From Chitinophagaceae bacterium (GTDB taxonomy: Bacteria > Bacteroidota > Bacteroidia > Chitinophagales > Chitinophagaceae): DNA of 64,000 nt. The translations under genes were made by a program, and so were the position numbers. Every line of letters starts with the position of its first letter. Positions within the stretch are counted from its first letter, which is position 1. The notes below the pieces were generated by a model. That model made no database searches. It had not been told where the DNA came from and worked only from the letters and a program-made list of their open reading frames with translations. The stretch is from positions 1 to 64,000 of the forward strand of contig CANGNA010000011.1 in assembly GCA_947455215.1 (NCBI GenBank), given 5' to 3'. Below are positions 1 through 64,000 of the stretch, one piece after another.

Positions 1-2
1 CG

Positions 3-350
3 GCGATCTGGAGATCGCCTACACGCAAGGACGCGATTGCAAATCGCGCCCAACTGATAGTCGGGAGACAACGCCAGCCCGGAACAGAAAGATTTACATA
101 AAACGCCGGACGGATTCCGGCTACCGGGTTCTGCCGCAGCAAGATGCTACGCCAAACGGACTCCAGCGATCTGGAGATCGCCTACACGCAAGGACGCGAT
201 TGCAAATCGCGCCCAACTGATAGTCGAGAGACAACGCCAGCCCGGAACAGAAAGATATGCATAAAACGCCGGACGGATTCCGGCTACCGGGTTCTGCCGT
301 AGCACGATGCTACGCCAAACGGTGGATGCAATTGCAAATCGCGCTCAACT
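3..350. repeat. 163-bp tandem repeat made of short hairpins (2 copies plus a fragment)
   Basis: Copy one starts at 3 and copy two at 166, so the period is 163 bp, and the copies are nearly identical. A third fragment near 320-350 keeps only the GCAAATCGC part. Each unit holds perfect small hairpins: GCGATCT-gg-AGATCGC at its start, GCGATT-gca-AATCGC about 30 bp on, and CGGATTCCG-type palindromes later. Short stems in series between genes resemble REP/BIME-type elements. The array may continue left of the window. The short ORF across it (257-460) is not a gene. Confidence 0.85.
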
Positions 351-372
351 TATCTCATGAAAAGCAGGCAAT

Positions 373-399
373 AAAAAAGCCGGCATATAGCCGGCTTTT
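373..399 (-). terminator. Rho-independent terminator of the outer-membrane protein gene
   Basis: AAAAGCCGGC and GCCGGCTTTT flank a 5-base loop just past the stop of the minus-strand gene at 417. A/T runs on both sides mean it could also work from the plus strand. Confidence 0.8.
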
Positions 400-416
400 C
401 AATTATGTTGTGTGTA

Positions 417-992
417 TTAGTTCTCGTAGTGTTTTTCTTCGAACCAGTGTTTGGTGCTGAAGCGGTAAGAAAGGCCGCCGTTGAACAGACCTTTGTAACC
501 CAGGCCCAACTCCAGGAAGCCACCCAGTTTGCGGCCAATGCGGATACCAAATGGTGTAATGTTGCCTGTGATCTTCGCGCCAGACTCATCGTGGTGGTAT
601 GAGTAGTAGCTGTTGTACGTGCGGGTATCATCGAATACCGCCAGGCCAACTGATGCACCACCATACATTTTTATGCGGATGCGGGCATCTTTATTGTCGT
701 AATAAGCGTAGGTGAACTCCGGTGCAAAGGTGAGGTAGCTGCCCCAATTGCTGAGATTTTCGTAAGCTATCACACCACCAAGCGTCAGTTTTTTGCTCAT
801 GTAATATTTGTAATTGAACTGCGCTACACCTGATGAAACGTCGTAAGGACGCTCGTTTACAAAAGTGTAGATACTGTAAGCACCATAAGCTACAGACACC
901 TCGCTCTTACCCTTTTGTGCAAAAGAAGCACGTGGAAAGAAGGAGATCATGGAAAGCACAAGACAGAATAAGTATATCTTCCTTTGCATCAT
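417..992 (-). CDS. Small outer-membrane beta-barrel-like protein
   Basis: A 191-residue protein with a signal peptide (hydrophobic residues 6-25, cleavage likely after SFAQ). The rest alternates polar and aromatic residues in short strands (for example FNYKYYMSKKLTLGGVIAYE), and the chain ends near YRFSTKHWFEEKHYEN, as small 8-stranded porin-like barrels do. The precise family was not recognised. Two Met codons open the frame; either could be the start. It is monocistronic, with a terminator directly downstream. Its function is probably structural in the outer membrane; no substrate can be inferred. Confidence 0.75.
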   Translation of the reverse strand: MMQRKIYLFCLVLSMISFFPRASFAQKGKSEVSVAYGAYSIYTFVNERPYDVSSGVAQFNYKYYMSKKLTLGGVIAYENLSNWGSYLTFAPEFTYAYYDNKDARIRIKMYGGASVGLAVFDDTRTYNSYYSYHHDESGAKITGNITPFGIRIGRKLGGFLELGLGYKGLFNGGLSYRFSTKHWFEEKHYEN

Positions 993-1127
993 TAGTGTGT
1001 GTTTTTTGTGTTGTAGTTGTAAATGTGTGAGGTTAATGAACGATAAAGATATAGCAAACTTTCAGTTCTCCAAAGCCCGAAGGCAAGAAATATTATTAAC
1101 AAGTGTTGAAAGGTTATATTAGGGAAC

Positions 1128-1198
1128 TTTCACGCAAAGGGCACAGAGGTCTATCGCAAAGGGCCGCAAAGACCATCCAAGCAGGCGGAGAACGCAAA
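1128..1198. repeat. Dispersed intergenic repeat, copy A (partner at 18356-18426)
   Basis: This ~70-bp stretch, beginning TTTCACGCAAAG, recurs with a few changes at 18356-18426. The shared core GGTCTATCGC.AAGGGCCGC is followed by AAAGACC, so GGTCT and AGACC can pair as a hairpin. It lies between the outer-membrane protein and ABC ATPase genes and has no coding signal. Confidence 0.75.
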
Positions 1199-1244
1199 AA
1201 GAGCAGATCCGCACAATTTATATGGATCGAAGTATGCACCCGCA

Positions 1245-2219
1245 CTAACTGCTGAGGCCGGTCACCGCATTTCCACGTATAGTGAGGAATATCATATCAC
1301 CTTCGCTAATGTCCTCGCGAAGGGTGTATACGTACATCCGCTGACCGTCGACCAGCACCGTCAGTTCGTGGTGGCTGCCGTAGTAGCTGCTGCGGTATAC
1401 GCGGCCCTGTATGGTCTTTTCGCCTGGTCCGTCTACTATCTGCATATCCTCAGGACGTATAAAAGCGCTTATCTGCCTGTCGGGCAGCGTCATGGCCAGC
1501 GTAAGGGTCAACACGTTGAATTTGCCGAGCAAACCTGCGGCATATTCATTTTTAGGGTGGCGGTACACCATTTCCGGCGAGCCTGATTGTATCACCCTGC
1601 CCTGCTGCATGATCATCACCTCATCGGCCCATGGCAAAATATCCTCGGGGTCGTGAGAAATAAGCATACAGGTGATACCCAGTTGCTCGCCTACTGCATC
1701 CACTACATTTTTGAGCACGTGGGTATGTATCTGGTCCATATTGCTGTATGGCTCATCGAGCAGCAGCAGGCGCGGCTTGTAGGTAAGCAGACGGGCAAGG
1801 GCCACACGTTGCTTTTCCCCGCCGGACAGTGTTTGTGTAAGGCGCTTTTGGAGGTGGGCGATCTTGCACACCTCTATCAGCTGTTTGGTTTCGTTGGGGG
1901 TAAGTTTATTGGCGTACTCTATTACTTCCTCAACCCGGTAGTTATTGTTCAGCTCAAAATGCTGCGAGAGGTAGGCAATGCCGCTATGGCCGGGCATCAG
2001 CTTCTCGTTAACGCCCCTTACCTTGCTGCCTTCAAACAACACTTCGCCGCTATCGGCCTGGCCCAGACCGGCAATGATGCGCAGCAGCGTAGTCTTGCCG
2101 CTACCTGTTTCGCCGGCAATGGCAATGCGCTCCCCTGCCTCCAGGTTGAAGCTGACATTATTCACTACCGTCTCAGTACCGTGTTGTTTTACAATATTCT
2201 TTACCTGCAGCAGGCTCAT
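1245..2219 (-). CDS. ABC transporter ATP-binding protein with TOBE domain (PotA/FbpC-like)
   Basis: A 324-residue ATPase. Walker A is GETGSGKT (36-43), the Q-loop falls in YLSQHFEL (83-90), the signature is LSGGEKQ (131-137) and Walker B is LLLLDEP (151-157). The C-terminal ~80 residues resemble a TOBE domain (AFIRPEDMQI..., SSYYGSHHELTVLVDGQ), as in importers for ferric iron, spermidine or molybdate. The frame opens upstream to 2318, but MSLLQVKN matches the family start, so 2219 was chosen. No permease or binding protein lies next to it, so the substrate is unknown. It faces away from folC, with a repeat cluster between. Confidence 0.88.
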   Translation of the reverse strand: MSLLQVKNIVKQHGTETVVNNVSFNLEAGERIAIAGETGSGKTTLLRIIAGLGQADSGEVLFEGSKVRGVNEKLMPGHSGIAYLSQHFELNNNYRVEEVIEYANKLTPNETKQLIEVCKIAHLQKRLTQTLSGGEKQRVALARLLTYKPRLLLLDEPYSNMDQIHTHVLKNVVDAVGEQLGITCMLISHDPEDILPWADEVMIMQQGRVIQSGSPEMVYRHPKNEYAAGLLGKFNVLTLTLAMTLPDRQISAFIRPEDMQIVDGPGEKTIQGRVYRSSYYGSHHELTVLVDGQRMYVYTLREDISEGDMIFLTIRGNAVTGLSS

Positions 2220-2386
2220 TCGGCGCACATTTATTGCGAAGTGCAAATATATATGGAAGTTAACAGGGTAAGCGGTTAATAAGTCAACAGATGTGGATAA
2301 GTGGATTGAGGAGCGCAAAAAGGGTAAAAAGTTAATAGGTTAATAAGGCAATGTCATTAAGCCAAGCGTTTTGTTGGGCGTCTTTC

Positions 2387-2660
2387 GCTCTTACAGAGCT
2401 CATCCTACTTCTGTTTTATACCCGGGACTACCGCCCCGGGCTACTATCTTTCGGTCTTTCAGACCTTTTCACCCTTAACTTAACGACGTTGTCCATTCAG
2501 GAATCGACCGAAAAAAAATACATCCCGTGGCCGTTGGTCAGAAGACACAACGGCGGCTGTTATTATGCATTGATCTGCTAGTCGATGAGGAGCAACCCAC
2601 AAGTGTTCGAAACCTTGGAAGGCTGCCTAATTAAACCCCGACCCTCATCGGCTAAGCCGA
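2387..2660. repeat. Cluster of REP-like hairpins between the ABC ATPase and folC genes
   Basis: Five stem-loops follow one another: GCTCT/AGAGC (2387-2399), CCCGGG/CCCGGG (2421-2440), GGTCT/AGACC (2453-2465), GCCGTTG/CAACGGC (2530-2554), and a longer-range pairing of CGATGAGG (2583-2590) with CCTCATCG (2643-2650). The 530-bp gap 2220-2750 holds nothing else; the 76-codon ORF across it is a translation of the repeats. Similar hairpin series are at 3-350 and 12421-12466. Confidence 0.7.
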
Positions 2661-2750
2661 GACACGGTAAAGGGAGGTGATGTTAGCGCCACACTTATAA
2701 CAACCGGATTGAACACTTATGGGGCGAAACCCTTTTACCCCTTTAACCAT

Positions 2751-4061
2751 TCACCCCTTCACTGCCTCCAGCCCCTCACCTACAATAAAGAAGCTACCAG
2801 ATATGAGCAGGGCGTCATCATCTGCCATGGCGCTGCGAGCGGCGGCTACGGCGGCGGCCACACTTGGGTAAGCATTGCCTTGCAGGCCCATGCCGGTGGC
2901 CAAAGGGTGTAGTTCTTCCACCGGCAGCGCGCGAGGAATGGCGGCTGCGCAGAAATAATATGTATTGTCTTTGGGGAACATAGACAGGGCTTCGGCCACA
3001 TCTTTATCGCGCACGAAGCCTATCACCACGTGCCGCTTTGCGGCTGGCACCTGGGCCCATTGCTGCAGCACGTAGGTAAGGCCCGCGGGGTTATGTGCCA
3101 CATCGCAGATGATGGCAGGATGCTCCTGCACCCAGTCCCAGCGGCCCATAAGGCCGGTGGTGCCTTTTACATTCTTTAGGGCGGCTATTGCCCCGGCAAT
3201 GGTAAGGTTATAGCCACGGAAGGCCAGTAATTCTACCGCTGTAAATACTGTTTTAATATTGTGTTGCTGGTAATTGCCGGTAAGGTCGGTTTGTATATCA
3301 TACCACTCATCATTACCCTTGTTGATGGCCTTGCAATATTGGTAGCAGGCATCCTGCTTTACGCGCACCATGTCCCAATGGTTTTGCGCATAATATAGCT
3401 GGCTGTGTTGTTTTATAGCATGCTCTACAAACACCTTGTCGGTCTCATCGTGCTGCTCGCCTATGATCACGGGCACCTGATGTTTGATGATGCCGGCCTT
3501 TTCGGCTGCTATCCTGGGCAGCGTATCACCCAACAGGTCTTTATGATCGAAACTGATATTGGTGATGATAGACAGCTCGGGTGTAATGATATTCGTACTA
3601 TCCAGCCGGCCACCAAGGCCTGTTTCTACAATAGCCATCTCCACACCTTCATCGGCAAAGGCCTGGAAAGCCATGGCTACTGTTATCTCGAAGAAAGAAG
3701 GCTCTACCTCTTCTATCACCGGCTTGATGCGCGCTACAAAATCAATCACCCATTGCTGACTTACCGGCTCGCCATTGATGCGGATACGCTCCCGGAAATC
3801 GACCAGGTGCGGAGAGGTGTACAGGCCGGTCTTGTAGCCCGCCTGCTGAAATACGGCTGCCAGCGAGTGCGATGTGCTGCCCTTGCCATTGGTACCTGCT
3901 ATGTGTATGCTTTTGAAATTGTGCTGAGGGTCGCTAAGGGCGCTGCACAGTTTTATGGTATTGGTGAGATCTGGCTTGAGCGCGGCCTTACCAATGCGCG
4001 AGAACATAGGCAGGCGCCCGAAGAGATAGTCTAGTGTGGATTGGTAAGTGGCATTCGCCAT
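2751..4061 (-). CDS. folC: Folylpolyglutamate synthase / dihydrofolate synthase
   Basis: FolC joins L-glutamate to dihydropteroate (giving dihydrofolate) and adds further glutamates to folates, using ATP in the cytoplasm. The 436-residue chain is normal for the family. The P-loop GTNGKGST is at 56-63, followed by YTSPHLVDFRERIRING, the Mur-ligase-like segment AIVETGLGGRLDSTN, and CDVAHNPAGL near the C-terminal domain junction. It lies downstream of the TonB-like gene on the same strand across a ~300-bp gap holding a hairpin repeat. Whether it acts mainly as dihydrofolate synthase, polyglutamylase or both cannot be read from sequence. Confidence 0.95.
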   Translation of the reverse strand: MANATYQSTLDYLFGRLPMFSRIGKAALKPDLTNTIKLCSALSDPQHNFKSIHIAGTNGKGSTSHSLAAVFQQAGYKTGLYTSPHLVDFRERIRINGEPVSQQWVIDFVARIKPVIEEVEPSFFEITVAMAFQAFADEGVEMAIVETGLGGRLDSTNIITPELSIITNISFDHKDLLGDTLPRIAAEKAGIIKHQVPVIIGEQHDETDKVFVEHAIKQHSQLYYAQNHWDMVRVKQDACYQYCKAINKGNDEWYDIQTDLTGNYQQHNIKTVFTAVELLAFRGYNLTIAGAIAALKNVKGTTGLMGRWDWVQEHPAIICDVAHNPAGLTYVLQQWAQVPAAKRHVVIGFVRDKDVAEALSMFPKDNTYYFCAAAIPRALPVEELHPLATGMGLQGNAYPSVAAAVAAARSAMADDDALLISGSFFIVGEGLEAVKG

Positions 4062-4140
4062 AACGATATAAATAAGGTGTAAATATAAGTTCTCTATCCT
4101 ATTAAATCCAATAATCCGTATGTTCTGCTCACCCTCTCCT

Positions 4141-4172
4141 TACTTTCTTTTTGCTTCGCCAAAAAGAAAGTA
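4141..4172. repeat. Intergenic inverted repeat
   Basis: TACTTTCTTTTTG (4141-4153) is a perfect inverted copy of CAAAAAGAAAGTA (4160-4172) with a 6-base loop. It sits in the 296-bp gap 4062-4357. The 71-codon minus-strand ORF across it (4094-4309) reads FFFVTFFLAKQKESK through the repeat and is not taken as a gene. Confidence 0.7.
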
Positions 4173-4357
4173 ACAAAGAAAAAGGCGATCGGAAAAATCG
4201 CGCTACCGCACAAGGCCAGCGCGAGCTGCCGTTTTCCGAAGGCTCGGCTTCTCCCCATGATCTTACTGCATTGAGTACAAGCTTTGCCAGTATACAATAT
4301 TGGTGACACTATAAATCTAATGCAGCCCGCAATAAGATACTTTTGGAGAATTGTGCT

Positions 4358-5152
4358 TTACCGGGCCTTGAAGATGATGGTCACATCGCCGAACTGCTGG
4401 GGTTCGCTGCCGGTGCTTTTGCTGAATTTGGCGTGGGCCATTTTATCCATGGCTATGCGCGTAAGCTCGGGGCTGGACGATGATTTTACGTACTTGTTCA
4501 CAATATTGCCATCGCGATCTACAGTAACGTGTATCACCACTTTACCGCCTTCTTTAAATTCTGCTTCCAGCTTTTTAGGGGTAATGTCTCTACCTGTGAG
4601 TGTGTGGCCAATACCGCCCGTACCTGGCTCGCCGGTATAATTAGCTGCACCTGGCGTACCACCTGCTACGCCCCTATCACCGGGGCCCGTTGTGTTACCC
4701 TGGCTGCTGCCGGGCTTATTCTCTTTGGCACTGTTACCACCTTTACCGCTATTATCGCCACCGTAAACGGCACGCGGTACCGGCGGTGGGGCTACAGTAT
4801 TGTTTCGGGATGGATTGGTCACGACATTATTGGTCTTGCCCGGGTCGTTTACGCTGGGTGCATCGGCATCGTTGCCATGCATCATCTCTTTTACCGGGCT
4901 TGTGGCCTCTGCATTTTTATACACCACAGCAGCACTGTAGGCCGCAGGGTTTTCTTTATTCATGGGCTGATCGTCGCCGCTACCATCAGGACTGCTGCCC
5001 AGGTTCACCTCCAGGCCGTTACCGATATCAGTAGTAACCGTGGGGATGCTGTAGCGCCATAAGAAGAACAGCAACAGCAATACCACGTGGCTACCAATGG
5101 TCCACGACAATGCTTTGAAATTTACTGGTTGCTGCTGTGTAGCGGCCGTCAT
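4358..5152 (-). CDS. TonB-family energy-transducer-like protein
   Basis: 264 residues. One membrane helix lies near the N-terminus (about 16-34, IGSHVVLLLLFFLW). A long Gly/Ser/Asn/Pro-rich linker spans about 50-180. A TonB-type C-terminal domain follows (about 185-264), with GKVVIHVTVDRDGNIVN and FGDVTIIFKAR. Known relatives carry proton-motive force from ExbB/ExbD across the periplasm to outer-membrane receptors; here the linker would span the periplasm. No exbB or exbD is next to it in this window. It is divergent from yajQ and upstream of folC on the same strand. Confidence 0.82.
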   Translation of the reverse strand: MTAATQQQPVNFKALSWTIGSHVVLLLLFFLWRYSIPTVTTDIGNGLEVNLGSSPDGSGDDQPMNKENPAAYSAAVVYKNAEATSPVKEMMHGNDADAPSVNDPGKTNNVVTNPSRNNTVAPPPVPRAVYGGDNSGKGGNSAKENKPGSSQGNTTGPGDRGVAGGTPGAANYTGEPGTGGIGHTLTGRDITPKKLEAEFKEGGKVVIHVTVDRDGNIVNKYVKSSSSPELTRIAMDKMAHAKFSKSTGSEPQQFGDVTIIFKAR

Positions 5153-5233
5153 AAGCAGGAAATGTGTTGTGCTAAATTACAAAATAACGCGAACCTCAGC
5201 ATCACCCCATATTTACCACTACTTTTTTAACGT

Positions 5234-5269
5234 TTTGATTTTAATGTTGTGCAGGAAGGTTTAATTTTG
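5234..5269 (+). promoter_or_regulatory. Candidate Bacteroidota promoter for yajQ
   Basis: TAATTTTG (5262-5269) fits the -7 consensus TAnnTTTG. A TTTG (5234-5237) lies 24 bp upstream, longer than the usual ~19-22. The ATG is at 5313. Confidence 0.35.
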
Positions 5270-5312
5270 CAGCAACAATATTGATCGTACACTTTTAACT
5301 TTCGACTTTTTT

Positions 5313-5804
5313 ATGCCTTCATTCGACATAGCCAGCAAGGTAGACCTGCAGACGCTGGATAACGCCATCAACATCACGAAGAAAGAAATAGACAACCGCT
5401 TCGATTTTAAAGGCGGACATGTGCTGATAGAGCTGAACAAAAAAGACATGACCATACTGCTGGAGGTGGACAGCGATATGAAGCTGAAACAGCTGGAGGA
5501 TGTGTTGCTCACCAAATCTATGCGCCAGGGCCTGGAAGCCAACTGCTACGACCTGAGCAAGGAACCAAACGCCAATGGCAAGTACATCCGCAAGACCATA
5601 CCCGTAAAGAACGGTATAGACCGCGACTACGCCAAGAAGATAGTAAAGCTGATAAAAGACAGCGGGCTGAAAGTGCAGCCGGCCATAATGGACGATGTGA
5701 TCCGCGTAACGGCCAAAAAGATAGATGACCTGCAGGACGTGATCAAGCTGTGCCGCACTTCTGATATCGACCTGCCATTGCAGTATATTAATATGAAGTC
5801 GTAA
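5313..5804 (+). CDS. yajQ: YajQ-family nucleotide-binding protein
   Basis: 163 residues, the full family length. It begins MPSFDIASKVDLQTLDNAIN and continues DNRFDFKGG, both characteristic of YajQ/UPF0234, and ends PLQYINMKS. The family has two ferredoxin-like domains; members in Xanthomonas and others bind cyclic di-GMP, and some bind other nucleotides or tRNA. Which applies here is unknown. The gene stands alone, opposite the TonB-like gene, and ends in a strong hairpin. Confidence 0.94.
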   Translation: MPSFDIASKVDLQTLDNAINITKKEIDNRFDFKGGHVLIELNKKDMTILLEVDSDMKLKQLEDVLLTKSMRQGLEANCYDLSKEPNANGKYIRKTIPVKNGIDRDYAKKIVKLIKDSGLKVQPAIMDDVIRVTAKKIDDLQDVIKLCRTSDIDLPLQYINMKS

Positions 5805-5826
5805 GGATTATCATACACCTAATGGT

Positions 5827-5859
5827 AAAAGCCATTGTTATTGACCAACAATGGCTTTT
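5827..5859. terminator. Bidirectional terminator between convergent genes
   Basis: AAAAGCCATTGTT (5827-5839) and AACAATGGCTTTT (5847-5859) pair perfectly over 13 bp with a 7-base loop. It serves yajQ on the plus strand and the small membrane protein ending at 5863 on the minus strand. Confidence 0.85.
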
Positions 5860-5862
5860 TGC

Positions 5863-6162
5863 TTATTCATAATTTCCTTCTTTCGAAAGACCTATGGTCT
5901 CCAGCAAATCATCAGCATCAGGCAAGCTCCGCAACCTCGATCTTATAATAAAATAACAACAAGCACCGGCCGGATAACCCAAAAAGAGACCGCCTAACAC
6001 TGCGTTATTGAAACTGTAGTAACCAATAAGCGCACCTGTCAGTTCACAAGCTATCCATAATAATATAAACACCAGGTTCCATTTCCAGGATCTTACTCCT
6101 TTTTGCACAGCCATTACTTCCAGCCGGTTGCATAATGCCTTTAGAATAAATATCTCGAGCAT
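5863..6162 (-). CDS. Small two-helix membrane protein, unknown function
   Basis: 99 residues, not recognised. Two predicted membrane helices are visible: NLVFILLWIACELTGALIGYY (about 29-49) and AVLGGLFLGYPAGACCYFII (about 54-73). The C-terminal tail is basic then acidic (RSRLRSLPDADDLLETIG). The N-terminus carries a short amphipathic stretch before MAVQKG, so translation could instead start at that internal Met. It stands alone between two terminators. Being a bona fide gene rests on its helices and neat spacing; no partner is suggested by context. Confidence 0.6.
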   Translation of the reverse strand: MLEIFILKALCNRLEVMAVQKGVRSWKWNLVFILLWIACELTGALIGYYSFNNAVLGGLFLGYPAGACCYFIIRSRLRSLPDADDLLETIGLSKEGNYE

Positions 6163-6204
6163 AGGTAAGTTTTATTAAAAGTAATGAACAATTGGGCGTA
6201 AATC

Positions 6205-6230
6205 AAAAGGCCACCCGAAGGCGGCCTTTT
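6205..6230 (-). terminator. Terminator of the zinc metalloprotease gene
   Basis: AAAAGGCC (6205-6212) pairs with GGCCTTTT (6223-6230). It lies just beyond the stop at 6257 on the minus strand, with a T-run in that direction. Confidence 0.75.
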
Positions 6231-6256
6231 GACTATTAATTTCTACTCTTTACTTT

Positions 6257-8776
6257 TTATCCTTTCGGATCAAGCGCCTTGGAAATACGGGCCACTATAT
6301 CCTGCAGGTGATATTTACTCATTTTGTCTGATGTTCCACCTATCGCGGCGGTGGCTTCACTCTTCAGTGCTACCAGCTGTGCGCGGGCTACAGATATGGC
6401 ATCGTTATTACGACCTACCTGTGCCTGTATTGTTGGGTTGGGGGTGATAACGGTGATCAGCGCCTCTACGTATGTTTTCTGCAGGTTGCGGCGCAATGGG
6501 TCTATGGCCTTATGCGTGCTTAGCTCGCTCCATATGCCCTTCTTCAGGTCGTCCATCATGGCATCTACCGTATAGGTATTCTTGTCGCCAAAACGAACAG
6601 TTGCCGACATCATGCGGCTAAGGCGCGCTACCGACAGCAGGTTGTTCAGCACATTGGTCTGCACATTACCTACATATTCAGTACCCACCGGGTTGCTGAT
6701 GCGGTTCAGGATATCTTTGTCCAGCAGCCACTTTGGCGTCTCGAACAATTGCTTGTGCAGGAATTTCACAGCATCCTTCTGTATAGCTACCGGAGTTGGT
6801 TCATATACTGCCTCGCCGGTCTGCTCCACGCTCTTGGGTGTTTCATATACACCGCCTACGTTCTTCAACACATGGTTCATGTAGCGATTGTACTGCCCTA
6901 CCAGCGCACCATATATATCGCGCAGATTGTCGTATTTATCGGCGTCTTCTTTGGTCCATTCCGGCAGTTTCACCAATATGCGCTTCAGGTTTTTGAGGCC
7001 GTATTCGCTGGCCTTCATGCTGTTGTCGCCCAAGTCTTCGGTCTGAGAACGCGGGTCGAACGGATTGCTTTCTGTACCAAACCATAGGCGTGGGTTCACC
7101 CTCAGGCTGTCTACCACCCACTTGTTCACTATCTTCTGGTCTTCTTTTTCGTTGGCAGCAAAGCTGGCCTTGTAGCCCCACTGTATGGCCCACTTATCGT
7201 AATCGCCTATGCGTGGGAACAGCGATGTCTCCGCCATATTATCTTCCGGCTGCGCTACGTAGTTGAAACGGGCATAGTCCATGATGGATGCGGTATGACC
7301 ATGAGCGGCCACCCAATCCTTATCGCGCAGTTTTTCTACCGGTGTGCGGCTGCTGCTACCCATGTTGTGGCGCAGGCCCAGGGTATGCCCTACCTCGTGG
7401 CTCGATACAAAGCGGATGAGCTGACCCATCAGGTCGTCGTCAAATTCCATTTTACGGGCGCGCGGATCTACAGCGGCTGTTTGTATCATATACCAATCGT
7501 GTACCAGCTTCATCACGTTATGATACCAGCCTATATGGCTTTCTATGATCTCTCCTGAACGCGGATCGTGCACATTGGGGCCATAAGCATTGGCCACTTC
7601 GCTGGGCAGGTAGCGCAATACTGAGAAGCGGGCATCTTCCAGGTTGGCGGTAGAGTCTTTATCGTTCCACTCCTTGCCTATGATTGCGTTCTTGAAGCCG
7701 GCCTGCTCAAAAGCTTTCTGCCAGTCGTTAATGCCCTGTATCAGGTACGGGCGCCATTTCTTAGGCGTGGCGGGATCTATATAATATACAATAGGCTTTT
7801 TAGGCTCCACCAGTTCTCCGCGCTTCCATTTTTCTACATCTTCATCTTTAGGCTCCAATCTCCAGCGGCAAATGAACACATCGTTCTCTGTCTTCTGCTG
7901 GTTATCGCCAAATACCACATAGTCGTCTGCAAAGAAACCCACACGAGGGTCGTACAGGCGCTTGGCCATAGGCACCTTCGGTAGCAGGATGAAAGAGTTA
8001 TTCATCTCCAGCGTTACCGCACTCGTTGCATAGGCTGCCGGCAGCGTAGTAGATGGTATAGGCGATGGTGCCGACGGGCCGAATGATGGCGTAGAACCAA
8101 ATGTACGCACCACCTTTACCTCGGTATTGATGGGGTACGTGTTGATGCCTGATATATAAGACCTATCGGCTATCTGCCCGCCCAGGTTGAACCGGCGCTT
8201 GGTGTAGGGGCCAAGGCTCACCGGCTGGTTATCGCCCTTGAAATAGTCCGACACATCAATCACTACAGAATTACTGTCCTTGCTATATGCTTCTATCTTG
8301 AACGATTCGGCTATCGGGTTGAGGTTGGAATTGGTTACCGCTTTGTATATCTCATTGCTGGAATCAGCCTGGCTGATTACTGTAACTACACGGAGCAGCA
8401 CATTTTTATTGGGGCCTTTTTCCCACAATATGGTTTGCTGGTTCTCCATTTCGCCGGCATATACGCCACCACCGCCGGCGGTTTTGGTGTAGCGGGTGGT
8501 CACCATCATTTCCCGGTTCAGCAGGCTGTCCGGTATTTCGAAGTACCACTTATCCTCCACCTTGTGTACAGTGAATAAACCCCTGTGGGTGACTGCTTTG
8601 TCGGTGATCACCTTATCGTAAGGTTTTGGCCCTTTTTTGCCCGCTGTGGCCGTAGCCGCGGCAGCTGCGCTATCGGCTTTGGACGTTGCGGGAGCCGGAG
8701 CGCCCTTGTGCTTTTTCTTGGCAACCGCTGTTGCCGCCATGCACAACAGCATAGACGCTGCTATGTATTTCTTCAT
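6257..8776 (-). CDS. Secreted zinc-dependent metalloprotease (DUF5117/DUF5118 type)
   Basis: About 839 residues from the second Met (MKKYIAASMLLCMAATAVA), chosen because it gives a normal signal peptide; an upstream Met at 8788 adds four residues. The zincin motif HEVGHTLGLRHN begins near residue 460, with a downstream SIMDYARFNY (Met-turn-like). The N-terminal half carries the DUF5118/5117-like region (DKVITDKAVTHRGLFTVHKVE). It is exported, and probably periplasmic or released because no sorting domain is visible; it presumably degrades proteins, but the substrate is unknown. An Ala/Lys-rich low-complexity stretch follows the signal peptide. It is monocistronic, with a terminator at 6205-6230. 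Confidence 0.88.
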   Translation of the reverse strand: MKKYIAASMLLCMAATAVAKKKHKGAPAPATSKADSAAAAATATAGKKGPKPYDKVITDKAVTHRGLFTVHKVEDKWYFEIPDSLLNREMMVTTRYTKTAGGGGVYAGEMENQQTILWEKGPNKNVLLRVVTVISQADSSNEIYKAVTNSNLNPIAESFKIEAYSKDSNSVVIDVSDYFKGDNQPVSLGPYTKRRFNLGGQIADRSYISGINTYPINTEVKVVRTFGSTPSFGPSAPSPIPSTTLPAAYATSAVTLEMNNSFILLPKVPMAKRLYDPRVGFFADDYVVFGDNQQKTENDVFICRWRLEPKDEDVEKWKRGELVEPKKPIVYYIDPATPKKWRPYLIQGINDWQKAFEQAGFKNAIIGKEWNDKDSTANLEDARFSVLRYLPSEVANAYGPNVHDPRSGEIIESHIGWYHNVMKLVHDWYMIQTAAVDPRARKMEFDDDLMGQLIRFVSSHEVGHTLGLRHNMGSSSRTPVEKLRDKDWVAAHGHTASIMDYARFNYVAQPEDNMAETSLFPRIGDYDKWAIQWGYKASFAANEKEDQKIVNKWVVDSLRVNPRLWFGTESNPFDPRSQTEDLGDNSMKASEYGLKNLKRILVKLPEWTKEDADKYDNLRDIYGALVGQYNRYMNHVLKNVGGVYETPKSVEQTGEAVYEPTPVAIQKDAVKFLHKQLFETPKWLLDKDILNRISNPVGTEYVGNVQTNVLNNLLSVARLSRMMSATVRFGDKNTYTVDAMMDDLKKGIWSELSTHKAIDPLRRNLQKTYVEALITVITPNPTIQAQVGRNNDAISVARAQLVALKSEATAAIGGTSDKMSKYHLQDIVARISKALDPKG

Positions 8777-8885
8777 TGAATATGCCATCGGATATATGAC
8801 CCGTACTAAAAACGGGAGTACAATATACTAAACACTTCAATCTGTTGACGCACAGTGCGGTAAAATACCGTTATAATTCACCCGC

Positions 8886-8917
8886 AAAAAACAGCCCCGG
8901 GAACTAAGCCCGGGACT
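8886..8917 (-). terminator. Terminator of the YtxH-like gene
   Basis: AGTCCCGGG pairs with CCCGGGGCT (one G-T wobble) and is followed on the minus strand by six T. It sits 31-62 bp past the stop at 8948. Confidence 0.75.
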
Positions 8918-8947
8918 GCACCACATATGAAAAAAAATGCTTGCTTA

Positions 8948-9247
8948 TTAAGCCATCATTCTGTTTACTGTGTTCTTGGCCTTTTGCGCGTGATCAGCAC
9001 CTTCGTCAAGGATATCCATGATCTTCTTGCGGGCGTCATCGCTAATGCCTTCTATTTGTTTGCTCATCAGCTTTTGCACATCGGCCAGTTCTGCGCCGGC
9101 TTTACCAGCCATCTTGTCCATTTTCTTCTTCAGGTCTTTCAGGCTGTCTGCAATGTCTTCGCGCAGTTCGTCGCCCTTCTCTGTGTTGTAGAGATAATAT
9201 ACTCCGGCTCCAATGGCCAGTCCGGTCAAAATTTTCCAGGTTTTCAT
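8948..9247 (-). CDS. YtxH-domain-like protein
   Basis: 99 residues. A short hydrophobic segment near the start (KILTGLAIGAGVYYLYN, about 5-21) is followed by TEKGDELREDIADSLKDLKK and a charged amphipathic helix to the end. This matches the YtxH family: one N-terminal membrane helix, then a coiled-coil-like tail. Bacillus YtxH is a general stress protein, but no molecular activity is established. It stands alone with its own terminator. Confidence is in the family, not in any role. Confidence 0.82.
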   Translation of the reverse strand: MKTWKILTGLAIGAGVYYLYNTEKGDELREDIADSLKDLKKKMDKMAGKAGAELADVQKLMSKQIEGISDDARKKIMDILDEGADHAQKAKNTVNRMMA

Positions 9248-9317
9248 GTCCTTGATTTTTTACGTTTTGTGATCGATTAGTTTCTGCACAAAAGGTTTAT
9301 AAAACCATGCCAACATT

Positions 9318-9338
9318 AGTCGTAAGTCGTAAGTCGTA
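9318..9338. repeat. Three tandem 7-bp units AGTCGTA
   Basis: AGTCGTA is repeated three times head to tail. A related sequence in the opposite direction is at 9408-9434, and another copy in the same direction at 22392-22426. Confidence 0.7.
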
Positions 9339-9407
9339 AGCGTTTATCCTGCATGGTCTGCTAATTTTCAAACTATATACTGCACACATATCTTGTTGGA
9401 ACAGCTT

Positions 9408-9434
9408 GCTACTTATGACTTACTACTTACGACT
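9408..9434. repeat. AGTCGTAAGT-family repeat, inverted copy
   Basis: The reverse complement begins AGTCGTAAGTAGTAAGTC and matches the repeat downstream of asnS at 22392-22426. Together with 9318-9338 it brackets about 70 bp upstream of the hydrolase gene. Confidence 0.6.
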
Positions 9435-9458
9435 ATTAACTTTTAACTTCGCTTCGCA

Positions 9459-10469
9459 ATGGACTCTCTGACACATATAGCCGTTGGTGCCTGTATAGGC
9501 GAACTGGTGGCCGGCAAAAAGCTGGGCAAGAAGGCTATGCTGCTGGGGGCATTGGGGCAAAGCATACCCGATATAGATTTTGTTACCGGCTACTGGATGA
9601 GCACCGCCGCCGACCTGCTGGCACATCGTGGCTTTACCCATTCTATACTGTTTGCGGTATTAATAACAGTGGGGCTTGCTGCAGTGTCTGCAAGGGTGTT
9701 CAGGGGTAGTGGACTTGCTATGCGGCAGTGGTGCTTCTTTTGGGGCATACAACTATTCATGCACCTGTTCCTCGACATATTCAATGTGTATGGCACCGGG
9801 CTTTTCGAGCCCTTTAGCCATTACAGGGTATCACTGAACATCTTCTTCGTGCTTGACCCGCTGTTCAGCTTATGGCCGGTGATAGGGTTGGCTATATTAA
9901 TTGCTATGCGTACCGGTAATGTAATGCGGGCTAAGGCCGCCAGGTTAGCACTCAGCATCAGCGCATTTTATATGTGCTACTCTATTATCAATAAGCTCAT
10001 TATCAATAACAGGGTAAAGCAGAGCTTCAGCGCACAACAATTACCTGTGCATCGCTATTTTTCTACACCTACAGCGCTCAACAACCTGCTGTGGTATGTG
10101 GTGGGCGAAACGGATTCCGGGTTTTACGTAGGTTATCATTCGTTGTTAGATAAAAGCAATACTATCATCTACAGGTATGTACCGCAACACAAATACCTGC
10201 TGACCAATATTGCCGACACCGGAGAATTGCAAAGACTCATGCATTTTTCACAAGGCTATTTTGTAGCATCCCGATGGCATGACACTGTTGTTTTCAACGA
10301 CCTCCGCTTTGGTGAGCAGGTGGCTGGGTTATCGCCTACCCCGCGCTTCAGTTTCTATTACTATCTCTATCCCGGTGCTGATAACGACGTCATCATACAA
10401 CGTGGGCGCTTTGCGGGCTGGAATGGAGATGTGGTGCGCAGGTTCTGGGAACGGATACATGGGCAATAA
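9459..10469 (+). CDS. Membrane-bound metal-dependent hydrolase (DUF457/YbcI-like)
   Basis: 336 residues. It begins MDSLTHIAVGACIGEL, has IPDIDFV (about 37-43) and then HRGFTHSILFAVLI; these Asp/His motifs with surrounding membrane helices mark the LexA-binding/metal-dependent hydrolase family. Three or four helices occupy the first half (LITVGLAAVSA, IQLFMHLFLDIFNVYG, VIGLAILIAM). The C-terminal ~140 residues are soluble and contain YYLYPGADNDVII. The Asp/His residues are presumed to bind metal. The substrate is unknown. The gene ends facing the C1B peptidase gene, with a shared hairpin between. Confidence 0.82.
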   Translation: MDSLTHIAVGACIGELVAGKKLGKKAMLLGALGQSIPDIDFVTGYWMSTAADLLAHRGFTHSILFAVLITVGLAAVSARVFRGSGLAMRQWCFFWGIQLFMHLFLDIFNVYGTGLFEPFSHYRVSLNIFFVLDPLFSLWPVIGLAILIAMRTGNVMRAKAARLALSISAFYMCYSIINKLIINNRVKQSFSAQQLPVHRYFSTPTALNNLLWYVVGETDSGFYVGYHSLLDKSNTIIYRYVPQHKYLLTNIADTGELQRLMHFSQGYFVASRWHDTVVFNDLRFGEQVAGLSPTPRFSFYYYLYPGADNDVIIQRGRFAGWNGDVVRRFWERIHGQ

Positions 10470-10497
10470 AAAAGCCGCTTCAATTATTGAAGCGGCT
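10468..10497. terminator. Terminator between convergent genes
   Basis: AGCCGCTTCAAT (10473-10484) and ATTGAAGCGGCT (10486-10497) pair almost end to end. The T-run favours the minus-strand peptidase gene ending at 10521. Confidence 0.8.
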
Positions 10498-10520
10498 ATG
10501 TTATATGTTCAGACAGCAGA

Positions 10521-11717
10521 TTACTCCCTGTTAATGTCCAGTTTCTTGCGCAGGTCGTCCGGTATGCCGTTTTTGTGCAGCAATATAGCAGTGGTTTTAT
10601 ACTTTACGTAAGCACGCGAAACATAAATGTAACCTCCATAGTCATTCTTATTCTTATCGGTACCCCATGAGTTTTTTACCACGTAGTAGCGGCGGCCATT
10701 CTGATCTTTGGCCAGGCCTACAATGTGCATACCGTGGTCATCGGTAGTCTCGTAATTGTCGAAGGCTTTCTGACGCAGCTCAGGCGTTATATGGCGTTCG
10801 TCCTTCGGACCATCGAACATGTGCTTCTTCTCGTTCTCGTCCATATCGTCGTAGTCCTTTTCAGGTACATACGCTACGCCATTCTTCCAGCTGAACGATT
10901 TTTCGCTCACATCGGTAGCCCATGCTACAGTATAGCCGCTATTCAGCGCATTGTCTATAATGTCGGTCAGATCGTTCATCTGTACATTATATACCTTTTC
11001 AAACGCCCAGTTATCAGGCACCATCAGCATGGTCTTCTTATAATAAGGAGCGTTAGTAAACGATGACAGTTCTACGTAATCTTCAGGATGTATGCCTACC
11101 ACTTCGCGGGCAAAGCTCTTCGGAGTGTAGGTGCGATGTTCCCAGGTAAACGTTTCGGGAACAGGGCCCAGGTAAGCATCCAGCACGGCATCGTAAGCCT
11201 TGTGCCACGATGGAGTGAGCCTGCCATTGGGGTTAGATACTACGGCATCCAGCATGGCCTTGCACATAGCCTGGAACTCGGCGAACTTATTTTTGTTGGT
11301 ACCATAGTGCAGGCCGGTATAAGCTACCTGCGGCATAGCGCCATACTTGGCATACATATTAATAACGTCGTGGCAAGAACCGCCATCACCCCAGGCTACC
11401 GCACCATGCATACGCACATAGGCATCTGCCTTCTCTTCATATACCATACGCGCACTGTACAGCTGTGCCAGCTCTACCGGGCTCTTGCCCATGCGCATCA
11501 TTTCGCTTTCCAGGAAAGAGTTGGTAGAATAGCTCCAGCAGGTACCGGAACTGGCCTGGTTCTTCACGCTGGTGCGATCCAGGTCTATAACTTTAGTAAA
11601 AATGTATTTTTTAGCGGCGCTGTCGCTCTTGTTATTGGCCAGTTTGGCCACAAGATCGTCCTGCGCATGAGCCAACAACGGCATCAATGCAGCTGCAAGC
11701 AGTGTGAATTTCCTCAT
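10521..11717 (-). CDS. Exported C1B cysteine peptidase (bleomycin hydrolase / aminopeptidase C type)
   Basis: 398 residues with a signal peptide (MRKFTLLAAALMPLLAHA). The papain-like active site is complete: SSGTCWSYSTNSF gives the Cys with the oxyanion Gln just before it (VKNQASSG), DDHGMHIVGLA the His, and VVKNSWGTDKN the Asn. Length and motif spacing fit the C1B group, which acts as an aminopeptidase in hexameric barrels. Unlike cytosolic PepC, this one is exported, so it probably trims peptides in the periplasm or outside. It stands alone. The physiological substrate is unknown. Confidence 0.9.
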   Translation of the reverse strand: MRKFTLLAAALMPLLAHAQDDLVAKLANNKSDSAAKKYIFTKVIDLDRTSVKNQASSGTCWSYSTNSFLESEMMRMGKSPVELAQLYSARMVYEEKADAYVRMHGAVAWGDGGSCHDVINMYAKYGAMPQVAYTGLHYGTNKNKFAEFQAMCKAMLDAVVSNPNGRLTPSWHKAYDAVLDAYLGPVPETFTWEHRTYTPKSFAREVVGIHPEDYVELSSFTNAPYYKKTMLMVPDNWAFEKVYNVQMNDLTDIIDNALNSGYTVAWATDVSEKSFSWKNGVAYVPEKDYDDMDENEKKHMFDGPKDERHITPELRQKAFDNYETTDDHGMHIVGLAKDQNGRRYYVVKNSWGTDKNKNDYGGYIYVSRAYVKYKTTAILLHKNGIPDDLRKKLDINRE

Positions 11718-11854
11718 TCCAGACTCCGGTTTTTAAAGGGAGATAAACAAAAATACCTAAAACACCGATACGTAGGTAATAGTCACATCCATTTTTTACA
11801 CGCCACCTTTACCCGTCACGCACGCTTACACGGGGCAATTGAGCATGTTATTGC

Positions 11855-12343
<489 letters not shown>

Positions 12344-12404
12344 TTAATACCTGAATTGACCATAGATATATTTAAAGCAGCGTAAAATCTATAAATTGCA
12401 TAAA

Positions 12405-12520
12405 AAATAGCTTCTTAAGCCATCAGGTTGAAACCTGATGCTATAATAGCCGACCCTTACAGGGTCTTATATCTTGTAGTTTAGCATATTGACATCTGGA
12501 TCAGGCTATGAGAAGCTTAT
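12405..12520. repeat. Hairpin element upstream of paaZ, possibly MITE- or REP-like
   Basis: Two perfect hairpins lie in tandem: CATCAGGT-tgaa-ACCTGATG (12421-12440) and GACCCT-tac-AGGGTC (12452-12466). They are bracketed by a rough inverted repeat (AATAGCTTCT near 12405, AGAAGCTTATT near 12511). The gap 12314-12556 holds nothing else. Hairpins of this form also occur at 3-350 and 2387-2660. Confidence 0.6.
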
Positions 12521-12556
12521 TTGAAGAATTTAAAAAAACTGGAATTTATATAAAGT

Positions 12557-14611
12557 ATGTCTGTAACACAATTAAAGAACTATGCTGAAGGCCAATGGGT
12601 TGCCGGCAAAAAAGAAGGTGAAGTATTGCACAATGCCGTAACAGGCGAGGCGATATATACAGCCAGCAGCGACGGGCTGGACTTTGGTGCAATGATGGAT
12701 TATGCCCGCAAGGTGGGTGGTAAGGCATTGCGCAAGCTGACCTTTCAGCAGCGCGGACTGATGCTGAAGGCACTTGCAATATACCTGCAGGAGCGCAAGG
12801 AATATTTTTATACCATCAGCGGCATGACCGGTGCTACACGTGCCGACTCATGGGTGGATATTGAAGGTGGTATTGGCAACCTGTTTACCTACGCCAGCCT
12901 GCGCCGCCAGTTTCCGGATGAACGCTTTTATGTAGATGGCGAGGCCGCCAAACTGTCTAAGAACAATACGTTTATTGGTCACCACATAATGGTGCCTAAA
13001 GAAGGTGTGGCCATACACATCAATGCCTTTAACTTCCCCGTATGGGGTATGCTGGAAAAGATAGCGGTGAACCTGCTGGCAGGTGTGCCTGCTATTGTGA
13101 AGCCTGCTACCCTTACCTCTTACCTTACAGAAGCGGTGTTTGAAGAGATCATCAAATCGGGCATATTGCCGGAGGGATCGCTGCAGCTGATATGTGGCAG
13201 TGCACGCGGCATATTGGACACCATACAGACGGAAGATACCGTAACCTTTACCGGCAGCGCCAGCACAGGTAAGATGCTGAAGTCGCATCCGCGTATCTTA
13301 TCGGAAGCAGTATCGTTTACGATGGAGGCAGATTCACTGAACTGCTGTATACTGGGACTGGATGTTATGCCGGGCAGCGCTGAGTTCGACATATTTATTA
13401 AAGAAGTAGTGCGCGAGATCACTACCAAGGCGGGACAGAAATGTACTGCCATCCGCCGCATTATAGTGCCAGCCGACCGCGTAGAGGATGTGCAGATAGC
13501 ACTGGGCAAGCGCCTGGCGAGCAACACCATTGGCGATCCAACCCTGAAAGAGGTACGCATGGGTCCGTTGGCAGGACAGACACAGCGCAATGAAGTAAGG
13601 GAGCGCGTGCAGCTACTGGCTAAAAGCCAGGACATTGTCATCGGCAACCTGACAGACTTTGAAGTAATGGGCGCGGATAAAGAGAAAGGCGCATTTATGT
13701 CGCCGATCATCTTCTACAACAACGATCCGTTCAAGAAGACAGACTGCCACGATATAGAAGCTTTCGGTCCGGTATCTACGATCATGCCGTATGCAACGAT
13801 AGACGATGCTATAGAGCTGAGCCGCATGGGTAAGGGATCGCTGGTGAGCAGCGTGGTGACAGCCGATGATGACTTTGCCCGCGAGATAGTGCTGGGTACG
13901 GCCACTATGCACGGCCGTATACTGATATTGAATGCCGACTGTGCGAAAGAAAGCACAGGCCATGGATCGCCGATGCCGATGCTGGTGCATGGCGGCCCGG
14001 GAAGAGCTGGTGGCGGCGAGGAAATGGGCGGCAAGCGTGGGGTAATGCACTACCTGCACCGCACAGCTATACAGGGCTCCCCTACTACCATAAGTAAGGT
14101 AACAGGCGTATACCAGCAGTATGGTAAGCAGACCGAGCATGACAAGCACCCGTTCAAAAAGTACTTTGAAGAACTGGAAATAGGTGAAACACTGGTAACG
14201 GCCAAGCACACGGTAACGGAAGCCGACATCACCAATTTTGCCAATGTGAGCGGCGATAATTTCTACGCCCACATGGACGCGACATCGCTGGAAGGCACCA
14301 TCTTCGAAGGCCGCGTAGCGCACGGCTACTTTATCCTTTCTAAGGCGGCAGGCTTATTTGTAGACGCTAAGAAGGGCCCGGTATTGCTGAACTACGGTAT
14401 AGATGAAGCCCGTTTTACCAAGCCGGTATATCCAGGTACTACCATAGGCGTAAAACTGACCGTAAAGGAAAAGATAGCACAGGAAAAGCGTACACCGGAA
14501 GATATAGCCAAGGGTATTGTGAAATGGCTGGTAGATGTATATGACCAGACCGGTGAGACCGTGGCTATTGCTACAATCTTGACCATGGTGAAGATGCAGA
14601 ACCAGGATTGA
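12557..14611 (+). CDS. paaZ: PaaZ: bifunctional oxepin-CoA hydrolase / semialdehyde dehydrogenase
   Basis: 684 residues in the family's two-part order. The aldehyde dehydrogenase domain spans about 1-520, with Cys296 in KAGQKCTAI and the FTGSAS cofactor segment. The MaoC-type hydratase domain spans about 550-684, with NVSGDNFYAHMDAT and VAHGYFILSKAAGLF. In phenylacetate breakdown, the C-terminal domain hydrolyses oxepin-CoA and the N-terminal domain oxidises the resulting aldehyde to 3-oxo-5,6-dehydrosuberyl-CoA. No other paa gene is in the window, so the rest of the pathway must be elsewhere or the enzyme has been recruited elsewhere. The start follows the family alignment. Two hairpins follow the stop. 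Confidence 0.94.
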   Translation: MSVTQLKNYAEGQWVAGKKEGEVLHNAVTGEAIYTASSDGLDFGAMMDYARKVGGKALRKLTFQQRGLMLKALAIYLQERKEYFYTISGMTGATRADSWVDIEGGIGNLFTYASLRRQFPDERFYVDGEAAKLSKNNTFIGHHIMVPKEGVAIHINAFNFPVWGMLEKIAVNLLAGVPAIVKPATLTSYLTEAVFEEIIKSGILPEGSLQLICGSARGILDTIQTEDTVTFTGSASTGKMLKSHPRILSEAVSFTMEADSLNCCILGLDVMPGSAEFDIFIKEVVREITTKAGQKCTAIRRIIVPADRVEDVQIALGKRLASNTIGDPTLKEVRMGPLAGQTQRNEVRERVQLLAKSQDIVIGNLTDFEVMGADKEKGAFMSPIIFYNNDPFKKTDCHDIEAFGPVSTIMPYATIDDAIELSRMGKGSLVSSVVTADDDFAREIVLGTATMHGRILILNADCAKESTGHGSPMPMLVHGGPGRAGGGEEMGGKRGVMHYLHRTAIQGSPTTISKVTGVYQQYGKQTEHDKHPFKKYFEELEIGETLVTAKHTVTEADITNFANVSGDNFYAHMDATSLEGTIFEGRVAHGYFILSKAAGLFVDAKKGPVLLNYGIDEARFTKPVYPGTTIGVKLTVKEKIAQEKRTPEDIAKGIVKWLVDVYDQTGETVAIATILTMVKMQNQD

Positions 14612-14640
14612 GCTGATAGGTTAATAAGATAATTGGTTGA

Positions 14641-14712
14641 CAGGGGATGCCGGTGGGTGTCCCCTGTTTGCTTAGTGTACATAAATTTAAAAGCCACCTC
14701 ATGGTGGCTTTT
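14641..14712. terminator. Two successive hairpins after paaZ
   Basis: CAGGGGA (14641-14647) pairs with TCCCCTG (14660-14666) before a short T-run. AAAAGCCACC (14689-14698) pairs with GGTGGCTTTT (14703-14712). The second also serves the minus-strand gene ending at 14734. Confidence 0.8.
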
Positions 14713-14733
14713 CTATTCATTTTATAAAATCAC

Positions 14734-15102
14734 TTAGTGGCTGAGCCTGTATTTATTACGGAACACGGCCCAACCTTTGGGGTGTGATGCGGCATAGTTG
14801 AGTATGCCCATAATATGCTCGTGGTGGGTTGGGCTTCTCCTGGCTGGTTTGACTGGGAGGCCATCGGCAGCATCTATGGCGGCACGCACATCGCGGCCCA
14901 TTACTGATTCGCTTACCAACATACCCAACAGTGATATGTTAAGGGCACCCAATAACGCATAGGCCATAGACACGATCATTAGGAAAGAAAGGGCGTTATC
15001 ACCATTATAATTGGCATAGGCCCAGGCAAATAAAGCTAAGCCGATCATCACCCTCAACACCCGTCCTGTAACACTCGTCATAAATCTGAAATAGCTGTTC
15101 AT
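14734..15102 (-). CDS. Small membrane protein with a YgaP/DUF2892-like helical pair
   Basis: 122 residues. Two membrane helices are visible, VLRVMIGLALFAWAYAN (about 15-31) and ALSFLMIVSMAYALLGALNI (about 37-56). The first ~60 residues resemble the DUF2892/YgaP transmembrane domain, which in other proteins is fused to a rhodanese; no rhodanese domain is present here. The soluble C-terminus (about 65-122) is basic with HHEHIMGILNYAASHPKGW. Function unknown. It converges on paaZ and is followed upstream by ~165 bp of noncoding DNA. Confidence 0.6.
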   Translation of the reverse strand: MNSYFRFMTSVTGRVLRVMIGLALFAWAYANYNGDNALSFLMIVSMAYALLGALNISLLGMLVSESVMGRDVRAAIDAADGLPVKPARRSPTHHEHIMGILNYAASHPKGWAVFRNKYRLSH

Positions 15103-15333
15103 AACATTAAGATTTGGTTATAAAATATACAGCTAAATCTGTGCCATAAGCGCTAAAATGCAGCGTTAAATTTGTAAATAGATAATGATGCAGCAATTTT
15201 CATTTTTCAAGGTTGGTTCCTCTGAACACTTTACCTTATAATAGCCCTGTTTAACGCTTAAAACAATATGATTATTAACCTATATCATCAAATTTTATCT
15301 AATTTAGAGAAAAGCCTGTCTCTGATGAATAAC

Positions 15334-16368
15334 ATGAAGGATAAAACAATATTGTTAGCATTGACTTTGTGCCTTTTCTTTTCTTGCAGGCATAAAAATG
15401 AGCGTGCGATGCCCCCTACAAGGGTGCTTACAATAGCCGACCTGAAATTCCCAATTGTAGAAAATGAACGAACTGCACTGGGTTACATCATTTTACCCAG
15501 ACCTCAAAACGAAGTAATAAAACATAACAGGATAAAGGGAAGAGCCCCCATCCCCCAACTGATGCCAATGAATTGCTACCCACAGGAAACAATAGAATTT
15601 TATAACGAGATAGGGCGACAATCGTTACATATTAGTTTCGATTCATTTTTCCGAAAGTTCAGGGCAAGAACCGATATAACCTATGACACAAACGGGAGAG
15701 AATCTGAAAGTATCAACTACAGCCAGTTCAGCATTCATTTACAATACAGATTTGACAGCCTGGGGTATCTTGTCCGCGAATATGGAGGAAGCTGTATACC
15801 TCATGACTGGCGGTACAACTATGTCTTTTCAGCGGTGAACAGGAAACTGTATCGCTACAAATACGATCAATATAGCTGGCACCCGCTGGACACTAACATG
15901 GCGATACCCTTTGACCAGTTCCAGATAATGCTGTATTCGGAACCGGAAATCTTTGAATTTGACACAGCAGGATACTTAACAGAAATAACAACGACAGCCG
16001 GATATCCTAATTGGATGGAAGAGTATTATCACCGCAATCATTGGCAATTTCTTTACGACGAAAAGCATTATCTCCGATCAGTAATTGAACATAACAATTG
16101 GGGAACACGATCTAAAGAATATAATGACATGTATCCAGAAAACTCCTCGGAACGCCTGCCCGATCACTCAGTGTCGGATTACTTCTATACCGGCAACCAC
16201 CTCGATTCTATCGTTACCAATATGTACTATTATTGCGACTTCAGAATAAACCGTACTCTGCAAGTGTATTTTGATGAACGGGGGTTACCTGTAAAACAGA
16301 TACATAATTACTATTCCGAAAAGACAGGAAGTAAGGCTATACTATACAAATACGAATATTACAAATAG
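15334..16368 (+). CDS. Lipoprotein of unknown function with YD-like strand repeats
   Basis: 344 residues from the Met of MKDKTILLALTLCLFFSC, chosen because it gives a lipoprotein signal with a lipobox ending at Cys18; the open frame extends upstream to 15268. The mature part has repeated motifs of the type YDTNGRE, YRFDSLGYLVREY, FEFDTAGYLTEI, YFDERGLPVKQI, which recall RHS/YD repeats in beta-rich surface proteins. No catalytic residues are recognisable. It is more AT-rich than paaZ upstream. It stands alone, and probably sits at the outer membrane. Confidence 0.7.
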   Translation: MKDKTILLALTLCLFFSCRHKNERAMPPTRVLTIADLKFPIVENERTALGYIILPRPQNEVIKHNRIKGRAPIPQLMPMNCYPQETIEFYNEIGRQSLHISFDSFFRKFRARTDITYDTNGRESESINYSQFSIHLQYRFDSLGYLVREYGGSCIPHDWRYNYVFSAVNRKLYRYKYDQYSWHPLDTNMAIPFDQFQIMLYSEPEIFEFDTAGYLTEITTTAGYPNWMEEYYHRNHWQFLYDEKHYLRSVIEHNNWGTRSKEYNDMYPENSSERLPDHSVSDYFYTGNHLDSIVTNMYYYCDFRINRTLQVYFDERGLPVKQIHNYYSEKTGSKAILYKYEYYK

Positions 16369-16462
16369 CTAAGCCCTTATCACCTTTACTTATCAGCCAT
16401 TAGCTTTTTCCAATAAAGTAGCAATACGCCACCACTTACTTTTGTATAGTAACTGCCTGTAA

Positions 16463-17491
16463 ATGGAAACAACCTATGTGACCGGGGAATATAAGATAGC
16501 GATGGAATTGCGCCTGCCTGCTGATGTGTACCTGAAGCTGGCGTACAAGGCAGGCGGTATCTTGCATTGGACTCCCCTGACGCTGGAAGCTAACAGCATT
16601 ACCTACCGCACGCGTGACCACCTGAATGAACAACTGGTAACCGTAACGGCAGATAAACAGGTAACAGTAACTATAAAGTCTGCCAACGACTATTATCACG
16701 ACCGTGAACTGAGCAAGCAACATGCCGCCAATTTTGCCGGGGTAATGGCCGGCCTTACCGAAGCGTATGACAAAGCCAACCGCAACCTGCACCCCATGCA
16801 CCGGGAACAATGGGGTGCGCTGGTACCATCGAAAAGCTATATGGTAACACCTTACCTGGTGTATGCCAATTTACTGGTGTTCATAGCTATGATACTGGCC
16901 GGGCTGAGTCCGCTGCACCCCAAAGCGTATAGCCTGCTGCAATGGGGCGGCAACTACAAACCAGCTATACTGGCCGGCGAATGGTGGCGCATGCTGAGCT
17001 ATATGTTTGTGCATGCGGGCGGTGCACACCTGCTGGGCAATACGTTCGCGCTGCTGTATATAGGCATGTTCCTGGAGCCGCTGATCGGTAAGTTCAGGTT
17101 TGGCGCGGCATATATGATAACGGGGATATTTGCCGGAGCTGCCAGTCTGCTTATGCATCCGGCAAGTGTGGGCGTAGGCGCATCGGGGGCCATATTTGGC
17201 ATGTACGGTGTGTTCCTGGCGTTGCTGAGCACCCGTTTTATTAACGGCACACAGCGCAAGACCATGCTGCGCAGCCTGCTCTTCTTTATAGTGTATAACC
17301 TGATGATGGGCCTGCAAGGCAATACAGACAATGCTGCCCACATTGGCGGACTCGTCAGCGGGTTGCTGATAGGCTATGCGTTTTATCCGGGGATCGTAAA
17401 ACGAGAGCAATTGAATAAACAACTTGTTCTTACGGCAATACTGTTAGTGATAGCTGTTGTTACATCGTGGGCGGCGATAACGTTATTATAG
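16463..17491 (+). CDS. Rhomboid intramembrane serine protease with an N-terminal soluble domain
   Basis: 342 residues. A soluble N-terminal part (about 1-130) precedes the rhomboid core. Key motifs are HAGGAHLLGNTFALLYIG (the H..N helix), GASGAIFGMYG with catalytic Ser241, and NAAHIGGLVSG with catalytic His293. The family cuts membrane helices of other proteins within the bilayer; substrates here are unknown. About six helices occupy the second half. The N-terminal domain was not recognised. The gene is followed by a palindrome-rich intergenic stretch. Confidence 0.9.
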   Translation: METTYVTGEYKIAMELRLPADVYLKLAYKAGGILHWTPLTLEANSITYRTRDHLNEQLVTVTADKQVTVTIKSANDYYHDRELSKQHAANFAGVMAGLTEAYDKANRNLHPMHREQWGALVPSKSYMVTPYLVYANLLVFIAMILAGLSPLHPKAYSLLQWGGNYKPAILAGEWWRMLSYMFVHAGGAHLLGNTFALLYIGMFLEPLIGKFRFGAAYMITGIFAGAASLLMHPASVGVGASGAIFGMYGVFLALLSTRFINGTQRKTMLRSLLFFIVYNLMMGLQGNTDNAAHIGGLVSGLLIGYAFYPGIVKREQLNKQLVLTAILLVIAVVTSWAAITLL

Positions 17492-17516
17492 AGCCCCTAT
17501 CGCCCGGCATTTTCTC

Positions 17517-17656
17517 CCCCAAAGGGGCGTTCTGCGTATACGCATCTAAAAAAATATGCTTAGCGCTAATCACCCCCGACATTCGACAACACGCCTACGG
17601 CTGGTCGAATATCGTCCCCTCTTTTAGCCACGCACATAGGCTATACAAAAAGGGGA
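17517..17656. repeat. Palindrome-rich intergenic stretch
   Basis: Between the rhomboid gene and pth (17492-17757) are CCCC-aaa-GGGG (17517-17527), TGCGTATACGCA (17533-17544), TTAGCGCTAA (17560-17569), ATTCGAC/GTCGAAT (17581-17610), and a nested stem TCCCCT...TAGCC/GGCTA...AGGGGA (17615-17656). No ORF of substance is present. It could terminate the rhomboid transcript or be another small repeat element. Confidence 0.55.
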
Positions 17657-17757
17657 GCTACCCACCTTTTAACGCAAACACATCTCATATTAATTAAAAT
17701 TATCTATACGCACGACAGTCAAAGTAAAGGATAGGAAATGATATGTAAGCTAATCAG

Positions 17758-18318
17758 CTATTTATTAAAGAACGTCATAGCCTGGCCAATGCCCTGTGTG
17801 GCCCAGCACTCTATGAGGTCAGTGGCTTTAAGGAGGCCTTCCTTTACCAATGGCTGTTCCGATGGTTTCCACTTACCCAGCACGTAATCTACCTGCTTGC
17901 CCTTAGGGAAATCGCTACCTATCCCGAAGCGCAGGCGGGGATAAGCATTGCTTTGCAGGGTTGCTTCTATATTCTTCAGGCCGTTCTGACCACCGGCGCT
18001 CCCCGATGCACGTACGCGCAAGGTACCCAATGGCAGGGCCAGGTCGTCGACCAGCGTCATAGAGTTCTCGGCCAATATCTTTTCTTTGTCCAGCCAGTAT
18101 TTTACGGCCTTGCCACTCAGGTTCATGTAAGTGGTAGGTTTGATGACCACGAAAGTGCGGCCCTTCCACTTTACTTCCGCCACAAACGCATGACGATCGA
18201 GCGAGAAACTGCCACCGTGCTTCAACACAAAAGTGTCCGCCATATCGAAGCCTATGTTATGACGCGTACCATCATATTCTGCACCTATATTCCCTAATCC
18301 GGCAAGAAGAAATTTCAT
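17758..18318 (-). CDS. pth: Peptidyl-tRNA hydrolase
   Basis: Pth frees tRNA from peptidyl-tRNAs that drop off the ribosome. 186 residues, full length for the bacterial family. MKFLLAGLGNIGAEYDGTRHNIGF shows Asn10 and catalytic His20; then KPTTYMNLSGKAV, LVDDLALPLGTLRVR with the catalytic-dyad Asp, and GSAGGQNGLKNI. The start at 18318 was chosen because it gives the family's usual N-terminus; the open frame runs on to 18351. It is a core gene, standing alone here. Confidence 0.96.
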   Translation of the reverse strand: MKFLLAGLGNIGAEYDGTRHNIGFDMADTFVLKHGGSFSLDRHAFVAEVKWKGRTFVVIKPTTYMNLSGKAVKYWLDKEKILAENSMTLVDDLALPLGTLRVRASGSAGGQNGLKNIEATLQSNAYPRLRFGIGSDFPKGKQVDYVLGKWKPSEQPLVKEGLLKATDLIECWATQGIGQAMTFFNK

Positions 18319-18355
18319 GTCGCGAAAATAAGTTAAATGTGGTTTGTTCAAAAAG

Positions 18356-18426
18356 TTTCACGCAAAGAACGCGAAGGTCTATCGCCAAGGGCCGCAAAGA
18401 CCATTAAGCAGGCAGAGGACGCAAAG
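18356..18426. repeat. Dispersed intergenic repeat, copy B (partner at 1128-1198)
   Basis: It matches copy A over about 70 bp, including TTTCACGCAAAG, GGTCTATCGC and GGGCCGCAAAGACCAT. It lies upstream of pth, in the same orientation as copy A, between pth and the large T9SS gene. Confidence 0.75.
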
Positions 18427-18523
18427 GAAGGTGTTGATTCAACCGCAAATCACAAATAGAGAAAAATTGATTCGGCCATAATTGTCGTATTCCATCACAT
18501 TTCCTGCACATTGCCGCATTGGG

Positions 18524-20752
18524 TCACTTCACCAACGTCACATCGCCGGAGTGTTGTTCTTTCTGGCCGGTAAGGCATTCGGCATCCATGTAGTAGTAGT
18601 AAGTGCCGATATCGCAGGGCTCACCGTTAAAGGTGCCGTCCCAGCGCTTATCGGGGTCGGCGGTAAAGAATACCCTTTGCCCCCACCGGTTATAAATAGC
18701 GAGGCTATAGTTGCGCATGTTGCCATAGGTAACCACTCTGAAGCCATCGTTGACACCATTTTTGTTGGGGCTGAATGCATTGGGGTAAGAAAAGCGGCAG
18801 CACTGCATCACATTGGTTATAGCTATGCTGGCAGTGTCTTTACAACCATACTGGTCTTGTACATCTACGGTGATCACTACAGGCTGTAATACCTCTATAT
18901 ATAAGCCGGTGTCTTTCTTTATCAGCTCTTCGGGATGCCACACGTATTCTGTTCCGCCGGTAGCTTGCAGGTACACATCGTCTCCGTAACATACTGCCGG
19001 CTGTATGCCTGTTATCTGGCCCACAGGCTTGGGATGGACGCTGGCGGTATACGGCACGGGGCCGGATGTACAGACACTGTACGTCTCTATAAAGTACCAG
19101 CTATAGGTGCCCACCACCGATGTATTGACCACCGGGGGCGTGCCCAGCGGATTGTTAGCCACATCGAACCAGGCAATAGCTGCCCCAGGCTTGACAGGTG
19201 CTATATATACAGGTAAGGACGGATCGTAGATGCACTTATCTTCAGTTACGGGTGCAAGATCTATTTTTCCACTATCTATGATAGTAAGGTAGGCGGTATC
19301 CTGGCACAACACATCCGACCGTACGACTATGGCATAAGTACCGGCAGGCAGGCTGTCGCGCACTACAGCAGTATCGCCAATGGTCGTATCGGTAAGTGTT
19401 TTGATAGTACTGCCGCCAGACAAAACCGTGATGGTGCGGGGCGGGAACCCGTACAGGATATTATAGGCAAGCGGGGCCTGGTGCACACAACCCGTGCCAC
19501 CCAGCTGAGTAACCTGCAGCTGCGGCGGAGCAGCTACATTGATAGTGTAGGCGATGGTCTGCGTGCTGGCCAGCGGGCAATGGTCAGTCTTTATAGATAC
19601 GTAGAAGGTATAATGCCCTACAGGCAGTGCGCCCGTGGCCCAGCTGAAATTGATGGTAGGCTGCGGCGTATAATTGTTATGAACAATAGCCGATGCGGAA
19701 GCCGGAATACCCGATAAAGTGATCTCGTTGGTATCGCCAGAAGGGTTGGTAAGCCCTATAACAAAGTTGACATTGGGGGAGCCCACGCATACATTGATGA
19801 TATTGCCCTCGGTGACCACCCCACCCGATATGCTGCTGACCTGCGATGTAGGCGGCACACCGTTACAATTGCTCTGCACCACAAAGGTCATCTCGCGCTC
19901 GCTGGTGCCTACCAGGATGCCGTTATGATATTCGCTGACACGGCTTACTATCAGGGCATCCTGCTGTATGTTGGGGATGAAGGTCATCTGGCCATTGATA
20001 GCATTGAAGCTGAAACCGCCGGGCGTAGTGGCCATTGGGGCTGTTGGTGTATAGGGGTATACATAACTAACCGACGCGAGAGAAGAGCTGGCCCCATTGA
20101 GGCCGGGGACGAGCGCAAAAGACAATGAATCGGCATCGGGGTCGGTGGCACCATGATTGTATTGCTGCAGTACATTGATACAATAAAACGGAGTAGGTAT
20201 GGTATGATACACCGGCGATGAATTAGGCCCCTGTGTGTTATTGAGTAGGGCCTCCAGGTATACAAAGGTGTTACCATCGTAAATGTTGGTAATATTACTG
20301 CTGCGCCCAGCTGAGTTGCCACCGGACCCTAAGTAGCCCCTGAACTGGAATTTCCAATTGGCAGCGGTGGATGGTATTGTTATGGTATCGGAAAAGATGA
20401 ACCTGCGCACACCCGGCAACGTACCGCCATTGCAATAGGTTTGTGCTATCATAGCAGGACAAACGGGTGAAACTTCGTCGCCCGTACCCGGCTCCGGGTT
20501 AAGATATATGCTATCGAGGTCGGTTAAAGAACCACCAGCAAGTGTGACCAAAGGGTGTGCTGTATACAAGTAAGTGACCAGGATCGGATTTTGTGTGCCA
20601 CAATCGGCGTAAAGCGTAAGGGTAACCTTGTAAAGATCGCCCGACTGATGGGTGTACAACAGCTCGCCACCAAACAAATGACTGGCTGCGGCCCGGCCGG
20701 CCGACAGTAACAGGCAAAAAGAAATTATAACAAGCTTCAGGTAGCGCAACAT
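18524..20752 (-). CDS. Large secreted protein with gliding-motility-associated C-terminal (T9SS type B) domain
   Basis: 742 residues from MLRYLKLVIISFCLLLSAGRAAA, a typical signal peptide; the open frame extends 28 codons further. The middle is beta-rich with repeated immunoglobulin-like stretches (for example HYTFYVSIKTDHC, GTYAIVVRSDV). The C-terminus carries the type B sorting domain: YPNAFSPNKNGVNDGF, YSLAIYNRWGQRVF, WDGTFNGEPCDIGTYYYY. Such proteins leave through the type IX system and are attached at, or released from, the cell surface. The N-terminal HLFGGELLYTHQSGD is typical of this family. Probable adhesin or structural surface protein; no enzyme domain is seen. Confidence 0.9.
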   Translation of the reverse strand: MLRYLKLVIISFCLLLSAGRAAASHLFGGELLYTHQSGDLYKVTLTLYADCGTQNPILVTYLYTAHPLVTLAGGSLTDLDSIYLNPEPGTGDEVSPVCPAMIAQTYCNGGTLPGVRRFIFSDTITIPSTAANWKFQFRGYLGSGGNSAGRSSNITNIYDGNTFVYLEALLNNTQGPNSSPVYHTIPTPFYCINVLQQYNHGATDPDADSLSFALVPGLNGASSSLASVSYVYPYTPTAPMATTPGGFSFNAINGQMTFIPNIQQDALIVSRVSEYHNGILVGTSEREMTFVVQSNCNGVPPTSQVSSISGGVVTEGNIINVCVGSPNVNFVIGLTNPSGDTNEITLSGIPASASAIVHNNYTPQPTINFSWATGALPVGHYTFYVSIKTDHCPLASTQTIAYTINVAAPPQLQVTQLGGTGCVHQAPLAYNILYGFPPRTITVLSGGSTIKTLTDTTIGDTAVVRDSLPAGTYAIVVRSDVLCQDTAYLTIIDSGKIDLAPVTEDKCIYDPSLPVYIAPVKPGAAIAWFDVANNPLGTPPVVNTSVVGTYSWYFIETYSVCTSGPVPYTASVHPKPVGQITGIQPAVCYGDDVYLQATGGTEYVWHPEELIKKDTGLYIEVLQPVVITVDVQDQYGCKDTASIAITNVMQCCRFSYPNAFSPNKNGVNDGFRVVTYGNMRNYSLAIYNRWGQRVFFTADPDKRWDGTFNGEPCDIGTYYYYMDAECLTGQKEQHSGDVTLVK

Positions 20753-20892
20753 GGACTGATAGCCGGGATAGTGACCGGTAGTACAAAGATGAGATAAACG
20801 CACCATATGGCAACGGCCGCGCTTCATATAACGCAAATTTTCACATTTGCTATAAATGCCGGTAGAGCGCGCGACAATTATTTAAGCCTTGT

Positions 20893-20926
20893 TTTGCGGT
20901 TTACTGTGCGGTATAGATTAATTTTG
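20893..20926 (+). promoter_or_regulatory. Bacteroidota-type promoter of asnS
   Basis: TTTG (20893-20896), a 22-bp spacer and TAATTTTG (20919-20926) match the TTTG / TAnnTTTG consensus. The ATG of asnS is at 20963, 36 bp downstream. Confidence 0.6.
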
Positions 20927-20962
20927 GCACTCGTTAATTTAAACACATAAGTGAACACTACA

Positions 20963-22393
20963 ATGAAACGTACAAAGATCAAGGACATCTTACTATCAGA
21001 GCAGACAGATTATGCGGTAACCGTAAAAGGATGGGTGCGCTCATTCCGCAATAATCAATTCATAGCCCTTAACGATGGTTCTACGATAAATAATGTACAG
21101 GTAGTTGTAAGCCTGGATACCGACGAAGCTATTGTAAAACGCCTGACAACAGGTGCCTCTATAAGCGTAGATGGCATGGTGGTAGCATCGCTGGGCAAGG
21201 GCCAGAAGGTAGAGATAAAGGCAGAAAAAGTAGAGATACTAGGTGATTGCGATACGGAGAAATTCCCGCTACAGCTAAAGAACAGGCCAAGCCTGGAGTA
21301 CCTGCGCGAGATAGCACACCTGCGTTTCCGCACCAGTACTTTCGGCGCCATCTTCCGTGTACGCCACTCGCTGGCCTATGCAGTGCATAAATTTTTTAAC
21401 GATCGTGGTTTTGTGTACCTGCACACCCCTATAGTTACAGCATCGGACGCTGAGGGTGCCGGTGAAATGTTCCGCGTGACCACGCTGAGCCCCGACAACC
21501 CACCGAAAAAAGAAGATGGCAGCGTAGACTACAGCGAGGATTTCTTTGGCCGTTGTACCAACCTTACGGTAAGCGGACAACTGGAAGCCGAACTGGGCGC
21601 AATGGCATTTAGCGAGGTGTATACCTTTGGCCCTACCTTCCGTGCAGAGAATTCTAACACAGCCCGCCACCTGGCGGAGTTCTGGATGATAGAGCCGGAA
21701 GTAGCCTTTAACGACATCTACGACAACATGGACCTGGCCGAGGACTTCATCAAGTACCTGATAAGCTATGCCATGGAGCATAACCGCGAAGACCTGGAGT
21801 TTTTGGCACAGCGCCTGGTAGATGAAGAAAAGCAGAAGCCACAGGCTGAGCGCAGCGAAATGGGCCTTGTAGAGAAACTGGAATTTGTACTGAACAACAA
21901 GTTTGAACGCATTACCTATACTGAAGCAATAGACATACTGCTGAACTCACCTGCGTATAAGAAGAAGAAGTTCCAGTATGATGTGAAATGGGGCATAGAC
22001 CTGCAAAGCGAGCATGAGCGTTACCTGGTGGAAAAGCACTTTAAGAAGCCGGTAATAGTTACTGGTTATCCTAAAGACATCAAGGCCTTCTACATGCGCA
22101 TGAACGAAGACGGCAAGACCGTGGCTGCTATGGACATACTGGCACCGGGTATTGGAGAAATAGTAGGTGGCAGCCAAAGGGAAGAACGCCTGGACAAGCT
22201 GGAGCAGCGCATGGCAGAAATGCACATACCTGCCGAAGAGATGTACTGGTACCTGGACACCCGCCGCTTCGGCACCGTGCCGCACGCCGGCTTCGGCCTG
22301 GGCTTTGAGCGCATGGTACTGTTCGTTACCGGCATGACCAACATCCGTGACGTGATACCTTTCCCACGTACGCCAAAGAACGCGGAGTTTTAG
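20963..22393 (+). CDS. asnS: Asparaginyl-tRNA synthetase
   Basis: Charges tRNA-Asn with asparagine. 476 residues from [10 protein letters not shown]; an in-frame GTG four codons upstream is less likely. An OB-fold anticodon-binding domain comes first (about 15-110, [13 protein letters not shown]). The class II catalytic core follows with motif 2 [21 protein letters not shown]-like and motif 3 [15 protein letters not shown]. The insertion between motifs is longer than in E. coli, as in other Bacteroidota. It lies divergent from the T9SS gene and is followed by a terminator. Core housekeeping gene. Confidence 0.96.
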
Positions 22394-22426
22394 TCGTAAG
22401 TCATAAGTAGCAAGTCATAAGTAAGT
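22392..22426. repeat. AGTCGTAAGT-family repeat after asnS
   Basis: AGTCGTAAGTCATAAGTAGC followed by AAGTCATAAGTAAGT, starting at the asnS stop codon. It is related to 9318-9338 and to the inverted copy at 9408-9434. Confidence 0.65.
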
Positions 22427-22457
22427 CCGGGTGGTTGTGCTGCCCGGGCTTTTTTTT
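22423..22457 (+). terminator. Terminator of asnS
   Basis: AAGTCCGGG (22423-22431) pairs with CCCGGGCTT (22443-22451) with one G-T wobble and leads into eight T. Confidence 0.85.
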
Positions 22458-22493
22458 GTTTTTTCGTAACTTCAAGAAATATTAACCTCAACC

Positions 22494-23735
22494 ATGCCGA
22501 ATGTCACATATTTAATAGGAGCTGGCGCAAGTGCTAACGCAATTCCAATAGTATCCTTCATTAATACTAGAATTGAAGAGCTAGTAAAAAAAATACGGAC
22601 TTATGAGCAAATTTCCCATATAACAGACAATAGACGAAATTTATTACTTCCAAATACCCGTAAAATTGATTCGACACTATTGGATGAATATTTTCAATCT
22701 ACTATTAAAGAAATAATTGATGATTTAGAATGGCTGTTGAGTTCTGCGAGAAGCCATTCCACAATCGATACACTGGCAAAAAAATTCTATTTAACGGGAG
22801 AATTATCAAATTTAGAGCGTCTCAAAAAGAGCCTAATAACCTTTTTCACATTGGAGCAGTACTTATTTTGGCCAAGCATAGAAGATAAAGAAGATGGATA
22901 TCTTTTTAAAAAAACTCCTATCGATAAAAGGTACGATAGTTTTATAGCATCAGTGGCAAAACGATCAAATGATGATTTAGTATTGAATGGTAATATCAAA
23001 ATGCTATCGTGGAATTATGACTCTCAGCTAGAATTATGTTTAAAAAAATTCCTGCCGCAACCAAATGAACTGAATTTAATCAAACGAAAATTCCAGATCC
23101 ATCCAAATTTTGAATCTTACTATAAAAAATCCGTTGCACTAAATTTTGACAAATTTGCCTTAATCAAACTTAACGGAACAGCAGTCTGGGAAGACGTGCC
23201 TAATACACCAAATGACTTTCCAATAACTATTTTTGATAAGCAATCGGCGATTGACGTTCAAATCAATCTTAGCGAAACTGAATATAATTTTATAAAACAA
23301 CTAGGGGTTTACGTAGATAATTATAGAAATGCATTTTGGGACTTCCCTCACCTTAAAAAATTACATCCAACTCACCTACTTCAATTCGCATGGGAACACG
23401 AAGTAAACGAGATCCCAAAATATAGTGGAATCTCAGATAATCTGGAAGATGCAATAAGAATTGCTGAACAAACCGAAATACTTGTTGTGATTGGTTATTC
23501 ATTCCCCATATTCAATCGAGACATTGACAAACAACTCTTTGATGCGATGTTTAAAATTGACAGATCAAAACGTAAATTAAAAAAAGTCTACATACAAGAC
23601 CTCTATCCTCAAAAAATTGAATCAACAATGAAAAATGCGTTTATGATATTCCAATCATATATGCCGGATGAAACAGAAATAAAATTCCAACATGAAGACA
23701 ATTTGAACCAATTTGTCATTCCATATGAATTATAA
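22494..23735 (+). CDS. SIR2-like domain protein, possible defence NADase with altered active site
   Basis: 413 residues. The three SIR2 landmarks are in order: LIGAGASA (7-14, nucleotide loop), SWNYD (172-176, matching the TNYD motif), and GYSFP (334-338). The catalytic-His motif, normally LHG, reads LNG at 226-228, so His is replaced by Asn227 (codon AAC). Family knowledge: SIR2-like domains in phage-defence proteins such as ThsA and DSR break down NAD+ during infection. This gene is visibly more AT-rich than asnS before it and the TonB receptor after it, suggesting acquisition. It stands alone, flanked by two terminators, with no partner gene. A defence role is inference; loss of NADase activity is also possible. 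Confidence 0.75.
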   Translation: MPNVTYLIGAGASANAIPIVSFINTRIEELVKKIRTYEQISHITDNRRNLLLPNTRKIDSTLLDEYFQSTIKEIIDDLEWLLSSARSHSTIDTLAKKFYLTGELSNLERLKKSLITFFTLEQYLFWPSIEDKEDGYLFKKTPIDKRYDSFIASVAKRSNDDLVLNGNIKMLSWNYDSQLELCLKKFLPQPNELNLIKRKFQIHPNFESYYKKSVALNFDKFALIKLNGTAVWEDVPNTPNDFPITIFDKQSAIDVQINLSETEYNFIKQLGVYVDNYRNAFWDFPHLKKLHPTHLLQFAWEHEVNEIPKYSGISDNLEDAIRIAEQTEILVVIGYSFPIFNRDIDKQLFDAMFKIDRSKRKLKKVYIQDLYPQKIESTMKNAFMIFQSYMPDETEIKFQHEDNLNQFVIPYEL

Positions 23736-23737
23736 AC

Positions 23738-23768
23738 AGTAAAGCCACCCCACACGGATGGCTTTACT
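23738..23768 (+). terminator. Terminator of the SIR2-like gene
   Basis: AGTAAAGCCA (23738-23747) pairs perfectly with TGGCTTTACT (23759-23768); there is no long T-run. Confidence 0.65.
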
Positions 23769-23902
23769 ATTACAGTGGCTGCGTTATCACTTTCACCGGG
23801 TTTCCCCGTTCCAGTGCGTTGTGTTCCTGCCAGCGGTCTTGCCGGGCATACCAACAAAACCAACTTCTCCCTATCTTTAATGCATCGATACTTATCACCC
23901 AC

Positions 23903-26065
23903 ATGAGGTACATCCTGTCCATACTATTGCAATTGGCGGCTATTAATGGCATAGCCCAGACAACGGTTGCCGTTTACATAAAAGACAAAAAGACAAAAGA
24001 GCCGCTCACAGGCGCATTGCTCCGCATTACCAATACCAATACAGGCGCTGCTGCCGATGTAAACGGATTGGCTATCATTAATAATGTCCCGTCAGGGCGG
24101 TTCCCGGTGAGCTGCAGTATGGTTGGCTATGAAGCATATACTGATACGATCTCTGCCAAGGGCGATACGGTAATGATCTTGCTGGAACCATCAGACGAGG
24201 AGATGGAAGAGCTGGTGGTAAGTAGTACCCGCAGCAGCCGTACCATACAAGATATAGCCACACGTGTAGAACTGATCGGAGGAGAAGAGCTGGATGAAAA
24301 GGCCAATATGAAGCCGGGGGATATCCGCATGCTGCTGAGCGAGAGCACAGGTATACAAACGCTGCAAACATCGGCCACATCGGGCAACAGCAACATCCGC
24401 ATAGAAGGGCTGGATGGCCGTTATACCCAGATATTGAAAGACGGGTTCCCCTTGTACAATGGCTTTGCAGGCGGCCTGGGTCTGCTGCAAACGCCCCCGC
24501 TCAACCTGAAGCGTGTAGAGGTGATCAAAGGTGCATCATCTACACTGTATGGTGGTGGGGCCATAGCGGGCCTTATCAACCTTATCTCTAAAACGCCGGG
24601 CTTCGACCGCGAGCTGAAATTTGTAGCCAATGTAACATCGGCCGGCGGCATGGATGTAGATGGCTATTATGGCAAACGCAACAAGCAAACCGGCTTTACG
24701 GTATATGCTGCGTACAATGCCAATAAACCTTACGACCCGTCGGGATATGGTTTTACGGCCATACCGCAGTTCAACAGGTATTCTATCAACCCGCGTTTGT
24801 TCATCTACCCTTCAGAAAAAACAGATATCGTGCTGGGCGTCAATGCCAACTTTGAAGACCGGCAGGGCGGCGATATCCGCTACCTGCTGGGCGAACGCGA
24901 CAGTTCGCATGCATACTTCGAGAACAACAAGACGCAGCGTATCAACAGCGAGTTGTCGGTGACGCATCGTTTCAGCACCACGGCCTCACTTACGGTCAAG
25001 AATACCTTCGGCTACTTCAACCGCATCATAGATGCACCTGCATATACCTTTGATGGTTACCAGAACAGCTCCTTCAGCGAAGTGAGCTATGCCAACCACC
25101 AGGAAAAGACAGAATGGATAGCTGGCATCAACCTTACCAGCGATGCCTTTAAAGAACGCCAGCTGACATCTACCCCGCTGCGTGATTATAGCATCACCAC
25201 CTATGGCGTATTTGTACAGAATACGTACAATATCACCAGCCGGTTTATTATGGAAACAGGGTTGCGTACCGATTATGTATCCAGCTACGGCGCAGCTATA
25301 TTGCCGCGCATATCGTTCCTGTATAAGGTAAATAGTAGTTTATCGTCTCGCCTTGGTGGCGGACTGGGCTATAAAACACCTACTATATTTACAGAAGAAA
25401 GTGAACGCATCATTTACAAAAATGTACTGCCGGTAAATAAGGATTATAACAGCCTGGAACATAGCTATGGCGCCAACTGGGATGTGAACTACAAAACAAC
25501 TATTGCACATGGCCAGGTAGGCATAAGCCTGAACCAGCTGCTGTTTTACACCCAGCTGCAAAGCCCGCTTGTATTGGAACCTATAGGACTGGGCGCTTAC
25601 CGATTCTACAACTTGGGGGGCGTTATAGAGGCTAAGGGCGCCGAAACCAACATTAAGGTAAGCTACAAACACTTCAAGCTGTTCCTTGGCTATACGTATA
25701 CGCACTCTCACCTGCATACCGGTAATTTCTTCCGGGAAACACCGCTCACACCACGCCATCATACCAATTCGGTACTGATGTATGAAGTGGAGAATAAATG
25801 GAAATTGGGCCTGGAAGCTTACTATTACAGTCCGCAGTTCCTGAACGACGGTTCCTTTAGCCACGACTACTGGCTTTGCGGGTTCATGGCCGAGCGTATC
25901 TGGAAGAACATCTCTGTGTATATCAACTTCGAAAACTTCTTAGACAGCCGCCAGACACGATACGACCCTATATATACCGGCAGTATGGTCAACCCGCAGT
26001 TCAAAGATATCTACGCACCGTTGGATGGCTTTGTAGTAAATGGTGGGATAAAAGTGCGGCTGTAA
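23903..26065 (+). CDS. TonB-dependent outer-membrane receptor with N-terminal carboxypeptidase-like domain
   Basis: 720 residues from MRYILSILLQLAAINGIAQ; this Met was chosen for its signal peptide. A carboxypeptidase-like regulatory domain comes first (about 20-100, KDKKTKEPLTGALLRITNTN). Then the plug domain (about 115-225, DIRMLLSESTGIQTLQTSAT, RIEGLDGRYTQILKDG, RVEVIKGASSTLYGGGAIAG), then a beta-barrel to the end. It would take in a bound ligand with energy from TonB. The ligand is unknown: there is no riboswitch, siderophore gene or SusD partner nearby. The barrel ends FVVNGGIKVRL rather than in Phe. The ComEA-like gene follows after 25 bp. Confidence 0.9.
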   Translation: MRYILSILLQLAAINGIAQTTVAVYIKDKKTKEPLTGALLRITNTNTGAAADVNGLAIINNVPSGRFPVSCSMVGYEAYTDTISAKGDTVMILLEPSDEEMEELVVSSTRSSRTIQDIATRVELIGGEELDEKANMKPGDIRMLLSESTGIQTLQTSATSGNSNIRIEGLDGRYTQILKDGFPLYNGFAGGLGLLQTPPLNLKRVEVIKGASSTLYGGGAIAGLINLISKTPGFDRELKFVANVTSAGGMDVDGYYGKRNKQTGFTVYAAYNANKPYDPSGYGFTAIPQFNRYSINPRLFIYPSEKTDIVLGVNANFEDRQGGDIRYLLGERDSSHAYFENNKTQRINSELSVTHRFSTTASLTVKNTFGYFNRIIDAPAYTFDGYQNSSFSEVSYANHQEKTEWIAGINLTSDAFKERQLTSTPLRDYSITTYGVFVQNTYNITSRFIMETGLRTDYVSSYGAAILPRISFLYKVNSSLSSRLGGGLGYKTPTIFTEESERIIYKNVLPVNKDYNSLEHSYGANWDVNYKTTIAHGQVGISLNQLLFYTQLQSPLVLEPIGLGAYRFYNLGGVIEAKGAETNIKVSYKHFKLFLGYTYTHSHLHTGNFFRETPLTPRHHTNSVLMYEVENKWKLGLEAYYYSPQFLNDGSFSHDYWLCGFMAERIWKNISVYINFENFLDSRQTRYDPIYTGSMVNPQFKDIYAPLDGFVVNGGIKVRL

Positions 26066-26090
26066 ACACAGTAACTTACCACAGCATACC

Positions 26091-26567
26091 ATGAAAAAAA
26101 CCATTCGCTCCTACTTCACCTTTACCCGTAAAGAACGGATTGGGATCATATGTTTGTGTGGCATCGTCATTATTTTGATAGCAATAAGAGCATCATTGGT
26201 TTACTGGGTGCATCCGCAGATAAATATAGCCGAGGAGCGTAAACTACAAGCCGCCTATCACACGTTCCTGAGCAGCCAGCCCAAGGAGATCGTGCGCACC
26301 GATAGTAGCGATGACTATCTGGATAAAGGTGTAGAAGACACAAAGAGCGTTCCGCAGATCATCAACATCAACACTGCCGATTCAGCAACGCTGGTATGCC
26401 TGAAGGGCATAGGGCCAGCCTTTGCACATAAAATAATACAGAAGCGTAAAAAAGGACACCCGTTTAAAAGTATTGACGAACTATCGGGCATCCAGTTCAT
26501 TGCCCCGGCAACTATGCAGATATTAAAACAACATCTTGTTGTAGCTGATAGTGGGTTAAGGAACTGA
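26091..26567 (+). CDS. ComEA-like membrane-anchored helix-hairpin-helix protein
   Basis: 158 residues. A membrane helix lies near the N-terminus (about 18-42, IGIICLCGIVIILIAIRASL). A C-terminal HhH segment reads NINTADSATLVCLKGIGPAFAHKI and PFKSIDELSGIQFI, typical of ComEA, which binds incoming DNA in the periplasm during uptake. Known ComEA proteins carry two HhH motifs in tandem, as here. The linker (about 45-90) is charged. It lies 25 bp after the TonB-receptor gene and may be co-transcribed. A DNA-uptake role is inferred; no other competence gene is present. Confidence 0.8.
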   Translation: MKKTIRSYFTFTRKERIGIICLCGIVIILIAIRASLVYWVHPQINIAEERKLQAAYHTFLSSQPKEIVRTDSSDDYLDKGVEDTKSVPQIININTADSATLVCLKGIGPAFAHKIIQKRKKGHPFKSIDELSGIQFIAPATMQILKQHLVVADSGLRN

Positions 26568-26665
26568 TATATTGCAGAATACAAAATCAATTAAACGTCA
26601 TTTTTAACTGCATGCTATTTTTTGAGCAAAAAATGTTGTAAAATTGCGGCACTTTAACAACATAT

Positions 26666-27808
26666 ATGGAGTTTAACTACACAGATACCCAGCTCTCAAT
26701 TGCGGAAATGATCCGTGATTTTGCTAATAAGCACATACGTCCGCAAATGATGGAGTGGGACGAAAGCCAGAAATTCCCGGTAGAAGTGTTCAAGAAATTG
26801 GGCGAGCTCGGCCTGATGGGTGTATTGGTACCAACAGAATATGGTGGTTCAGGGCTCAGCTATTTTGAATACGTAACGGTAGTTAGCGAAATAGCTAAAG
26901 TATGCGGTTCTATAGGTCTGTCTGTGGCAGCACACAACTCATTGTGTACCGGCCATATCCTGTATTTCGGCAACGAAGAACAAAAGAAGAAATACCTGCC
27001 TAAGCTGGCTACTGCCGAGTGGATAGGCGCATGGGGTCTTACTGAGGCCAATACCGGTAGCGATGCGGGTAACATGCGTTGCACTGCCGTTCGCGATGGC
27101 GATGGCTGGATACTGAACGGCACCAAGAACTGGATCACACACGGTATCACCGGCGATGTGGCTGTAGTACTGGCCCGCACAGGTGAGCCACGTGCCAAGA
27201 ACAACGTTACTGCATTTATAGTAGAGCGTGGTACTCCGGGCTTCAGCGCAGGCAAGAAAGAAAACAAACTGGGCATGCGTGCCAGCGAAACTGCCGAACT
27301 GGTATTCGACAACTGCCGTATATCAGACGCACAGCGTATGGGTGAAATAGGCGAAGGCTTTAAGCAGGCCATGAAAGTACTTGATGGTGGCCGTATCTCT
27401 ATAGCTGCGCTGTCTCTGGGTATTGCCAAGGGCGCTTACGAAGCTTCAGTTAAGTATTCTAAAGAGCGTTACCAGTTCGACCAGCCGATCTCTAACTTCC
27501 AGGCTATTGCCTTCAAGCTGGCAGATATGGCTACCCAGATCGAAGCATCAGAACTGCTGATATACCAGGCTGCTGATCTGAAGAACCGCCACCAGCCGAT
27601 GACCAAAGAGTCGGCAATGGCCAAGTATTATTCATCAGAGGTGGCAGTACGTGTGTCTACCGAAGCTGTGCAGATATTTGGCGGCTACGGCTACACCAAA
27701 GACTTCCCGGTTGAGAAATACTACCGCGACAGCAAGCTGTGTACCATAGGCGAAGGTACTTCTGAGATCCAGAAACTGGTTATCTCAAGAGACATCCTGA
27801 AACAGTAA
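26666..27808 (+). CDS. Acyl-CoA dehydrogenase
   Basis: 380 residues, standard length. It oxidises an acyl-CoA at the alpha-beta bond and passes electrons to ETF via FAD. Visible motifs: N-terminal helical domain (MEFNYTDTQLSIAEMIRDF), FAD segment GAWGLTEANTGSDAGNM, beta-domain LNGTKNWITHGITGDV, and C-terminal GEGTSEIQKLV, where the Glu before GTSEI is the expected base. RYQFDQPISNFQAIAFKLADM matches the flavin-contact segment. Short-chain (butyryl-CoA-like) specificity is likely from closeness to the Bcd type but is not proved. It stands alone, with a hairpin after the stop. Confidence 0.93.
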   Translation: MEFNYTDTQLSIAEMIRDFANKHIRPQMMEWDESQKFPVEVFKKLGELGLMGVLVPTEYGGSGLSYFEYVTVVSEIAKVCGSIGLSVAAHNSLCTGHILYFGNEEQKKKYLPKLATAEWIGAWGLTEANTGSDAGNMRCTAVRDGDGWILNGTKNWITHGITGDVAVVLARTGEPRAKNNVTAFIVERGTPGFSAGKKENKLGMRASETAELVFDNCRISDAQRMGEIGEGFKQAMKVLDGGRISIAALSLGIAKGAYEASVKYSKERYQFDQPISNFQAIAFKLADMATQIEASELLIYQAADLKNRHQPMTKESAMAKYYSSEVAVRVSTEAVQIFGGYGYTKDFPVEKYYRDSKLCTIGEGTSEIQKLVISRDILKQ

Positions 27809-27828
27809 TTTATAATACGTATAGGTGC

Positions 27829-27858
27829 AAAAGCGGGTCAGGTAACTGATCCGCTTTT
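27829..27858 (+). terminator. Terminator of the acyl-CoA dehydrogenase gene
   Basis: AAAAGCGGGTCAG (27829-27841) pairs with CTGATCCGCTTTT (27846-27858), one wobble pair, followed by ATTTT. Confidence 0.8.
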
Positions 27859-27925
27859 ATTTTCTACACAACAATTGGCTTTCAGAGAGCATTTTACACT
27901 TCTTTAACTTTTTTTGTCCATAATT

Positions 27926-27957
27926 GTTGGCAGAATTCTGATTATAGATTACATTTG
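27926..27957 (+). promoter_or_regulatory. Candidate promoter of rpsP
   Basis: TACATTTG (27950-27957) fits TAnnTTTG, and GTTG (27926-27929), close to TTTG, lies 20 bp upstream. The rpsP ATG at 28009 is 51 bp downstream. Confidence 0.5.
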
Positions 27958-28008
27958 CAGTCCGAAAATTATTTATTCATTAACCCCCTAAGATAATTTC
28001 AATTATTT

Positions 28009-28536
28009 ATGTCGGTAAAAATTCGTCTCCAGAGACACGGATCCAAGAAGCGTCCGTTTTATTTCATAGTAGTTGCAAACACTACTGCCCCACGCGATGG
28101 TAAGTTCATCGAAAAGCTGGGTACTTACAACCCACTTACTGTGCCGGCAACTATCCGTATTAACCGCGAGCGTTCCCTGCACTGGTTGACCAAGGGTGCT
28201 GAACCAACAAACACTTGCCGCAGGATACTGTCGTTCAAGGGTGTACTGTTCCTGAAGCATCTGATGCGCGGTGTATCTCTCGGCCTGTTCGACGAAGCTA
28301 CCGCTATGGAAAAGTTTGAGCAGTGGAATGGTGAGCACGAAGCGCTTGTTGCCCGCAGGGAAGAAGCACATCGTAAGCACAAAGCTGAAAAGCGCCAGGC
28401 TACTATCAATGAATCAGTTCGCATGGTTGAAGCTAAGAACGCTGAAAAAGAAATGGCTGCTGCTGCTGCCGCTGAAACAGCTGACGACGCTGACGCTACT
28501 GCAGAAGCAACTGAAGAAACTGCTGCTGCTGAATAA
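28009..28536 (+). CDS. rpsP: Ribosomal protein S16 with a long C-terminal extension
   Basis: Small-subunit protein. The conserved core (about 1-85) reads MSVKIRLQRHGSKKRPFYFI and VVANTTAPRDGKFIEKLGTYNPL. Total length is 175 residues, against about 80-90 in E. coli. The extra ~85 residues are first helical and charged (AEKRQATINESVRMVEAKN), then Ala/Glu/Thr-rich to the end. Extensions of this kind are common in Bacteroidota. The usual neighbours rimM and trmD are absent here, and a strong terminator follows, so it is transcribed alone. Confidence 0.96.
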   Translation: MSVKIRLQRHGSKKRPFYFIVVANTTAPRDGKFIEKLGTYNPLTVPATIRINRERSLHWLTKGAEPTNTCRRILSFKGVLFLKHLMRGVSLGLFDEATAMEKFEQWNGEHEALVARREEAHRKHKAEKRQATINESVRMVEAKNAEKEMAAAAAAETADDADATAEATEETAAAE

Positions 28537-28560
28537 TTGTAAACAAACAACTGTTCATAG

Positions 28561-28590
28561 AAAACTCCCGCACCAATGCGGGAGTTTTTA
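28561..28590 (+). terminator. Terminator of rpsP
   Basis: AAAACTCCCGCA pairs with TGCGGGAGTTTT (loop CCAA) and ends in T. Confidence 0.9.
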
Positions 28591-28684
28591 TTTGTAGTAT
28601 AGGCTGTGCCGTAAGGCCAGTTAGCCTTTATTGTATCTTTAACAACAAAAATCATTAAGTTTGTTCTAACTGTTCATTAGTGAT

Positions 28685-29599
28685 ATGCTGAAAAAACTGC
28701 CTGTTTTATTTTTTGCAACTGCCTCCTTATCTCTTTCTGCTTACCATGCATCGGCCCAGGTGGGCAATATCGCTCCGCGCGACCTGGAGAAGATGCAGAT
28801 CATGGAAGACTCTATGATGGTTACGGTGGATTCTATGTTCAACGCTTACATCCCGGATACCCATATAGGCTACAGCGAGCGCCTGATACGCCAACTGATA
28901 AAAACACTGAAGCTACCTAACTCCTACCTCTACCCTTTCGATAAGTTGAAAGAGAAGATCAACATCATATCGCCCGATGACAATGCCTTCCGCATATTCA
29001 ACTGGAGTGCAGATGTGTCGCAGATATTCCGCAGGTATTACGGCGCTATACAAATGCCGCAGGAAAACCTGAAATTATATGGCCTGGTAGATTACCAGGA
29101 GCAAATGAGCAAGGGTGCCGAAGACAGCGTGCTTACAGGGGGTAAATGGTTTGGAGCTTTGTATTACCGCATAATGGCCAACGACGTGGGCGGCCAGAAA
29201 GTTTATACCCTCTTCGGGCTTAACGAAGGACCGGTAAGCAATAAGAAGATACTTGATCCGCTTACCTTCAGCAACGGGGGCATAACATTTGGAGCGCCTA
29301 TATTTGGTGTAGGATCAACCAACTTTCCCCGCCAGCCGATAAGGCGTTTTATACTGGAGTATAAGAAAGAAGTGCATGTAAGCATGAACTGGGATAAGGA
29401 AAAAAATGCCATAGTGTTCGACGACCTGGTATCGCAGGTAAACGACCCTAAGCGCAAATATACCTACGTGCCCAGCGGACAGTACAATGCATTTGAATGG
29501 GACGGAGCTATGTGGGCACTGCGCATGAACATTGCCCCTATAACAGAGCTGCAAGACAACCAGGCACCATCGGAAGACGATAAGGACCAGAAAAAATAA
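28685..29599 (+). CDS. Exported protein of unknown function
   Basis: 304 residues with a signal peptide (MLKKLPVLFFATASLSLSAYHASA). Distinctive segments are KLKEKINIISPDDNAFRIFNWSADVSQ, then RRYYGAIQMPQENLKLYGLVDY, KWFGALYYRIM and RFILEYKKEVHVSMNWD. The wording suggests a compact beta-rich periplasmic domain, but no known catalytic motif is visible and the family was not recognised. It is not GldN, whose motifs differ. The tail is acidic and polar (SEDDKDQKK). It stands alone between two terminators. Confidence 0.7.
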   Translation: MLKKLPVLFFATASLSLSAYHASAQVGNIAPRDLEKMQIMEDSMMVTVDSMFNAYIPDTHIGYSERLIRQLIKTLKLPNSYLYPFDKLKEKINIISPDDNAFRIFNWSADVSQIFRRYYGAIQMPQENLKLYGLVDYQEQMSKGAEDSVLTGGKWFGALYYRIMANDVGGQKVYTLFGLNEGPVSNKKILDPLTFSNGGITFGAPIFGVGSTNFPRQPIRRFILEYKKEVHVSMNWDKEKNAIVFDDLVSQVNDPKRKYTYVPSGQYNAFEWDGAMWALRMNIAPITELQDNQAPSEDDKDQKK

Positions 29600-29620
29600 T
29601 ATTGCCGATCTAGAAATAAT

Positions 29621-29650
29621 AAAGGGGCTCCCTCAAAAGGGGGCCCCTTT
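29621..29650. terminator. Terminator between convergent genes
   Basis: AAAGGGGC (29621-29628) pairs with GCCCCTTT (29643-29650), with an inner CCCT/AGGG stem in the loop. Confidence 0.7.
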
Positions 29651-29676
29651 GCCTTATAGGCTAAAACAAAAGCTTC

Positions 29677-31524
29677 TTATTCGTCATCATCGCTGTCTGT
29701 AGTCTTGTCAACTTCGGTACCGTCCATATTTTTCAGACCGGTGGCTGTCATTATATAATCTTTGTCTGTACCGTATATACTCTTATTATCACTCCAATGA
29801 CTGGTATGATATGTACCATGACCATGCTTATTGACCGTGAACCAACTGTAGTCGTTGATATCATTTGAAAGTTTCACCGTCTTGCCCAATGGCACTTCTA
29901 TTGTCAGGAGAACCTGCTGGTTACGAAACTTGTCTTTAGTACTTATTGTGAAACCTTTGGGCAATGAGATAATAGTATCGGACTGAGTAACGGGGAACTG
30001 TATATTACCGGCTATACGTTTGGCCTCCTGCATGTTATTGCCGCGACTGGAGCGTGTTTCATAAATATGATAGAAGCTGTCCGGGCTCTGTTCAATATTC
30101 ACATTTACAGTATTCAGCCAAAGAGAGTCCTTACTTACGATGCGAAATGGATTGTCATCGTCCTCGTCCCAGTCGCTGAACCAACGACCAAAACGTGCAT
30201 AGTGATAAGAGCGTAAAGAGGTATTGGCCACCGTCACATACATATGCCCCTTAGATGGTTGTTGCATATGCACCTCTTCTTCCACCATCGATTTCACACT
30301 AAAGTTGCGCACGATCATACCCGCCATTACAATACAACATAATATACCGCCGATCCACAATACACTGAAAATATAACCCAGGTAGTGGCTGCTTGTGCGC
30401 ACTTTCATAATGCGACGTATCATCCATACCACCAGCGCCAGGAATGGCACACCCAATGTCAGTGCAATACCTGTCCAGGTGAGCACATAGTCATTCCAGC
30501 TCTCCAGCACAAAATTAGAGAAAGGCATTGTTGCTGCCCCGGCAAACACCAGGCCTATCAACGTGGCAAATAAACTAAGGGCAATGGAGCCTGCGATCAA
30601 CAGGAAGAACGACTTGAACAATATACTTATCGCCCTCCCTATGCCGCCACCTGATTGCCGTGGCACATACATATTTTCAGTACGCGCTTGTGTGGCTGCC
30701 TTAATGGTATTGATGTCTATCTTTTCGCCGCGCATCTCCATTTTATCCGTAGGCGACGCCGCATAGGGCACGGCTATCCACAATACTATGTACAATACAA
30801 AAAAGGTACTTCCGAAGTAGCCGGTGAACACCCCATGATGGAAATGCCCGAACAAGCTAAAAATATGAACACTGTTGAACAATACACTCATGATGAAAGG
30901 GAACATGAACAATACCCTCAGCTTCCATGCCTCGATATTGAAATAGTTAGATAAACCACTGCATACGCCGGCAATCACTTTACCATCCGGATCGCGGAAC
31001 AACCTGCGGGTAATATGAGTACTACGGCTATGCGCAGGCACTACTATCCACAACAAAATGTATATCCAGAAAAATGCACCAAAAAACACCACAAACAGGA
31101 TACGTACGATCAACGTATCGATATTCATACGGTTGGCTATACCGCTGCACACACCTGCTATTACTTTATCGTCGGCATTACGGTGAAACTGATCCTTACC
31201 GGCATTGCCGGCCGCAGCCCTGTGATCGTAAGGGCTGTATTCTTCTTGCCTGTCGCCGGTGGCTTCAGCTTCCATATCTTCTATTCGACCAATACTGTCT
31301 ATTATCTCGTTCAGATCTGCAATATTGATACAAGGTGCCGTTTTCAACCGTGCAGCCATTAATTCTCCAATACGGCTCTCAATATCGCCAATGATCTCAT
31401 CGCTGCTTTCTTCCCCCGCAAAATGGCGTTGCAGGCTGGTACTGTACTGTTTCAGCACATCATAGGCGGGTTCTTCTATAGCTATTACCCTACCCCTGAA
31501 ATTTATGTTGATTATTTTTTCCAT
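29677..31524 (-). CDS. Membrane protein with two PspC domains
   Basis: 615 residues. Region 1-95 is cytoplasmic (MEKIININFRGRVIAIEEPA; ESRIGELMAARLK). Two PspC domains follow (about 110-170, DDKVIAGVCSGIANRMNID; and about 175-260, DGKVIAGVCSGLSNYFNIE), each with a membrane helix. More helices lie at about 305-410. A C-terminal periplasmic adhesin-like beta region ends GTEVDKTTDSDDDE. PspC in enterobacteria senses envelope stress and controls PspA; here it is paired with a PadR repressor 28 bp upstream, a combination known in Bacteroidota. The role is inferred to be envelope stress. Confidence 0.88.
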   Translation of the reverse strand: MEKIININFRGRVIAIEEPAYDVLKQYSTSLQRHFAGEESSDEIIGDIESRIGELMAARLKTAPCINIADLNEIIDSIGRIEDMEAEATGDRQEEYSPYDHRAAAGNAGKDQFHRNADDKVIAGVCSGIANRMNIDTLIVRILFVVFFGAFFWIYILLWIVVPAHSRSTHITRRLFRDPDGKVIAGVCSGLSNYFNIEAWKLRVLFMFPFIMSVLFNSVHIFSLFGHFHHGVFTGYFGSTFFVLYIVLWIAVPYAASPTDKMEMRGEKIDINTIKAATQARTENMYVPRQSGGGIGRAISILFKSFFLLIAGSIALSLFATLIGLVFAGAATMPFSNFVLESWNDYVLTWTGIALTLGVPFLALVVWMIRRIMKVRTSSHYLGYIFSVLWIGGILCCIVMAGMIVRNFSVKSMVEEEVHMQQPSKGHMYVTVANTSLRSYHYARFGRWFSDWDEDDDNPFRIVSKDSLWLNTVNVNIEQSPDSFYHIYETRSSRGNNMQEAKRIAGNIQFPVTQSDTIISLPKGFTISTKDKFRNQQVLLTIEVPLGKTVKLSNDINDYSWFTVNKHGHGTYHTSHWSDNKSIYGTDKDYIMTATGLKNMDGTEVDKTTDSDDDE

Positions 31525-31552
31525 GTTGTTCGATTTAGTGTGTAGTGTTCTT

Positions 31553-31924
31553 TTACTGCAGATCGTTTAAAGGTGGCAACGACTGATCATTATTTTTAAG
31601 TGCATTCACGGCGTTGGCCAGTTCATTCCAGGTGTCTTCCAGCTGCTTGTAAAAAGCTATACCCTGCTCCGTTAGCGAGAAGTACTTACGTGGTGGCCCG
31701 GAATTGCTCTCCACCCACCGGTAGGTAAGCATCCCGGCATTCTTCAGCCGGGTAAGCAAGGGATATAACGTCCCTTCCAACACCAACAATTTCGATTCGC
31801 GCATTTCCTCCACAATATCACTGGGATAGGCTTCTCCCCTTCTTATTACCGAGAGTATGCAAAACTCCAGTATGCCGCGCCGCATCTGGCTTTGTGTATT
31901 CTCTATGTTTAGCTTGTTTTCCAT
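31553..31924 (-). CDS. PadR-family transcriptional repressor
   Basis: 123 residues. The winged-helix core reads LEFCILSVIRRGEAYPSDIVEEM, then LLVLEGTLYPLLTRLKNAGML and NSGPPRKYFSLTEQGIAFY, the PadR signature. The C-terminal helix for dimerisation is short, as in PadR subfamily 2. It lies upstream of the PspC gene in one operon (28-bp gap). An inverted repeat overlapping its own promoter (31959-31989) is a likely operator, so self-repression is inferred. Confidence 0.92.
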   Translation of the reverse strand: MENKLNIENTQSQMRRGILEFCILSVIRRGEAYPSDIVEEMRESKLLVLEGTLYPLLTRLKNAGMLTYRWVESNSGPPRKYFSLTEQGIAFYKQLEDTWNELANAVNALKNNDQSLPPLNDLQ

Positions 31925-31944
31925 AACAGGAACTATTTACTGCA

Positions 31945-31975
31945 CAAATGTATGCAATATTTAGTACTATACAAT
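31945..31975 (-). promoter_or_regulatory. Promoter of the padR-pspC operon
   Basis: On the minus strand, ATTG (31975-31972), a 19-bp spacer and TACATTTG (31952-31945) match the Bacteroidota consensus. The PadR start at 31924 is about 20 bp downstream of the -7 box. Confidence 0.6.
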
Positions 31976-31989
31976 ACATAGTACTAAAT
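31959..31989. promoter_or_regulatory. Likely PadR operator: 12-bp inverted repeat
   Basis: ATTTAGTACTAT (31959-31970) and ATAGTACTAAAT (31978-31989) pair perfectly across 7 bases. The centre covers the -33 element of the padR promoter, so bound repressor would block RNA polymerase. The ATAC/GTAT core around the centre resembles known PadR sites. Confidence 0.65.
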
Positions 31990-32010
31990 TTTCTAAAAAA
32001 TTTTAAAACA

Positions 32011-32039
32011 AAAATGCCGCCGGGGTCAACCGGCGGCAT
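32011..32039 (-). terminator. Terminator of the thioredoxin-like gene
   Basis: ATGCCGCCGG (32014-32023) pairs perfectly with CCGGCGGCAT (32030-32039) and is followed by a T-run on the minus strand. It insulates the upstream padR promoter. Confidence 0.85.
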
Positions 32040-32061
32040 CATTACAACATATTCTTCTTAT

Positions 32062-32667
32062 TTATTTACTGCGGAGGTTTATCTGGCAACCTATCGATCT
32101 TGTCTCCGGCACCGTTACTGGTTTACCAGCTAAAAGCTGCTCTACAGCATCTTGCACATACCTGTGTTTTACCTCGGCTGGCTCTGCCCCATTATCGTCA
32201 ATAGCGCCGCAATATTTAACTACCCACTTGCCGCCTTCTTTCCACAGTACAAATGCATGAGGTGTCTTTTGTGCAGCAAATTGCCTGGCCACTGCCTGGG
32301 TATTATCGTATAGATACGGGAACAGAAAATGTTCCTTTTTAGCCTTCTTCACCATTTCCGCATAACTATCACCCTCATATACCACTGTATCTGTCGAACT
32401 AATAGCGATCAAGGGAACACCTGCCTTGGCAAATTTTTTATACAGATTATTAAGCCGCGGCGGGTACAACTTGGCAAATGGACAATGATTGCATGTAAAG
32501 ACAACGATATAGCCTTTTGCATCTTTGTGATCACTCAGCGACACCATTTTGCCGTCCACATTCCTAAGCGAAAAATCATTGACCACTACCTGCGCCATGG
32601 TGCGGCTATGCAGCAATAATGCTACAAACAAAGCAAGTGTATAAAATGCTGAATTTCTGCGTGCCAT
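32062..32667 (-). CDS. Exported thioredoxin-fold (AhpC/TSA-like) protein
   Basis: 201 residues. A signal peptide precedes AQVVVNDFSLRNVDGKMVSL. The active-site CNHC lies in VFTCNHCPFAKLYPPRLNNL, and VPLIAISSTD and HAFVLWKEGG complete the thioredoxin fold. CNHC in this setting is typical of thiol oxidoreductases of the redoxin family. It starts 2 bp after the stop of the multicopper oxidase gene, so the two are translated as a pair; a shared copper or redox role in the periplasm is inferred. Confidence 0.87.
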   Translation of the reverse strand: MARRNSAFYTLALFVALLLHSRTMAQVVVNDFSLRNVDGKMVSLSDHKDAKGYIVVFTCNHCPFAKLYPPRLNNLYKKFAKAGVPLIAISSTDTVVYEGDSYAEMVKKAKKEHFLFPYLYDNTQAVARQFAAQKTPHAFVLWKEGGKWVVKYCGAIDDNGAEPAEVKHRYVQDAVEQLLAGKPVTVPETRSIGCQINLRSK

Positions 32668-32669
32668 AA

Positions 32670-34367
32670 TTATTGCTTTACAAATTGCTTGACAGTGGTC
32701 TTCTTGGTCAGCTCATCGGTCAGCTGCAGGAAATAGGTACCGGGTGCATAAGCACTGATATCTATACCGCCAGCCAGCTGCGGACGTGGCAACATGCACA
32801 TGGTGCGGCCCGCTGCATTGGTTATGGTAACATAGTACACTTGCATTGCCGGATCCTCGAGCGACACAAACAACCTGCTACCGGCAGGGTTGGGATACAG
32901 AGAAAAACCACCGGCTGCTTTGCCGGTATTATCAACCCCCGTAGCATCAACCACAACAAACTGTTGCATCATACCACCATCTTCATGCGGTGCAAAATGA
33001 CAATGGTACATGAACGGATGGATAGGATCAGCATAGTCATCGAACTTAGCTACAAAGGTCACCGTATCGTTTACCTGCAGGTAGTAGGTATCTTTCCAGC
33101 CGCTTTCATAAGCACCTACAGGGTGAGAACTCCTTGAAAGTATCTTAAATTCGATATCGTGGATATGGAAGGTATGTCCAAATACGTTGCTGTTGATCAC
33201 TGTCCACTTTTCTACATCATTAAGATGTACTGTTTTATTGATAGTATTAAAATTATAAACGGTGTGATCGAAATTGAATGGCGGATTACCAGGGCCGGGA
33301 TTACCATCTGTAACAAGTAAGGTGCGACTTACAGTAGCATCAGCGGCTGTTAAGTATGTATTTGATACCAGTGCCGATGGCACTGCTGTAATGGCACCCG
33401 TAGTTGTAGCACCTACAACAATATGTAGCACGTTAAAGTTGCGGTTGTTGAGCAGGCTACCAAATGTTCCGGTCGTATTTGGCTCTCCACCACCAAAACC
33501 GAATTCCTGTCCTGCGTTATAGGCTACCAGATCGAAACTGCTGCCAATGGCATCGCTACCCAGGTTTACCATGATCTCTGCACGCTCGCCTACTGCCAAT
33601 TTTATCCTTGTTGCAGATACAGGCGCGTTGAGCAGACCCCCGTCATTACCTATTATATAGAAGGTACGGTTGTCGCTGAAGCCCAGGTTATATGCGCGTT
33701 CCATTTCGGCGTTCAGTATGCGCAGGCGCACATACTGCTTAGGCAGTGTTACCTGCGGATGCAGTGTACCATTTACAACCGGAGTGTCCCCATAATGGCT
33801 GCTGGTATAGTCGATGGCATTGCTCGCGTCAAACTTCCTGCTGGTCAACGCTAACGGGATATCGTCAACGCCATATGTTCTTGGCAGTGCCAATGCAGCT
33901 TCAGCAGCATCGCGCACAATAATGAAACCACCTATGCCTTTAGACATCTGCTCTTCTGTCATGGTATGCAGATGCGGATGATACCAGAACGTAGCCGCCT
34001 GGTTGGTTACCTTCCAGTAAGGCTGCCACAAAGTGCCGGGCGGAATGATCTGGTGCGGACCTCCGTCCATTACGGCCGGCAGGTGCATACCATGCCAATG
34101 CAGCGTGGTACTGTCATTCAGATAACTCTGCACATTCATATGCACAGTATCGCCCTGGTTGAAAAACAGGGTTGGGCCCCAGAAATTACCATTGATACCA
34201 CCAGTTATTGTCTGGTTGCCCGGCAAAAACTGCTTGAAAGTGTCTTTGATATTCAGGTTGAACGTAGTACCGGATAGGGTATCGGGAATGACCAGTGTAT
34301 TATATTGGGCCGAGGCGCTCATGACTGCACCGCACATAACGGCTATCAGTAATATCTTTAATTTCAT
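32670..34367 (-). CDS. Secreted multicopper oxidase with T9SS sorting domain
   Basis: 565 residues from MKLKILLIAVMCGAVMSASA; this Met gives a signal peptide, while the open frame runs on to 34451. The copper sites are complete: LHWHGMHLP and FWYHPHLHTM (trinuclear), then HTFHIHDIEF and MYHCHFAPHEDGGMMQ (type 1/3, with Cys). Three cupredoxin domains are expected, oxidising a substrate while reducing O2. After about residue 490 a T9SS type A sorting domain follows (LYPNPAGSRLFVSL, APGTYFLQLTD). So it is exported to the surface or released. Substrate unknown (Cu(I), Mn, bilirubin-like phenols are options). The thioredoxin-like gene follows in the same operon. Confidence 0.9.
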   Translation of the reverse strand: MKLKILLIAVMCGAVMSASAQYNTLVIPDTLSGTTFNLNIKDTFKQFLPGNQTITGGINGNFWGPTLFFNQGDTVHMNVQSYLNDSTTLHWHGMHLPAVMDGGPHQIIPPGTLWQPYWKVTNQAATFWYHPHLHTMTEEQMSKGIGGFIIVRDAAEAALALPRTYGVDDIPLALTSRKFDASNAIDYTSSHYGDTPVVNGTLHPQVTLPKQYVRLRILNAEMERAYNLGFSDNRTFYIIGNDGGLLNAPVSATRIKLAVGERAEIMVNLGSDAIGSSFDLVAYNAGQEFGFGGGEPNTTGTFGSLLNNRNFNVLHIVVGATTTGAITAVPSALVSNTYLTAADATVSRTLLVTDGNPGPGNPPFNFDHTVYNFNTINKTVHLNDVEKWTVINSNVFGHTFHIHDIEFKILSRSSHPVGAYESGWKDTYYLQVNDTVTFVAKFDDYADPIHPFMYHCHFAPHEDGGMMQQFVVVDATGVDNTGKAAGGFSLYPNPAGSRLFVSLEDPAMQVYYVTITNAAGRTMCMLPRPQLAGGIDISAYAPGTYFLQLTDELTKKTTVKQFVKQ

Positions 34368-34562
34368 CGATATAGCTTTAATAGTAGTTAAGACGATCAT
34401 ATCCGTAAAATCCTTCGGATCACGGAATATAGTTCTGGTAAGCTGATGCAAAACTACTTTAATAACAAAAAACTACCTGTTCTTGTAGGTTTACGCGAAA
34501 GATGAATAGGTACATTGCACCTGCAAATAGGTCCATTTTCCATAAGTATCCATATTCCTGTT

Positions 34563-35363
34563 ATGTTCAACGCCAAACCCAGTATTTTACTATTGCAAAA
34601 CGACGATGTCTCCGCGGCTATCCTTGAAGAAATGGCCCGGGAGCATCAGTATCATACGGAAGCATTCAATAGTACCCACACTGCCTGGAGCCAGTTTTTA
34701 AAAAAACAGTTCGATATATGCATTCTGGATATGGCTGTGGGCGATGAACAGCTGGTGCTCGAGCTAACACGATCGATAAGAAGCAAAAACCATAGTATTC
34801 CCATTATCCTTCTGTCAGCCCAGTCAACAGACCAGGAGAAAATTGATGGATTTGATGCCGGCGCAGACGATTACCAACTTAAGCCCATAAACATGCAAAT
34901 ACTTTTCAAGAAGCTGAAGGTCTTCCTGCAACGTTCCACAGTCAGTACTATGATCGGCAAACTATCCTTCGGATTTAAAACAGAGAAAATATCTTTTGAC
35001 TACGCCAATCTATCAATGACCTGTTGTGGCAAAGCACAAAGGCTAACATTAAAAGAGGCAGACCTTTTCCATTTTCTCTGTACCAATGTAAACAGGGTAA
35101 TAACGCGTAAAGAGATATTGCTTAATGTATGGGGTAAATACGACCGGTTCCTGGGACGCAGTATGGATGTATTTATAAAAAGATTGAGAATTCACTTGCA
35201 AGACCAAAGCGATTTTGTAATAGAGACCGTATACAGAGTGGGTTATAAAGTGACGTGCAAAATGGCAACAAACGAAGAACAAAATCTGTCCACCAGGGCC
35301 ATACTCAACGACGGTAATATCATGAATACAAAACACAGTGAACCTGTTCGCTGTGACGGCTGA
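34563..35363 (+). CDS. OmpR/PhoB-family response regulator
   Basis: 266 residues. The receiver domain (about 1-120) has QNDD near the start, phospho-acceptor Asp in CILDMAVGDE, and Lys in DYQLKPINM. A DNA-binding winged helix (about 150-235) reads LTLKEADLFHFLCTN, RKEILLNVWGKYD, RSMDVFIKRLRIHL, VYRVGYKVTC. A ~30-residue tail follows. MFNAKPSILLLQ is the chosen start; the open frame begins at 34515. It heads a signalling block with a NarL-type regulator and a PAS kinase downstream. Its target genes are unknown; the divergent multicopper oxidase gene is the nearest candidate. Confidence 0.9.
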   Translation: MFNAKPSILLLQNDDVSAAILEEMAREHQYHTEAFNSTHTAWSQFLKKQFDICILDMAVGDEQLVLELTRSIRSKNHSIPIILLSAQSTDQEKIDGFDAGADDYQLKPINMQILFKKLKVFLQRSTVSTMIGKLSFGFKTEKISFDYANLSMTCCGKAQRLTLKEADLFHFLCTNVNRVITRKEILLNVWGKYDRFLGRSMDVFIKRLRIHLQDQSDFVIETVYRVGYKVTCKMATNEEQNLSTRAILNDGNIMNTKHSEPVRCDG

Positions 35364-35500
35364 GGTACCACCCGGGCTCATGCAGAATTTAAAGATAGTA
35401 TAAAATAGAATTATACATAGAAAAATATTTACGAATAAATCAATAAACATTTGTAGTATGTTGATAATGAGAAGCATAAATTTGTTTCAAAATCTTCCCC

Positions 35501-36133
35501 GTGTTAGAAATAGGCATATTAGAGAACGACCTGGGTCTTAGGGCCACCATATCCGATTTTATAATTATGGCCATGAGCCATAAGGTGAGCTTTACTGTTG
35601 GCAGTGTTCTAGAAGTAGCAGAATACTGTTCTAAGAGAACTCACCCGGCTATAGTACTTGTAGACATCAATGTTAACGATTCGCGGGGTATTGATACCGT
35701 AATTGCCATACGAAAAGCAATGCCCGCCACGGAGATGATCGTAATAACCGGCGAATACAAGCAGGAATTCGTTATTAAATGTGTAGAAAATGGCGCATCG
35801 GGGTTCTTGTATAAGCCCTTTTCTATGCAAAAACTGAAGGAGGCTATTGAAAAAGTAGCCACCATAGGGAGTTATCTTGATGCGATATCGCTTACAGAAC
35901 TGATATCATCGTTGCAAAAGCCGGGAACAAATGTGCACCAGAAAATACTGGACACACTTACCCAAAAAGAAGAACCGGTTTTAAAAGGGCTGCTGTCAGG
36001 CAAGTCAGCCAAACAAATAGCCAGCGACCTGTCTGTATCAACCAACACGATCAACTTCCATTTGAAAAATATATATCAAAAATTCAACGTTCACTCCAAG
36101 GCAGAACTGATGAGCAAAGTGCTTTCAGTTTAG
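35501..36133 (+). CDS. NarL/LuxR-family response regulator
   Basis: 210 residues, starting with GTG (there is no ATG nearby). The receiver (about 1-120) has the acidic pair in LENDLG, phospho-Asp in VLVDINVNDS and Lys in FLYKPFSM. The LuxR helix-turn-helix (about 145-205) reads LKGLLSGKSAKQIASDLSVS and NTINFHLKNIYQKFNVHSK. It lies 137 bp after the OmpR-type gene and 34 bp before the kinase gene, so kinase and regulator are likely one system. Confidence 0.9.
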   Translation: MLEIGILENDLGLRATISDFIIMAMSHKVSFTVGSVLEVAEYCSKRTHPAIVLVDINVNDSRGIDTVIAIRKAMPATEMIVITGEYKQEFVIKCVENGASGFLYKPFSMQKLKEAIEKVATIGSYLDAISLTELISSLQKPGTNVHQKILDTLTQKEEPVLKGLLSGKSAKQIASDLSVSTNTINFHLKNIYQKFNVHSKAELMSKVLSV

Positions 36134-36167
36134 CCGGTAATCGTTAAGGGTAAAACTCAGTAACTGT

Positions 36168-39100
36168 ATGACCAGCCATTTTGAACTGACAGGAGCGCAA
36201 CTGGAGCGGCTATATCCATTTTATCTGAGTTTTGACAGCGATTTAAAGATCACCGCCTTCAGCACGCAGTTGAACAAAATAAGCGCGCTGACCACCGGCA
36301 AAAAAGTAACAGACATTTTTGATGTTAAACCCACAGGGTTACTAGAGGGGCACTTTGAAGATATAAACGGACGCTCCTTTCAATTCATAAAAAAGACCGA
36401 TGATAATGCCCGCGAAAGCTCGGTAATGATCAATGGAGAGTTGCTCTTCCTGGAAAGCAACAACCAGCTTTTGGCCCTCGGCACGCCTAATATCTATTTT
36501 TATAAAGACAGGAAAGAAGTAACACTTGATCAGAACCCGATAACCAACTTCATTTCTGATCTGCAAAAACCTGATGTATCTGCCTCCGGATATAACAACG
36601 ATGCTGCATTAGAGAAACACGTTGTTAAACACAGGATAGGTAATATCGCCGGTATTGCCCTTACTAATGCTGACGGAGCCATCGAATGGGTAAGTAAGGA
36701 CTTTGAAACATCAATGGGGCGAACTTTAGAAGACGTTCGTGGCAAACGGCCGCGGGATATCATCTATGGTAAGCAATCTACCTACATCCCGTCCAGTTTT
36801 GTAGATGAAATGGTAAAAAAAAGAGCTGCGTTCTCTTTCGATAATATCGGGTATAACCAATTCGGCAAATCTTTCTGGTTCCGTACCACTGTTCAGCCCA
36901 TAATAGATGCCAGCAATAATATAACGGGCAGATATTACACATTTGAAGATATCACAGACCAAAAGATAACGGAGCATGTTTATAAACACAGCTATGATCT
37001 TTGGCGGTATGCCACAATAGGCTCCGGCGACGGTGTGTGGGGATACGACATCAAGGAACAGCGGCTACAGGTTTCAGACGGATTGAAGGAAATGCTGGGC
37101 TTTACAGCCACTTCAGATCTGACCCTCGATTTTTTCAAATCGATCGTACACCCTGAGGATTTTGCAGAGATATTAAAGACGTTCAGTGCACTGGATAACC
37201 GCAGCCCGCATTTCAGCTTCGACTTCAGGATCATGCACCAGCAACTGGGCTATCAATACTTCAGGCTACGCGGTATGCTGATGGACGCATTCCCTAATGC
37301 ACCGGCTACATTTTTTGGCACACTCACCAACATACACGCGGAAAAGGAGAAAGACCAGCAGCTGAAGAATGCGGCACTGCGTATGGAAGCTTTGTTGCAA
37401 AACGTGAATTTTGGTGTGCTACTGGAAACGCAAGACAGGAAAGTGAGCCTGGTCAACAACGGTTTGATCAACATATTCAACATGCCTGTTGTGCCGGAGG
37501 CGCTTATTGGAATAGATTGCAGCCAGATGGCCTACCAGCTGGACGATGTTTTTATAGGTGATATTCCCTTCTCCCAAAGAGTGGAAGAAATATTACACCA
37601 TAAGAAAGCGGTTACCGACGAACTGCTATATACCACCGATAAGCGTGTGCTGGAGCGTGACTATGTACCCATCTTTGTGAACGATGTATACAACGGCCAC
37701 CTATGGCGTTATAAAGATGTGACGCAAAGGTTTAAGCTGGAGCATAGTGTAAAAACATCGGATGCAAGGCTAAGCACGCTGATGAACCAGCTAAAACAAG
37801 CCGTTATCTTTGAAGATCTGGGCCGTAACATTATTTACATGAACGGTAAACTACTGGAAATAGTACGCCGAATAACACCGGTGGTTTTACCGGAGGGCGC
37901 TAAAACAACGGAAGTCCTGAACCGGATAAAAGACATTTTTGAAGATCCGGAAAAAGAGCTGGCGCGAATAGAGACCATTGTTGCCGAACACAAAAAAGTA
38001 GAGAATGATATTGTAAAACTGAGCAACGGCACCACCTTGAGTCGCCTGTTCCTACCATTGACAATAGACTCTGAAGAAACCGGCTATTTGTGGGTATATG
38101 AAGACATCACAGAATCGCTTGAAGCCCAACAGCAGATCATTGAACAAAAAGAATACTATCATCGTATATTGAACGAGCTGCCAGCAGATATCGTGATCCT
38201 GAATAACAAAAGACAATTCTCCTTTGCCAACAGATCGGCAATAAAAGACGATACTGTGCGCGAATGGATAATAGGTAAAACCATGTTCGACTATTGCCAA
38301 TACCGGAACATTGATATTTCCCTGGCCATTGAAAGAGAGCAGATATTCAAGCAGGTACTTAAAGAAATGAAAGCCCATACGGTTTTTGATCATTACAACG
38401 CCGGCACCGACAAGGAAAAATATATCATGCGTGTACTGCATCCGTTCATGTCTCCGGATGAAAAAATAGAGTTCCTGGTTGCTTATGGCACAGACATAAC
38501 CGAACAACGAAAAAACCAAAAACGAGCGGAACAGCAAGAGCATAATATAAGAACACTACTCAATGTAACGACCGATGGCATCTTTACCTGCGACAGCAAC
38601 CTGTTCATATTGTTCGGCAACCCATCTTTTGAAGAGATAACGGGAATAAGGCATGCAGATAAGCAGCACCGTTTCCCCGACCTGGTAGCCGCAGGAGACC
38701 ATAATAAGATAACAAGACTGATAGAGATGGTGGAAGCGGGGCATGAGCCCGACACCACCTATGTGGCACTTGCCGTAGCAGGCGAAACGCGATATGTAGA
38801 CGTCGCCTTTATTATCTCACCAGACAATAGCGAGGGATACAGGTATATAGGTAAGATCACCGATATAACCGAACGCCTGACCAAGGAGCAGAATCTGAAC
38901 GAGATAATAGAGAAAGAACGTGAGCTGAGCCAATCTAAATCACGATTCATCAGGATCACATCGCATGAGCTAAGAACTCCGCTGGCCATAATACAGGCCA
39001 ATGCTGAACTGCTGCAATTGATACAAACAATGCCTGAGACAGAACAATCTGTAGCGAGGCAGCCGATCATGCTGAGCAGGATCACCAAGGAGGTGATACA

Positions 39101-39635
39101 CATGACAGAGATACTGAACCAGCTGATGATGGTAAGTCGTATTGAGACCGGCAAGCTGGACTTTGTACCGGAGCAGGTAGACCTGCGAAAAGTGATCATT
39201 GACATTGCAGCCGATCTGTACCAACCCAGCAACGATGGCAGATCCCTGGTAACAGAAACCCCTGATACTGATGTGCTGGTGAACGTGGATGTAAAACTGC
39301 TGAGGCATGCTATAGTGAACCTTGCCAGCAACGCATTCAAATACTCTGTACAGTCGAAAGAAAGCCCGATACTGCGCATACTGGACCATGGAGATAAAGC
39401 GATCATAGAAGTGCAGGACTTCGGCATAGGTATCCCGACCGAAGACCAGGGTAAACTCTTTTCTACTTTCTTCAGGGCAGGTAATACCGGGGCCATCAAT
39501 GGTTCGGGCCTTGGGTTGACCATAGTAGATTACGCAGTAAGCCTGCATGGCGGTAAAATAGAGTTTACCAGCGTGGTAAACGTAGGAACAACATTCAGAA
39601 TAATATTAAATAAAAACACGACAGTTGGCAAATAA
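36168..39635 (+). CDS. Large cytoplasmic multi-PAS sensor histidine kinase
   Basis: 1155 residues and no obvious membrane helix. Several PAS/PAC domains fill residues 1-900; PAC ends are visible as RYYTFEDITDQK, FFGTLTNIHAEKEKD, LWRYKDVTQRFK, GYLWVYEDITESLE and YRYIGKITDITER, suggesting about six. The HisKA box is FIRITSHELRTPLAII with phospho-His933. The ATPase domain has NLASNAFKYS, DFGIGIPTEDQG and GSGLGLTIVDYAVSLHGG. It would sense a cytosolic signal, perhaps redox or a ligand, and pass phosphate to the neighbouring regulators. The start is ATG at 36168; the stop overlaps the next gene by 11 bp. Signal unknown. Confidence 0.92.
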   Translation: MTSHFELTGAQLERLYPFYLSFDSDLKITAFSTQLNKISALTTGKKVTDIFDVKPTGLLEGHFEDINGRSFQFIKKTDDNARESSVMINGELLFLESNNQLLALGTPNIYFYKDRKEVTLDQNPITNFISDLQKPDVSASGYNNDAALEKHVVKHRIGNIAGIALTNADGAIEWVSKDFETSMGRTLEDVRGKRPRDIIYGKQSTYIPSSFVDEMVKKRAAFSFDNIGYNQFGKSFWFRTTVQPIIDASNNITGRYYTFEDITDQKITEHVYKHSYDLWRYATIGSGDGVWGYDIKEQRLQVSDGLKEMLGFTATSDLTLDFFKSIVHPEDFAEILKTFSALDNRSPHFSFDFRIMHQQLGYQYFRLRGMLMDAFPNAPATFFGTLTNIHAEKEKDQQLKNAALRMEALLQNVNFGVLLETQDRKVSLVNNGLINIFNMPVVPEALIGIDCSQMAYQLDDVFIGDIPFSQRVEEILHHKKAVTDELLYTTDKRVLERDYVPIFVNDVYNGHLWRYKDVTQRFKLEHSVKTSDARLSTLMNQLKQAVIFEDLGRNIIYMNGKLLEIVRRITPVVLPEGAKTTEVLNRIKDIFEDPEKELARIETIVAEHKKVENDIVKLSNGTTLSRLFLPLTIDSEETGYLWVYEDITESLEAQQQIIEQKEYYHRILNELPADIVILNNKRQFSFANRSAIKDDTVREWIIGKTMFDYCQYRNIDISLAIEREQIFKQVLKEMKAHTVFDHYNAGTDKEKYIMRVLHPFMSPDEKIEFLVAYGTDITEQRKNQKRAEQQEHNIRTLLNVTTDGIFTCDSNLFILFGNPSFEEITGIRHADKQHRFPDLVAAGDHNKITRLIEMVEAGHEPDTTYVALAVAGETRYVDVAFIISPDNSEGYRYIGKITDITERLTKEQNLNEIIEKERELSQSKSRFIRITSHELRTPLAIIQANAELLQLIQTMPETEQSVARQPIMLSRITKEVIHMTEILNQLMMVSRIETGKLDFVPEQVDLRKVIIDIAADLYQPSNDGRSLVTETPDTDVLVNVDVKLLRHAIVNLASNAFKYSVQSKESPILRILDHGDKAIIEVQDFGIGIPTEDQGKLFSTFFRAGNTGAINGSGLGLTIVDYAVSLHGGKIEFTSVVNVGTTFRIILNKNTTVGK

Positions 39636-40017
39636 TATACTGATCATAGAAGATGAGATGGCGCTGCTGGAGTCCCTTACCTTGCTCTTTGACATGAGCG
39701 GCTTCACCGTTACCACAGCCTCCAATGGCAGCGACGCAATAGCTATACTGGACAAGGAGGATCACCATCCTGAAGTGATCATCTGCGATGTGAATTTACC
39801 CGATATGCCCGGGCACGACATACTGAAACACCTCCGCCAACATAAGACCAAAAGTACTACCCCATTTATATTCTTATCTGCCTTTGCAGATAAAAACGAT
39901 GTACAACTGGGTCTGAATATGGGTGCCGATGAATATGTGACCAAACCATTTCATATACAGGATCTGCTGAACACCGTAAACGCTATGCTGGCCAAACGGA
40001 GAGCAGATAGAAAATAA
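39625..40017 (+). CDS. Receiver-only (CheY-like) response regulator
   Basis: 130 residues. A single receiver domain: DEMALLES (acidic pair), phospho-Asp in EVIICDVNLPDMPG, SAF (Thr/Ser) and Lys in YVTKPFHI. It starts with TTG inside the last codons of the kinase gene, giving an 11-bp overlap and coupled translation. No output domain, so it may relay phosphate between the kinase and another protein. It ends shortly before the tRNA. Confidence 0.9.
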   Translation: MANNILIIEDEMALLESLTLLFDMSGFTVTTASNGSDAIAILDKEDHHPEVIICDVNLPDMPGHDILKHLRQHKTKSTTPFIFLSAFADKNDVQLGLNMGADEYVTKPFHIQDLLNTVNAMLAKRRADRK

Positions 40018-40113
40018 AGGGCTAATCCACTAATGGTGCCTATAATAGAAAGATTTGCTACCTTTGCGGTCCGTAATGAACAACGGTGTATATCGTTGTT
40101 GTTTCCAGCAGCC

Positions 40114-40187
40114 GGTCCGGTAGCTCAGCTGGATAGAGCACCAGCCTTCTAAGCTGGGGGTCATTGGTTCGAATCCAATCCGGATCA
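40114..40187 (+). tRNA. tRNA-Arg (anticodon TCT)
   Basis: A full cloverleaf: acceptor GGTCCGG/CCGGATC (one G-T pair), D stem GCTC/GAGC, anticodon stem CCAGC/GCTGG with loop CTTCTAA (anticodon TCT, reading AGA/AGG Arg codons), T stem ATTGG/CCAAT with TTCGAAT loop, discriminator A. CCA is not encoded, so it is added later. A hairpin with a T-run follows at 40197-40223. Confidence 0.97.
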
Positions 40188-40196
40188 CAGAAAAAG

Positions 40197-40223
40197 AAAA
40201 GCCGCTGGTAGTCAGTGGCTTTT
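40197..40223 (+). terminator. Terminator after the tRNA
   Basis: AAAAGCCGCT (40197-40206) pairs with AGTGGCTTTT (40214-40223), one G-T wobble, then T-rich sequence. Confidence 0.75.
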
Positions 40224-40305
40224 TACTTTTCAGACAATCAATAGCCATCCGTACAAGGCTATGCGATATACAGGATCAGTTGCTAATAAGGCTTTACAGG
40301 CCGCT

Positions 40306-41310
40306 CTAATGCCTAATTTCTATTAATTGTTGCCGGGATATAATGGTTCCTGATATCCTGACCAGGTATTGTCCATTTGCAAGACCACTTACATTTAGTT
40401 GCATATCACCGCTACTACTTGTTTTGACAGCAGTCAGCACTACCCTGCCTAACAGATCGAGTAATTGAATGCTATATTCCTGTAGCATATTTCCACCCGA
40501 TCTTATGTTTAAGAAGTCCGTTGCCGGTGCAGGATAGATATGCCATGTATCGCCTTTGTCGGCAATGGTCTCGATTCCGGTTGCTATTGCACATGTCGAG
40601 TCCGAATTGGGCCAGTTGGTGTTGATACCAGAAGAACAAGATTGCAATGGTGCCACAAAATATGGCCGGGCACCCCGGTTACTAAAACAACCAAAGAATT
40701 CTATATTATTGATACACTCCCGGTGAAAGGGCGGATAGAACGCACCAAGGCTGCCAACACCCTGCAAAAATGTATACATATATTCACCGTAAGCAGATTG
40801 GCTTGTGGTTTTCATAGTAAATAGCTTATGCATATATCCGTTGATCACTACGGTATCAACACGATAAACGCTGTCAGGCGAACCGGCAGATGGCACCCAG
40901 CCATAAACCCCGGTTATTGAAAATGGTGGCGTAAACGTATCGCCAACCTGCAAATTATAATCAAACAGCACAGTATTGATGGCGGTATCCAGCATTGGCG
41001 ACCAGCCATATATTTTATTGGCGGAGGTATCCTCTCTAACCCAAATATTTGCTGTTGCAATGGAATAAGAACCGCACGAGAAAGATGGCAAATGAACACA
41101 GACATCTTCTATTGGCCTGAAATGGGCACCATAAATTACAGTATCCGCACCATATGACAGCTGCCTGCGATAAGCACAAACATAAGAGCCATCGTAGTTG
41201 GCACCGGTAAATGTCCAGTGATTAGTAGTATCGGTAAACCTGATCTGTTGTGCATGACCCGGGAACGGCAAGCACGCACAGAGTACAATAAAAAGGGTCA
41301 GTATCCTCAT
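40306..41310 (-). CDS. Secreted protein with T9SS type A sorting domain, unknown function
   Basis: 334 residues from MRILTLFIVLCACLPFPGHA; a Met four codons upstream (41322) is equally in frame. The signal peptide is followed by AQQIRFTDTTNHWTFTGAN. Cys residues recur (FSCGSYSI, ECINNIEFFGC, SCSSGINTN), which could form disulphides. The C-terminal ~80 residues are a sorting domain (WHIYPAPATDFLNIRS, ANGQYLVRISG). The middle part was not recognised. It stands alone, ending close to the tRNA region. Confidence 0.8.
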   Translation of the reverse strand: MRILTLFIVLCACLPFPGHAQQIRFTDTTNHWTFTGANYDGSYVCAYRRQLSYGADTVIYGAHFRPIEDVCVHLPSFSCGSYSIATANIWVREDTSANKIYGWSPMLDTAINTVLFDYNLQVGDTFTPPFSITGVYGWVPSAGSPDSVYRVDTVVINGYMHKLFTMKTTSQSAYGEYMYTFLQGVGSLGAFYPPFHRECINNIEFFGCFSNRGARPYFVAPLQSCSSGINTNWPNSDSTCAIATGIETIADKGDTWHIYPAPATDFLNIRSGGNMLQEYSIQLLDLLGRVVLTAVKTSSSGDMQLNVSGLANGQYLVRISGTIISRQQLIEIRH

Positions 41311-41414
41311 TTTAACTACCATTTACTATACTGGACGAGAATTTATGATAAATCGTTAGTAAGCAATCTGTTAACGAACATTATGCTACATCTGTAAGAC
41401 ATCAAACACCCCTA

Positions 41415-43052
41415 CTACATTCCATTCCTCTTATACACATCATACCCCTCAGCCGTATGCTTCAGTAAGGTAAAGCGGCTGGCCATATTTGCGGGCATGG
41501 GCTCATCTTTATAATGGATATAATAATCCTCAGTGCCCGATGGACATAGCGTGACCTTGTACCCATCTTTATTACCAAAATAATAATAGAATACACTCCA
41601 CTCAGACACAGCTATGGTGCTGCTCTTACCAATAGCAGCTAATTCAGTGCGAACGTGCTGGTTGGTGGTCACTTCTTCTGAAAAATTCCTGGGCAGTACA
41701 CACCAGTTGTATTGGTTAATGCAAAGCAGGATAACAGGTACTGTTACCACACCAGCGACCAGCCAGTTACGTAGTGCACTCTGCCGGATACGCGCCACCA
41801 CAGCAGACACCATTGTGTAAAAAGTATACACAATAATGGCCAGCGAAAAGCTGTAGTGCAATACCATATTGCGGATAAACGGCATGCGCTGCATTTTAAA
41901 GATGAGCACACCCCACCCCAGCCATAGCAGGATGTAGAACAAACTGATCAACCTATCTGCCTTTTTATGAGAGAATAATAGCAGCACCGGCAGTAGGAAC
42001 AACACCAGGTGGATATAATGGTCCTGCTCTATCAGGCTGGATGTAATGGCATTCACATACATCTTTAGCGACACATAAAAATCGGGCAGAAAGGCGGTGT
42101 AATCTTTGTTACCTGACTGCACATATTCGTTATGCACAAAGGCATCTACTCCCGAAAAACACAACGCCGGCAGGTAGAAAAGATACGTACCTGCTATTAC
42201 TATACCGGCATGCAGGCATAACTGAATATCCACCTTCCGGTTGTATAGCTGTATGCAGGCAATGAATAGCATTTGGGAAAAGAAGATGTAGAGGTAAGTA
42301 GGCACACAGGCAAAGCCAGCCATTGACGCAATGACAAACCACCTTAATGACGCTTTACCGGCAGACAGTACATAACTGAACAATGCTGCGAATGCACCCC
42401 AGGCAAAGAATAGCTGTAACTCATACCCCCTACCCTCCTGCGCCAATAAGAAGGTAGACAGTTGCAATGCCAGGGGAAGCGTCATGACCACAGACAACCA
42501 TTTATTACCCGTTTGTCGTACCATCCATACGTAGGCAACGCATAACATGCCCACGTAAGAAAGGAACGATATAGCCCTGCCGGTGATCACCGCATCGGTA
42601 TGCAGCAATGAAGAAAGCACATTGTTGAGCAAGTTGAAAAAGATATGATTGTTGGGCAACATATAGTAGCTCCACGTACGGAACAGTGATGTGCCTGCAC
42701 AGAAAGTTGCTGAAAATATCTCATCGCCTGTAATACCCGTTTGCTGCTGTGCGTAACACCACAGGCTGATAGCAGGCACCAACAATACAGCTACAGGCCA
42801 GTAGGAACGCAAGTTTGTAACATGAGTTTTGGATGCGGGTGTATGTTTCTTATACCGCCACAACATGTAGCCGAGCAACAGCATATTCAATACTATGCCC
42901 GCCATGGCCAGTACATTCCCCTCATGCTTTACGTGCTCTGTAAAGTACTGCGCTGCAAACTCCTTGCTATGATAAAAGCATCCATCTGCGGGATAAAAGA
43001 CGCGTTGTAAGCTATCCCTGCTACTGCACAGGTAAAACACCAGCAACACCAA
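41415..43052 (-). CDS. Multi-pass membrane protein, GT-C glycosyltransferase-like
   Basis: About 545 residues with roughly ten membrane helices. Between the first helices is a large loop with TGITGDEIFSATFC, whose Asp-Glu pair fits the catalytic loop of GT-C/PMT-type transferases that use lipid-linked sugars. A soluble C-terminal domain ends LLKHTAEGYDVYKRNGM. The start is uncertain: the first start codon in this frame is TTG at 43052, which would cut a membrane helix in two, while 29 more sense codons reach upstream to a TAG at 43142 without an ATG. It lies downstream of the GNAT gene on the same strand. The sugar acceptor is unknown. Confidence 0.65.
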   Translation of the reverse strand: MVLLVFYLCSSRDSLQRVFYPADGCFYHSKEFAAQYFTEHVKHEGNVLAMAGIVLNMLLLGYMLWRYKKHTPASKTHVTNLRSYWPVAVLLVPAISLWCYAQQQTGITGDEIFSATFCAGTSLFRTWSYYMLPNNHIFFNLLNNVLSSLLHTDAVITGRAISFLSYVGMLCVAYVWMVRQTGNKWLSVVMTLPLALQLSTFLLAQEGRGYELQLFFAWGAFAALFSYVLSAGKASLRWFVIASMAGFACVPTYLYIFFSQMLFIACIQLYNRKVDIQLCLHAGIVIAGTYLFYLPALCFSGVDAFVHNEYVQSGNKDYTAFLPDFYVSLKMYVNAITSSLIEQDHYIHLVLFLLPVLLLFSHKKADRLISLFYILLWLGWGVLIFKMQRMPFIRNMVLHYSFSLAIIVYTFYTMVSAVVARIRQSALRNWLVAGVVTVPVILLCINQYNWCVLPRNFSEEVTTNQHVRTELAAIGKSSTIAVSEWSVFYYYFGNKDGYKVTLCPSGTEDYYIHYKDEPMPANMASRFTLLKHTAEGYDVYKRNGM

Positions 43053-43181
43053 CTGGGCTACCAGAACGGTAGCTGAAGCAATATATAGCGCTTTTGTTTT
43101 ACTGATATGTTGTAATAGTATTTTCAGATGTTTGAATGGCTAGATAACGCCAACGGCGACAAATATATCTGTTTTGCTGCA

Positions 43182-43694
43182 TTAGGAGAGGTCTCGCTCA
43201 AACAACAACAACTCTTCATCATCACCTGGGAAAGTAAACGGCCCCTTTGCTGTTAGCCCTAGGCGGGTGAGGAGCTTTATAGAGGGTGTGTTGGCAGGCA
43301 AGGTAATGGCACATATAGCGGGCAGCTGCAGGGTGTGTACAGCGTAGTCCATAACGGCTATCGAGGATTCATAGGCATAGCCATGCTCCTGGTGTTGCGG
43401 CATAAAGGCAAAGCCTATATCAGCGTTTTGCAGTGCAGGGCGTTTGGCTAGTCCGCAAATACCTATGGGTTCCACGGTAGCCTTCAGGCACACCAGGTAA
43501 AAGCCGAAGCCGTGTTCGGCATAGCTTTTCAGCGCGCCGTTGGCTATGTACGCTGCGGCATCTGCTTCGGTATGTATATTACGGTCGCCTATATTTTTCA
43601 GCCAGCCTTCACTGTTCATCAATTGCAGGATGAAGGGGGCATCGGCTATGGTCTGTTCTCTTATTATAAGTCTGGGTGTGGTTATTGGTGTCAT
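43182..43694 (-). CDS. GNAT-family N-acetyltransferase (RimJ/RimL-like)
   Basis: 170 residues from MTPITTPRLIIREQT, chosen over an upstream Met (43715) because TPRLIIRE is the usual N-terminus. The acetyl-CoA segment is ICGLAKRPALQNADIGFAFMPQHQEHGYAYESS, and ITLPANTPSIKLLTRLGL is the C-terminal motif. It resembles transferases that acetylate protein or small-molecule amines. It starts 21 bp after moaE and is in the same operon; its substrate is unknown. Its TAA stop overlaps an ATG in another frame (ATG at 43182), discussed under findings. Confidence 0.85.
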   Translation of the reverse strand: MTPITTPRLIIREQTIADAPFILQLMNSEGWLKNIGDRNIHTEADAAAYIANGALKSYAEHGFGFYLVCLKATVEPIGICGLAKRPALQNADIGFAFMPQHQEHGYAYESSIAVMDYAVHTLQLPAICAITLPANTPSIKLLTRLGLTAKGPFTFPGDDEELLLFERDLS

Positions 43695-43715
43695 GGTGTG
43701 GTATAATATAAACAA

Positions 43716-44132
43716 TTACGGATGGGCAGCTACCCATACTTCGCCATCCTCAAAAAACTCTTTCTTCCAGATGGGTACTGTCTGTTTTAGCGTATCTATG
43801 ATATAGAGGCAGGCAGCAAAGGCAGCATCCCTGTGTGCCGCCGATACAGCTATGACCACCGGCACCTCGCCCACCTCCAGCCTTCCGGTACGGTGGTGCA
43901 GCACTAGCCTGTGCAGCGGCCATTGTTCTGTGGCACTGGCCACTATCTTCTGCATCTCCATTATGGCCATAGATTCGTATGCTTCAAACTCCAGCCACAG
44001 TACTGTTTTGCCCTTGGTATGATCGCGCACGGTGCCTATGAACACATCTATACCACCCGCCTGCGGTGTCATTACGGCACTGATGCAGGCGTTGATATCT
44101 AATGGATCGTTTGTTAGTCGGATGTCTGTCAT
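43716..44132 (-). CDS. moaE: Molybdopterin synthase catalytic subunit MoaE
   Basis: 138 residues. With MoaD it turns precursor Z (cPMP) into molybdopterin by adding two sulphurs. Motifs are PQAGGIDVFIGTVRDHTKG, VLWLEFEAYESMAIMEM, LVLHHRTGRLEVGEVPVVIA, and VPIWKKEFFEDGEVWV with the active-site lysines. It lies 11 bp after moaD. No other moa or mog gene is in the window, so the rest of the pathway lies elsewhere. Confidence 0.94.
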   Translation of the reverse strand: MTDIRLTNDPLDINACISAVMTPQAGGIDVFIGTVRDHTKGKTVLWLEFEAYESMAIMEMQKIVASATEQWPLHRLVLHHRTGRLEVGEVPVVIAVSAAHRDAAFAACLYIIDTLKQTVPIWKKEFFEDGEVWVAAHP

Positions 44133-44143
44133 GTGGTAGTGTG

Positions 44144-44386
44144 TTAGCCGCCGCTTACAGGTGGTATGATAGCGATCTCATCGGTGGGTTGTAAGGTGCG
44201 GGTATTGGCAGCATACTCATTATTCACCGCCACCATGTAGGTAGCCAGCTGGCCCAGCCTCGGGTATTGCTTTTCCAGCGCGCTACGCATATCGGCCACG
44301 GTAGCCGCATTGCCCAGGGGCAGGCTTACCTGGCCGCTGCCGAATATCTCGCGGGCAATACCAAACCCCAATATATTAATATCCAT
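44144..44386 (-). CDS. moaD: Molybdopterin synthase sulphur-carrier subunit MoaD
   Basis: 80 residues with a ubiquitin-like fold (LPLGNAATVADMRSALEKQYP). It ends IPPVSGG, the Gly-Gly tail that is activated and loaded with sulphur as a thiocarboxylate. Its start is 2 bp after the stop of the TauE gene, and moaE follows after 11 bp, so all three are coupled. A short MoaD of this kind is normal. Confidence 0.92.
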   Translation of the reverse strand: MDINILGFGIAREIFGSGQVSLPLGNAATVADMRSALEKQYPRLGQLATYMVAVNNEYAANTRTLQPTDEIAIIPPVSGG

Positions 44387-44388
44387 AA

Positions 44389-45138
44389 CTAAATAATGTG
44401 TGTATGCTTCAACAATACTTCTACCCCTGCAGCAAATACCAGCAGCGCAGTAACACGCCGTATGACCACAGGATCGAACTTAGCAATACCTAACCTGGAG
44501 CCCACCTGCCCGCCAGCAAATACAGCAAAGCACAGCAGCAAAATTCGGGAATATTGTAATTCGGCGGGTGCCGGTTTGGAAAGATGTGCCACCAGACCTG
44601 AAACAGAATTGACCAATATGAACACCGATGCCGTAGCGGCTATCTTCTTCGGCACATCCCACCTCAGCAAGTGTAACACGGGCGATAAAAATATACCGCC
44701 ACCAATACTTACCATGCCCGACAAAAACCCGATGGCACCACCTATAGCACCGCTTTTTACAGGGCTATCTTTTACCGGTTGGCCGGTAGCCGTTGTTTTT
44801 ACCACCAGCAACAGCGATGCTGCTATAAGGCTGCAACCCAGCAATACAAAAAATGCATCGGTACTTATTTTAAGCCATGCCCCGACAAATGCCAAAGGCA
44901 CACTCAGCAGTATAAGCGGCAATATCTTCTTCCAATCTACCTGGCGGTGTTTGATGAATAATAGCGAGCCTGCCGTAACAACAATGATGTTGCAGACCAA
45001 TGCGATCAGCTTCATCTCGTACACAGGCAACTGGTACACCGCCAATATGGCCAGGTAACTGCTGCCACCGCCAAAACCCACAGACGAATAGATGAACGCA
45101 ATAACAAAGAAGAAGATAAGTAACTCCCAATGCTGCAT
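44389..45138 (-). CDS. TauE/SafE-family membrane transporter
   Basis: 249 residues with about seven to eight membrane helices. MQHWELLIFFFVIAFIYSSVGFGGGSSY was chosen as the start, as VGFGGGS is a family motif; the open frame extends upstream to 45228. A second copy of the motif lies in SGMVSIGGGIFLSPVL, as in the family's internal repeat. Members move sulphite, sulphoacetate or other organosulphur anions out of the cell. It precedes moaD and moaE in the same operon, which links it to sulphur handling; the exact substrate is inference. Confidence 0.88.
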   Translation of the reverse strand: MQHWELLIFFFVIAFIYSSVGFGGGSSYLAILAVYQLPVYEMKLIALVCNIIVVTAGSLLFIKHRQVDWKKILPLILLSVPLAFVGAWLKISTDAFFVLLGCSLIAASLLLVVKTTATGQPVKDSPVKSGAIGGAIGFLSGMVSIGGGIFLSPVLHLLRWDVPKKIAATASVFILVNSVSGLVAHLSKPAPAELQYSRILLLCFAVFAGGQVGSRLGIAKFDPVVIRRVTALLVFAAGVEVLLKHTHII

Positions 45139-45197
45139 AAGGGCGAAGATAGGTGAATAGGGCAAATAACACTCTTGCCGACCACACTGTAAATGCA

Positions 45198-45225
45198 AAC
45201 AGGGAATGCAAATGCACTCCCTGTT
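45198..45225. terminator. Terminator between the DUF4476 gene and the TauE operon
   Basis: AACAGGGAATGC (45198-45209) pairs with GCACTCCCTGTT (45214-45225), one mismatch. It follows the DUF4476 stop at 45269 on the minus strand. Confidence 0.65.
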
Positions 45226-45268
45226 CAATCATATGTAAAGGCTGTTTACTATTTACCTTCTCCCGATC

Positions 45269-46123
45269 TTATCGGTGTGAATTGATGTAATCGTTCAATG
45301 CTTTCCGGTTAGATTCCCAGCTGAACACTGTAGCTACCTTGTAATAGTTATTGTAGTCTACGCAGCGGGTGTAGGCAAACTTGGCAAAATCCAGTTTACT
45401 ATCGTCCCAGCTAAACAGCTTGCAGATGGTCATGATCTGGTCGGTAGTAAAGTAGTTGGTATTGGCTATTGTTTTAGCTGTAGACAACTTAGTATCATCC
45501 CAGCTGCTTGATTTGATAGTACGCAGTGCGTCGCCAAAAGATACGTTATCCATAGCTACCGGTGCTGGTGGCGGTGGCGGAGGTGTAGGCACAGTAGGCA
45601 CCTGGCGTGGTGCATCGTGACCATACATCATTACATATTCGCCCTGTTCGCCACGGTAATCGCGCTCCAGTGTGCTCATCCTGTTGAATGCCAGGCGGGC
45701 ATAACCATTCCTGTCGCGGGTTATCCTCATAGAAAGGCTGATAGGCTGACCTTCTACCGGGTCCATGAAAGATATGGTCTTGCTGATAGCCGCGGTACGG
45801 TTATCGTCGAATATGATCTGGATATCGTTGATCACCTGTGGCAGGCCTTCTATGCGCACCTTAGACTGTGCGTACATGTTCTGCTTTATGCCATTCAGTA
45901 TCAGGAAAAAGCGTTCACCGCTTTCTGACCATATAGTAAGCGCACTACCCGGAACACCTATTGGCTGATAGTTACCACGGCCACCGTTGTTATTGTTATA
46001 ACCATTACCATATCCGCCGTTACCATATCCGCCATGGTTACCGTTGTTGCCGTGCCTGCTTTGCTGTGCAACTGCCATAAGGGGCAGTGCGGCCATCATC
46101 AATAAAAGGACTTTCTTCTTCAT
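45269..46123 (-). CDS. Exported DUF4476-domain protein
   Basis: 284 residues. A signal peptide (MKKKVLLLMMAALPLMAVAQ) is followed by a Gly/Asn/His-rich stretch (about 20-55). The DUF4476 domain is at the C-terminus (about 190-284) with repeated units: FGDALRTIKSSSWDDTKLST, TICKLFSWDDSKLDFAKFAY and KVATVFSWESNRKALNDYI. The domain is widespread in Bacteroidota and its function is unknown. The middle (about 60-175) has beta-strand character. It stands alone with a terminator after it. Confidence 0.9.
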   Translation of the reverse strand: MKKKVLLLMMAALPLMAVAQQSRHGNNGNHGGYGNGGYGNGYNNNNGGRGNYQPIGVPGSALTIWSESGERFFLILNGIKQNMYAQSKVRIEGLPQVINDIQIIFDDNRTAAISKTISFMDPVEGQPISLSMRITRDRNGYARLAFNRMSTLERDYRGEQGEYVMMYGHDAPRQVPTVPTPPPPPPAPVAMDNVSFGDALRTIKSSSWDDTKLSTAKTIANTNYFTTDQIMTICKLFSWDDSKLDFAKFAYTRCVDYNNYYKVATVFSWESNRKALNDYINSHR

Positions 46124-46217
46124 AAAAATCTGATTTTGTGCAAGGATAATAAATAATCGTTAACTTATATACATATAAGCCTATAAACTCTTCTTTTGCT
46201 TGTATTGGTATACCGAT

Positions 46218-46709
46218 CTACCGCCCGGATTGCTGCATTTGTTCCAGCTGGTCTATCCAGCGTTTTACTATGGTGAGTGGGATGATGCCGATGATACCGA
46301 ACGAACAATCTATCAGTATATGGAACCACGGTATGTGCCTTAAAGGACCCATGATAAATGCCAGCGGCAAAACACCTACACAGGCTATGCGTGCCCAGTC
46401 TATCACCCATTTGTTGCGTACCGGATCGCGGTAAGGGCCTATGAACGCCGTACCTATTACTATGTGGGCAAAGGCCATCCAATCGTAACCATAGAACAGG
46501 AAATCGTAGTTATCGTTGGCCCACTGTACACCGTGCCATACCTTATACATCCAGGCACCCATCACTGTCGATTCGCTGAACATTCCGCTATCTATGATCA
46601 CCTTTAACTCTGTATAAACCGGGAAGGCTGTGATGCCGCTGAGTATCAACAATACTACAAAGACGATCATTAATAACCTGATGCGGACGAGTAATTTAGC
46701 GGGTGTCAT
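46218..46709 (-). CDS. Four-helix membrane protein, unknown function
   Basis: 163 residues with four membrane helices (about 10-29, MIVFVVLLILSGITAF; about 74-95, FYGYDWMAFAHIVIGTAFIG; about 107-128, ARIACVGVLPLAFIMG; about 133-150, FHILIDCSFGIIGIIPLTI). Several His residues lie at helix ends (HGVQW, WMAFAHIV, LRHIPWFHI), which could bind metal or haem; that is speculation. Family not recognised. It is an isolated gene on the minus strand. Confidence 0.7.
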   Translation of the reverse strand: MTPAKLLVRIRLLMIVFVVLLILSGITAFPVYTELKVIIDSGMFSESTVMGAWMYKVWHGVQWANDNYDFLFYGYDWMAFAHIVIGTAFIGPYRDPVRNKWVIDWARIACVGVLPLAFIMGPLRHIPWFHILIDCSFGIIGIIPLTIVKRWIDQLEQMQQSGR

Positions 46710-46807
46710 TGTGCTGCTTGTTTTAAGGTACTTGTATCTTTCTCTCCTCTACCCGGCCGCTCGTTGTACCCTTTGAACTGTATATTACAACTTGCGTGCC
46801 GAAAATT

Positions 46808-47353
46808 TTACCAGACGTTGCGGTAATAAACTTCTGTGCTGTCAGCCGATATGTACAACTCTTCACGGCCATGCTCTGTGTCTGCCGACAAGTATATTAC
46901 AGACGGCGTGCTTGCAAAGCTCTTGCTGCCGGCAAGCGGCAGCGTCTGCGCCACCCTGGCATCAACCACCTTCGAGGTATACTCTTTCCCTGCCAATATC
47001 CTGGCCACTTCATCAGGGCATGTTTTAAAATGCAGGCATATTTCAAAGTCCACTATCGGTATGGTAGCATCCCTGTACTCCAATATCTGCACACAGCTAC
47101 TGGCAGGCTTACCCCAGGTACGTTCGTAAATATGTTCGCCATCCTCAAGAGCAAACGTCTTAGTGGCTATGCCCAACACCTTCACCCCTGCCTTCAGCAG
47201 CGTGTATACGCCACAGCCCATACATACAAAGAACAGTGCCGTAGCTGCGATGAACAACTTCAGCTTCCTGCGAACAATAGCCATCAAAGCCAATACCACA
47301 ACCGCTATAAACAGTATGATGCAGATGAGTATCCAGGTAACAATAGCATGCAT
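46808..47353 (-). CDS. Membrane protein with soluble C-terminal domain, unknown function
   Basis: 181 residues. Two N-terminal membrane helices (about 5-27, VTWILICIILFIAVVVLALM; about 33-55, LFIAATALFFVCMGCGVYTLL). The soluble part contains pairs of Cys (SCVQILEYRD; FEICLHFKTCPDEV), which could form a disulphide outside the cytoplasm. No family recognised. It stands alone, 98 bp after the start of the four-helix gene. Confidence 0.65.
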   Translation of the reverse strand: MHAIVTWILICIILFIAVVVLALMAIVRRKLKLFIAATALFFVCMGCGVYTLLKAGVKVLGIATKTFALEDGEHIYERTWGKPASSCVQILEYRDATIPIVDFEICLHFKTCPDEVARILAGKEYTSKVVDARVAQTLPLAGSKSFASTPSVIYLSADTEHGREELYISADSTEVYYRNVW

Positions 47354-47463
47354 ATGGTAAAAGTAACAGGAAAACAGCAGGTAAGGTTATAAACACCTCT
47401 GCTTTTAACCTCAATTAAGGTAGTCCAAAGATGTAAACACACTAACTATATCATCCCTACACA

Positions 47464-47496
47464 GTGTCACCCTGAGCCTGCCGAAGGGCGACACGG
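47464..47496. repeat. Hairpin repeat, left flank of the GIY-YIG cassette
   Basis: GTGTCACCCTGAG...AAGGGCGACAC folds into a 9-pair stem broken by one A-C mismatch. It abuts the stop codon of the GIY-YIG gene. An inverted copy is at 47855-47887 and another at 54362-54392. Confidence 0.85.
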
Positions 47497-47808
47497 TCAT
47501 GGGTTGTGCGATCTTTGAGTATATGATTTAGATAGTCTAAATAACTGCGCTTCATTGCCTGACATCAGTGCTTCCTTCTTTGCCCTACTCCATCCTTTTA
47601 TCTGTTTCTCCCGGGCAATTGCATCATCTATTACTCTGAAATATTCATAGTAAAGAAGCGTTAATGGACGACGGCCATGCGTGTAGCAGTTAACAATGTT
47701 TCCAGCCTGATGCTCTTCAAATCTCCGCTCCAGGTCATTGGTAACACCGGTGTAGTAAGAGCCATCAGCGCATAGAAGTATATAGATATAGTAGTTATGG
47801 TGTTTCAT
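47497..47808 (-). CDS. GIY-YIG nuclease (YhbQ-like, COG2827 type)
   Basis: 103 residues from MKHHNYYIYILLCADGSYYTG, chosen because it matches the family N-terminus; the open frame runs to 47865 through the repeat. YIY and YTG are the two signature triplets, then NDLERRFEEHQAG with catalytic Arg, and AIAREKQIKGWSRAKKEAL with catalytic Glu. The family cuts DNA; physiological roles of the small versions are unclear. The gene is enclosed by inverted hairpin repeats (47464-47496 and 47855-47887). It is a possible mobile or repeat-associated cassette. Confidence 0.9.
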   Translation of the reverse strand: MKHHNYYIYILLCADGSYYTGVTNDLERRFEEHQAGNIVNCYTHGRRPLTLLYYEYFRVIDDAIAREKQIKGWSRAKKEALMSGNEAQLFRLSKSYTQRSHNP

Positions 47809-47854
47809 GGCAGATACAAACAAAAGTAGGTCCTTATGCTTTATTAGCCCACCT

Positions 47855-47887
47855 CCGTGTCGCACTTCGGCAGGCTCAGTGTGACAC
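47855..47887. repeat. Hairpin repeat, right flank of the GIY-YIG cassette (inverted)
   Basis: Read from the other strand it matches the left copy in all but two bases. Those two bases face each other in the stem: C-G at the left is A-T here, so pairing is kept. Confidence 0.85.
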
Positions 47888-47952
47888 TCTGTAGTTTAGT
47901 TGTAAATGACGCCTCTGCTTTGTTGGCACTCACCCTCCACTTTCAACCTCCA

Positions 47953-48483
47953 TCAAGGTACTATACGGATGGGCGTGCCTACGCTTACATGGGCAAACAG
48001 CTCTTCTATTTCGGCATTGTTCACGGCCATGCAGCCGGCCGTCCAGTCGGTAAGGGTGAATGCTGTATCGGGTAGCTTGGTGCCATTGGGCAGGCCATGT
48101 ATCATTACATCGCCACCGGTACTTTTGTTATACTTACGGGCATAAGCACGGTCGGCATCGCATGGATAAGACACACCCAGCGACAGGTGGTATTTGCTGT
48201 GCTCATTCTTTGCTGATATGTGGTACAGCCCCTCCGGTGTTTTGTTATCGCCCTCAAAATGCTTGGCACCAACAGGATGGCCACCCAGCGATATATGGTA
48301 TTGTTTAGCTACTTTCCCCTTGCTGTATACACAGAGCAACCGCTCCTTCTTATGCGCACAAAGGCTATCGGCATCAACAGTAAGCGGCGCAGCAGTTATT
48401 GCCGTTCTGGGCTTTACCTGCAAGCGGCAGGCAGTTACCGGCAGGGCTACGATAGCAATAAGGATAGTGGATAAATGCTTCAT
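47953..48483 (-). CDS. L,D-transpeptidase lipoprotein (YkuD type)
   Basis: 176 residues. A lipoprotein signal (MKHLSTILIAIVALPVTAC) puts it at a membrane. The catalytic motif is MIHGLPNGTK followed by DWTAGCMAVNNAEI, with catalytic Cys. Such enzymes make 3-3 cross-links in peptidoglycan or attach lipoproteins to it. The repeated GG/HP... VGAKHFEGDNKTPEGLYHI segment is typical of the YkuD fold. It stands alone between the GIY-YIG cassette and the M3 peptidase gene. Confidence 0.9.
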   Translation of the reverse strand: MKHLSTILIAIVALPVTACRLQVKPRTAITAAPLTVDADSLCAHKKERLLCVYSKGKVAKQYHISLGGHPVGAKHFEGDNKTPEGLYHISAKNEHSKYHLSLGVSYPCDADRAYARKYNKSTGGDVMIHGLPNGTKLPDTAFTLTDWTAGCMAVNNAEIEELFAHVSVGTPIRIVP

Positions 48484-48510
48484 TTACAGAACATGTTCAT
48501 AATAGTAAAA

Positions 48511-48546
48511 ATAGCAAAGCATCCGTAATAACAGATGCTTTGCTAT
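48511..48546. terminator. Terminator between the M3 peptidase and L,D-transpeptidase genes
   Basis: ATAGCAAAGCATC (48511-48523) and GATGCTTTGCTAT (48534-48546) pair perfectly over 13 bp. It follows the M3 gene's stop at 48570. Confidence 0.8.
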
Positions 48547-48569
48547 AATATTAACAGTCTTATTGGTGC

Positions 48570-50708
48570 TTATTTCAGTCCCCTGTTTTCCAGCATCGGG
48601 TTGATGTCCGGATCAGCACCACGGAAGTCGCGGAACATCTTGCTCAGCTCTATGGTGTTACCACGGCTCAGTACCATATCGCGGAAGCGCTGGCCATTCT
48701 CACGGGTCATGCCGCCATGCTGCTTGAACCATGCAAACGCATCGTCGTCCAGCATCTCTGTCCACAGGTAGGCATAGTAGCCTGCAGCATAGCCATTGCT
48801 CCATATGTGCAGGAAGTAGCTGCTGCGGTAGCGGGTAGGCACATACGGCAGATCCAGGTGTGTATTGTGCAGCGCCTCTGCTTCAAACTTATCTACGTCC
48901 TGCTTAGGGGTGCCCGGTGCTATCTTGTGCCACTGTATGTCCAGGTTGGCAGCAGCCAGCAGTTCGGTAAGGGCATAACCCTGGTTGAAGCTTGCCGCCT
49001 TCTTTATCTTATCTACCAGAGCCTGTGGCATGGTCTCTCCTGTTTTGTAGTGTTTGGCGTAGTGGGCAAACACTGTAGGCTCCATAGCCCAATGCTCGTT
49101 GAACTGCGATGGAAACTCCACAAAGTCGCGGGCAGTAGCAGTGCCGGAAAGACTTGGATACTGCTGATCGGCAAACAAGCCATGCAGGCCATGACCAAAC
49201 TCGTGGAACATAGTGGTCACATCGCTGAAGCTGATGAGTGCAGGCTGACCTTCTGCAGGCTTGGTAAAGTTGCACACGTTATAGATCACCGGCTTGGTGC
49301 CCAGCAACTTCGACTGGCCTACCAGGTTCTCCATCCATGCGCCACCATTCTTGTTATCGCGCTTAAAGTAGTCGCAATAGAACAGCGCCATAGAAGAGCC
49401 GTCTTTGTCGAACACTTCGAACACACGCACATCCTTCTGGTACACCGGTATGTCTTTGCGCTCTTTAAAGGTGATGCCATACAGCTGTGTTGCTGCGTAG
49501 AACACACCATTCTCCAGTACGTTATTGATCTCGAAGTAAGGCTTTATCTCTTCTTCTTTCAGGTCGTACTTAGCCTTGCGCACCTTCTCTGCATAGTAAT
49601 CCCAATCGTAAGCTTCTACTTTAAAGCCACCCTTTTCAGCGTCTATCACCGCCTGTATGTCGGCAGCTTCGCGGGTTGCCTTGGCAGTAGCAGCAGGTAC
49701 CAGCTTGGCAAAGAAGGCTTCTACAGCTTCCGGCTTTTTAGCCATCTGATCTTGCAGTGCCCACGATGCATAGTTAGGCTGGCCCAGCAGTTTAGCTTTT
49801 TGTGTGCGTATCTCTGCTATGCGGCTCAGCGTAGGGCGGGTATCGTTAGAGTCGCTCTTCTCGGCACGTGTCCATGAAGCATCGAACAACTTCTTACGTG
49901 TAGCGCGGTTAGACAGGCTTTGCAGTTCCGGCTGCTGCGTAGTGTTCTGCAGGCTCAGCAACCACTTGCCCTCCATTTTGGCATTCTTAGCCGCTACGGC
50001 AGCGGCCTGTATATCGGCATCGCTCATGCCTGCCAGTTCGCCTTTGTCCGATACCACAACAGCACCCGCCTTGGCAGCAGCCATCAGCTGGTTAGTGAAT
50101 TTGGCATTCAGGCTGGCTTCTTCCTTATTCAGCTTTTTCAGGGCTTCCTTGTCTGCGTCAGATAGGTTGGCACCGGCCATCACAAAGTGCTGGTAGTAGA
50201 ATTCTACCAACCTGTTCGATTCCAGGTCCAGCTTCAGTTCTGCCCTTTTGTTATATATGGCCTCTACCCTTTTAAAGAGTTTTGTGTTCAGGTAAATAGC
50301 ATCGTTGGTGGCCGACAGCTTAGGGGCCATCTCTTCAGACAATCCCTGGAGCACAGAATCGGTATTGGCACCCGATAGCAGGTTGAACGCGGCACTTACC
50401 CTGCGCAGCAACTGCCCGCTTTTCTCCAGCGCCACCAGTGTATTCTCGAAGGTAGGCGCCTCGGTATTATCAGCTATTTTCTGCACCTCTGCCAGTTGTT
50501 GTTGCATACCGGCTTCCATAGCAGGCTTGAAGTGGCTGTCTTTTATCTTGCTGAAATCGGCAGTATGGAAAGGCAAGGTGCTTTCCGCGTAGAATGGATT
50601 GTCTGCTGTCAAAGTATCGTTTTTATCGGCTGTCTTACCGGCATTTCCGCCGCAAGCGGACAGTAAAAGTATCATGCCCGCAACGGGCAGTAAGGCTGCT
50701 GCTTTCAT
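48570..50708 (-). CDS. dcp: M3-family peptidyl-dipeptidase, lipoprotein (Dcp-like)
   Basis: 712 residues. A lipoprotein signal (MKAAALLPVAGMILLLSAC) anchors it, probably facing the periplasm. The zinc motif is HEFGHGLHGLF, with downstream Glu in FVEFPSQFNEHW. Conserved ALEKSGQLLRRV and RNTHLDLPYVP-type segments and length fit Dcp, which takes dipeptides from the C-terminus of peptides. It is monocistronic, with a terminator downstream. Whether it is Dcp or the related oligopeptidase A cannot be settled by eye. Confidence 0.9.
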   Translation of the reverse strand: MKAAALLPVAGMILLLSACGGNAGKTADKNDTLTADNPFYAESTLPFHTADFSKIKDSHFKPAMEAGMQQQLAEVQKIADNTEAPTFENTLVALEKSGQLLRRVSAAFNLLSGANTDSVLQGLSEEMAPKLSATNDAIYLNTKLFKRVEAIYNKRAELKLDLESNRLVEFYYQHFVMAGANLSDADKEALKKLNKEEASLNAKFTNQLMAAAKAGAVVVSDKGELAGMSDADIQAAAVAAKNAKMEGKWLLSLQNTTQQPELQSLSNRATRKKLFDASWTRAEKSDSNDTRPTLSRIAEIRTQKAKLLGQPNYASWALQDQMAKKPEAVEAFFAKLVPAATAKATREAADIQAVIDAEKGGFKVEAYDWDYYAEKVRKAKYDLKEEEIKPYFEINNVLENGVFYAATQLYGITFKERKDIPVYQKDVRVFEVFDKDGSSMALFYCDYFKRDNKNGGAWMENLVGQSKLLGTKPVIYNVCNFTKPAEGQPALISFSDVTTMFHEFGHGLHGLFADQQYPSLSGTATARDFVEFPSQFNEHWAMEPTVFAHYAKHYKTGETMPQALVDKIKKAASFNQGYALTELLAAANLDIQWHKIAPGTPKQDVDKFEAEALHNTHLDLPYVPTRYRSSYFLHIWSNGYAAGYYAYLWTEMLDDDAFAWFKQHGGMTRENGQRFRDMVLSRGNTIELSKMFRDFRGADPDINPMLENRGLK

Positions 50709-50844
50709 TTAAATGTGTTTTGTCAATTGGTATGGGTTAAAGATATGTATAATAACCTTACACTTTATGACGCGTACAGGGGAAATTGAGAGCGGGTGCG
50801 GAGAGCAAAGAGCGAAGAGCGGCAAGAAATCAGGAATTATCTTA

Positions 50845-50898
50845 TTCGTACACCTCGTACGGTTCGTACACCCGTACGAGCGTACGAACCGTACGAAT
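50845..50898. repeat. 9-bp CGTACGA-type units with a strand switch
   Basis: Six 9-bp units: three read as CGTACGAA-type on the minus strand (50845-50871) and three on the plus strand (50872-50898), making an imperfect palindrome with CCGTACGAG, CGTACGAAC and CGTACGAAT. Related to 51116-51178. Confidence 0.7.
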
Positions 50899-51115
50899 GG
50901 TACACGCTCCAAACGTACTATTATTTCACCGACGGGTGTTCATCTATAGGTGCTTACACTGCGTACCATACGCTGACACCGTGCAAGTATGAACTTCTAT
51001 GTCAATTATATATAAATATATTATAATTATATTAGACACTGAATAAATTGATTATTTAAAGCAATTTAATAGGGAGGGTGTGAACTAAAGATACAAGCTG
51101 CTATAATACAAGAAC

Positions 51116-51178
51116 CGTACGAACCGTACGAACCGTACGAGGCGTACGAGGTGTACGAACCGTACGAGGCGTACGAAT
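51116..51178. repeat. Seven tandem 9-bp repeats (CGTACGAAC / CGTACGAGG)
   Basis: Units in order: CGTACGAAC twice, CGTACGAGG twice, TGTACGAAC, CGTACGAGG and CGTACGAAT. Each has the palindromic core CGTACG. It lies in the 483-bp gap 50709-51191, which otherwise shows only an AT-rich run near 51001-51060. Confidence 0.8.
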
Positions 51179-51191
51179 ACAACGTAAAATA

Positions 51192-51944
51192 TCACTTACC
51201 CATCCTGCCGATGCCTGCAAAGTGTTTGTGCCAGTATTCTTCGTTCAGGCTGCTGATCATAATGCCCTGGGTGGTGGAAGCATGTACAAAATAGCCATTC
51301 ATCAGGTAAACACCTACGTGAGAGATACGGCGTCCGCGGGTCTTAAAAAATACAAGGTCGCCCCGGTTGGCCTCGTCGGCCTTGCGCAGGTGTTCGCAGT
51401 TGGCATACATCTCGTACGATGTGCGCAGAAGGTCTACGCCGTACACATCGGCATACAGCTTTTTCACAAAGCCCGAACAGTCTATACCATCCATGTCGCA
51501 GCCACCCAACCTGTAGTCTACCCCATACCACGTATCTATGAATTTGAACAGCACCGGATCGTCTATATCGTGGCGGCTCACGTTCATCATAGTGGCATAT
51601 TTCTCCTTCAGGTTGTCCGGTGCACCGGTATTATCGCTCAGCTTTACCTCGCCTTTTGCAGGTGTGGTTTTGCCTGTGGCCACCGGTGGCGGGGTTGTAG
51701 CTGCATCAGCCGGCGCAGGCTTCCACCTGCCGGTATGTTTTTTTACAACTGTCTTATTTTCAGGGTATTTGGTCGACCTATCTATACATTCAGTTGTAGT
51801 GCAATTCTTATTGTGTTTGTCCATATAGATATCGTCTATGAACTGTGGCTGGCGGGAACGATGGGCAACCGTATGCCTCGTGGTCTCGCAGCTTACCAGC
51901 GTCAATAACGACAAACAAACAATAATTTGTACTAATATCTTCAT
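51192..51944 (-). CDS. NlpC/P60 (C40) cell-wall peptidase lipoprotein
   Basis: 250 residues from MKILVQIIVCLSLLTLVSC; a Met two codons upstream (51950) is equally in frame. The lipobox Cys begins the mature protein. A Pro/Thr/Lys-rich linker (about 60-110) leads to the catalytic domain with MDGIDCSGFVKKL (Cys), RRISHVGVYLMNG (His) and VHASTTQGI (third polar residue). Such enzymes cut peptide bonds in the cell-wall stem peptide. It is on the minus strand beside the repeat region, with no operon partner. Confidence 0.9.
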   Translation of the reverse strand: MKILVQIIVCLSLLTLVSCETTRHTVAHRSRQPQFIDDIYMDKHNKNCTTTECIDRSTKYPENKTVVKKHTGRWKPAPADAATTPPPVATGKTTPAKGEVKLSDNTGAPDNLKEKYATMMNVSRHDIDDPVLFKFIDTWYGVDYRLGGCDMDGIDCSGFVKKLYADVYGVDLLRTSYEMYANCEHLRKADEANRGDLVFFKTRGRRISHVGVYLMNGYFVHASTTQGIMISSLNEEYWHKHFAGIGRMGK

Positions 51945-51994
51945 TATCAATTAACTGCCGCGAAGATACTAAATACAGGCGGGTAAAACTACAA

Positions 51995-52015
51995 GAGCCC
52001 GGCTATACCGGGCTC
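51995..52015 (-). terminator. Terminator of the T9SS gene at 52039
   Basis: GAGCCCGG (51995-52002) pairs with CCGGGCTC (52008-52015) around a 5-base loop, past the stop at 52039. Confidence 0.7.
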
Positions 52016-52038
52016 CTGCAAAATGGTTGAAATATGTA

Positions 52039-53220
52039 TTATTTAACTACGTTGAATTGCTCTTTGGCTATGTGCTCGTTCTTATCATTAAGCACCTGCA
52101 GCATATAAGTGCCCGATGCCAGCTCCGCAGTATTCACGTGCAGCACGGTGCCTTTGTCGCCATCAGCGCTCATCACTATCCTGCCGGCCATATCCACTAT
52201 CATGTATTTGGCTATCTGTACATTACCACCCATTATGCGGAAGTTCATCTCGCTACCTGTTACAGGGTTAGGGTATAATACGGTTGAGTACAGCGCATTG
52301 TTTACCTCATTCACACCCGATGGATCTAAGTTATCGGTATTGAAGTATGCATCAGAAAGGTTGGTAAAACTGTTGTCCTCGTAGTAGTTCAACTGCGCCA
52401 GGTAGTTGTACGAACCTTTGCGGTAAAATTCATACCTATCCTGCGAATCGGTTTGCTGGCCCTGTGTGATACCAAAAGAAGACAGGATGATGGGCGACAT
52501 AGGTGCACCTGCAGAGTAAAAGCTATCCACGGTATAATAGCTGATCTTGTCCATCAGCACATCGTACCACGCACTTGGCCCAGTTGAGGTATACACCCTC
52601 ATCCTGCCCCAGCCTGCTACCGTATCATCGCGGTGTACATAATATACGTGCTGCGATGGTGTATGATCGAACAGCGGGCTGAGCGTCAATGTAAAGTCCG
52701 TAACCTGGCGGGATACCGAATGCCATGAAGAGCTCATTGTGAGCGGGAACTTCATGGTTTGTACCGTTTGCGGCGCACGTGCCTTTTGTGCCGGCACCAC
52801 CAGCGAGTCGCCACTGTTACCGGTAACTATAGACAGGTCGAAGGCCAGGTAGTCTACCGCCCTGCCCTTTTCCACCACACCGGTAGACGAAAAATCGAGC
52901 TCGCTGTACACATTGTAGAAAAAACCGTTGGCACCGCCCACCATCGACTTGTATGTATAGTAGTTCACATCTACTCCCACATTGGTAAAGAAGGTATCTG
53001 TCTCGGGCAGGTAATCTTCAGTATAATCGTTACCACCATAGATACCGTAATCCCAGGTAATGTTGGTACCCGGCACCGGCGATGCAGGCAAACCCGAACT
53101 GGTCATATCCTGGATATTATAACTACCTGTAGGCACAGGCATATCGGTGGACAAGATGGAGATCTGCCCGTAAGAAAGGGAAGCTACAGGCAGAAAGGCT
53201 AAGAATAGAAGTTTCTTCAT
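52039..53220 (-). CDS. Secreted protein with T9SS type A sorting domain
   Basis: 393 residues. Signal peptide MKKLLFLAFLPVASLSYG. The mature part is beta-rich with many Tyr/Asp residues and ends in a type A sorting domain (about 310-393): LYPNPVTGSEMNFRI, IVDMAGRIVMSADGD, ASGTYMLQVLNDKNEH. No enzyme motif was recognised. A T9SS path to the surface or medium is expected. It stands alone, upstream of the nucleoid-associated protein gene. Confidence 0.85.
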   Translation of the reverse strand: MKKLLFLAFLPVASLSYGQISILSTDMPVPTGSYNIQDMTSSGLPASPVPGTNITWDYGIYGGNDYTEDYLPETDTFFTNVGVDVNYYTYKSMVGGANGFFYNVYSELDFSSTGVVEKGRAVDYLAFDLSIVTGNSGDSLVVPAQKARAPQTVQTMKFPLTMSSSWHSVSRQVTDFTLTLSPLFDHTPSQHVYYVHRDDTVAGWGRMRVYTSTGPSAWYDVLMDKISYYTVDSFYSAGAPMSPIILSSFGITQGQQTDSQDRYEFYRKGSYNYLAQLNYYEDNSFTNLSDAYFNTDNLDPSGVNEVNNALYSTVLYPNPVTGSEMNFRIMGGNVQIAKYMIVDMAGRIVMSADGDKGTVLHVNTAELASGTYMLQVLNDKNEHIAKEQFNVVK

Positions 53221-53272
53221 AACGTTTTTATTTACCTACAAATATAACTTACAATTAAACCCAACGCGTCTG

Positions 53273-54316
53273 CTAGCTCTCCTCGTCGAAAAATATCTTG
53301 TAGTAGTGCTTGCCCAGCTTCTCGTCGTAGCCCTTTTCTATCAGGTCTTTATCGCCGTGTATGTATACGTGGAAGTTCTTATCCAGCTTCAGCACACTTT
53401 TGAACACACGTGCCTGCTTTTTCACCGCCTGGGTGGATATATCAAATTTCTCTGGTATCTCTACGTCGTTACTCTCTTCATAGCTGGCCTCGAACTGCCT
53501 GAACGAATTGACGAGACCAGTCTCGCTAAACACCTCTTTTTCAAATGATTGCTTATCGAAAGATTCATTGGCCCTGAAGTACTCTACCGATTTGTTCAGC
53601 AGGTCTATCTGCTCCGTTCGCGACATCTCGAATTCCTGCGGCACCTGCTTGGCTATGAACTGCTTGGTGAGCGTAAGGAACTGGTTGGTCTGGTAATATT
53701 CGTTGGCCTGCGGGGCAATGCCCAAAAAGCCTTCGCGCCAGAAAACGGCTTCCTCGCCTTTGTTGGCATTATCGTATATGAACACGTCAAAACCCTGCTC
53801 TGCATTGGTAGGGAATATCAGGCAGCCCTTGTCGAACTTAGACACCTCTACCCCTTCGCGCATGGTCAGGGCAAACTCCGCCCCCTGCATATCCAGGTCT
53901 ATAAAATTGCTCTTAGTCTCTGTTTTAAAGATACCTATGGCCTCCACATAGGCACCGTCTACCAGGCAATTGTCATACAAGCATATGTATAGCTCTCCCG
54001 CCTTTATCTTAGGGTGTACGGTATTCTCGTGCAGGTGCTTGGCTATGTTGGCACTATTGGCATGAAACGTTTCAGTATCTGCAAAAATGCCCAGGCAAAA
54101 GTTGTACATCTCATGATAATCGAGCGCAGTGGCATGTGTAAAAGCATACTTGTTCAGCCCGTCCTCGAACTTGCTCAGGAAGGGTTCCCTCATCAGCAGC
54201 TTGTCGTGATCGGTAAGTTGCAACGGTTTGTGCGACAATATCAGCTCATCGCCATTGCCCTTATTGCCTACGTAGTGTACCGATACTTTTACTAATGCGC
54301 TATCGCTAAGATCCAT
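53273..54316 (-). CDS. Nucleoid-associated protein NdpA/YejK-like
   Basis: 347 residues. The N-terminus is SALVKVSVHYVGNKGNGDEL. Later VDGAYVEAIGIFKTETKSNF and FKSVLKLDKNFHVYIHGD match the 37-kDa nucleoid-associated family, which binds DNA and is found in the spent nucleoid fraction. Length fits. It is on the minus strand between a T9SS gene and the PAS protein gene. Role in chromosome organisation is by family; no experiment is implied. Confidence 0.85.
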   Translation of the reverse strand: MDLSDSALVKVSVHYVGNKGNGDELILSHKPLQLTDHDKLLMREPFLSKFEDGLNKYAFTHATALDYHEMYNFCLGIFADTETFHANSANIAKHLHENTVHPKIKAGELYICLYDNCLVDGAYVEAIGIFKTETKSNFIDLDMQGAEFALTMREGVEVSKFDKGCLIFPTNAEQGFDVFIYDNANKGEEAVFWREGFLGIAPQANEYYQTNQFLTLTKQFIAKQVPQEFEMSRTEQIDLLNKSVEYFRANESFDKQSFEKEVFSETGLVNSFRQFEASYEESNDVEIPEKFDISTQAVKKQARVFKSVLKLDKNFHVYIHGDKDLIEKGYDEKLGKHYYKIFFDEES

Positions 54317-54361
54317 TGTTGTTGTGTTTGTGTGTTTTGGCTGCTTACTTTGCTTGTGTCC

Positions 54362-54392
54362 GTGTCGCCCTTCGACAAGCTCAGGGTGACAC
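54362..54392. repeat. Third copy of the GIY-YIG-flanking hairpin repeat
   Basis: Same 31-bp hairpin as 47464-47496, in the orientation of 47855-47887, with two changes in its loop (C to T twice). No nuclease gene accompanies it. Confidence 0.85.
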
Positions 54393-54454
54393 TCCGTAAG
54401 TGATTTAAAGGCGGTGCAAAAAACGCAAATAAACCCAATACAGACAAATCGGTA

Positions 54455-55429
54455 TTAACGGAAGGCTTTGGTGTGCTTGTTCAGCTTATTGATCTGGCGG
54501 ATAACATCGCGTACGATCACATCGAGCGAAGTAGTGACAGATGCAATACCCCTTACCAGTTCGGCGTTATCAGGATTAGCAGGGTCTTCGTAGTCGAATA
54601 TCTGCACCAGGCCCAGCAAAGTGGCCACCGGCCCACGCACCTTGTGCGACTGTATGTTAGCTATCTCCATCAGCAGCTGGGTCTGTGCATCAAGGCGGGA
54701 AAGGTTCTTGCGCTGGTCGGTAATATCAGATGCATGGCAGCTGATACCCGTCAGCTTATTGTCTTTATCGTAAACCGGGTTGAAGCTGATGGTAGAAAAT
54801 TTCATTTCTCCATTCACCATCATATCCTCTACAGTGGTGAAGGTCTTGCCATTCAGCGCCAGTTCGTAGCACATTTTAAACTTATCGATATACGACCTCG
54901 GAAGATCATTGGATAACACATTATCCCCCTTCATCAGCGGTTTACCTATAAAGTAGGATATCCAGGTCTTAAAAGCCTCGTTGCTCAGTAATATGTTACA
55001 GCCGGCATCTACCAGCCATACGGGTTGTACTATGATGTCTACCAGTATACGCAGGTTCTGCTCGTCAAGAAACACATTTTCGCCGTGCTTCTTCTCCTCA
55101 GATACATTTTGAAACGACAGGATGAGCTTTTCCGGCGATGGGTAGACGGTAACGGCATACCAGGCCTTTTTCAGTGGCAGGTATATTTCGAAACTATTAC
55201 GGGAAAGCGTTGCCTGTGCAACTTTTAACTGCCTGCTGATATCCAACCCTTCTATAGACTGTGTAAGATTGCGGAAGTTGCCGTATAACGACCGTACTTT
55301 TTGTGTACCTGTTATCTCTTCCAGCGCAGCATTACTGAACAGGATGTTCCAGTCGTTATCTAACACAAGAAATCCATCAGTAATATTATCCAGCAAGCAC
55401 TGCACTTCCTTTTCCGCGTCTGTAGTCAT
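54455..55429 (-). CDS. PAS-domain sensor without a kinase ATPase domain
   Basis: 324 residues. Two PAS domains are visible (about 10-110, LDNITDGFLVLDNDWNILFSN; about 125-240, IIVQPVWLVDAGCNILLSNE). The C-terminal helix bundle (about 250-324) reads SRLDAQTQLLMEIANIQSHK and VRGPVATLLGLVQIF, which resembles a HisKA dimerisation helix with a His, but no ATP-binding domain follows before the stop. Such short forms may take phosphate from another kinase or act as dimeric sensors. It lies just downstream (on its strand) of a noncoding stretch, and divergent from the TPR gene. Confidence 0.82.
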   Translation of the reverse strand: MTTDAEKEVQCLLDNITDGFLVLDNDWNILFSNAALEEITGTQKVRSLYGNFRNLTQSIEGLDISRQLKVAQATLSRNSFEIYLPLKKAWYAVTVYPSPEKLILSFQNVSEEKKHGENVFLDEQNLRILVDIIVQPVWLVDAGCNILLSNEAFKTWISYFIGKPLMKGDNVLSNDLPRSYIDKFKMCYELALNGKTFTTVEDMMVNGEMKFSTISFNPVYDKDNKLTGISCHASDITDQRKNLSRLDAQTQLLMEIANIQSHKVRGPVATLLGLVQIFDYEDPANPDNAELVRGIASVTTSLDVIVRDVIRQINKLNKHTKAFR

Positions 55430-55625
55430 TTGGTGTCGGTCTATTTCAAAAATAACTATACTAAGATAAATTCCAAAATTAAAAGTAGGATAGGTATTAA
55501 TCAGTTATCAATAATATATTTTTATATCATAATATTTACCCCCGAAATAGTTGGATTGGCAAACAAATTGATGTGTAAATATCAAATTGGCTTAACTTAG
55601 CTATATCAATTTATTATTGGGGCGT

Positions 55626-57746
55626 ATGAGCAAGAAGATGGATTGGGAATACCAATTGGAGCGGGAGCGATATGAGCAGCAGATAATGACCAACCCCGGT
55701 GATGCGGGTGCACACTTTGACCTGGCATACCTGCTGAGGACATACTTTAAAGAGTTCGAATTATCGAAACAACACTATGAGATAGGGCTGGCCAAAGATC
55801 CGGCACAGGCAGCGCATGCCTATAACAATCTTGCGGTGCTGATGGAGACGCACTTCAAGAATTACGAGGCAGCAAAAAGCTACTACGAACTGGCCATAAA
55901 GAATGCGCCCGATGATTCGGCGGCGTATTATAACCTGGCCAACCTGTATGTGCGCCACCTGGACGACCTGGACCAGGCAGTGGCCTATTTTGAAAAAGCC
56001 ATAGATGCGGCACCGTACGATGCTGCCACCCATTACTTCTATGCGCAACTGCTTACGCGCAAAGCAGGCAACCACGAGCAAGCAAAGCTCCACTACCAGC
56101 TGGCCATAGATATAGATGGCACTGATGCCGACCATTATAACGACCTGGGCATATTGCTGCAACAGCGCCTTAGCGACCCTGAGGGTGCCCGCGAGATGTA
56201 TGAAAAAGCCATAGAACTGGAGCCGGAAGATGCAGATTATCGCTTCAACCTGGCCTTTTTGCTGGAAGACGAACTGAACGATTACGCCGCAGCCAAGGAG
56301 CAGCTATACTATATTACCGAGCTAAGGCCGGATACAGCACCCGTGTATTATTACCTGGGTATGCTGCACGACTTCAGGTTGAAGGAATTCAGCACGGCCA
56401 TATTTTACTTTGAAAAGGCTATAGAGATAGACCCGACCTATGTAAAGGCATATAAAAGCCTGGGTCTGCTGTATGAAGTAGAGCTGAACGATTATGCCAA
56501 GGCAAGGGCCTGTTTTGAAAAAGCGGTAGAGGTAGATCCTTTCTTCAAACTGGGGCATTATCACCTGGCCAACCTGCTGAGCGACCACCTGGGCGAATAT
56601 GAACTGGCCAAACAACATTACAAGCTGGCCATAGATATAGATCCGGCCTTCGGCTTTGCCTACAACAACTTGTCTATACTGCTCGATGAGCATTTTAAAG
56701 ACTATAAAGGGGCCAGGGAATACCTGGAAATGGCCATCAAAAACAACCCCAACGACGATAGCGCGTATAACAACCTGGGCGTATTGCTCACCGAGCGATT
56801 TAACGATACGGAAGGTGCCAGGGAGTGTTATGAAAAAGCCATTGCCATCAACCCCAACTACGCTATGGCGTACTTCAACTATGCCAACCTGGAGCGCCTG
56901 GTATACTGGGACTACCCTAAGGCACGCCAACTGTATGAGCAGGCCATTGCCATCAACCCCAACTACGCTATAGCCAATGCCAACCTAAGCTTGTTGCTGA
57001 CCACACAATTCAAAGAGTATGTACAGGCACGACAGCTGCTGGAGCATAATGTGGCCCTGAACCCTAATGACTACACAACGCATCACAACCTGGCCAATAT
57101 ACTTGACGACCATTTTGATGAGCCGCAGACAGCCAACGAGCATTTCCTGAAAGCACTGGAGCTATCGCCTAAAAATGGCCAGCTGCATTTTGACTACGGC
57201 ATCTTCCTGGAATATTCTATGAAGGATATTGCAGGTGCCAAAGAGCAATACCTGGCGTGTACTGAGTTGGCGCCGGACTATGCAAGGGCTTACAATAACC
57301 TGGGCCTGCTGCAAACACATCATTTTGCAGACCCTAAAGGTGCCCGCGAGTACTTTGAAACAGCGATAAGACTGGAACCAGGCTCGCCATATGCGCACTA
57401 CAACCTGGCCAACCTGCTGACAGATGAGTTTGCACTGCACGACTTTGCCCTGGAACATTTTGAGATGGCGCTGGACCTGATGCCTCAGAATGCGGGTATC
57501 TGCAACGACTTTGCCGTATTGCTGACCCAACATTTCGGTAATACCGAACGAGCCAAAGAACTATATCAGCAAGCCATTGCAGCCGATCCGGAACATAGCT
57601 GCGCCCGGGAGAACCTGGCAGAGCTGCTGAACATTGAAGCGGCACAACAGGCGCAGGCACAAAACAAGCGCAAACTGTACAACCGCATCATTATGCTGGT
57701 AACCCTATTAGCAGCATGCATCGGCTGGATGAAACTGAGGAAATAA
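55626..57746 (+). CDS. Tail-anchored TPR protein with about 18 repeats
   Basis: 706 residues from ATG at 55626; the frame also opens three codons earlier with TTG. Almost the whole chain is TPR repeats of about 35 residues (NPNDDSAYNNLGVLLTERFN; NPNYAMAYFNYANLERLVY), one residue longer than the classical 34, and with FKDYEGA-like links. Residues about 680-705 form a C-terminal membrane helix (IIMLVTLLAACIGWMKL) ending LRK, so it is a tail-anchored scaffold facing the cytoplasm. Neighbouring repeats share 29 identical bases (56838-56866 and 56943-56971, exactly 105 bp apart), a sign of recent duplication. Partner unknown. It ends 1 bp before a convergent GNAT gene. Confidence 0.85.
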   Translation: MSKKMDWEYQLERERYEQQIMTNPGDAGAHFDLAYLLRTYFKEFELSKQHYEIGLAKDPAQAAHAYNNLAVLMETHFKNYEAAKSYYELAIKNAPDDSAAYYNLANLYVRHLDDLDQAVAYFEKAIDAAPYDAATHYFYAQLLTRKAGNHEQAKLHYQLAIDIDGTDADHYNDLGILLQQRLSDPEGAREMYEKAIELEPEDADYRFNLAFLLEDELNDYAAAKEQLYYITELRPDTAPVYYYLGMLHDFRLKEFSTAIFYFEKAIEIDPTYVKAYKSLGLLYEVELNDYAKARACFEKAVEVDPFFKLGHYHLANLLSDHLGEYELAKQHYKLAIDIDPAFGFAYNNLSILLDEHFKDYKGAREYLEMAIKNNPNDDSAYNNLGVLLTERFNDTEGARECYEKAIAINPNYAMAYFNYANLERLVYWDYPKARQLYEQAIAINPNYAIANANLSLLLTTQFKEYVQARQLLEHNVALNPNDYTTHHNLANILDDHFDEPQTANEHFLKALELSPKNGQLHFDYGIFLEYSMKDIAGAKEQYLACTELAPDYARAYNNLGLLQTHHFADPKGAREYFETAIRLEPGSPYAHYNLANLLTDEFALHDFALEHFEMALDLMPQNAGICNDFAVLLTQHFGNTERAKELYQQAIAADPEHSCARENLAELLNIEAAQQAQAQNKRKLYNRIIMLVTLLAACIGWMKLRK

Positions 57747-57747
57747 C

Positions 57748-58344
57748 TTACTGATGCTTTTGCAGGCGGCTTTGTAGCATTTGCTTCACTGCAGGCCATT
57801 CGTCGTCTATGATGCTGTACATTACCGTGGTACGGAATTCACCATTGGCACGTATGCGTTCTTTACGCATCATACCTTCCATTACCGCCCCTATACCTTC
57901 TATAGCTGTGCGGCTGCGCAGGTTATTGGCATCTGTCTGTAGTTGCACCCGTACGGTCTTCAGCGTCTCGAATGCATAAGTGAGCAACAACAGCTTGCAC
58001 TCTACATTATCACCCGTGCGCCAATAGGCGGGGTCGTACCACGTCCACCCTATCTCCAGCTTACGATGTACGGGATAAATGTTATGGAACAGCGTGCTGC
58101 CTATTATCTTGCCGGTAAGCTTATCTATTACTGTAAAGGCATATTGCTCACCTGTAGCACGTTTCAGTACAGCACTCCTCAGGTGGGCCAGTAATATCTG
58201 TTCCTCTGCTCCATTGATAGAGATGAACTCCCATATCTTTTCCTGTGCGCCTATTTTCAGCAGTTCAGGGAAATGATCAGAATCGAGCGGTACGAGCTTA
58301 ACACGCTCACCTTCTAAAACAACGGGATGCAGCAACCAGTTCAT
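57748..58344 (-). CDS. GNAT-family N-acetyltransferase
   Basis: 198 residues from MNWLLHPVVLEGERVKLVPL, chosen over an upstream Met (58362). The acetyltransferase core has YAFTVIDKLTGKIIGSTLFHN, then KLEIGWTWYDPAYWRTGDNVECKLLLL and NNLRSRTAIEGIGAVMEGMM, which follow RimJ/RimL-type enzymes. The substrate is unknown. Its stop is 1 bp from the stop of the TPR gene on the other strand. No partner gene. Confidence 0.85.
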   Translation of the reverse strand: MNWLLHPVVLEGERVKLVPLDSDHFPELLKIGAQEKIWEFISINGAEEQILLAHLRSAVLKRATGEQYAFTVIDKLTGKIIGSTLFHNIYPVHRKLEIGWTWYDPAYWRTGDNVECKLLLLTYAFETLKTVRVQLQTDANNLRSRTAIEGIGAVMEGMMRKERIRANGEFRTTVMYSIIDDEWPAVKQMLQSRLQKHQ

Positions 58345-58409
58345 AAGCACAAATGTCTGCAATTTACGGTTGCATACAAATGATATTCAAAAAAGCAGAG
58401 CTGACGCGA

Positions 58410-58904
58410 TCAGTATACTTCTACCCCTGTGGCCTTAGTATGTGCATGAATGTGTTTTTTAGCGTCTTGTACTTCATCTGGTGTACCATTGGCCACTACC
58501 AGGTATTTGCCTGTTTTCAGCAGTGTATTGTATTTTTCAGCTATTTCGTTCTTTACCCCTACCGATGTAAGCACAGAAGCTATACCACCACCTATCAGGC
58601 CAAAATCGAACCCGGCAATGGCACCCACCAGGGCACCAGCACCAAACAATACACCCAGGCCGGGTATGGTGAACAGCCCTACGCCCGTAAGTAAGCCCAC
58701 AGTAGTACCCACAGCCACGCCGGTTCCTAAGCCTACAGGGTTGACAGGACTTTTGGGTATAATGTGCATTTCATTATCCACAACCTCGTTTTCCGTAAGC
58801 CCTATAATGCTCAACTGAGCTACAGGATACCCTTGTTCGTGCAGTTTTTCTATGGCCTCAACGGCGGCATCGTGATCTTCGTATATTCCAATGGCAGCGT
58901 TCAT
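58410..58904 (-). CDS. General-stress-protein-like (YflT type) membrane-embedded glycine-rich protein
   Basis: 164 residues. The N-terminus (MNAAIGIYEDHDAAVEAIEKLHEQG) and the HIIPKSPV segment fit the YflT/GSP17M-type fold. The middle is a run of small residues with glycines (about 70-120, VGLGTGVAVGTTVGLLTGVG, GAGALVGAIAGFDFGLIGG), likely two membrane-inserting segments. Function unknown; in Bacillus related proteins are induced by stress. It stands alone. Confidence 0.7.
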   Translation of the reverse strand: MNAAIGIYEDHDAAVEAIEKLHEQGYPVAQLSIIGLTENEVVDNEMHIIPKSPVNPVGLGTGVAVGTTVGLLTGVGLFTIPGLGVLFGAGALVGAIAGFDFGLIGGGIASVLTSVGVKNEIAEKYNTLLKTGKYLVVANGTPDEVQDAKKHIHAHTKATGVEVY

Positions 58905-58961
58905 GTCAGTGTTTTATGGAACTATATAAATATCATGCCGTTGCATCCCCCGCCGTGCAAT

Positions 58962-58988
58962 AAAAAAGCGCCTGTAAAAGGCGCTTTT
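58962..58988 (-). terminator. Terminator of the DUF6600 gene
   Basis: AAAAGCGCC (58964-58972) pairs with GGCGCTTTT (58980-58988); past the stop at 58991. Confidence 0.8.
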
Positions 58989-58990
58989 AA

Positions 58991-60295
58991 TTATTTACCA
59001 GATGGATTGACCGGCTCCGGGCTTTGTGCCGGTATGGTACCAGACATTGTTTTTTCCTGTTGCGGTGTTCCCGGTATAGGATCAGCATGTTGTCTTGTAG
59101 TTGTTGAGCTCTCTTCGCGCTTATTGGTCACGGTCACAGTCTCCGGCTGCTGCGGTGTTTGTGGCGGTAAGCCCTTCTGCGGCTTGCGCAACGGACCGGG
59201 AGTAGCATGCGGTTTCTCCGTTTCGCGCACAGTGAGATCTGTCTTATACACGTTCTTATCTGCACGGATAACATCTTGTGGCTTTGTTGCCGGGTTGCTA
59301 ACGTTGGTGTTTTGTGCCGGCAGGTAATTATATACCTGCGTTGCCAGTAAATTAGGTGCATCCTTACGGAACTGCGGAACACTGCCCAGGTTCAGGTTTA
59401 CACCAGCCGGCTGGCGGGTAACAGGCTTTGGTGCTGCAAAAACAGCAGGTGGTACAGGGCGCTCGCCGGTAGCCAGCAATGCCTTTACTTCACGCGGCCT
59501 GTACATCTTAATGATGTCGTTGTGTACATATTCAGCCCTTGGTGTACCGGAATTGTTGAGGTGATACATCTGCACCGGCTTCTCTATGATCTTTTCAGCC
59601 TGCAGTATGGTAGGACCAGCTATATAAGTAACGCCACCGCTGCTGTATATATTATCTGCCACAGAAGTACCTTCCAGCACGGTGCTATGCCCGAACGGCC
59701 CGGTAAGGTATCGGTAGTAATTGCCACCATACAGGTATTTGGCAGGCAGCATCACCCACCAATCCTTAGGGCAGCGATACGCATTCAGTTCTTTGGCAGA
59801 TATCTCGTATTCAGGCGATAATGGTGCCCAGCCAAATGTGCCGGTACCCATGCGCCAGCTTACCCATGCCGGCCCCCAGTCGTTGCCGGGTACCCACACC
59901 CAACCATAATAGGTATCGAACGTCCAGCGGCCATAATGGAAACAAGCCCATCCCCACGGATAGTCCGATATCCACGTATTGCCGTAATCGGTCTGCGCCC
60001 AGCGGCCATTGGTATAATACGGCCTGAAGCTATTGTCTACATTAGGCACCCATACGTAGCCAAAGTGCTCATCTTCCACCCACTGGCCGTAAGGTGCCAG
60101 GGTGGTATAAAAATCGTTGAACGAGATATACTGGCTGTATTCTGGATTAGTATAGGAACCGGCATTATACCTGTCGTTATAGTACAGGTTATTACTGCCA
60201 AATTTATCGGTCTGAGCTATTGCATTACCAATACCACATGCCATACATACACCTGCAACTATCAATCCCCGGCCATAGCTATTCATCAGTTTCAT
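58991..60295 (-). CDS. Exported DUF6600-domain protein
   Basis: 434 residues with a signal peptide (GLIVAGVCMACGIGNAIAQ; Met at 1 or 4). The Trp/Tyr-rich DUF6600 region (about 55-165) has WVEDEHFGYVWVPNVD, RWAQTDYGNTWISDYPWGWA and TYYGWVWVPGNDWGPAWVSW. The C-terminal half is Pro/Thr/Gln-rich and low in complexity (about 290-434). The domain is common in Bacteroidota and its function is unknown. It stands alone, with a terminator. Confidence 0.88.
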   Translation of the reverse strand: MKLMNSYGRGLIVAGVCMACGIGNAIAQTDKFGSNNLYYNDRYNAGSYTNPEYSQYISFNDFYTTLAPYGQWVEDEHFGYVWVPNVDNSFRPYYTNGRWAQTDYGNTWISDYPWGWACFHYGRWTFDTYYGWVWVPGNDWGPAWVSWRMGTGTFGWAPLSPEYEISAKELNAYRCPKDWWVMLPAKYLYGGNYYRYLTGPFGHSTVLEGTSVADNIYSSGGVTYIAGPTILQAEKIIEKPVQMYHLNNSGTPRAEYVHNDIIKMYRPREVKALLATGERPVPPAVFAAPKPVTRQPAGVNLNLGSVPQFRKDAPNLLATQVYNYLPAQNTNVSNPATKPQDVIRADKNVYKTDLTVRETEKPHATPGPLRKPQKGLPPQTPQQPETVTVTNKREESSTTTRQHADPIPGTPQQEKTMSGTIPAQSPEPVNPSGK

Positions 60296-60420
60296 TATTC
60301 CTCTTTTACTATTCTGGATATCTTACTAATAATCACGTGGCGAGCACCAGCATCCTATACAAGGCTACCAGCCACAACCACAGGCAGCAATATACACCAA
60401 TTTGCGTTTTGCTGCATAAA

Positions 60421-60450
60421 AAAACAAGTAAGCATTTACGCTTACTTGTT
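60421..60450 (-). terminator. Terminator of the gmhA-gmhB operon
   Basis: AACAAGTAAGC (60423-60433) pairs with GCTTACTTGTT (60440-60450) over 11 bp, with a T-run on the minus strand past gmhB. Confidence 0.85.
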
Positions 60451-60466
60451 CATAACTTTTATCGCT

Positions 60467-61042
60467 CTACCCTACCATTTCTGCTGCCAAAAGTGTTTTG
60501 GCCCAGTCGTTCAGGCTTTCAAATTGCTCATCTATCATATCGTGCGGCAATTCATAAGGTTCGTGCTTGGTGGTCAGGAACACGCAGTGCATGCCCAGGC
60601 GCTTACCGAACTCCATATCGCTCAAACTGTTACCCACCATTATACTGCGCTTGAAATCAATATCCGGAAAGTCTTGCTGCGCCTGGTGGCCCATACCTAC
60701 ATTAGGCTTCCTGTTGTGGTCGGTATCCAGCAGTGCCGTGCAAGAGTACACTTTATCTATCCTGCCGCCCTCATTGCGCACGGTCTCCTTCATATTGGTG
60801 TGTATCTCTTTCAGCGCATCTATGGTCATTATCTCTTTGCCCACACCGCGCTGGTTAGTAACCACCACTATATTACCGAAGATGTTGTTCAGGTCTTTCA
60901 GCGCTTGCAACACACCATCGTGGAATTTGAACTCACTCCAGTTGGTGATGTACGACCCTACGCTTTCTATGTTTATTACTCCGTCTCTATCTAAAAAAAG
61001 GGTCCAGTTTTTATCTACTTCGGGTCTATTCAAAAGGTCCAT
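60467..61042 (-). CDS. gmhB: D,D-heptose 1,7-bisphosphate phosphatase (HAD family)
   Basis: 191 residues. HAD motifs: LFLDRDGVINIE (nucleophile Asp), VVVTNQRGVGK (Thr), and MVGNSLSDMEFGKRLGM with Asp pair. GmhB removes the 1,7-bisphosphate's 7-phosphate in the path to ADP-heptose for lipopolysaccharide core. The three-Cys zinc loop of E. coli GmhB is not obvious (CTALLDTDHN), so the specificity may differ; another small-molecule phosphatase of this family is possible. It follows gmhA after 22 bp, which supports the heptose role. Confidence 0.82.
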   Translation of the reverse strand: MDLLNRPEVDKNWTLFLDRDGVINIESVGSYITNWSEFKFHDGVLQALKDLNNIFGNIVVVTNQRGVGKEIMTIDALKEIHTNMKETVRNEGGRIDKVYSCTALLDTDHNRKPNVGMGHQAQQDFPDIDFKRSIMVGNSLSDMEFGKRLGMHCVFLTTKHEPYELPHDMIDEQFESLNDWAKTLLAAEMVG

Positions 61043-61064
61043 TGTATACCTCCTATCATTTTAT

Positions 61065-61637
61065 TTAAAACAATTCCTTCTCCACCAGCTCGCAAATGAT
61101 ATGTCCTATTGTAATATGCGACTCCTGTATCCTTGGAGTGTCCTTACTAGGCACGTTCAGCAGATGGTCGCACATATCTTTGAGCTTTCCTCCTGTTTCA
61201 CCTGTTAAACATACACTAATCATGCCTAATTCTTTGGCCTGCTCTACTGCTTTGATAATATTAACAGAGTTGCCGGAGGTGGTCAGTCCTACCAACACAT
61301 CGCCCTTGCGGCCCATACCCTTTACCATACGGCTGTATACTACATCAAAGCTATAGTCGTTGGCTACTGCCGTCATGTACGATGTGTTGCAGTGCAGCGC
61401 CTCTGAGGGCAGCGGGTTACGATCGGTATAAAAACGACCGCTGAATTCAGCCGCCAGGTGCTGGGCATCGGCAGCACTGCCACCATTGCCACAGAACAGC
61501 ACTTTATTACCATTGCGGAATGCATTGGTGATCAGCTCTGTAACAGCCTGTATGCGACCTAACAGCGCTTCATCTGATAATATTTTATGCTTAACTTCTA
61601 TAGAAGCCTGCAGTACGTCTTTTATTTTCTGTTGCAT
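61065..61637 (-). CDS. gmhA: Sedoheptulose 7-phosphate isomerase
   Basis: 190 residues with a SIS domain. The motifs KVLFCGNGGSAADAQHLAAEF and VGLTTSGNSVNIIKAVEQAKE bind the sugar phosphate; FSGRFYTDRNPLPSEAL and ESHITIGHIICELVE are typical of GmhA. It turns sedoheptulose 7-phosphate into D-glycero-D-manno-heptose 7-phosphate, the first step of heptose synthesis for outer-membrane polysaccharide. It leads the operon with gmhB. A kinase/adenylyltransferase (hldE) is not in the window. Confidence 0.94.
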   Translation of the reverse strand: MQQKIKDVLQASIEVKHKILSDEALLGRIQAVTELITNAFRNGNKVLFCGNGGSAADAQHLAAEFSGRFYTDRNPLPSEALHCNTSYMTAVANDYSFDVVYSRMVKGMGRKGDVLVGLTTSGNSVNIIKAVEQAKELGMISVCLTGETGGKLKDMCDHLLNVPSKDTPRIQESHITIGHIICELVEKELF

Positions 61638-61919
61638 ATTGATACTGTCAAAATAAAGAATAAATTTTCACACAAAGAACAAAACAACCGGGATGCACAT
61701 GGTTGAATTTGATTTTAACATTTACAGCATTATCACACCCTGTTTCAGCCACCACTGCTCTTAGTGCGAATAAAATTAATGCGTAATGTATTCCGCGAAA
61801 AATATCCTTTGTTAGTATAAACGGAGCAAGCATTGAAAATGTTGGGTGTTGGAAAAAAAGTTGCAATCAACTGACAGATAAAATATTAAAGTGTATTTTC
61901 ATGAGACAATTCTGGTCTG

Positions 61920-63569
61920 ATGAAACAACTGTTTGCTTGTCTGCTGTCTTTACTGGTGGTGAATGCCGGCGCTCAATCGGTAAAATGGCATTACAACCTG
62001 CGCGATGTAAGCTTCGGGCAAACCACCGCCAAAGATGTAGACGGTGATGGTAAGCTGGAGCTGATCTTCAGCACCTATTGGAACGACAGCAATGTGTACT
62101 GCCTGAATGCAGAGGATGGATCGCTGAAGTGGAAGCACAGGCAACCCGGACCTGGTGGTGGCTGCAACGATGCTGGTCCGCTGTTGTTCAACCCGTTCAA
62201 TAATGGCAATTATAAAGTAGTGGTACCGGGATCGTGCATGGATACCACTTTCTGCTACGATGCCGATAGCGGCTATGTGCAATGGAAAACGGTAACCGGT
62301 GGCGGCGACTCCCCACCGAGCATGGTAGACCTGGACCATGATGGCTACCCCGAAGTGCTGCATGGCACCTTCTTTGGCAACGTAAAATGCCTGGATGGCA
62401 GAACAGGTGCTACCAGGTGGACACTGGCCGTAGATGCCAATGCTGCTATTGAAAGCGAGCCGACCATTACCTATGGCACAGACACGGTGTTTACCGTAGG
62501 CACCTGGGACTTTACCTACGATAGCAATCGCATAGCCTGCTACAAAACAGCCGACCACAGCCTGAAATGGAAGTACTATGTGCATGATCTGCTATATCAT
62601 GGCCCGGCTACGGGCGACCTGTTCCGTACCGGGCAGAAACAACTGGTAATGGGCGACTACAGCGGCTACCTGTATTGCCTGAATGCCGCAGACGGATCGC
62701 TGCGGTGGAAGGACTCGGTATCTAAACAGAGTGGTGGCTACATTGGCGCACCGGTAACCCTGGCCGATCTGAACAATGACGGCTACCTGGACATCATATA
62801 CATGGATGGCAGCATGGTAAGGGCCGTGAACCGGAACGACACCGAACTATGGCGCTACACCCCACCCTCCGACTTTACCGACTTCCGCGGAGCCGTGGTG
62901 GCCGATGTGAATAACGACAACATAAAAGACGTGACCTTTGCCAGCTACTGGGGCAAGGTAATATCGCTGGATGGCGCTACAGGCGCTGTTATCCGCAGCT
63001 TCGACACCCGCGCCTATGCAGCAGACAGCCTGGGCAATACCAGCAGTATTTACGAGATAGATAATGCCCCGATAATTGCTGACTTTGACCACGACGGCAT
63101 ACTGGATGTGTTTGTGATAGGCGGCAAGGGCCGCAGCGATACATCGACCTACAACGACTATGGCTATGCTTTCTGCCTCAACTGGGGCGTAGGTAAAGGG
63201 CCAGATTGGCTGATGTTCCGCCACGACGAACAGCGTACCGGCTGCCTGTGCGATATAAATGGCTTACCACTCGCCGTAGCCGATGCACAAACACAAACCA
63301 CCGACCAACCTAAGCTATACCCCAACCCCACCAACGGCGCCTTTACCCTATCTTACCACAATAAAGGCGACAGGCAAGACATTGAATATATTTTATTGGA
63401 TATGACAGGCCGCGAAGTGACCACCACCCACCATAGCACAGCAGAACATGGCGATAATACCCTATCTATACCTGCCACAGTATCGGCCACCTTACCCAAT
63501 GGCAACTATATGCTATCCGTTAAGGGCGAAACGATAAACTGGCATGTACGGGTTACAATAGAGAGGTAG
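61920..63569 (+). CDS. Secreted FG-GAP/VCBS repeat protein with T9SS sorting domain
   Basis: 549 residues. Signal peptide MKQLFACLLSLLVVNAGA. The beta-propeller has repeated calcium-type motifs: DVDGDGKLELIF, DLDHDGYPEVLHG, DLNNDGYLDIIYM, DVNNDNIKDVTFA, DFDHDGILDVFV, and PQQ-like strands (LNAEDGSLKWKH, LNAADGSLRWKD). After about residue 460 comes a type A sorting domain (LYPNPTNGAFTLSY, LPNGNYMLSVKGE). It would fold outside the cell, possibly an adhesin or binding protein. It stands alone after gmhA on the opposite strand. Confidence 0.88.
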   Translation: MKQLFACLLSLLVVNAGAQSVKWHYNLRDVSFGQTTAKDVDGDGKLELIFSTYWNDSNVYCLNAEDGSLKWKHRQPGPGGGCNDAGPLLFNPFNNGNYKVVVPGSCMDTTFCYDADSGYVQWKTVTGGGDSPPSMVDLDHDGYPEVLHGTFFGNVKCLDGRTGATRWTLAVDANAAIESEPTITYGTDTVFTVGTWDFTYDSNRIACYKTADHSLKWKYYVHDLLYHGPATGDLFRTGQKQLVMGDYSGYLYCLNAADGSLRWKDSVSKQSGGYIGAPVTLADLNNDGYLDIIYMDGSMVRAVNRNDTELWRYTPPSDFTDFRGAVVADVNNDNIKDVTFASYWGKVISLDGATGAVIRSFDTRAYAADSLGNTSSIYEIDNAPIIADFDHDGILDVFVIGGKGRSDTSTYNDYGYAFCLNWGVGKGPDWLMFRHDEQRTGCLCDINGLPLAVADAQTQTTDQPKLYPNPTNGAFTLSYHNKGDRQDIEYILLDMTGREVTTTHHSTAEHGDNTLSIPATVSATLPNGNYMLSVKGETINWHVRVTIER

Positions 63570-63655
63570 TTACATTAATTTACATTTTATCGGCCTGCAA
63601 AAGCCACATAAGACACAGACCGAAAACGGGAAAAAGACAAAAGAAGGAGTAACAA

Positions 63656-64000
63656 ATGAAAATAGATAAACTTATTATTGGAATGGCCTTTTTTATATCA
63701 TGTTGCACATCAAATAAACAAAACAAGGCGCAACACATAGGTAAAAAGAGTATCGTTCAGATCAATGATTCTATATCTATCGTATCATATTTTGACAGTA
63801 CTTCGAATGAACGAACAGAAATCTATATTAATAATAAAGACAAAACAAATACATCAGAAAAAACATACTGGTTAAACGGAAGACTAAAGAAGGAATGTGG
63901 CTTTCTATACGGACTTAAAAATGGAAAATCTGTTGAGTGGGACAGTACCGGAAATTTAAGTGTTGTGGAACATTATGACAAAGGAGTTATCAATGGAGAA
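63656..64000 (+). CDS. MORN-repeat (YwqK-like) lipoprotein, cut by the window end
   Basis: 115 codons are present and the gene runs off the right edge. A lipoprotein signal (MKIDKLIIGMAFFISCC) is followed by MORN-like repeats (YWLNGRLKKECGFLYGLKNG; WDSTGNLSVVEHYDKG). An AAGGAG sequence lies 8 bp before the ATG, one of few clear Shine-Dalgarno sites here. The gene is AT-rich beside its neighbour, a possible sign of transfer. The YwqK label is by repeat type; function unknown. Confidence 0.7.
   Translation, partial: MKIDKLIIGMAFFISCCTSNKQNKAQHIGKKSIVQINDSISIVSYFDSTSNERTEIYINNKDKTNTSEKTYWLNGRLKKECGFLYGLKNGKSVEWDSTGNLSVVEHYDKGVINGE

Follow-up and report, generated by a model that had tools for sequence, protein, structure and literature searches.

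In the genome of a Chitinophagaceae bacterium, the gene for a small GIY-YIG nuclease lies between two inverted copies of a short hairpin repeat, and hairpins of one common shape bound the genes of related nucleases across bacteria. This suggests a system of a nuclease and its cognate repeat, arranged in a putative REP-like cassette. The reading which we prefer, and to which comparative sequence evidence lends a probability of roughly 0.6, is that the cassette comprises the nuclease and its own recognition repeat, that nuclease and hairpin diversify together, and that the hairpins spread in bursts. The gene was found in the window, by which the whole stretch of 64,000 nucleotides analysed is meant (GenBank assembly GCA_947455215.1, contig CANGNA010000011.1, positions 1 to 64,000 of the forward strand). 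The earlier note on this DNA had likened the layout to REP/RAYT systems, with a GIY-YIG nuclease replacing the RAYT; as anatomy this likeness is well supported, because the gene is flanked on both sides in 57 of the best 80 of 564 relatives, because absences are observed, and because stem changes are paired.

The nuclease and hairpins of the window

The nuclease is free-standing, with 103 amino acids and one Pfam domain, its sole Pfam match being GIY-YIG (PF01541, E=1.2e-19); none of the NCBIfam models match it. Its closest solved structures, 1zg2 (E=1e-22) and 1ywl (E=4e-18), are both of UPF0213 proteins, and E. coli YhbQ and B. subtilis YazA belong to UPF0213/COG2827 as well. Y9, Y19, G21 and E67 are conserved in all 81 of 81 nuclease sequences and R29 in 80 of 81, and we take these residues to be catalytic. 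Alignment A1 consists of the window protein and 20 of the 30 loci from the order, omitting L036 (the window itself), L049, L052 and L059-L065. A GIY-YIG homing endonuclease, which would belong to an intron or intein and carry a separate DNA-binding domain, does not fit the free-standing, one-domain gene.

Two inverted hairpins, at 47464-47496 and 47855-47887, had been described earlier together with a compensatory change in their stems, and the sequences bear this out. The left copy, on the plus strand, is GTGTCACCCTGAGCCTGCCGAAGGGCGACACGG and the right copy, read on the minus strand, is GTGTCACACTGAGCCTGCCGAAGTGCGACACGG; the two are identical except at positions 8 (C/A) and 24 (G/T), which stand opposite each other in the predicted stem, the C47471-G47487 pair of the left copy becoming A-T in the right. 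The A·C mismatch noted as common to both also recurs in the third copy, A6 and C26 being unpaired in the predicted fold of all three. That third, solo copy was located where it had been reported (54362-54392, minus strand) and reads GTGTCACCCTGAGCTTGTCGAAGGGCGACAC. The inverted match between left and right extends over 40 bp on each side (47457-47496 and 47855-47894) with three mismatches, and the stop codon at 47497-47499 directly follows the left copy, which had been said to abut it. Fold energies of the three window hairpins are modest compared with shuffles (z of -1.68, -0.83 and -1.12), and the case is therefore built on repetition and covariation, not on folding energy.

Table 1. Coordinates of the nuclease gene and of the hairpin copies in the window; the boundaries of the left unit are taken from an alignment of 84 copies.
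Feature	Position	Strand	Remarks
Left hairpin unit	47457..47503	+	Hairpin 47464-47494; GTCA tag outside; 3' tail covers the nuclease stop codon
GIY-YIG nuclease gene, UPF0213/COG2827-like	47497..47808	-	103 aa, ATG start
Right hairpin copy, inverted	47855..47894	-	GTCA tag outside; 46 bp from the nuclease ATG
Solo hairpin copy, same family	54362..54392	-	Two loop changes

A genome-wide search, which the earlier note had proposed, found the copies scattered: in the 4.2-Mb assembly there are 73 occurrences of the 15-base core CTTCGRCARGCTCAG and 0 of the reversed pattern, and a general hairpin pattern occurs 91 times against 1. The repeat is dispersed as a discrete unit, ctACagAGTGTCACcCTGAGCcTGTCGAAGgGCGaCACGGacatggGct, which measures about 49 bp and on either side of which conservation drops to background in 84 aligned copies, and 27 of 30 copies with gene context lie outside ORFs of at least 120 amino acids. 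Substitutions in the stem keep the pairing, the stem pair singled out earlier being Watson-Crick in 101 of 104 listed copies (CG 57, AT 32, GC 12), where copies were kept if two of three stem bases pair or if GTCA is present, and at least one is plainly a non-member. The stems CCC/GGG and CAC/GTG occur in source-genome copies with the loops CTTGT, CCTGT, CCTGC and CTTGC in all eight combinations, as if stem and loop had been reassorted or mutated repeatedly.

Most hairpins in the 91-copy listing are single, and five pairs lie within 100 bp of each other (hand count). One doublet is present twice on contig C28, at a spacing of 4.1 kb; the similarity between its two occurrences stops at the right edge and is blurred by other repeats at the left. 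Thirteen of the 104 listed copies hold a GTTTA-footed hairpin in the loop of another hairpin, some of the outer hairpins being degenerate (hand count).

Flanking hairpins across bacteria

The flanking was surveyed in the best 80 of 564 relatives from named genomes, selected by protein with hairpins disregarded and spanning Bacteroidota, Nitrospirae, Nitrospinota, Ignavibacteriae, Eremiobacterota, Candidatus Roseilinea and Fibrobacter. The shape scanned for, up to 320 bp from the gene, was a stem of at least 4 bases enclosing GAG-N5-7-CGA. It was found on both sides of the gene at 57 loci, on one side at 21 and on neither at 2, whereas control places in the same loci gave both sides in 0/400 and one side in 22/400, and shuffled flanks 0/240 and 6/240, respectively. 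The enrichment of hairpins beside GIY-YIG genes, put forward earlier as a check, is thus present. Inverted-repeat scoring that is blind to the motif gave at least 13 in 43 of these best 80 against 0 of 160, and at least 12 in 55 of 80 against 6 of 160. Hairpin density in the same set is 7.8/kb in the first 100 bp beside the nuclease gene and falls to 0-0.34/kb in all bins beyond 500 bp. The nearest hairpins are inverted at 56 of 78 loci, with the tags pointing outward as in the window at 45 and oppositely at 11, and run in the same direction at 22; the table of nearest hairpins covers the best 80 of 564 and 24 others, minus L041, L043 and L059-L065.

Among 45 viral relatives, none has this hairpin shape, a count made from one fixed gene end for nearly all loci. 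The single Enterococcus member of UPF0213/COG2827 inspected, in an operon, overlaps a tRNA methyltransferase gene and is without such hairpins, in contrast to the hairpin-flanked gene of the window. These negatives indicate that the flanking rule is a property of one part of the family and not of the GIY-YIG fold itself.

The structure of the flanking hairpins was examined by their stems. Among 134 distinct flanking hairpins taken with no stem filter, requiring TGAG...CGAA, positions 2-4 of the stem are paired in 123, 120 and 119, against maxima of 98, 58 and 61 in 1000 shuffles, with three or four pair types at these positions. The claim for the stem relies on these unfiltered counts, since a larger set of 167 hairpins was preselected for at least 3 paired stem bases. 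In the 167, the pair closing the loop is C-G in 148, G-C in 14 and T-A in 2, and TGTC stands at the foot of 88, as it does in the window copies. GAG...CGA is constant between the two helices of flanking hairpins, and GA facing GA in this core would, we presume, form a tandem sheared G·A motif.

Within a locus, the left hairpin resembles the right one in loop (0.34 versus 1.12 shuffled) and tag (0.15 versus 0.46) and, to a smaller degree, in stem (1.39 versus 1.76; n=59 loci). The type of tag tracks nuclease distance (Mantel r of 0.42 and 0.52; 0 of 2000 permutations), while loop (r of 0.11 and 0.06) and stem (0.11 and 0.11) do so weakly, and these matching tests correct for relatedness only in part. 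One genome, G035, carries one nuclease locus with CCTGAGCCTGTCGAAGG hairpins and two others with GGTGAG..CCGAACC hairpins, one of which has an AGTGAG..TCGAACT hairpin on its other side. Covariation shows the predicted hairpin structure, and loop and tag are shown by these comparisons to match within a locus.

Several loci lie beside this survey. At L371, on a Sphingomonas parapaucimobilis plasmid, three GTTCNNNCTGAGCGAAGTCGAAG-type hairpins (1368, 1433 and 1785) surround a GIY-YIG gene that sits between nrdR and an RNA methyltransferase gene, and the flanking rule may therefore extend to Alphaproteobacteria. At L374, on a Planktothrix agardhii plasmid, three GTCATTCTGAGTGAAACGAAGAATCTC hairpins (1258, 1356 and 1899) surround a GIY-YIG gene between MmeI-type restriction and DISARM drmA genes. 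At L373 (Methylobacterium aquaticum plasmid) and L370 (M. bullatum), the gene lies between long imperfect inverted repeats that contain CACCTCAGGATGAGG and are of another type, with inverted-repeat scores of 40 and 18.

Bursts, absences and mobility

The hairpin repertoire differs sharply between close relatives. A 14-base pattern that matches 72 times in the source genome matches once in one of ten genus-mates and not at all in the other nine; as judged from these genomes, the hairpins are shown to have been amplified in a lineage-specific burst. A close homologue of the nuclease is present in one genus-mate, G205 (71% identity; the next best has 52%), where its gene context differs from that of the window and GAGG-type hairpins lie on both sides. 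This loop type, switched relative to the source genome, is the commonest among the hairpins of G205, at 29 of 55, and is found in 0 of 91 copies in the source genome (hand count). In another genus-mate, a GIY-YIG gene of 40% identity (L082, G200:C26:58660-61890, at about 1000-2200) lies amid a dense array of another repeat, of GTCATTGCGAGCGNAGCGAAGCAACCTCAC type, which occurs on both sides; gene and array are possibly a further nuclease-repeat pair.

Cassettes and hairpins are present or absent at orthologous places. G207, G205 and G203 have about 210-245 bases between the same neighbours and no cassette; the neighbouring proteins are 39-73% identical in these three collinear genus-mates, which are too diverged for more than an absence in gene order to be stated for the source genome. 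A base-level comparison was made in a closer set, G035, G071, G082 and G089. Hairpin-nuclease-hairpin is carried by G035 and by G071, where the gene has an in-frame stop, whereas G089 has both hairpins and no nuclease at the orthologous place, with about 160 bases between the matched flanks as against about 460; G089 also lacks a neighbouring element of about 270 bp there. One bare hairpin of G035 amounts to 27 bp extra relative to hairpin-free G071, with no evident target duplication at this clean difference. G082 is likewise hairpin-free at this site, but rearranged nearby, and the direction of the change rests on parsimony. The empty sites that the earlier note had suggested looking for in relatives thus take three forms: the cassette-free genus-mates, the nuclease-free pair of hairpins in G089, and the 27-bp difference.

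For 13 single-hairpin sites of G035, the orthologous place was sought in three relatives. Four sites have both flanks in G071, two of which hold the hairpin, one seems to (judged by spacing and by match of hairpin type) and one lacks it; the other nine were left uncounted, having in G071 one flank, repeat matches only, or nothing. One site has both flanks in G089, and there the hairpin is absent with other sequence in its place. A clean base-level difference in hairpin presence is thus available from one site only. A hairpin of G082 has another hairpin inserted within it. In the left parts of L042 and L174 (G035:C5 and G071:C8), the end of a neighbouring gene that we take to be UvrA-like is duplicated over about 64 bp, in degenerate form, just after a solo hairpin element; this looks like a long target duplication, of the kind to be expected if the elements inserted as MITEs or insertion sequences do, and no second example was found.

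The mobility that had been proposed earlier is upheld in part, and none of the three outcomes which the earlier note had named as refuting it was obtained. The cassette absences, the one clean 27-bp hairpin difference, the nesting and the repeated doublet speak for movement, of which the nuclease would be a candidate driver.

Hairpins also occur in genomes without the nuclease. Among 29 genomes of the order with at least 5 cores, six have no match to the window nuclease, two of the six being 80-83% complete. A Pfam search of these six gave long GIY-YIG proteins and, in G102 alone, a small one as well, which is broken and has no hairpin of this kind next to it. These genomes fit a loss of the nuclease with hairpins remaining, and indicate that hairpins can exist without it; like the loci whose nearest hairpins are not inverted, they count against a simple form of the REP/RAYT-like reading.

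Possible mechanism, rival explanations and known systems

The preferred reading, a nuclease paired with its own recognition repeat, can be laid out as a sequence of conditional steps. The small GIY-YIG nuclease would recognise a short hairpin with a GAG...CGA core and, in the clade of the window, a GTCA tag at the foot, and would bind and probably cut it as single-stranded DNA, the GTCA foot being a candidate cut site. Hairpin copies, mostly inverted, bound the nuclease gene and would so hold it within a unit on which the enzyme can act. In the simplest mechanism, the cut at the foot would be made while DNA is replicated or taken up, and host repair or template switching may then copy hairpins to new places and drive their spread, leaving copies about 30-50 bp long scattered singly or in doublets. 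Hairpins would remain when the nuclease gene is lost, and orphan hairpins may be such leftovers. GIY-YIG enzymes are hydrolytic and are not known to form a covalent link between protein and DNA, which makes RAYT-type cutting and joining by the enzyme alone unlikely. A bolder version, at somewhat less than even odds, holds that GIY-YIG single-strand nucleases mobilise their cognate hairpins, which have a GAG...CGA core and a GTCA-type foot, as a second, RAYT-independent REP-like system across phyla, in which the cassette would be autonomous, the solo, doublet and nested hairpins non-autonomous, and the nuclease the missing enzyme for TGTC/CGTC REPs.

The repeats may instead be kept for use, as a checkpoint in which the nuclease cuts incoming single-stranded DNA at them and tunes natural transformation, a role in which Ssn of Neisseria has reportedly been described. 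The enzyme superfamily is the same and the cognate repeat stands in tens of copies, and the cognate pairing and the absence from 45 viral relatives fit it equally well; single-species bursts, nested hairpins, a doublet at two places and orphan hairpins are, however, marks of spreading elements, and we consider this explanation rather unlikely, while noting that checkpoint and mobility can both hold. Still less probable is that a Y1 (RAYT-type) transposase elsewhere moves the hairpins, with the GIY-YIG gene as a passenger between copies. The source genome has six Y1_Tnp matches. Of 198 genomes in the order, 153 have Y1_Tnp, the share being 26/29 where there are at least 5 cores and 127/169 elsewhere (p=0.06). 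The core occurs in 57 of the 198 and a nuclease match in 103, and the association with the nuclease is both local and stronger (23/29 with at least 5 cores against 80/169, p=0.001; both Fisher tests treat genomes as independent). The one Y1 gene inspected of the six, on contig C59, has its nearest family hairpin at least about 3 kb away and is not flanked by an inverted repeat (score 9), and the hairpin repeat has no GTAG head, so that a RAYT is not favoured as mobiliser.

Ordinary transcription terminators or RNA-stability hairpins at gene ends would account for copies lying mainly outside ORFs, as counted above, and for the window copy right after a stop codon. The window hairpins are nonetheless followed by no T run, and the same hairpin also stands upstream of the start. 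Stems vary around a loop core that does not, the types of loop and tag are tied to the nuclease locus, and density drops steeply away from the nuclease gene in the best 80 of 564. We regard this explanation as very improbable.

Comparison with known systems places the nuclease and its repeat near REP/RAYT and apart from it. In REP/RAYT, as set out in PMC2817692 and PMC3116915, the enzyme gene lies between inverted palindromes with a GT(A/G)G head, and solo and doublet copies are found. Flanking inverted palindromes, scattered solo and doublet copies, complementary stem changes and co-diversification are shared with those systems (PMC2817692, PMC3116915). The enzyme here is GIY-YIG, unlike the Y1 tyrosine transposase related to IS200/IS605, and the foot is GTCA instead of GT(A/G)G, with a constant GAG...CGA core between two helices. 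The system is, in its predicted working, REP/RAYT-like and is not a REP/RAYT, for it has neither of two defining features, a Y1 enzyme and a GT(A/G)G head on the repeat. A RAYT-associated REP of another bacterium, GTAGG...GGGCTGAGCTTGCGAAGCCC..., listed in Table 1 of PMC2817692, has a loop much like the GAG...CGA core, either by chance or through a shared hairpin design.

CGTC-tagged REPs, including the Neisseria dRS3, have stems of 8-9 bp, loops of 4-5 nt and a CCA tail, and CGTC/TGTC REPs were reported in 2013 as lacking a dedicated transposase (PMC3733652). The hairpins considered here resemble those described there in a tag that is often TGTC, in AT at the stem start and in their occurrence in several phyla including Bacteroidetes, and differ in that most flanking hairpins have a clear stem of about 4-5 bp and a core of 11-12 nt. 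A relationship between the TGTC-footed hairpins and those CGTC/TGTC-tagged REPs (PMC3733652) is possible.

The literature search, in which few subscription papers were covered, found no paper on a pairing of GIY-YIG nucleases with hairpins. The closest known system would be the Ssn nucleases with their cognate repeats, which are reported (Chenal et al., Nat Commun 2025) to be site-specific single-stranded DNA nucleases and to have numerous homologues that each go with a sequence of their own. The likeness lies in the GIY-YIG superfamily, the small protein and the cognate repeat in many genomic copies. What may set the present system apart is that the hairpins bound the gene itself, that the core of the hairpin and its covariation have been worked out, and that repeat spread and cassette absence are both in evidence.

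Many bacterial genomes contain dispersed short hairpin repeats, and the question of their enzyme is now testable from loop and tag. The rule found here ties one hairpin shape to a neighbouring GIY-YIG nuclease, so that each nuclease brings its predicted substrate with it; if true, it would set a chemically different case beside REP/RAYT co-evolution and would offer a route to nucleases with predictable hairpin specificity.
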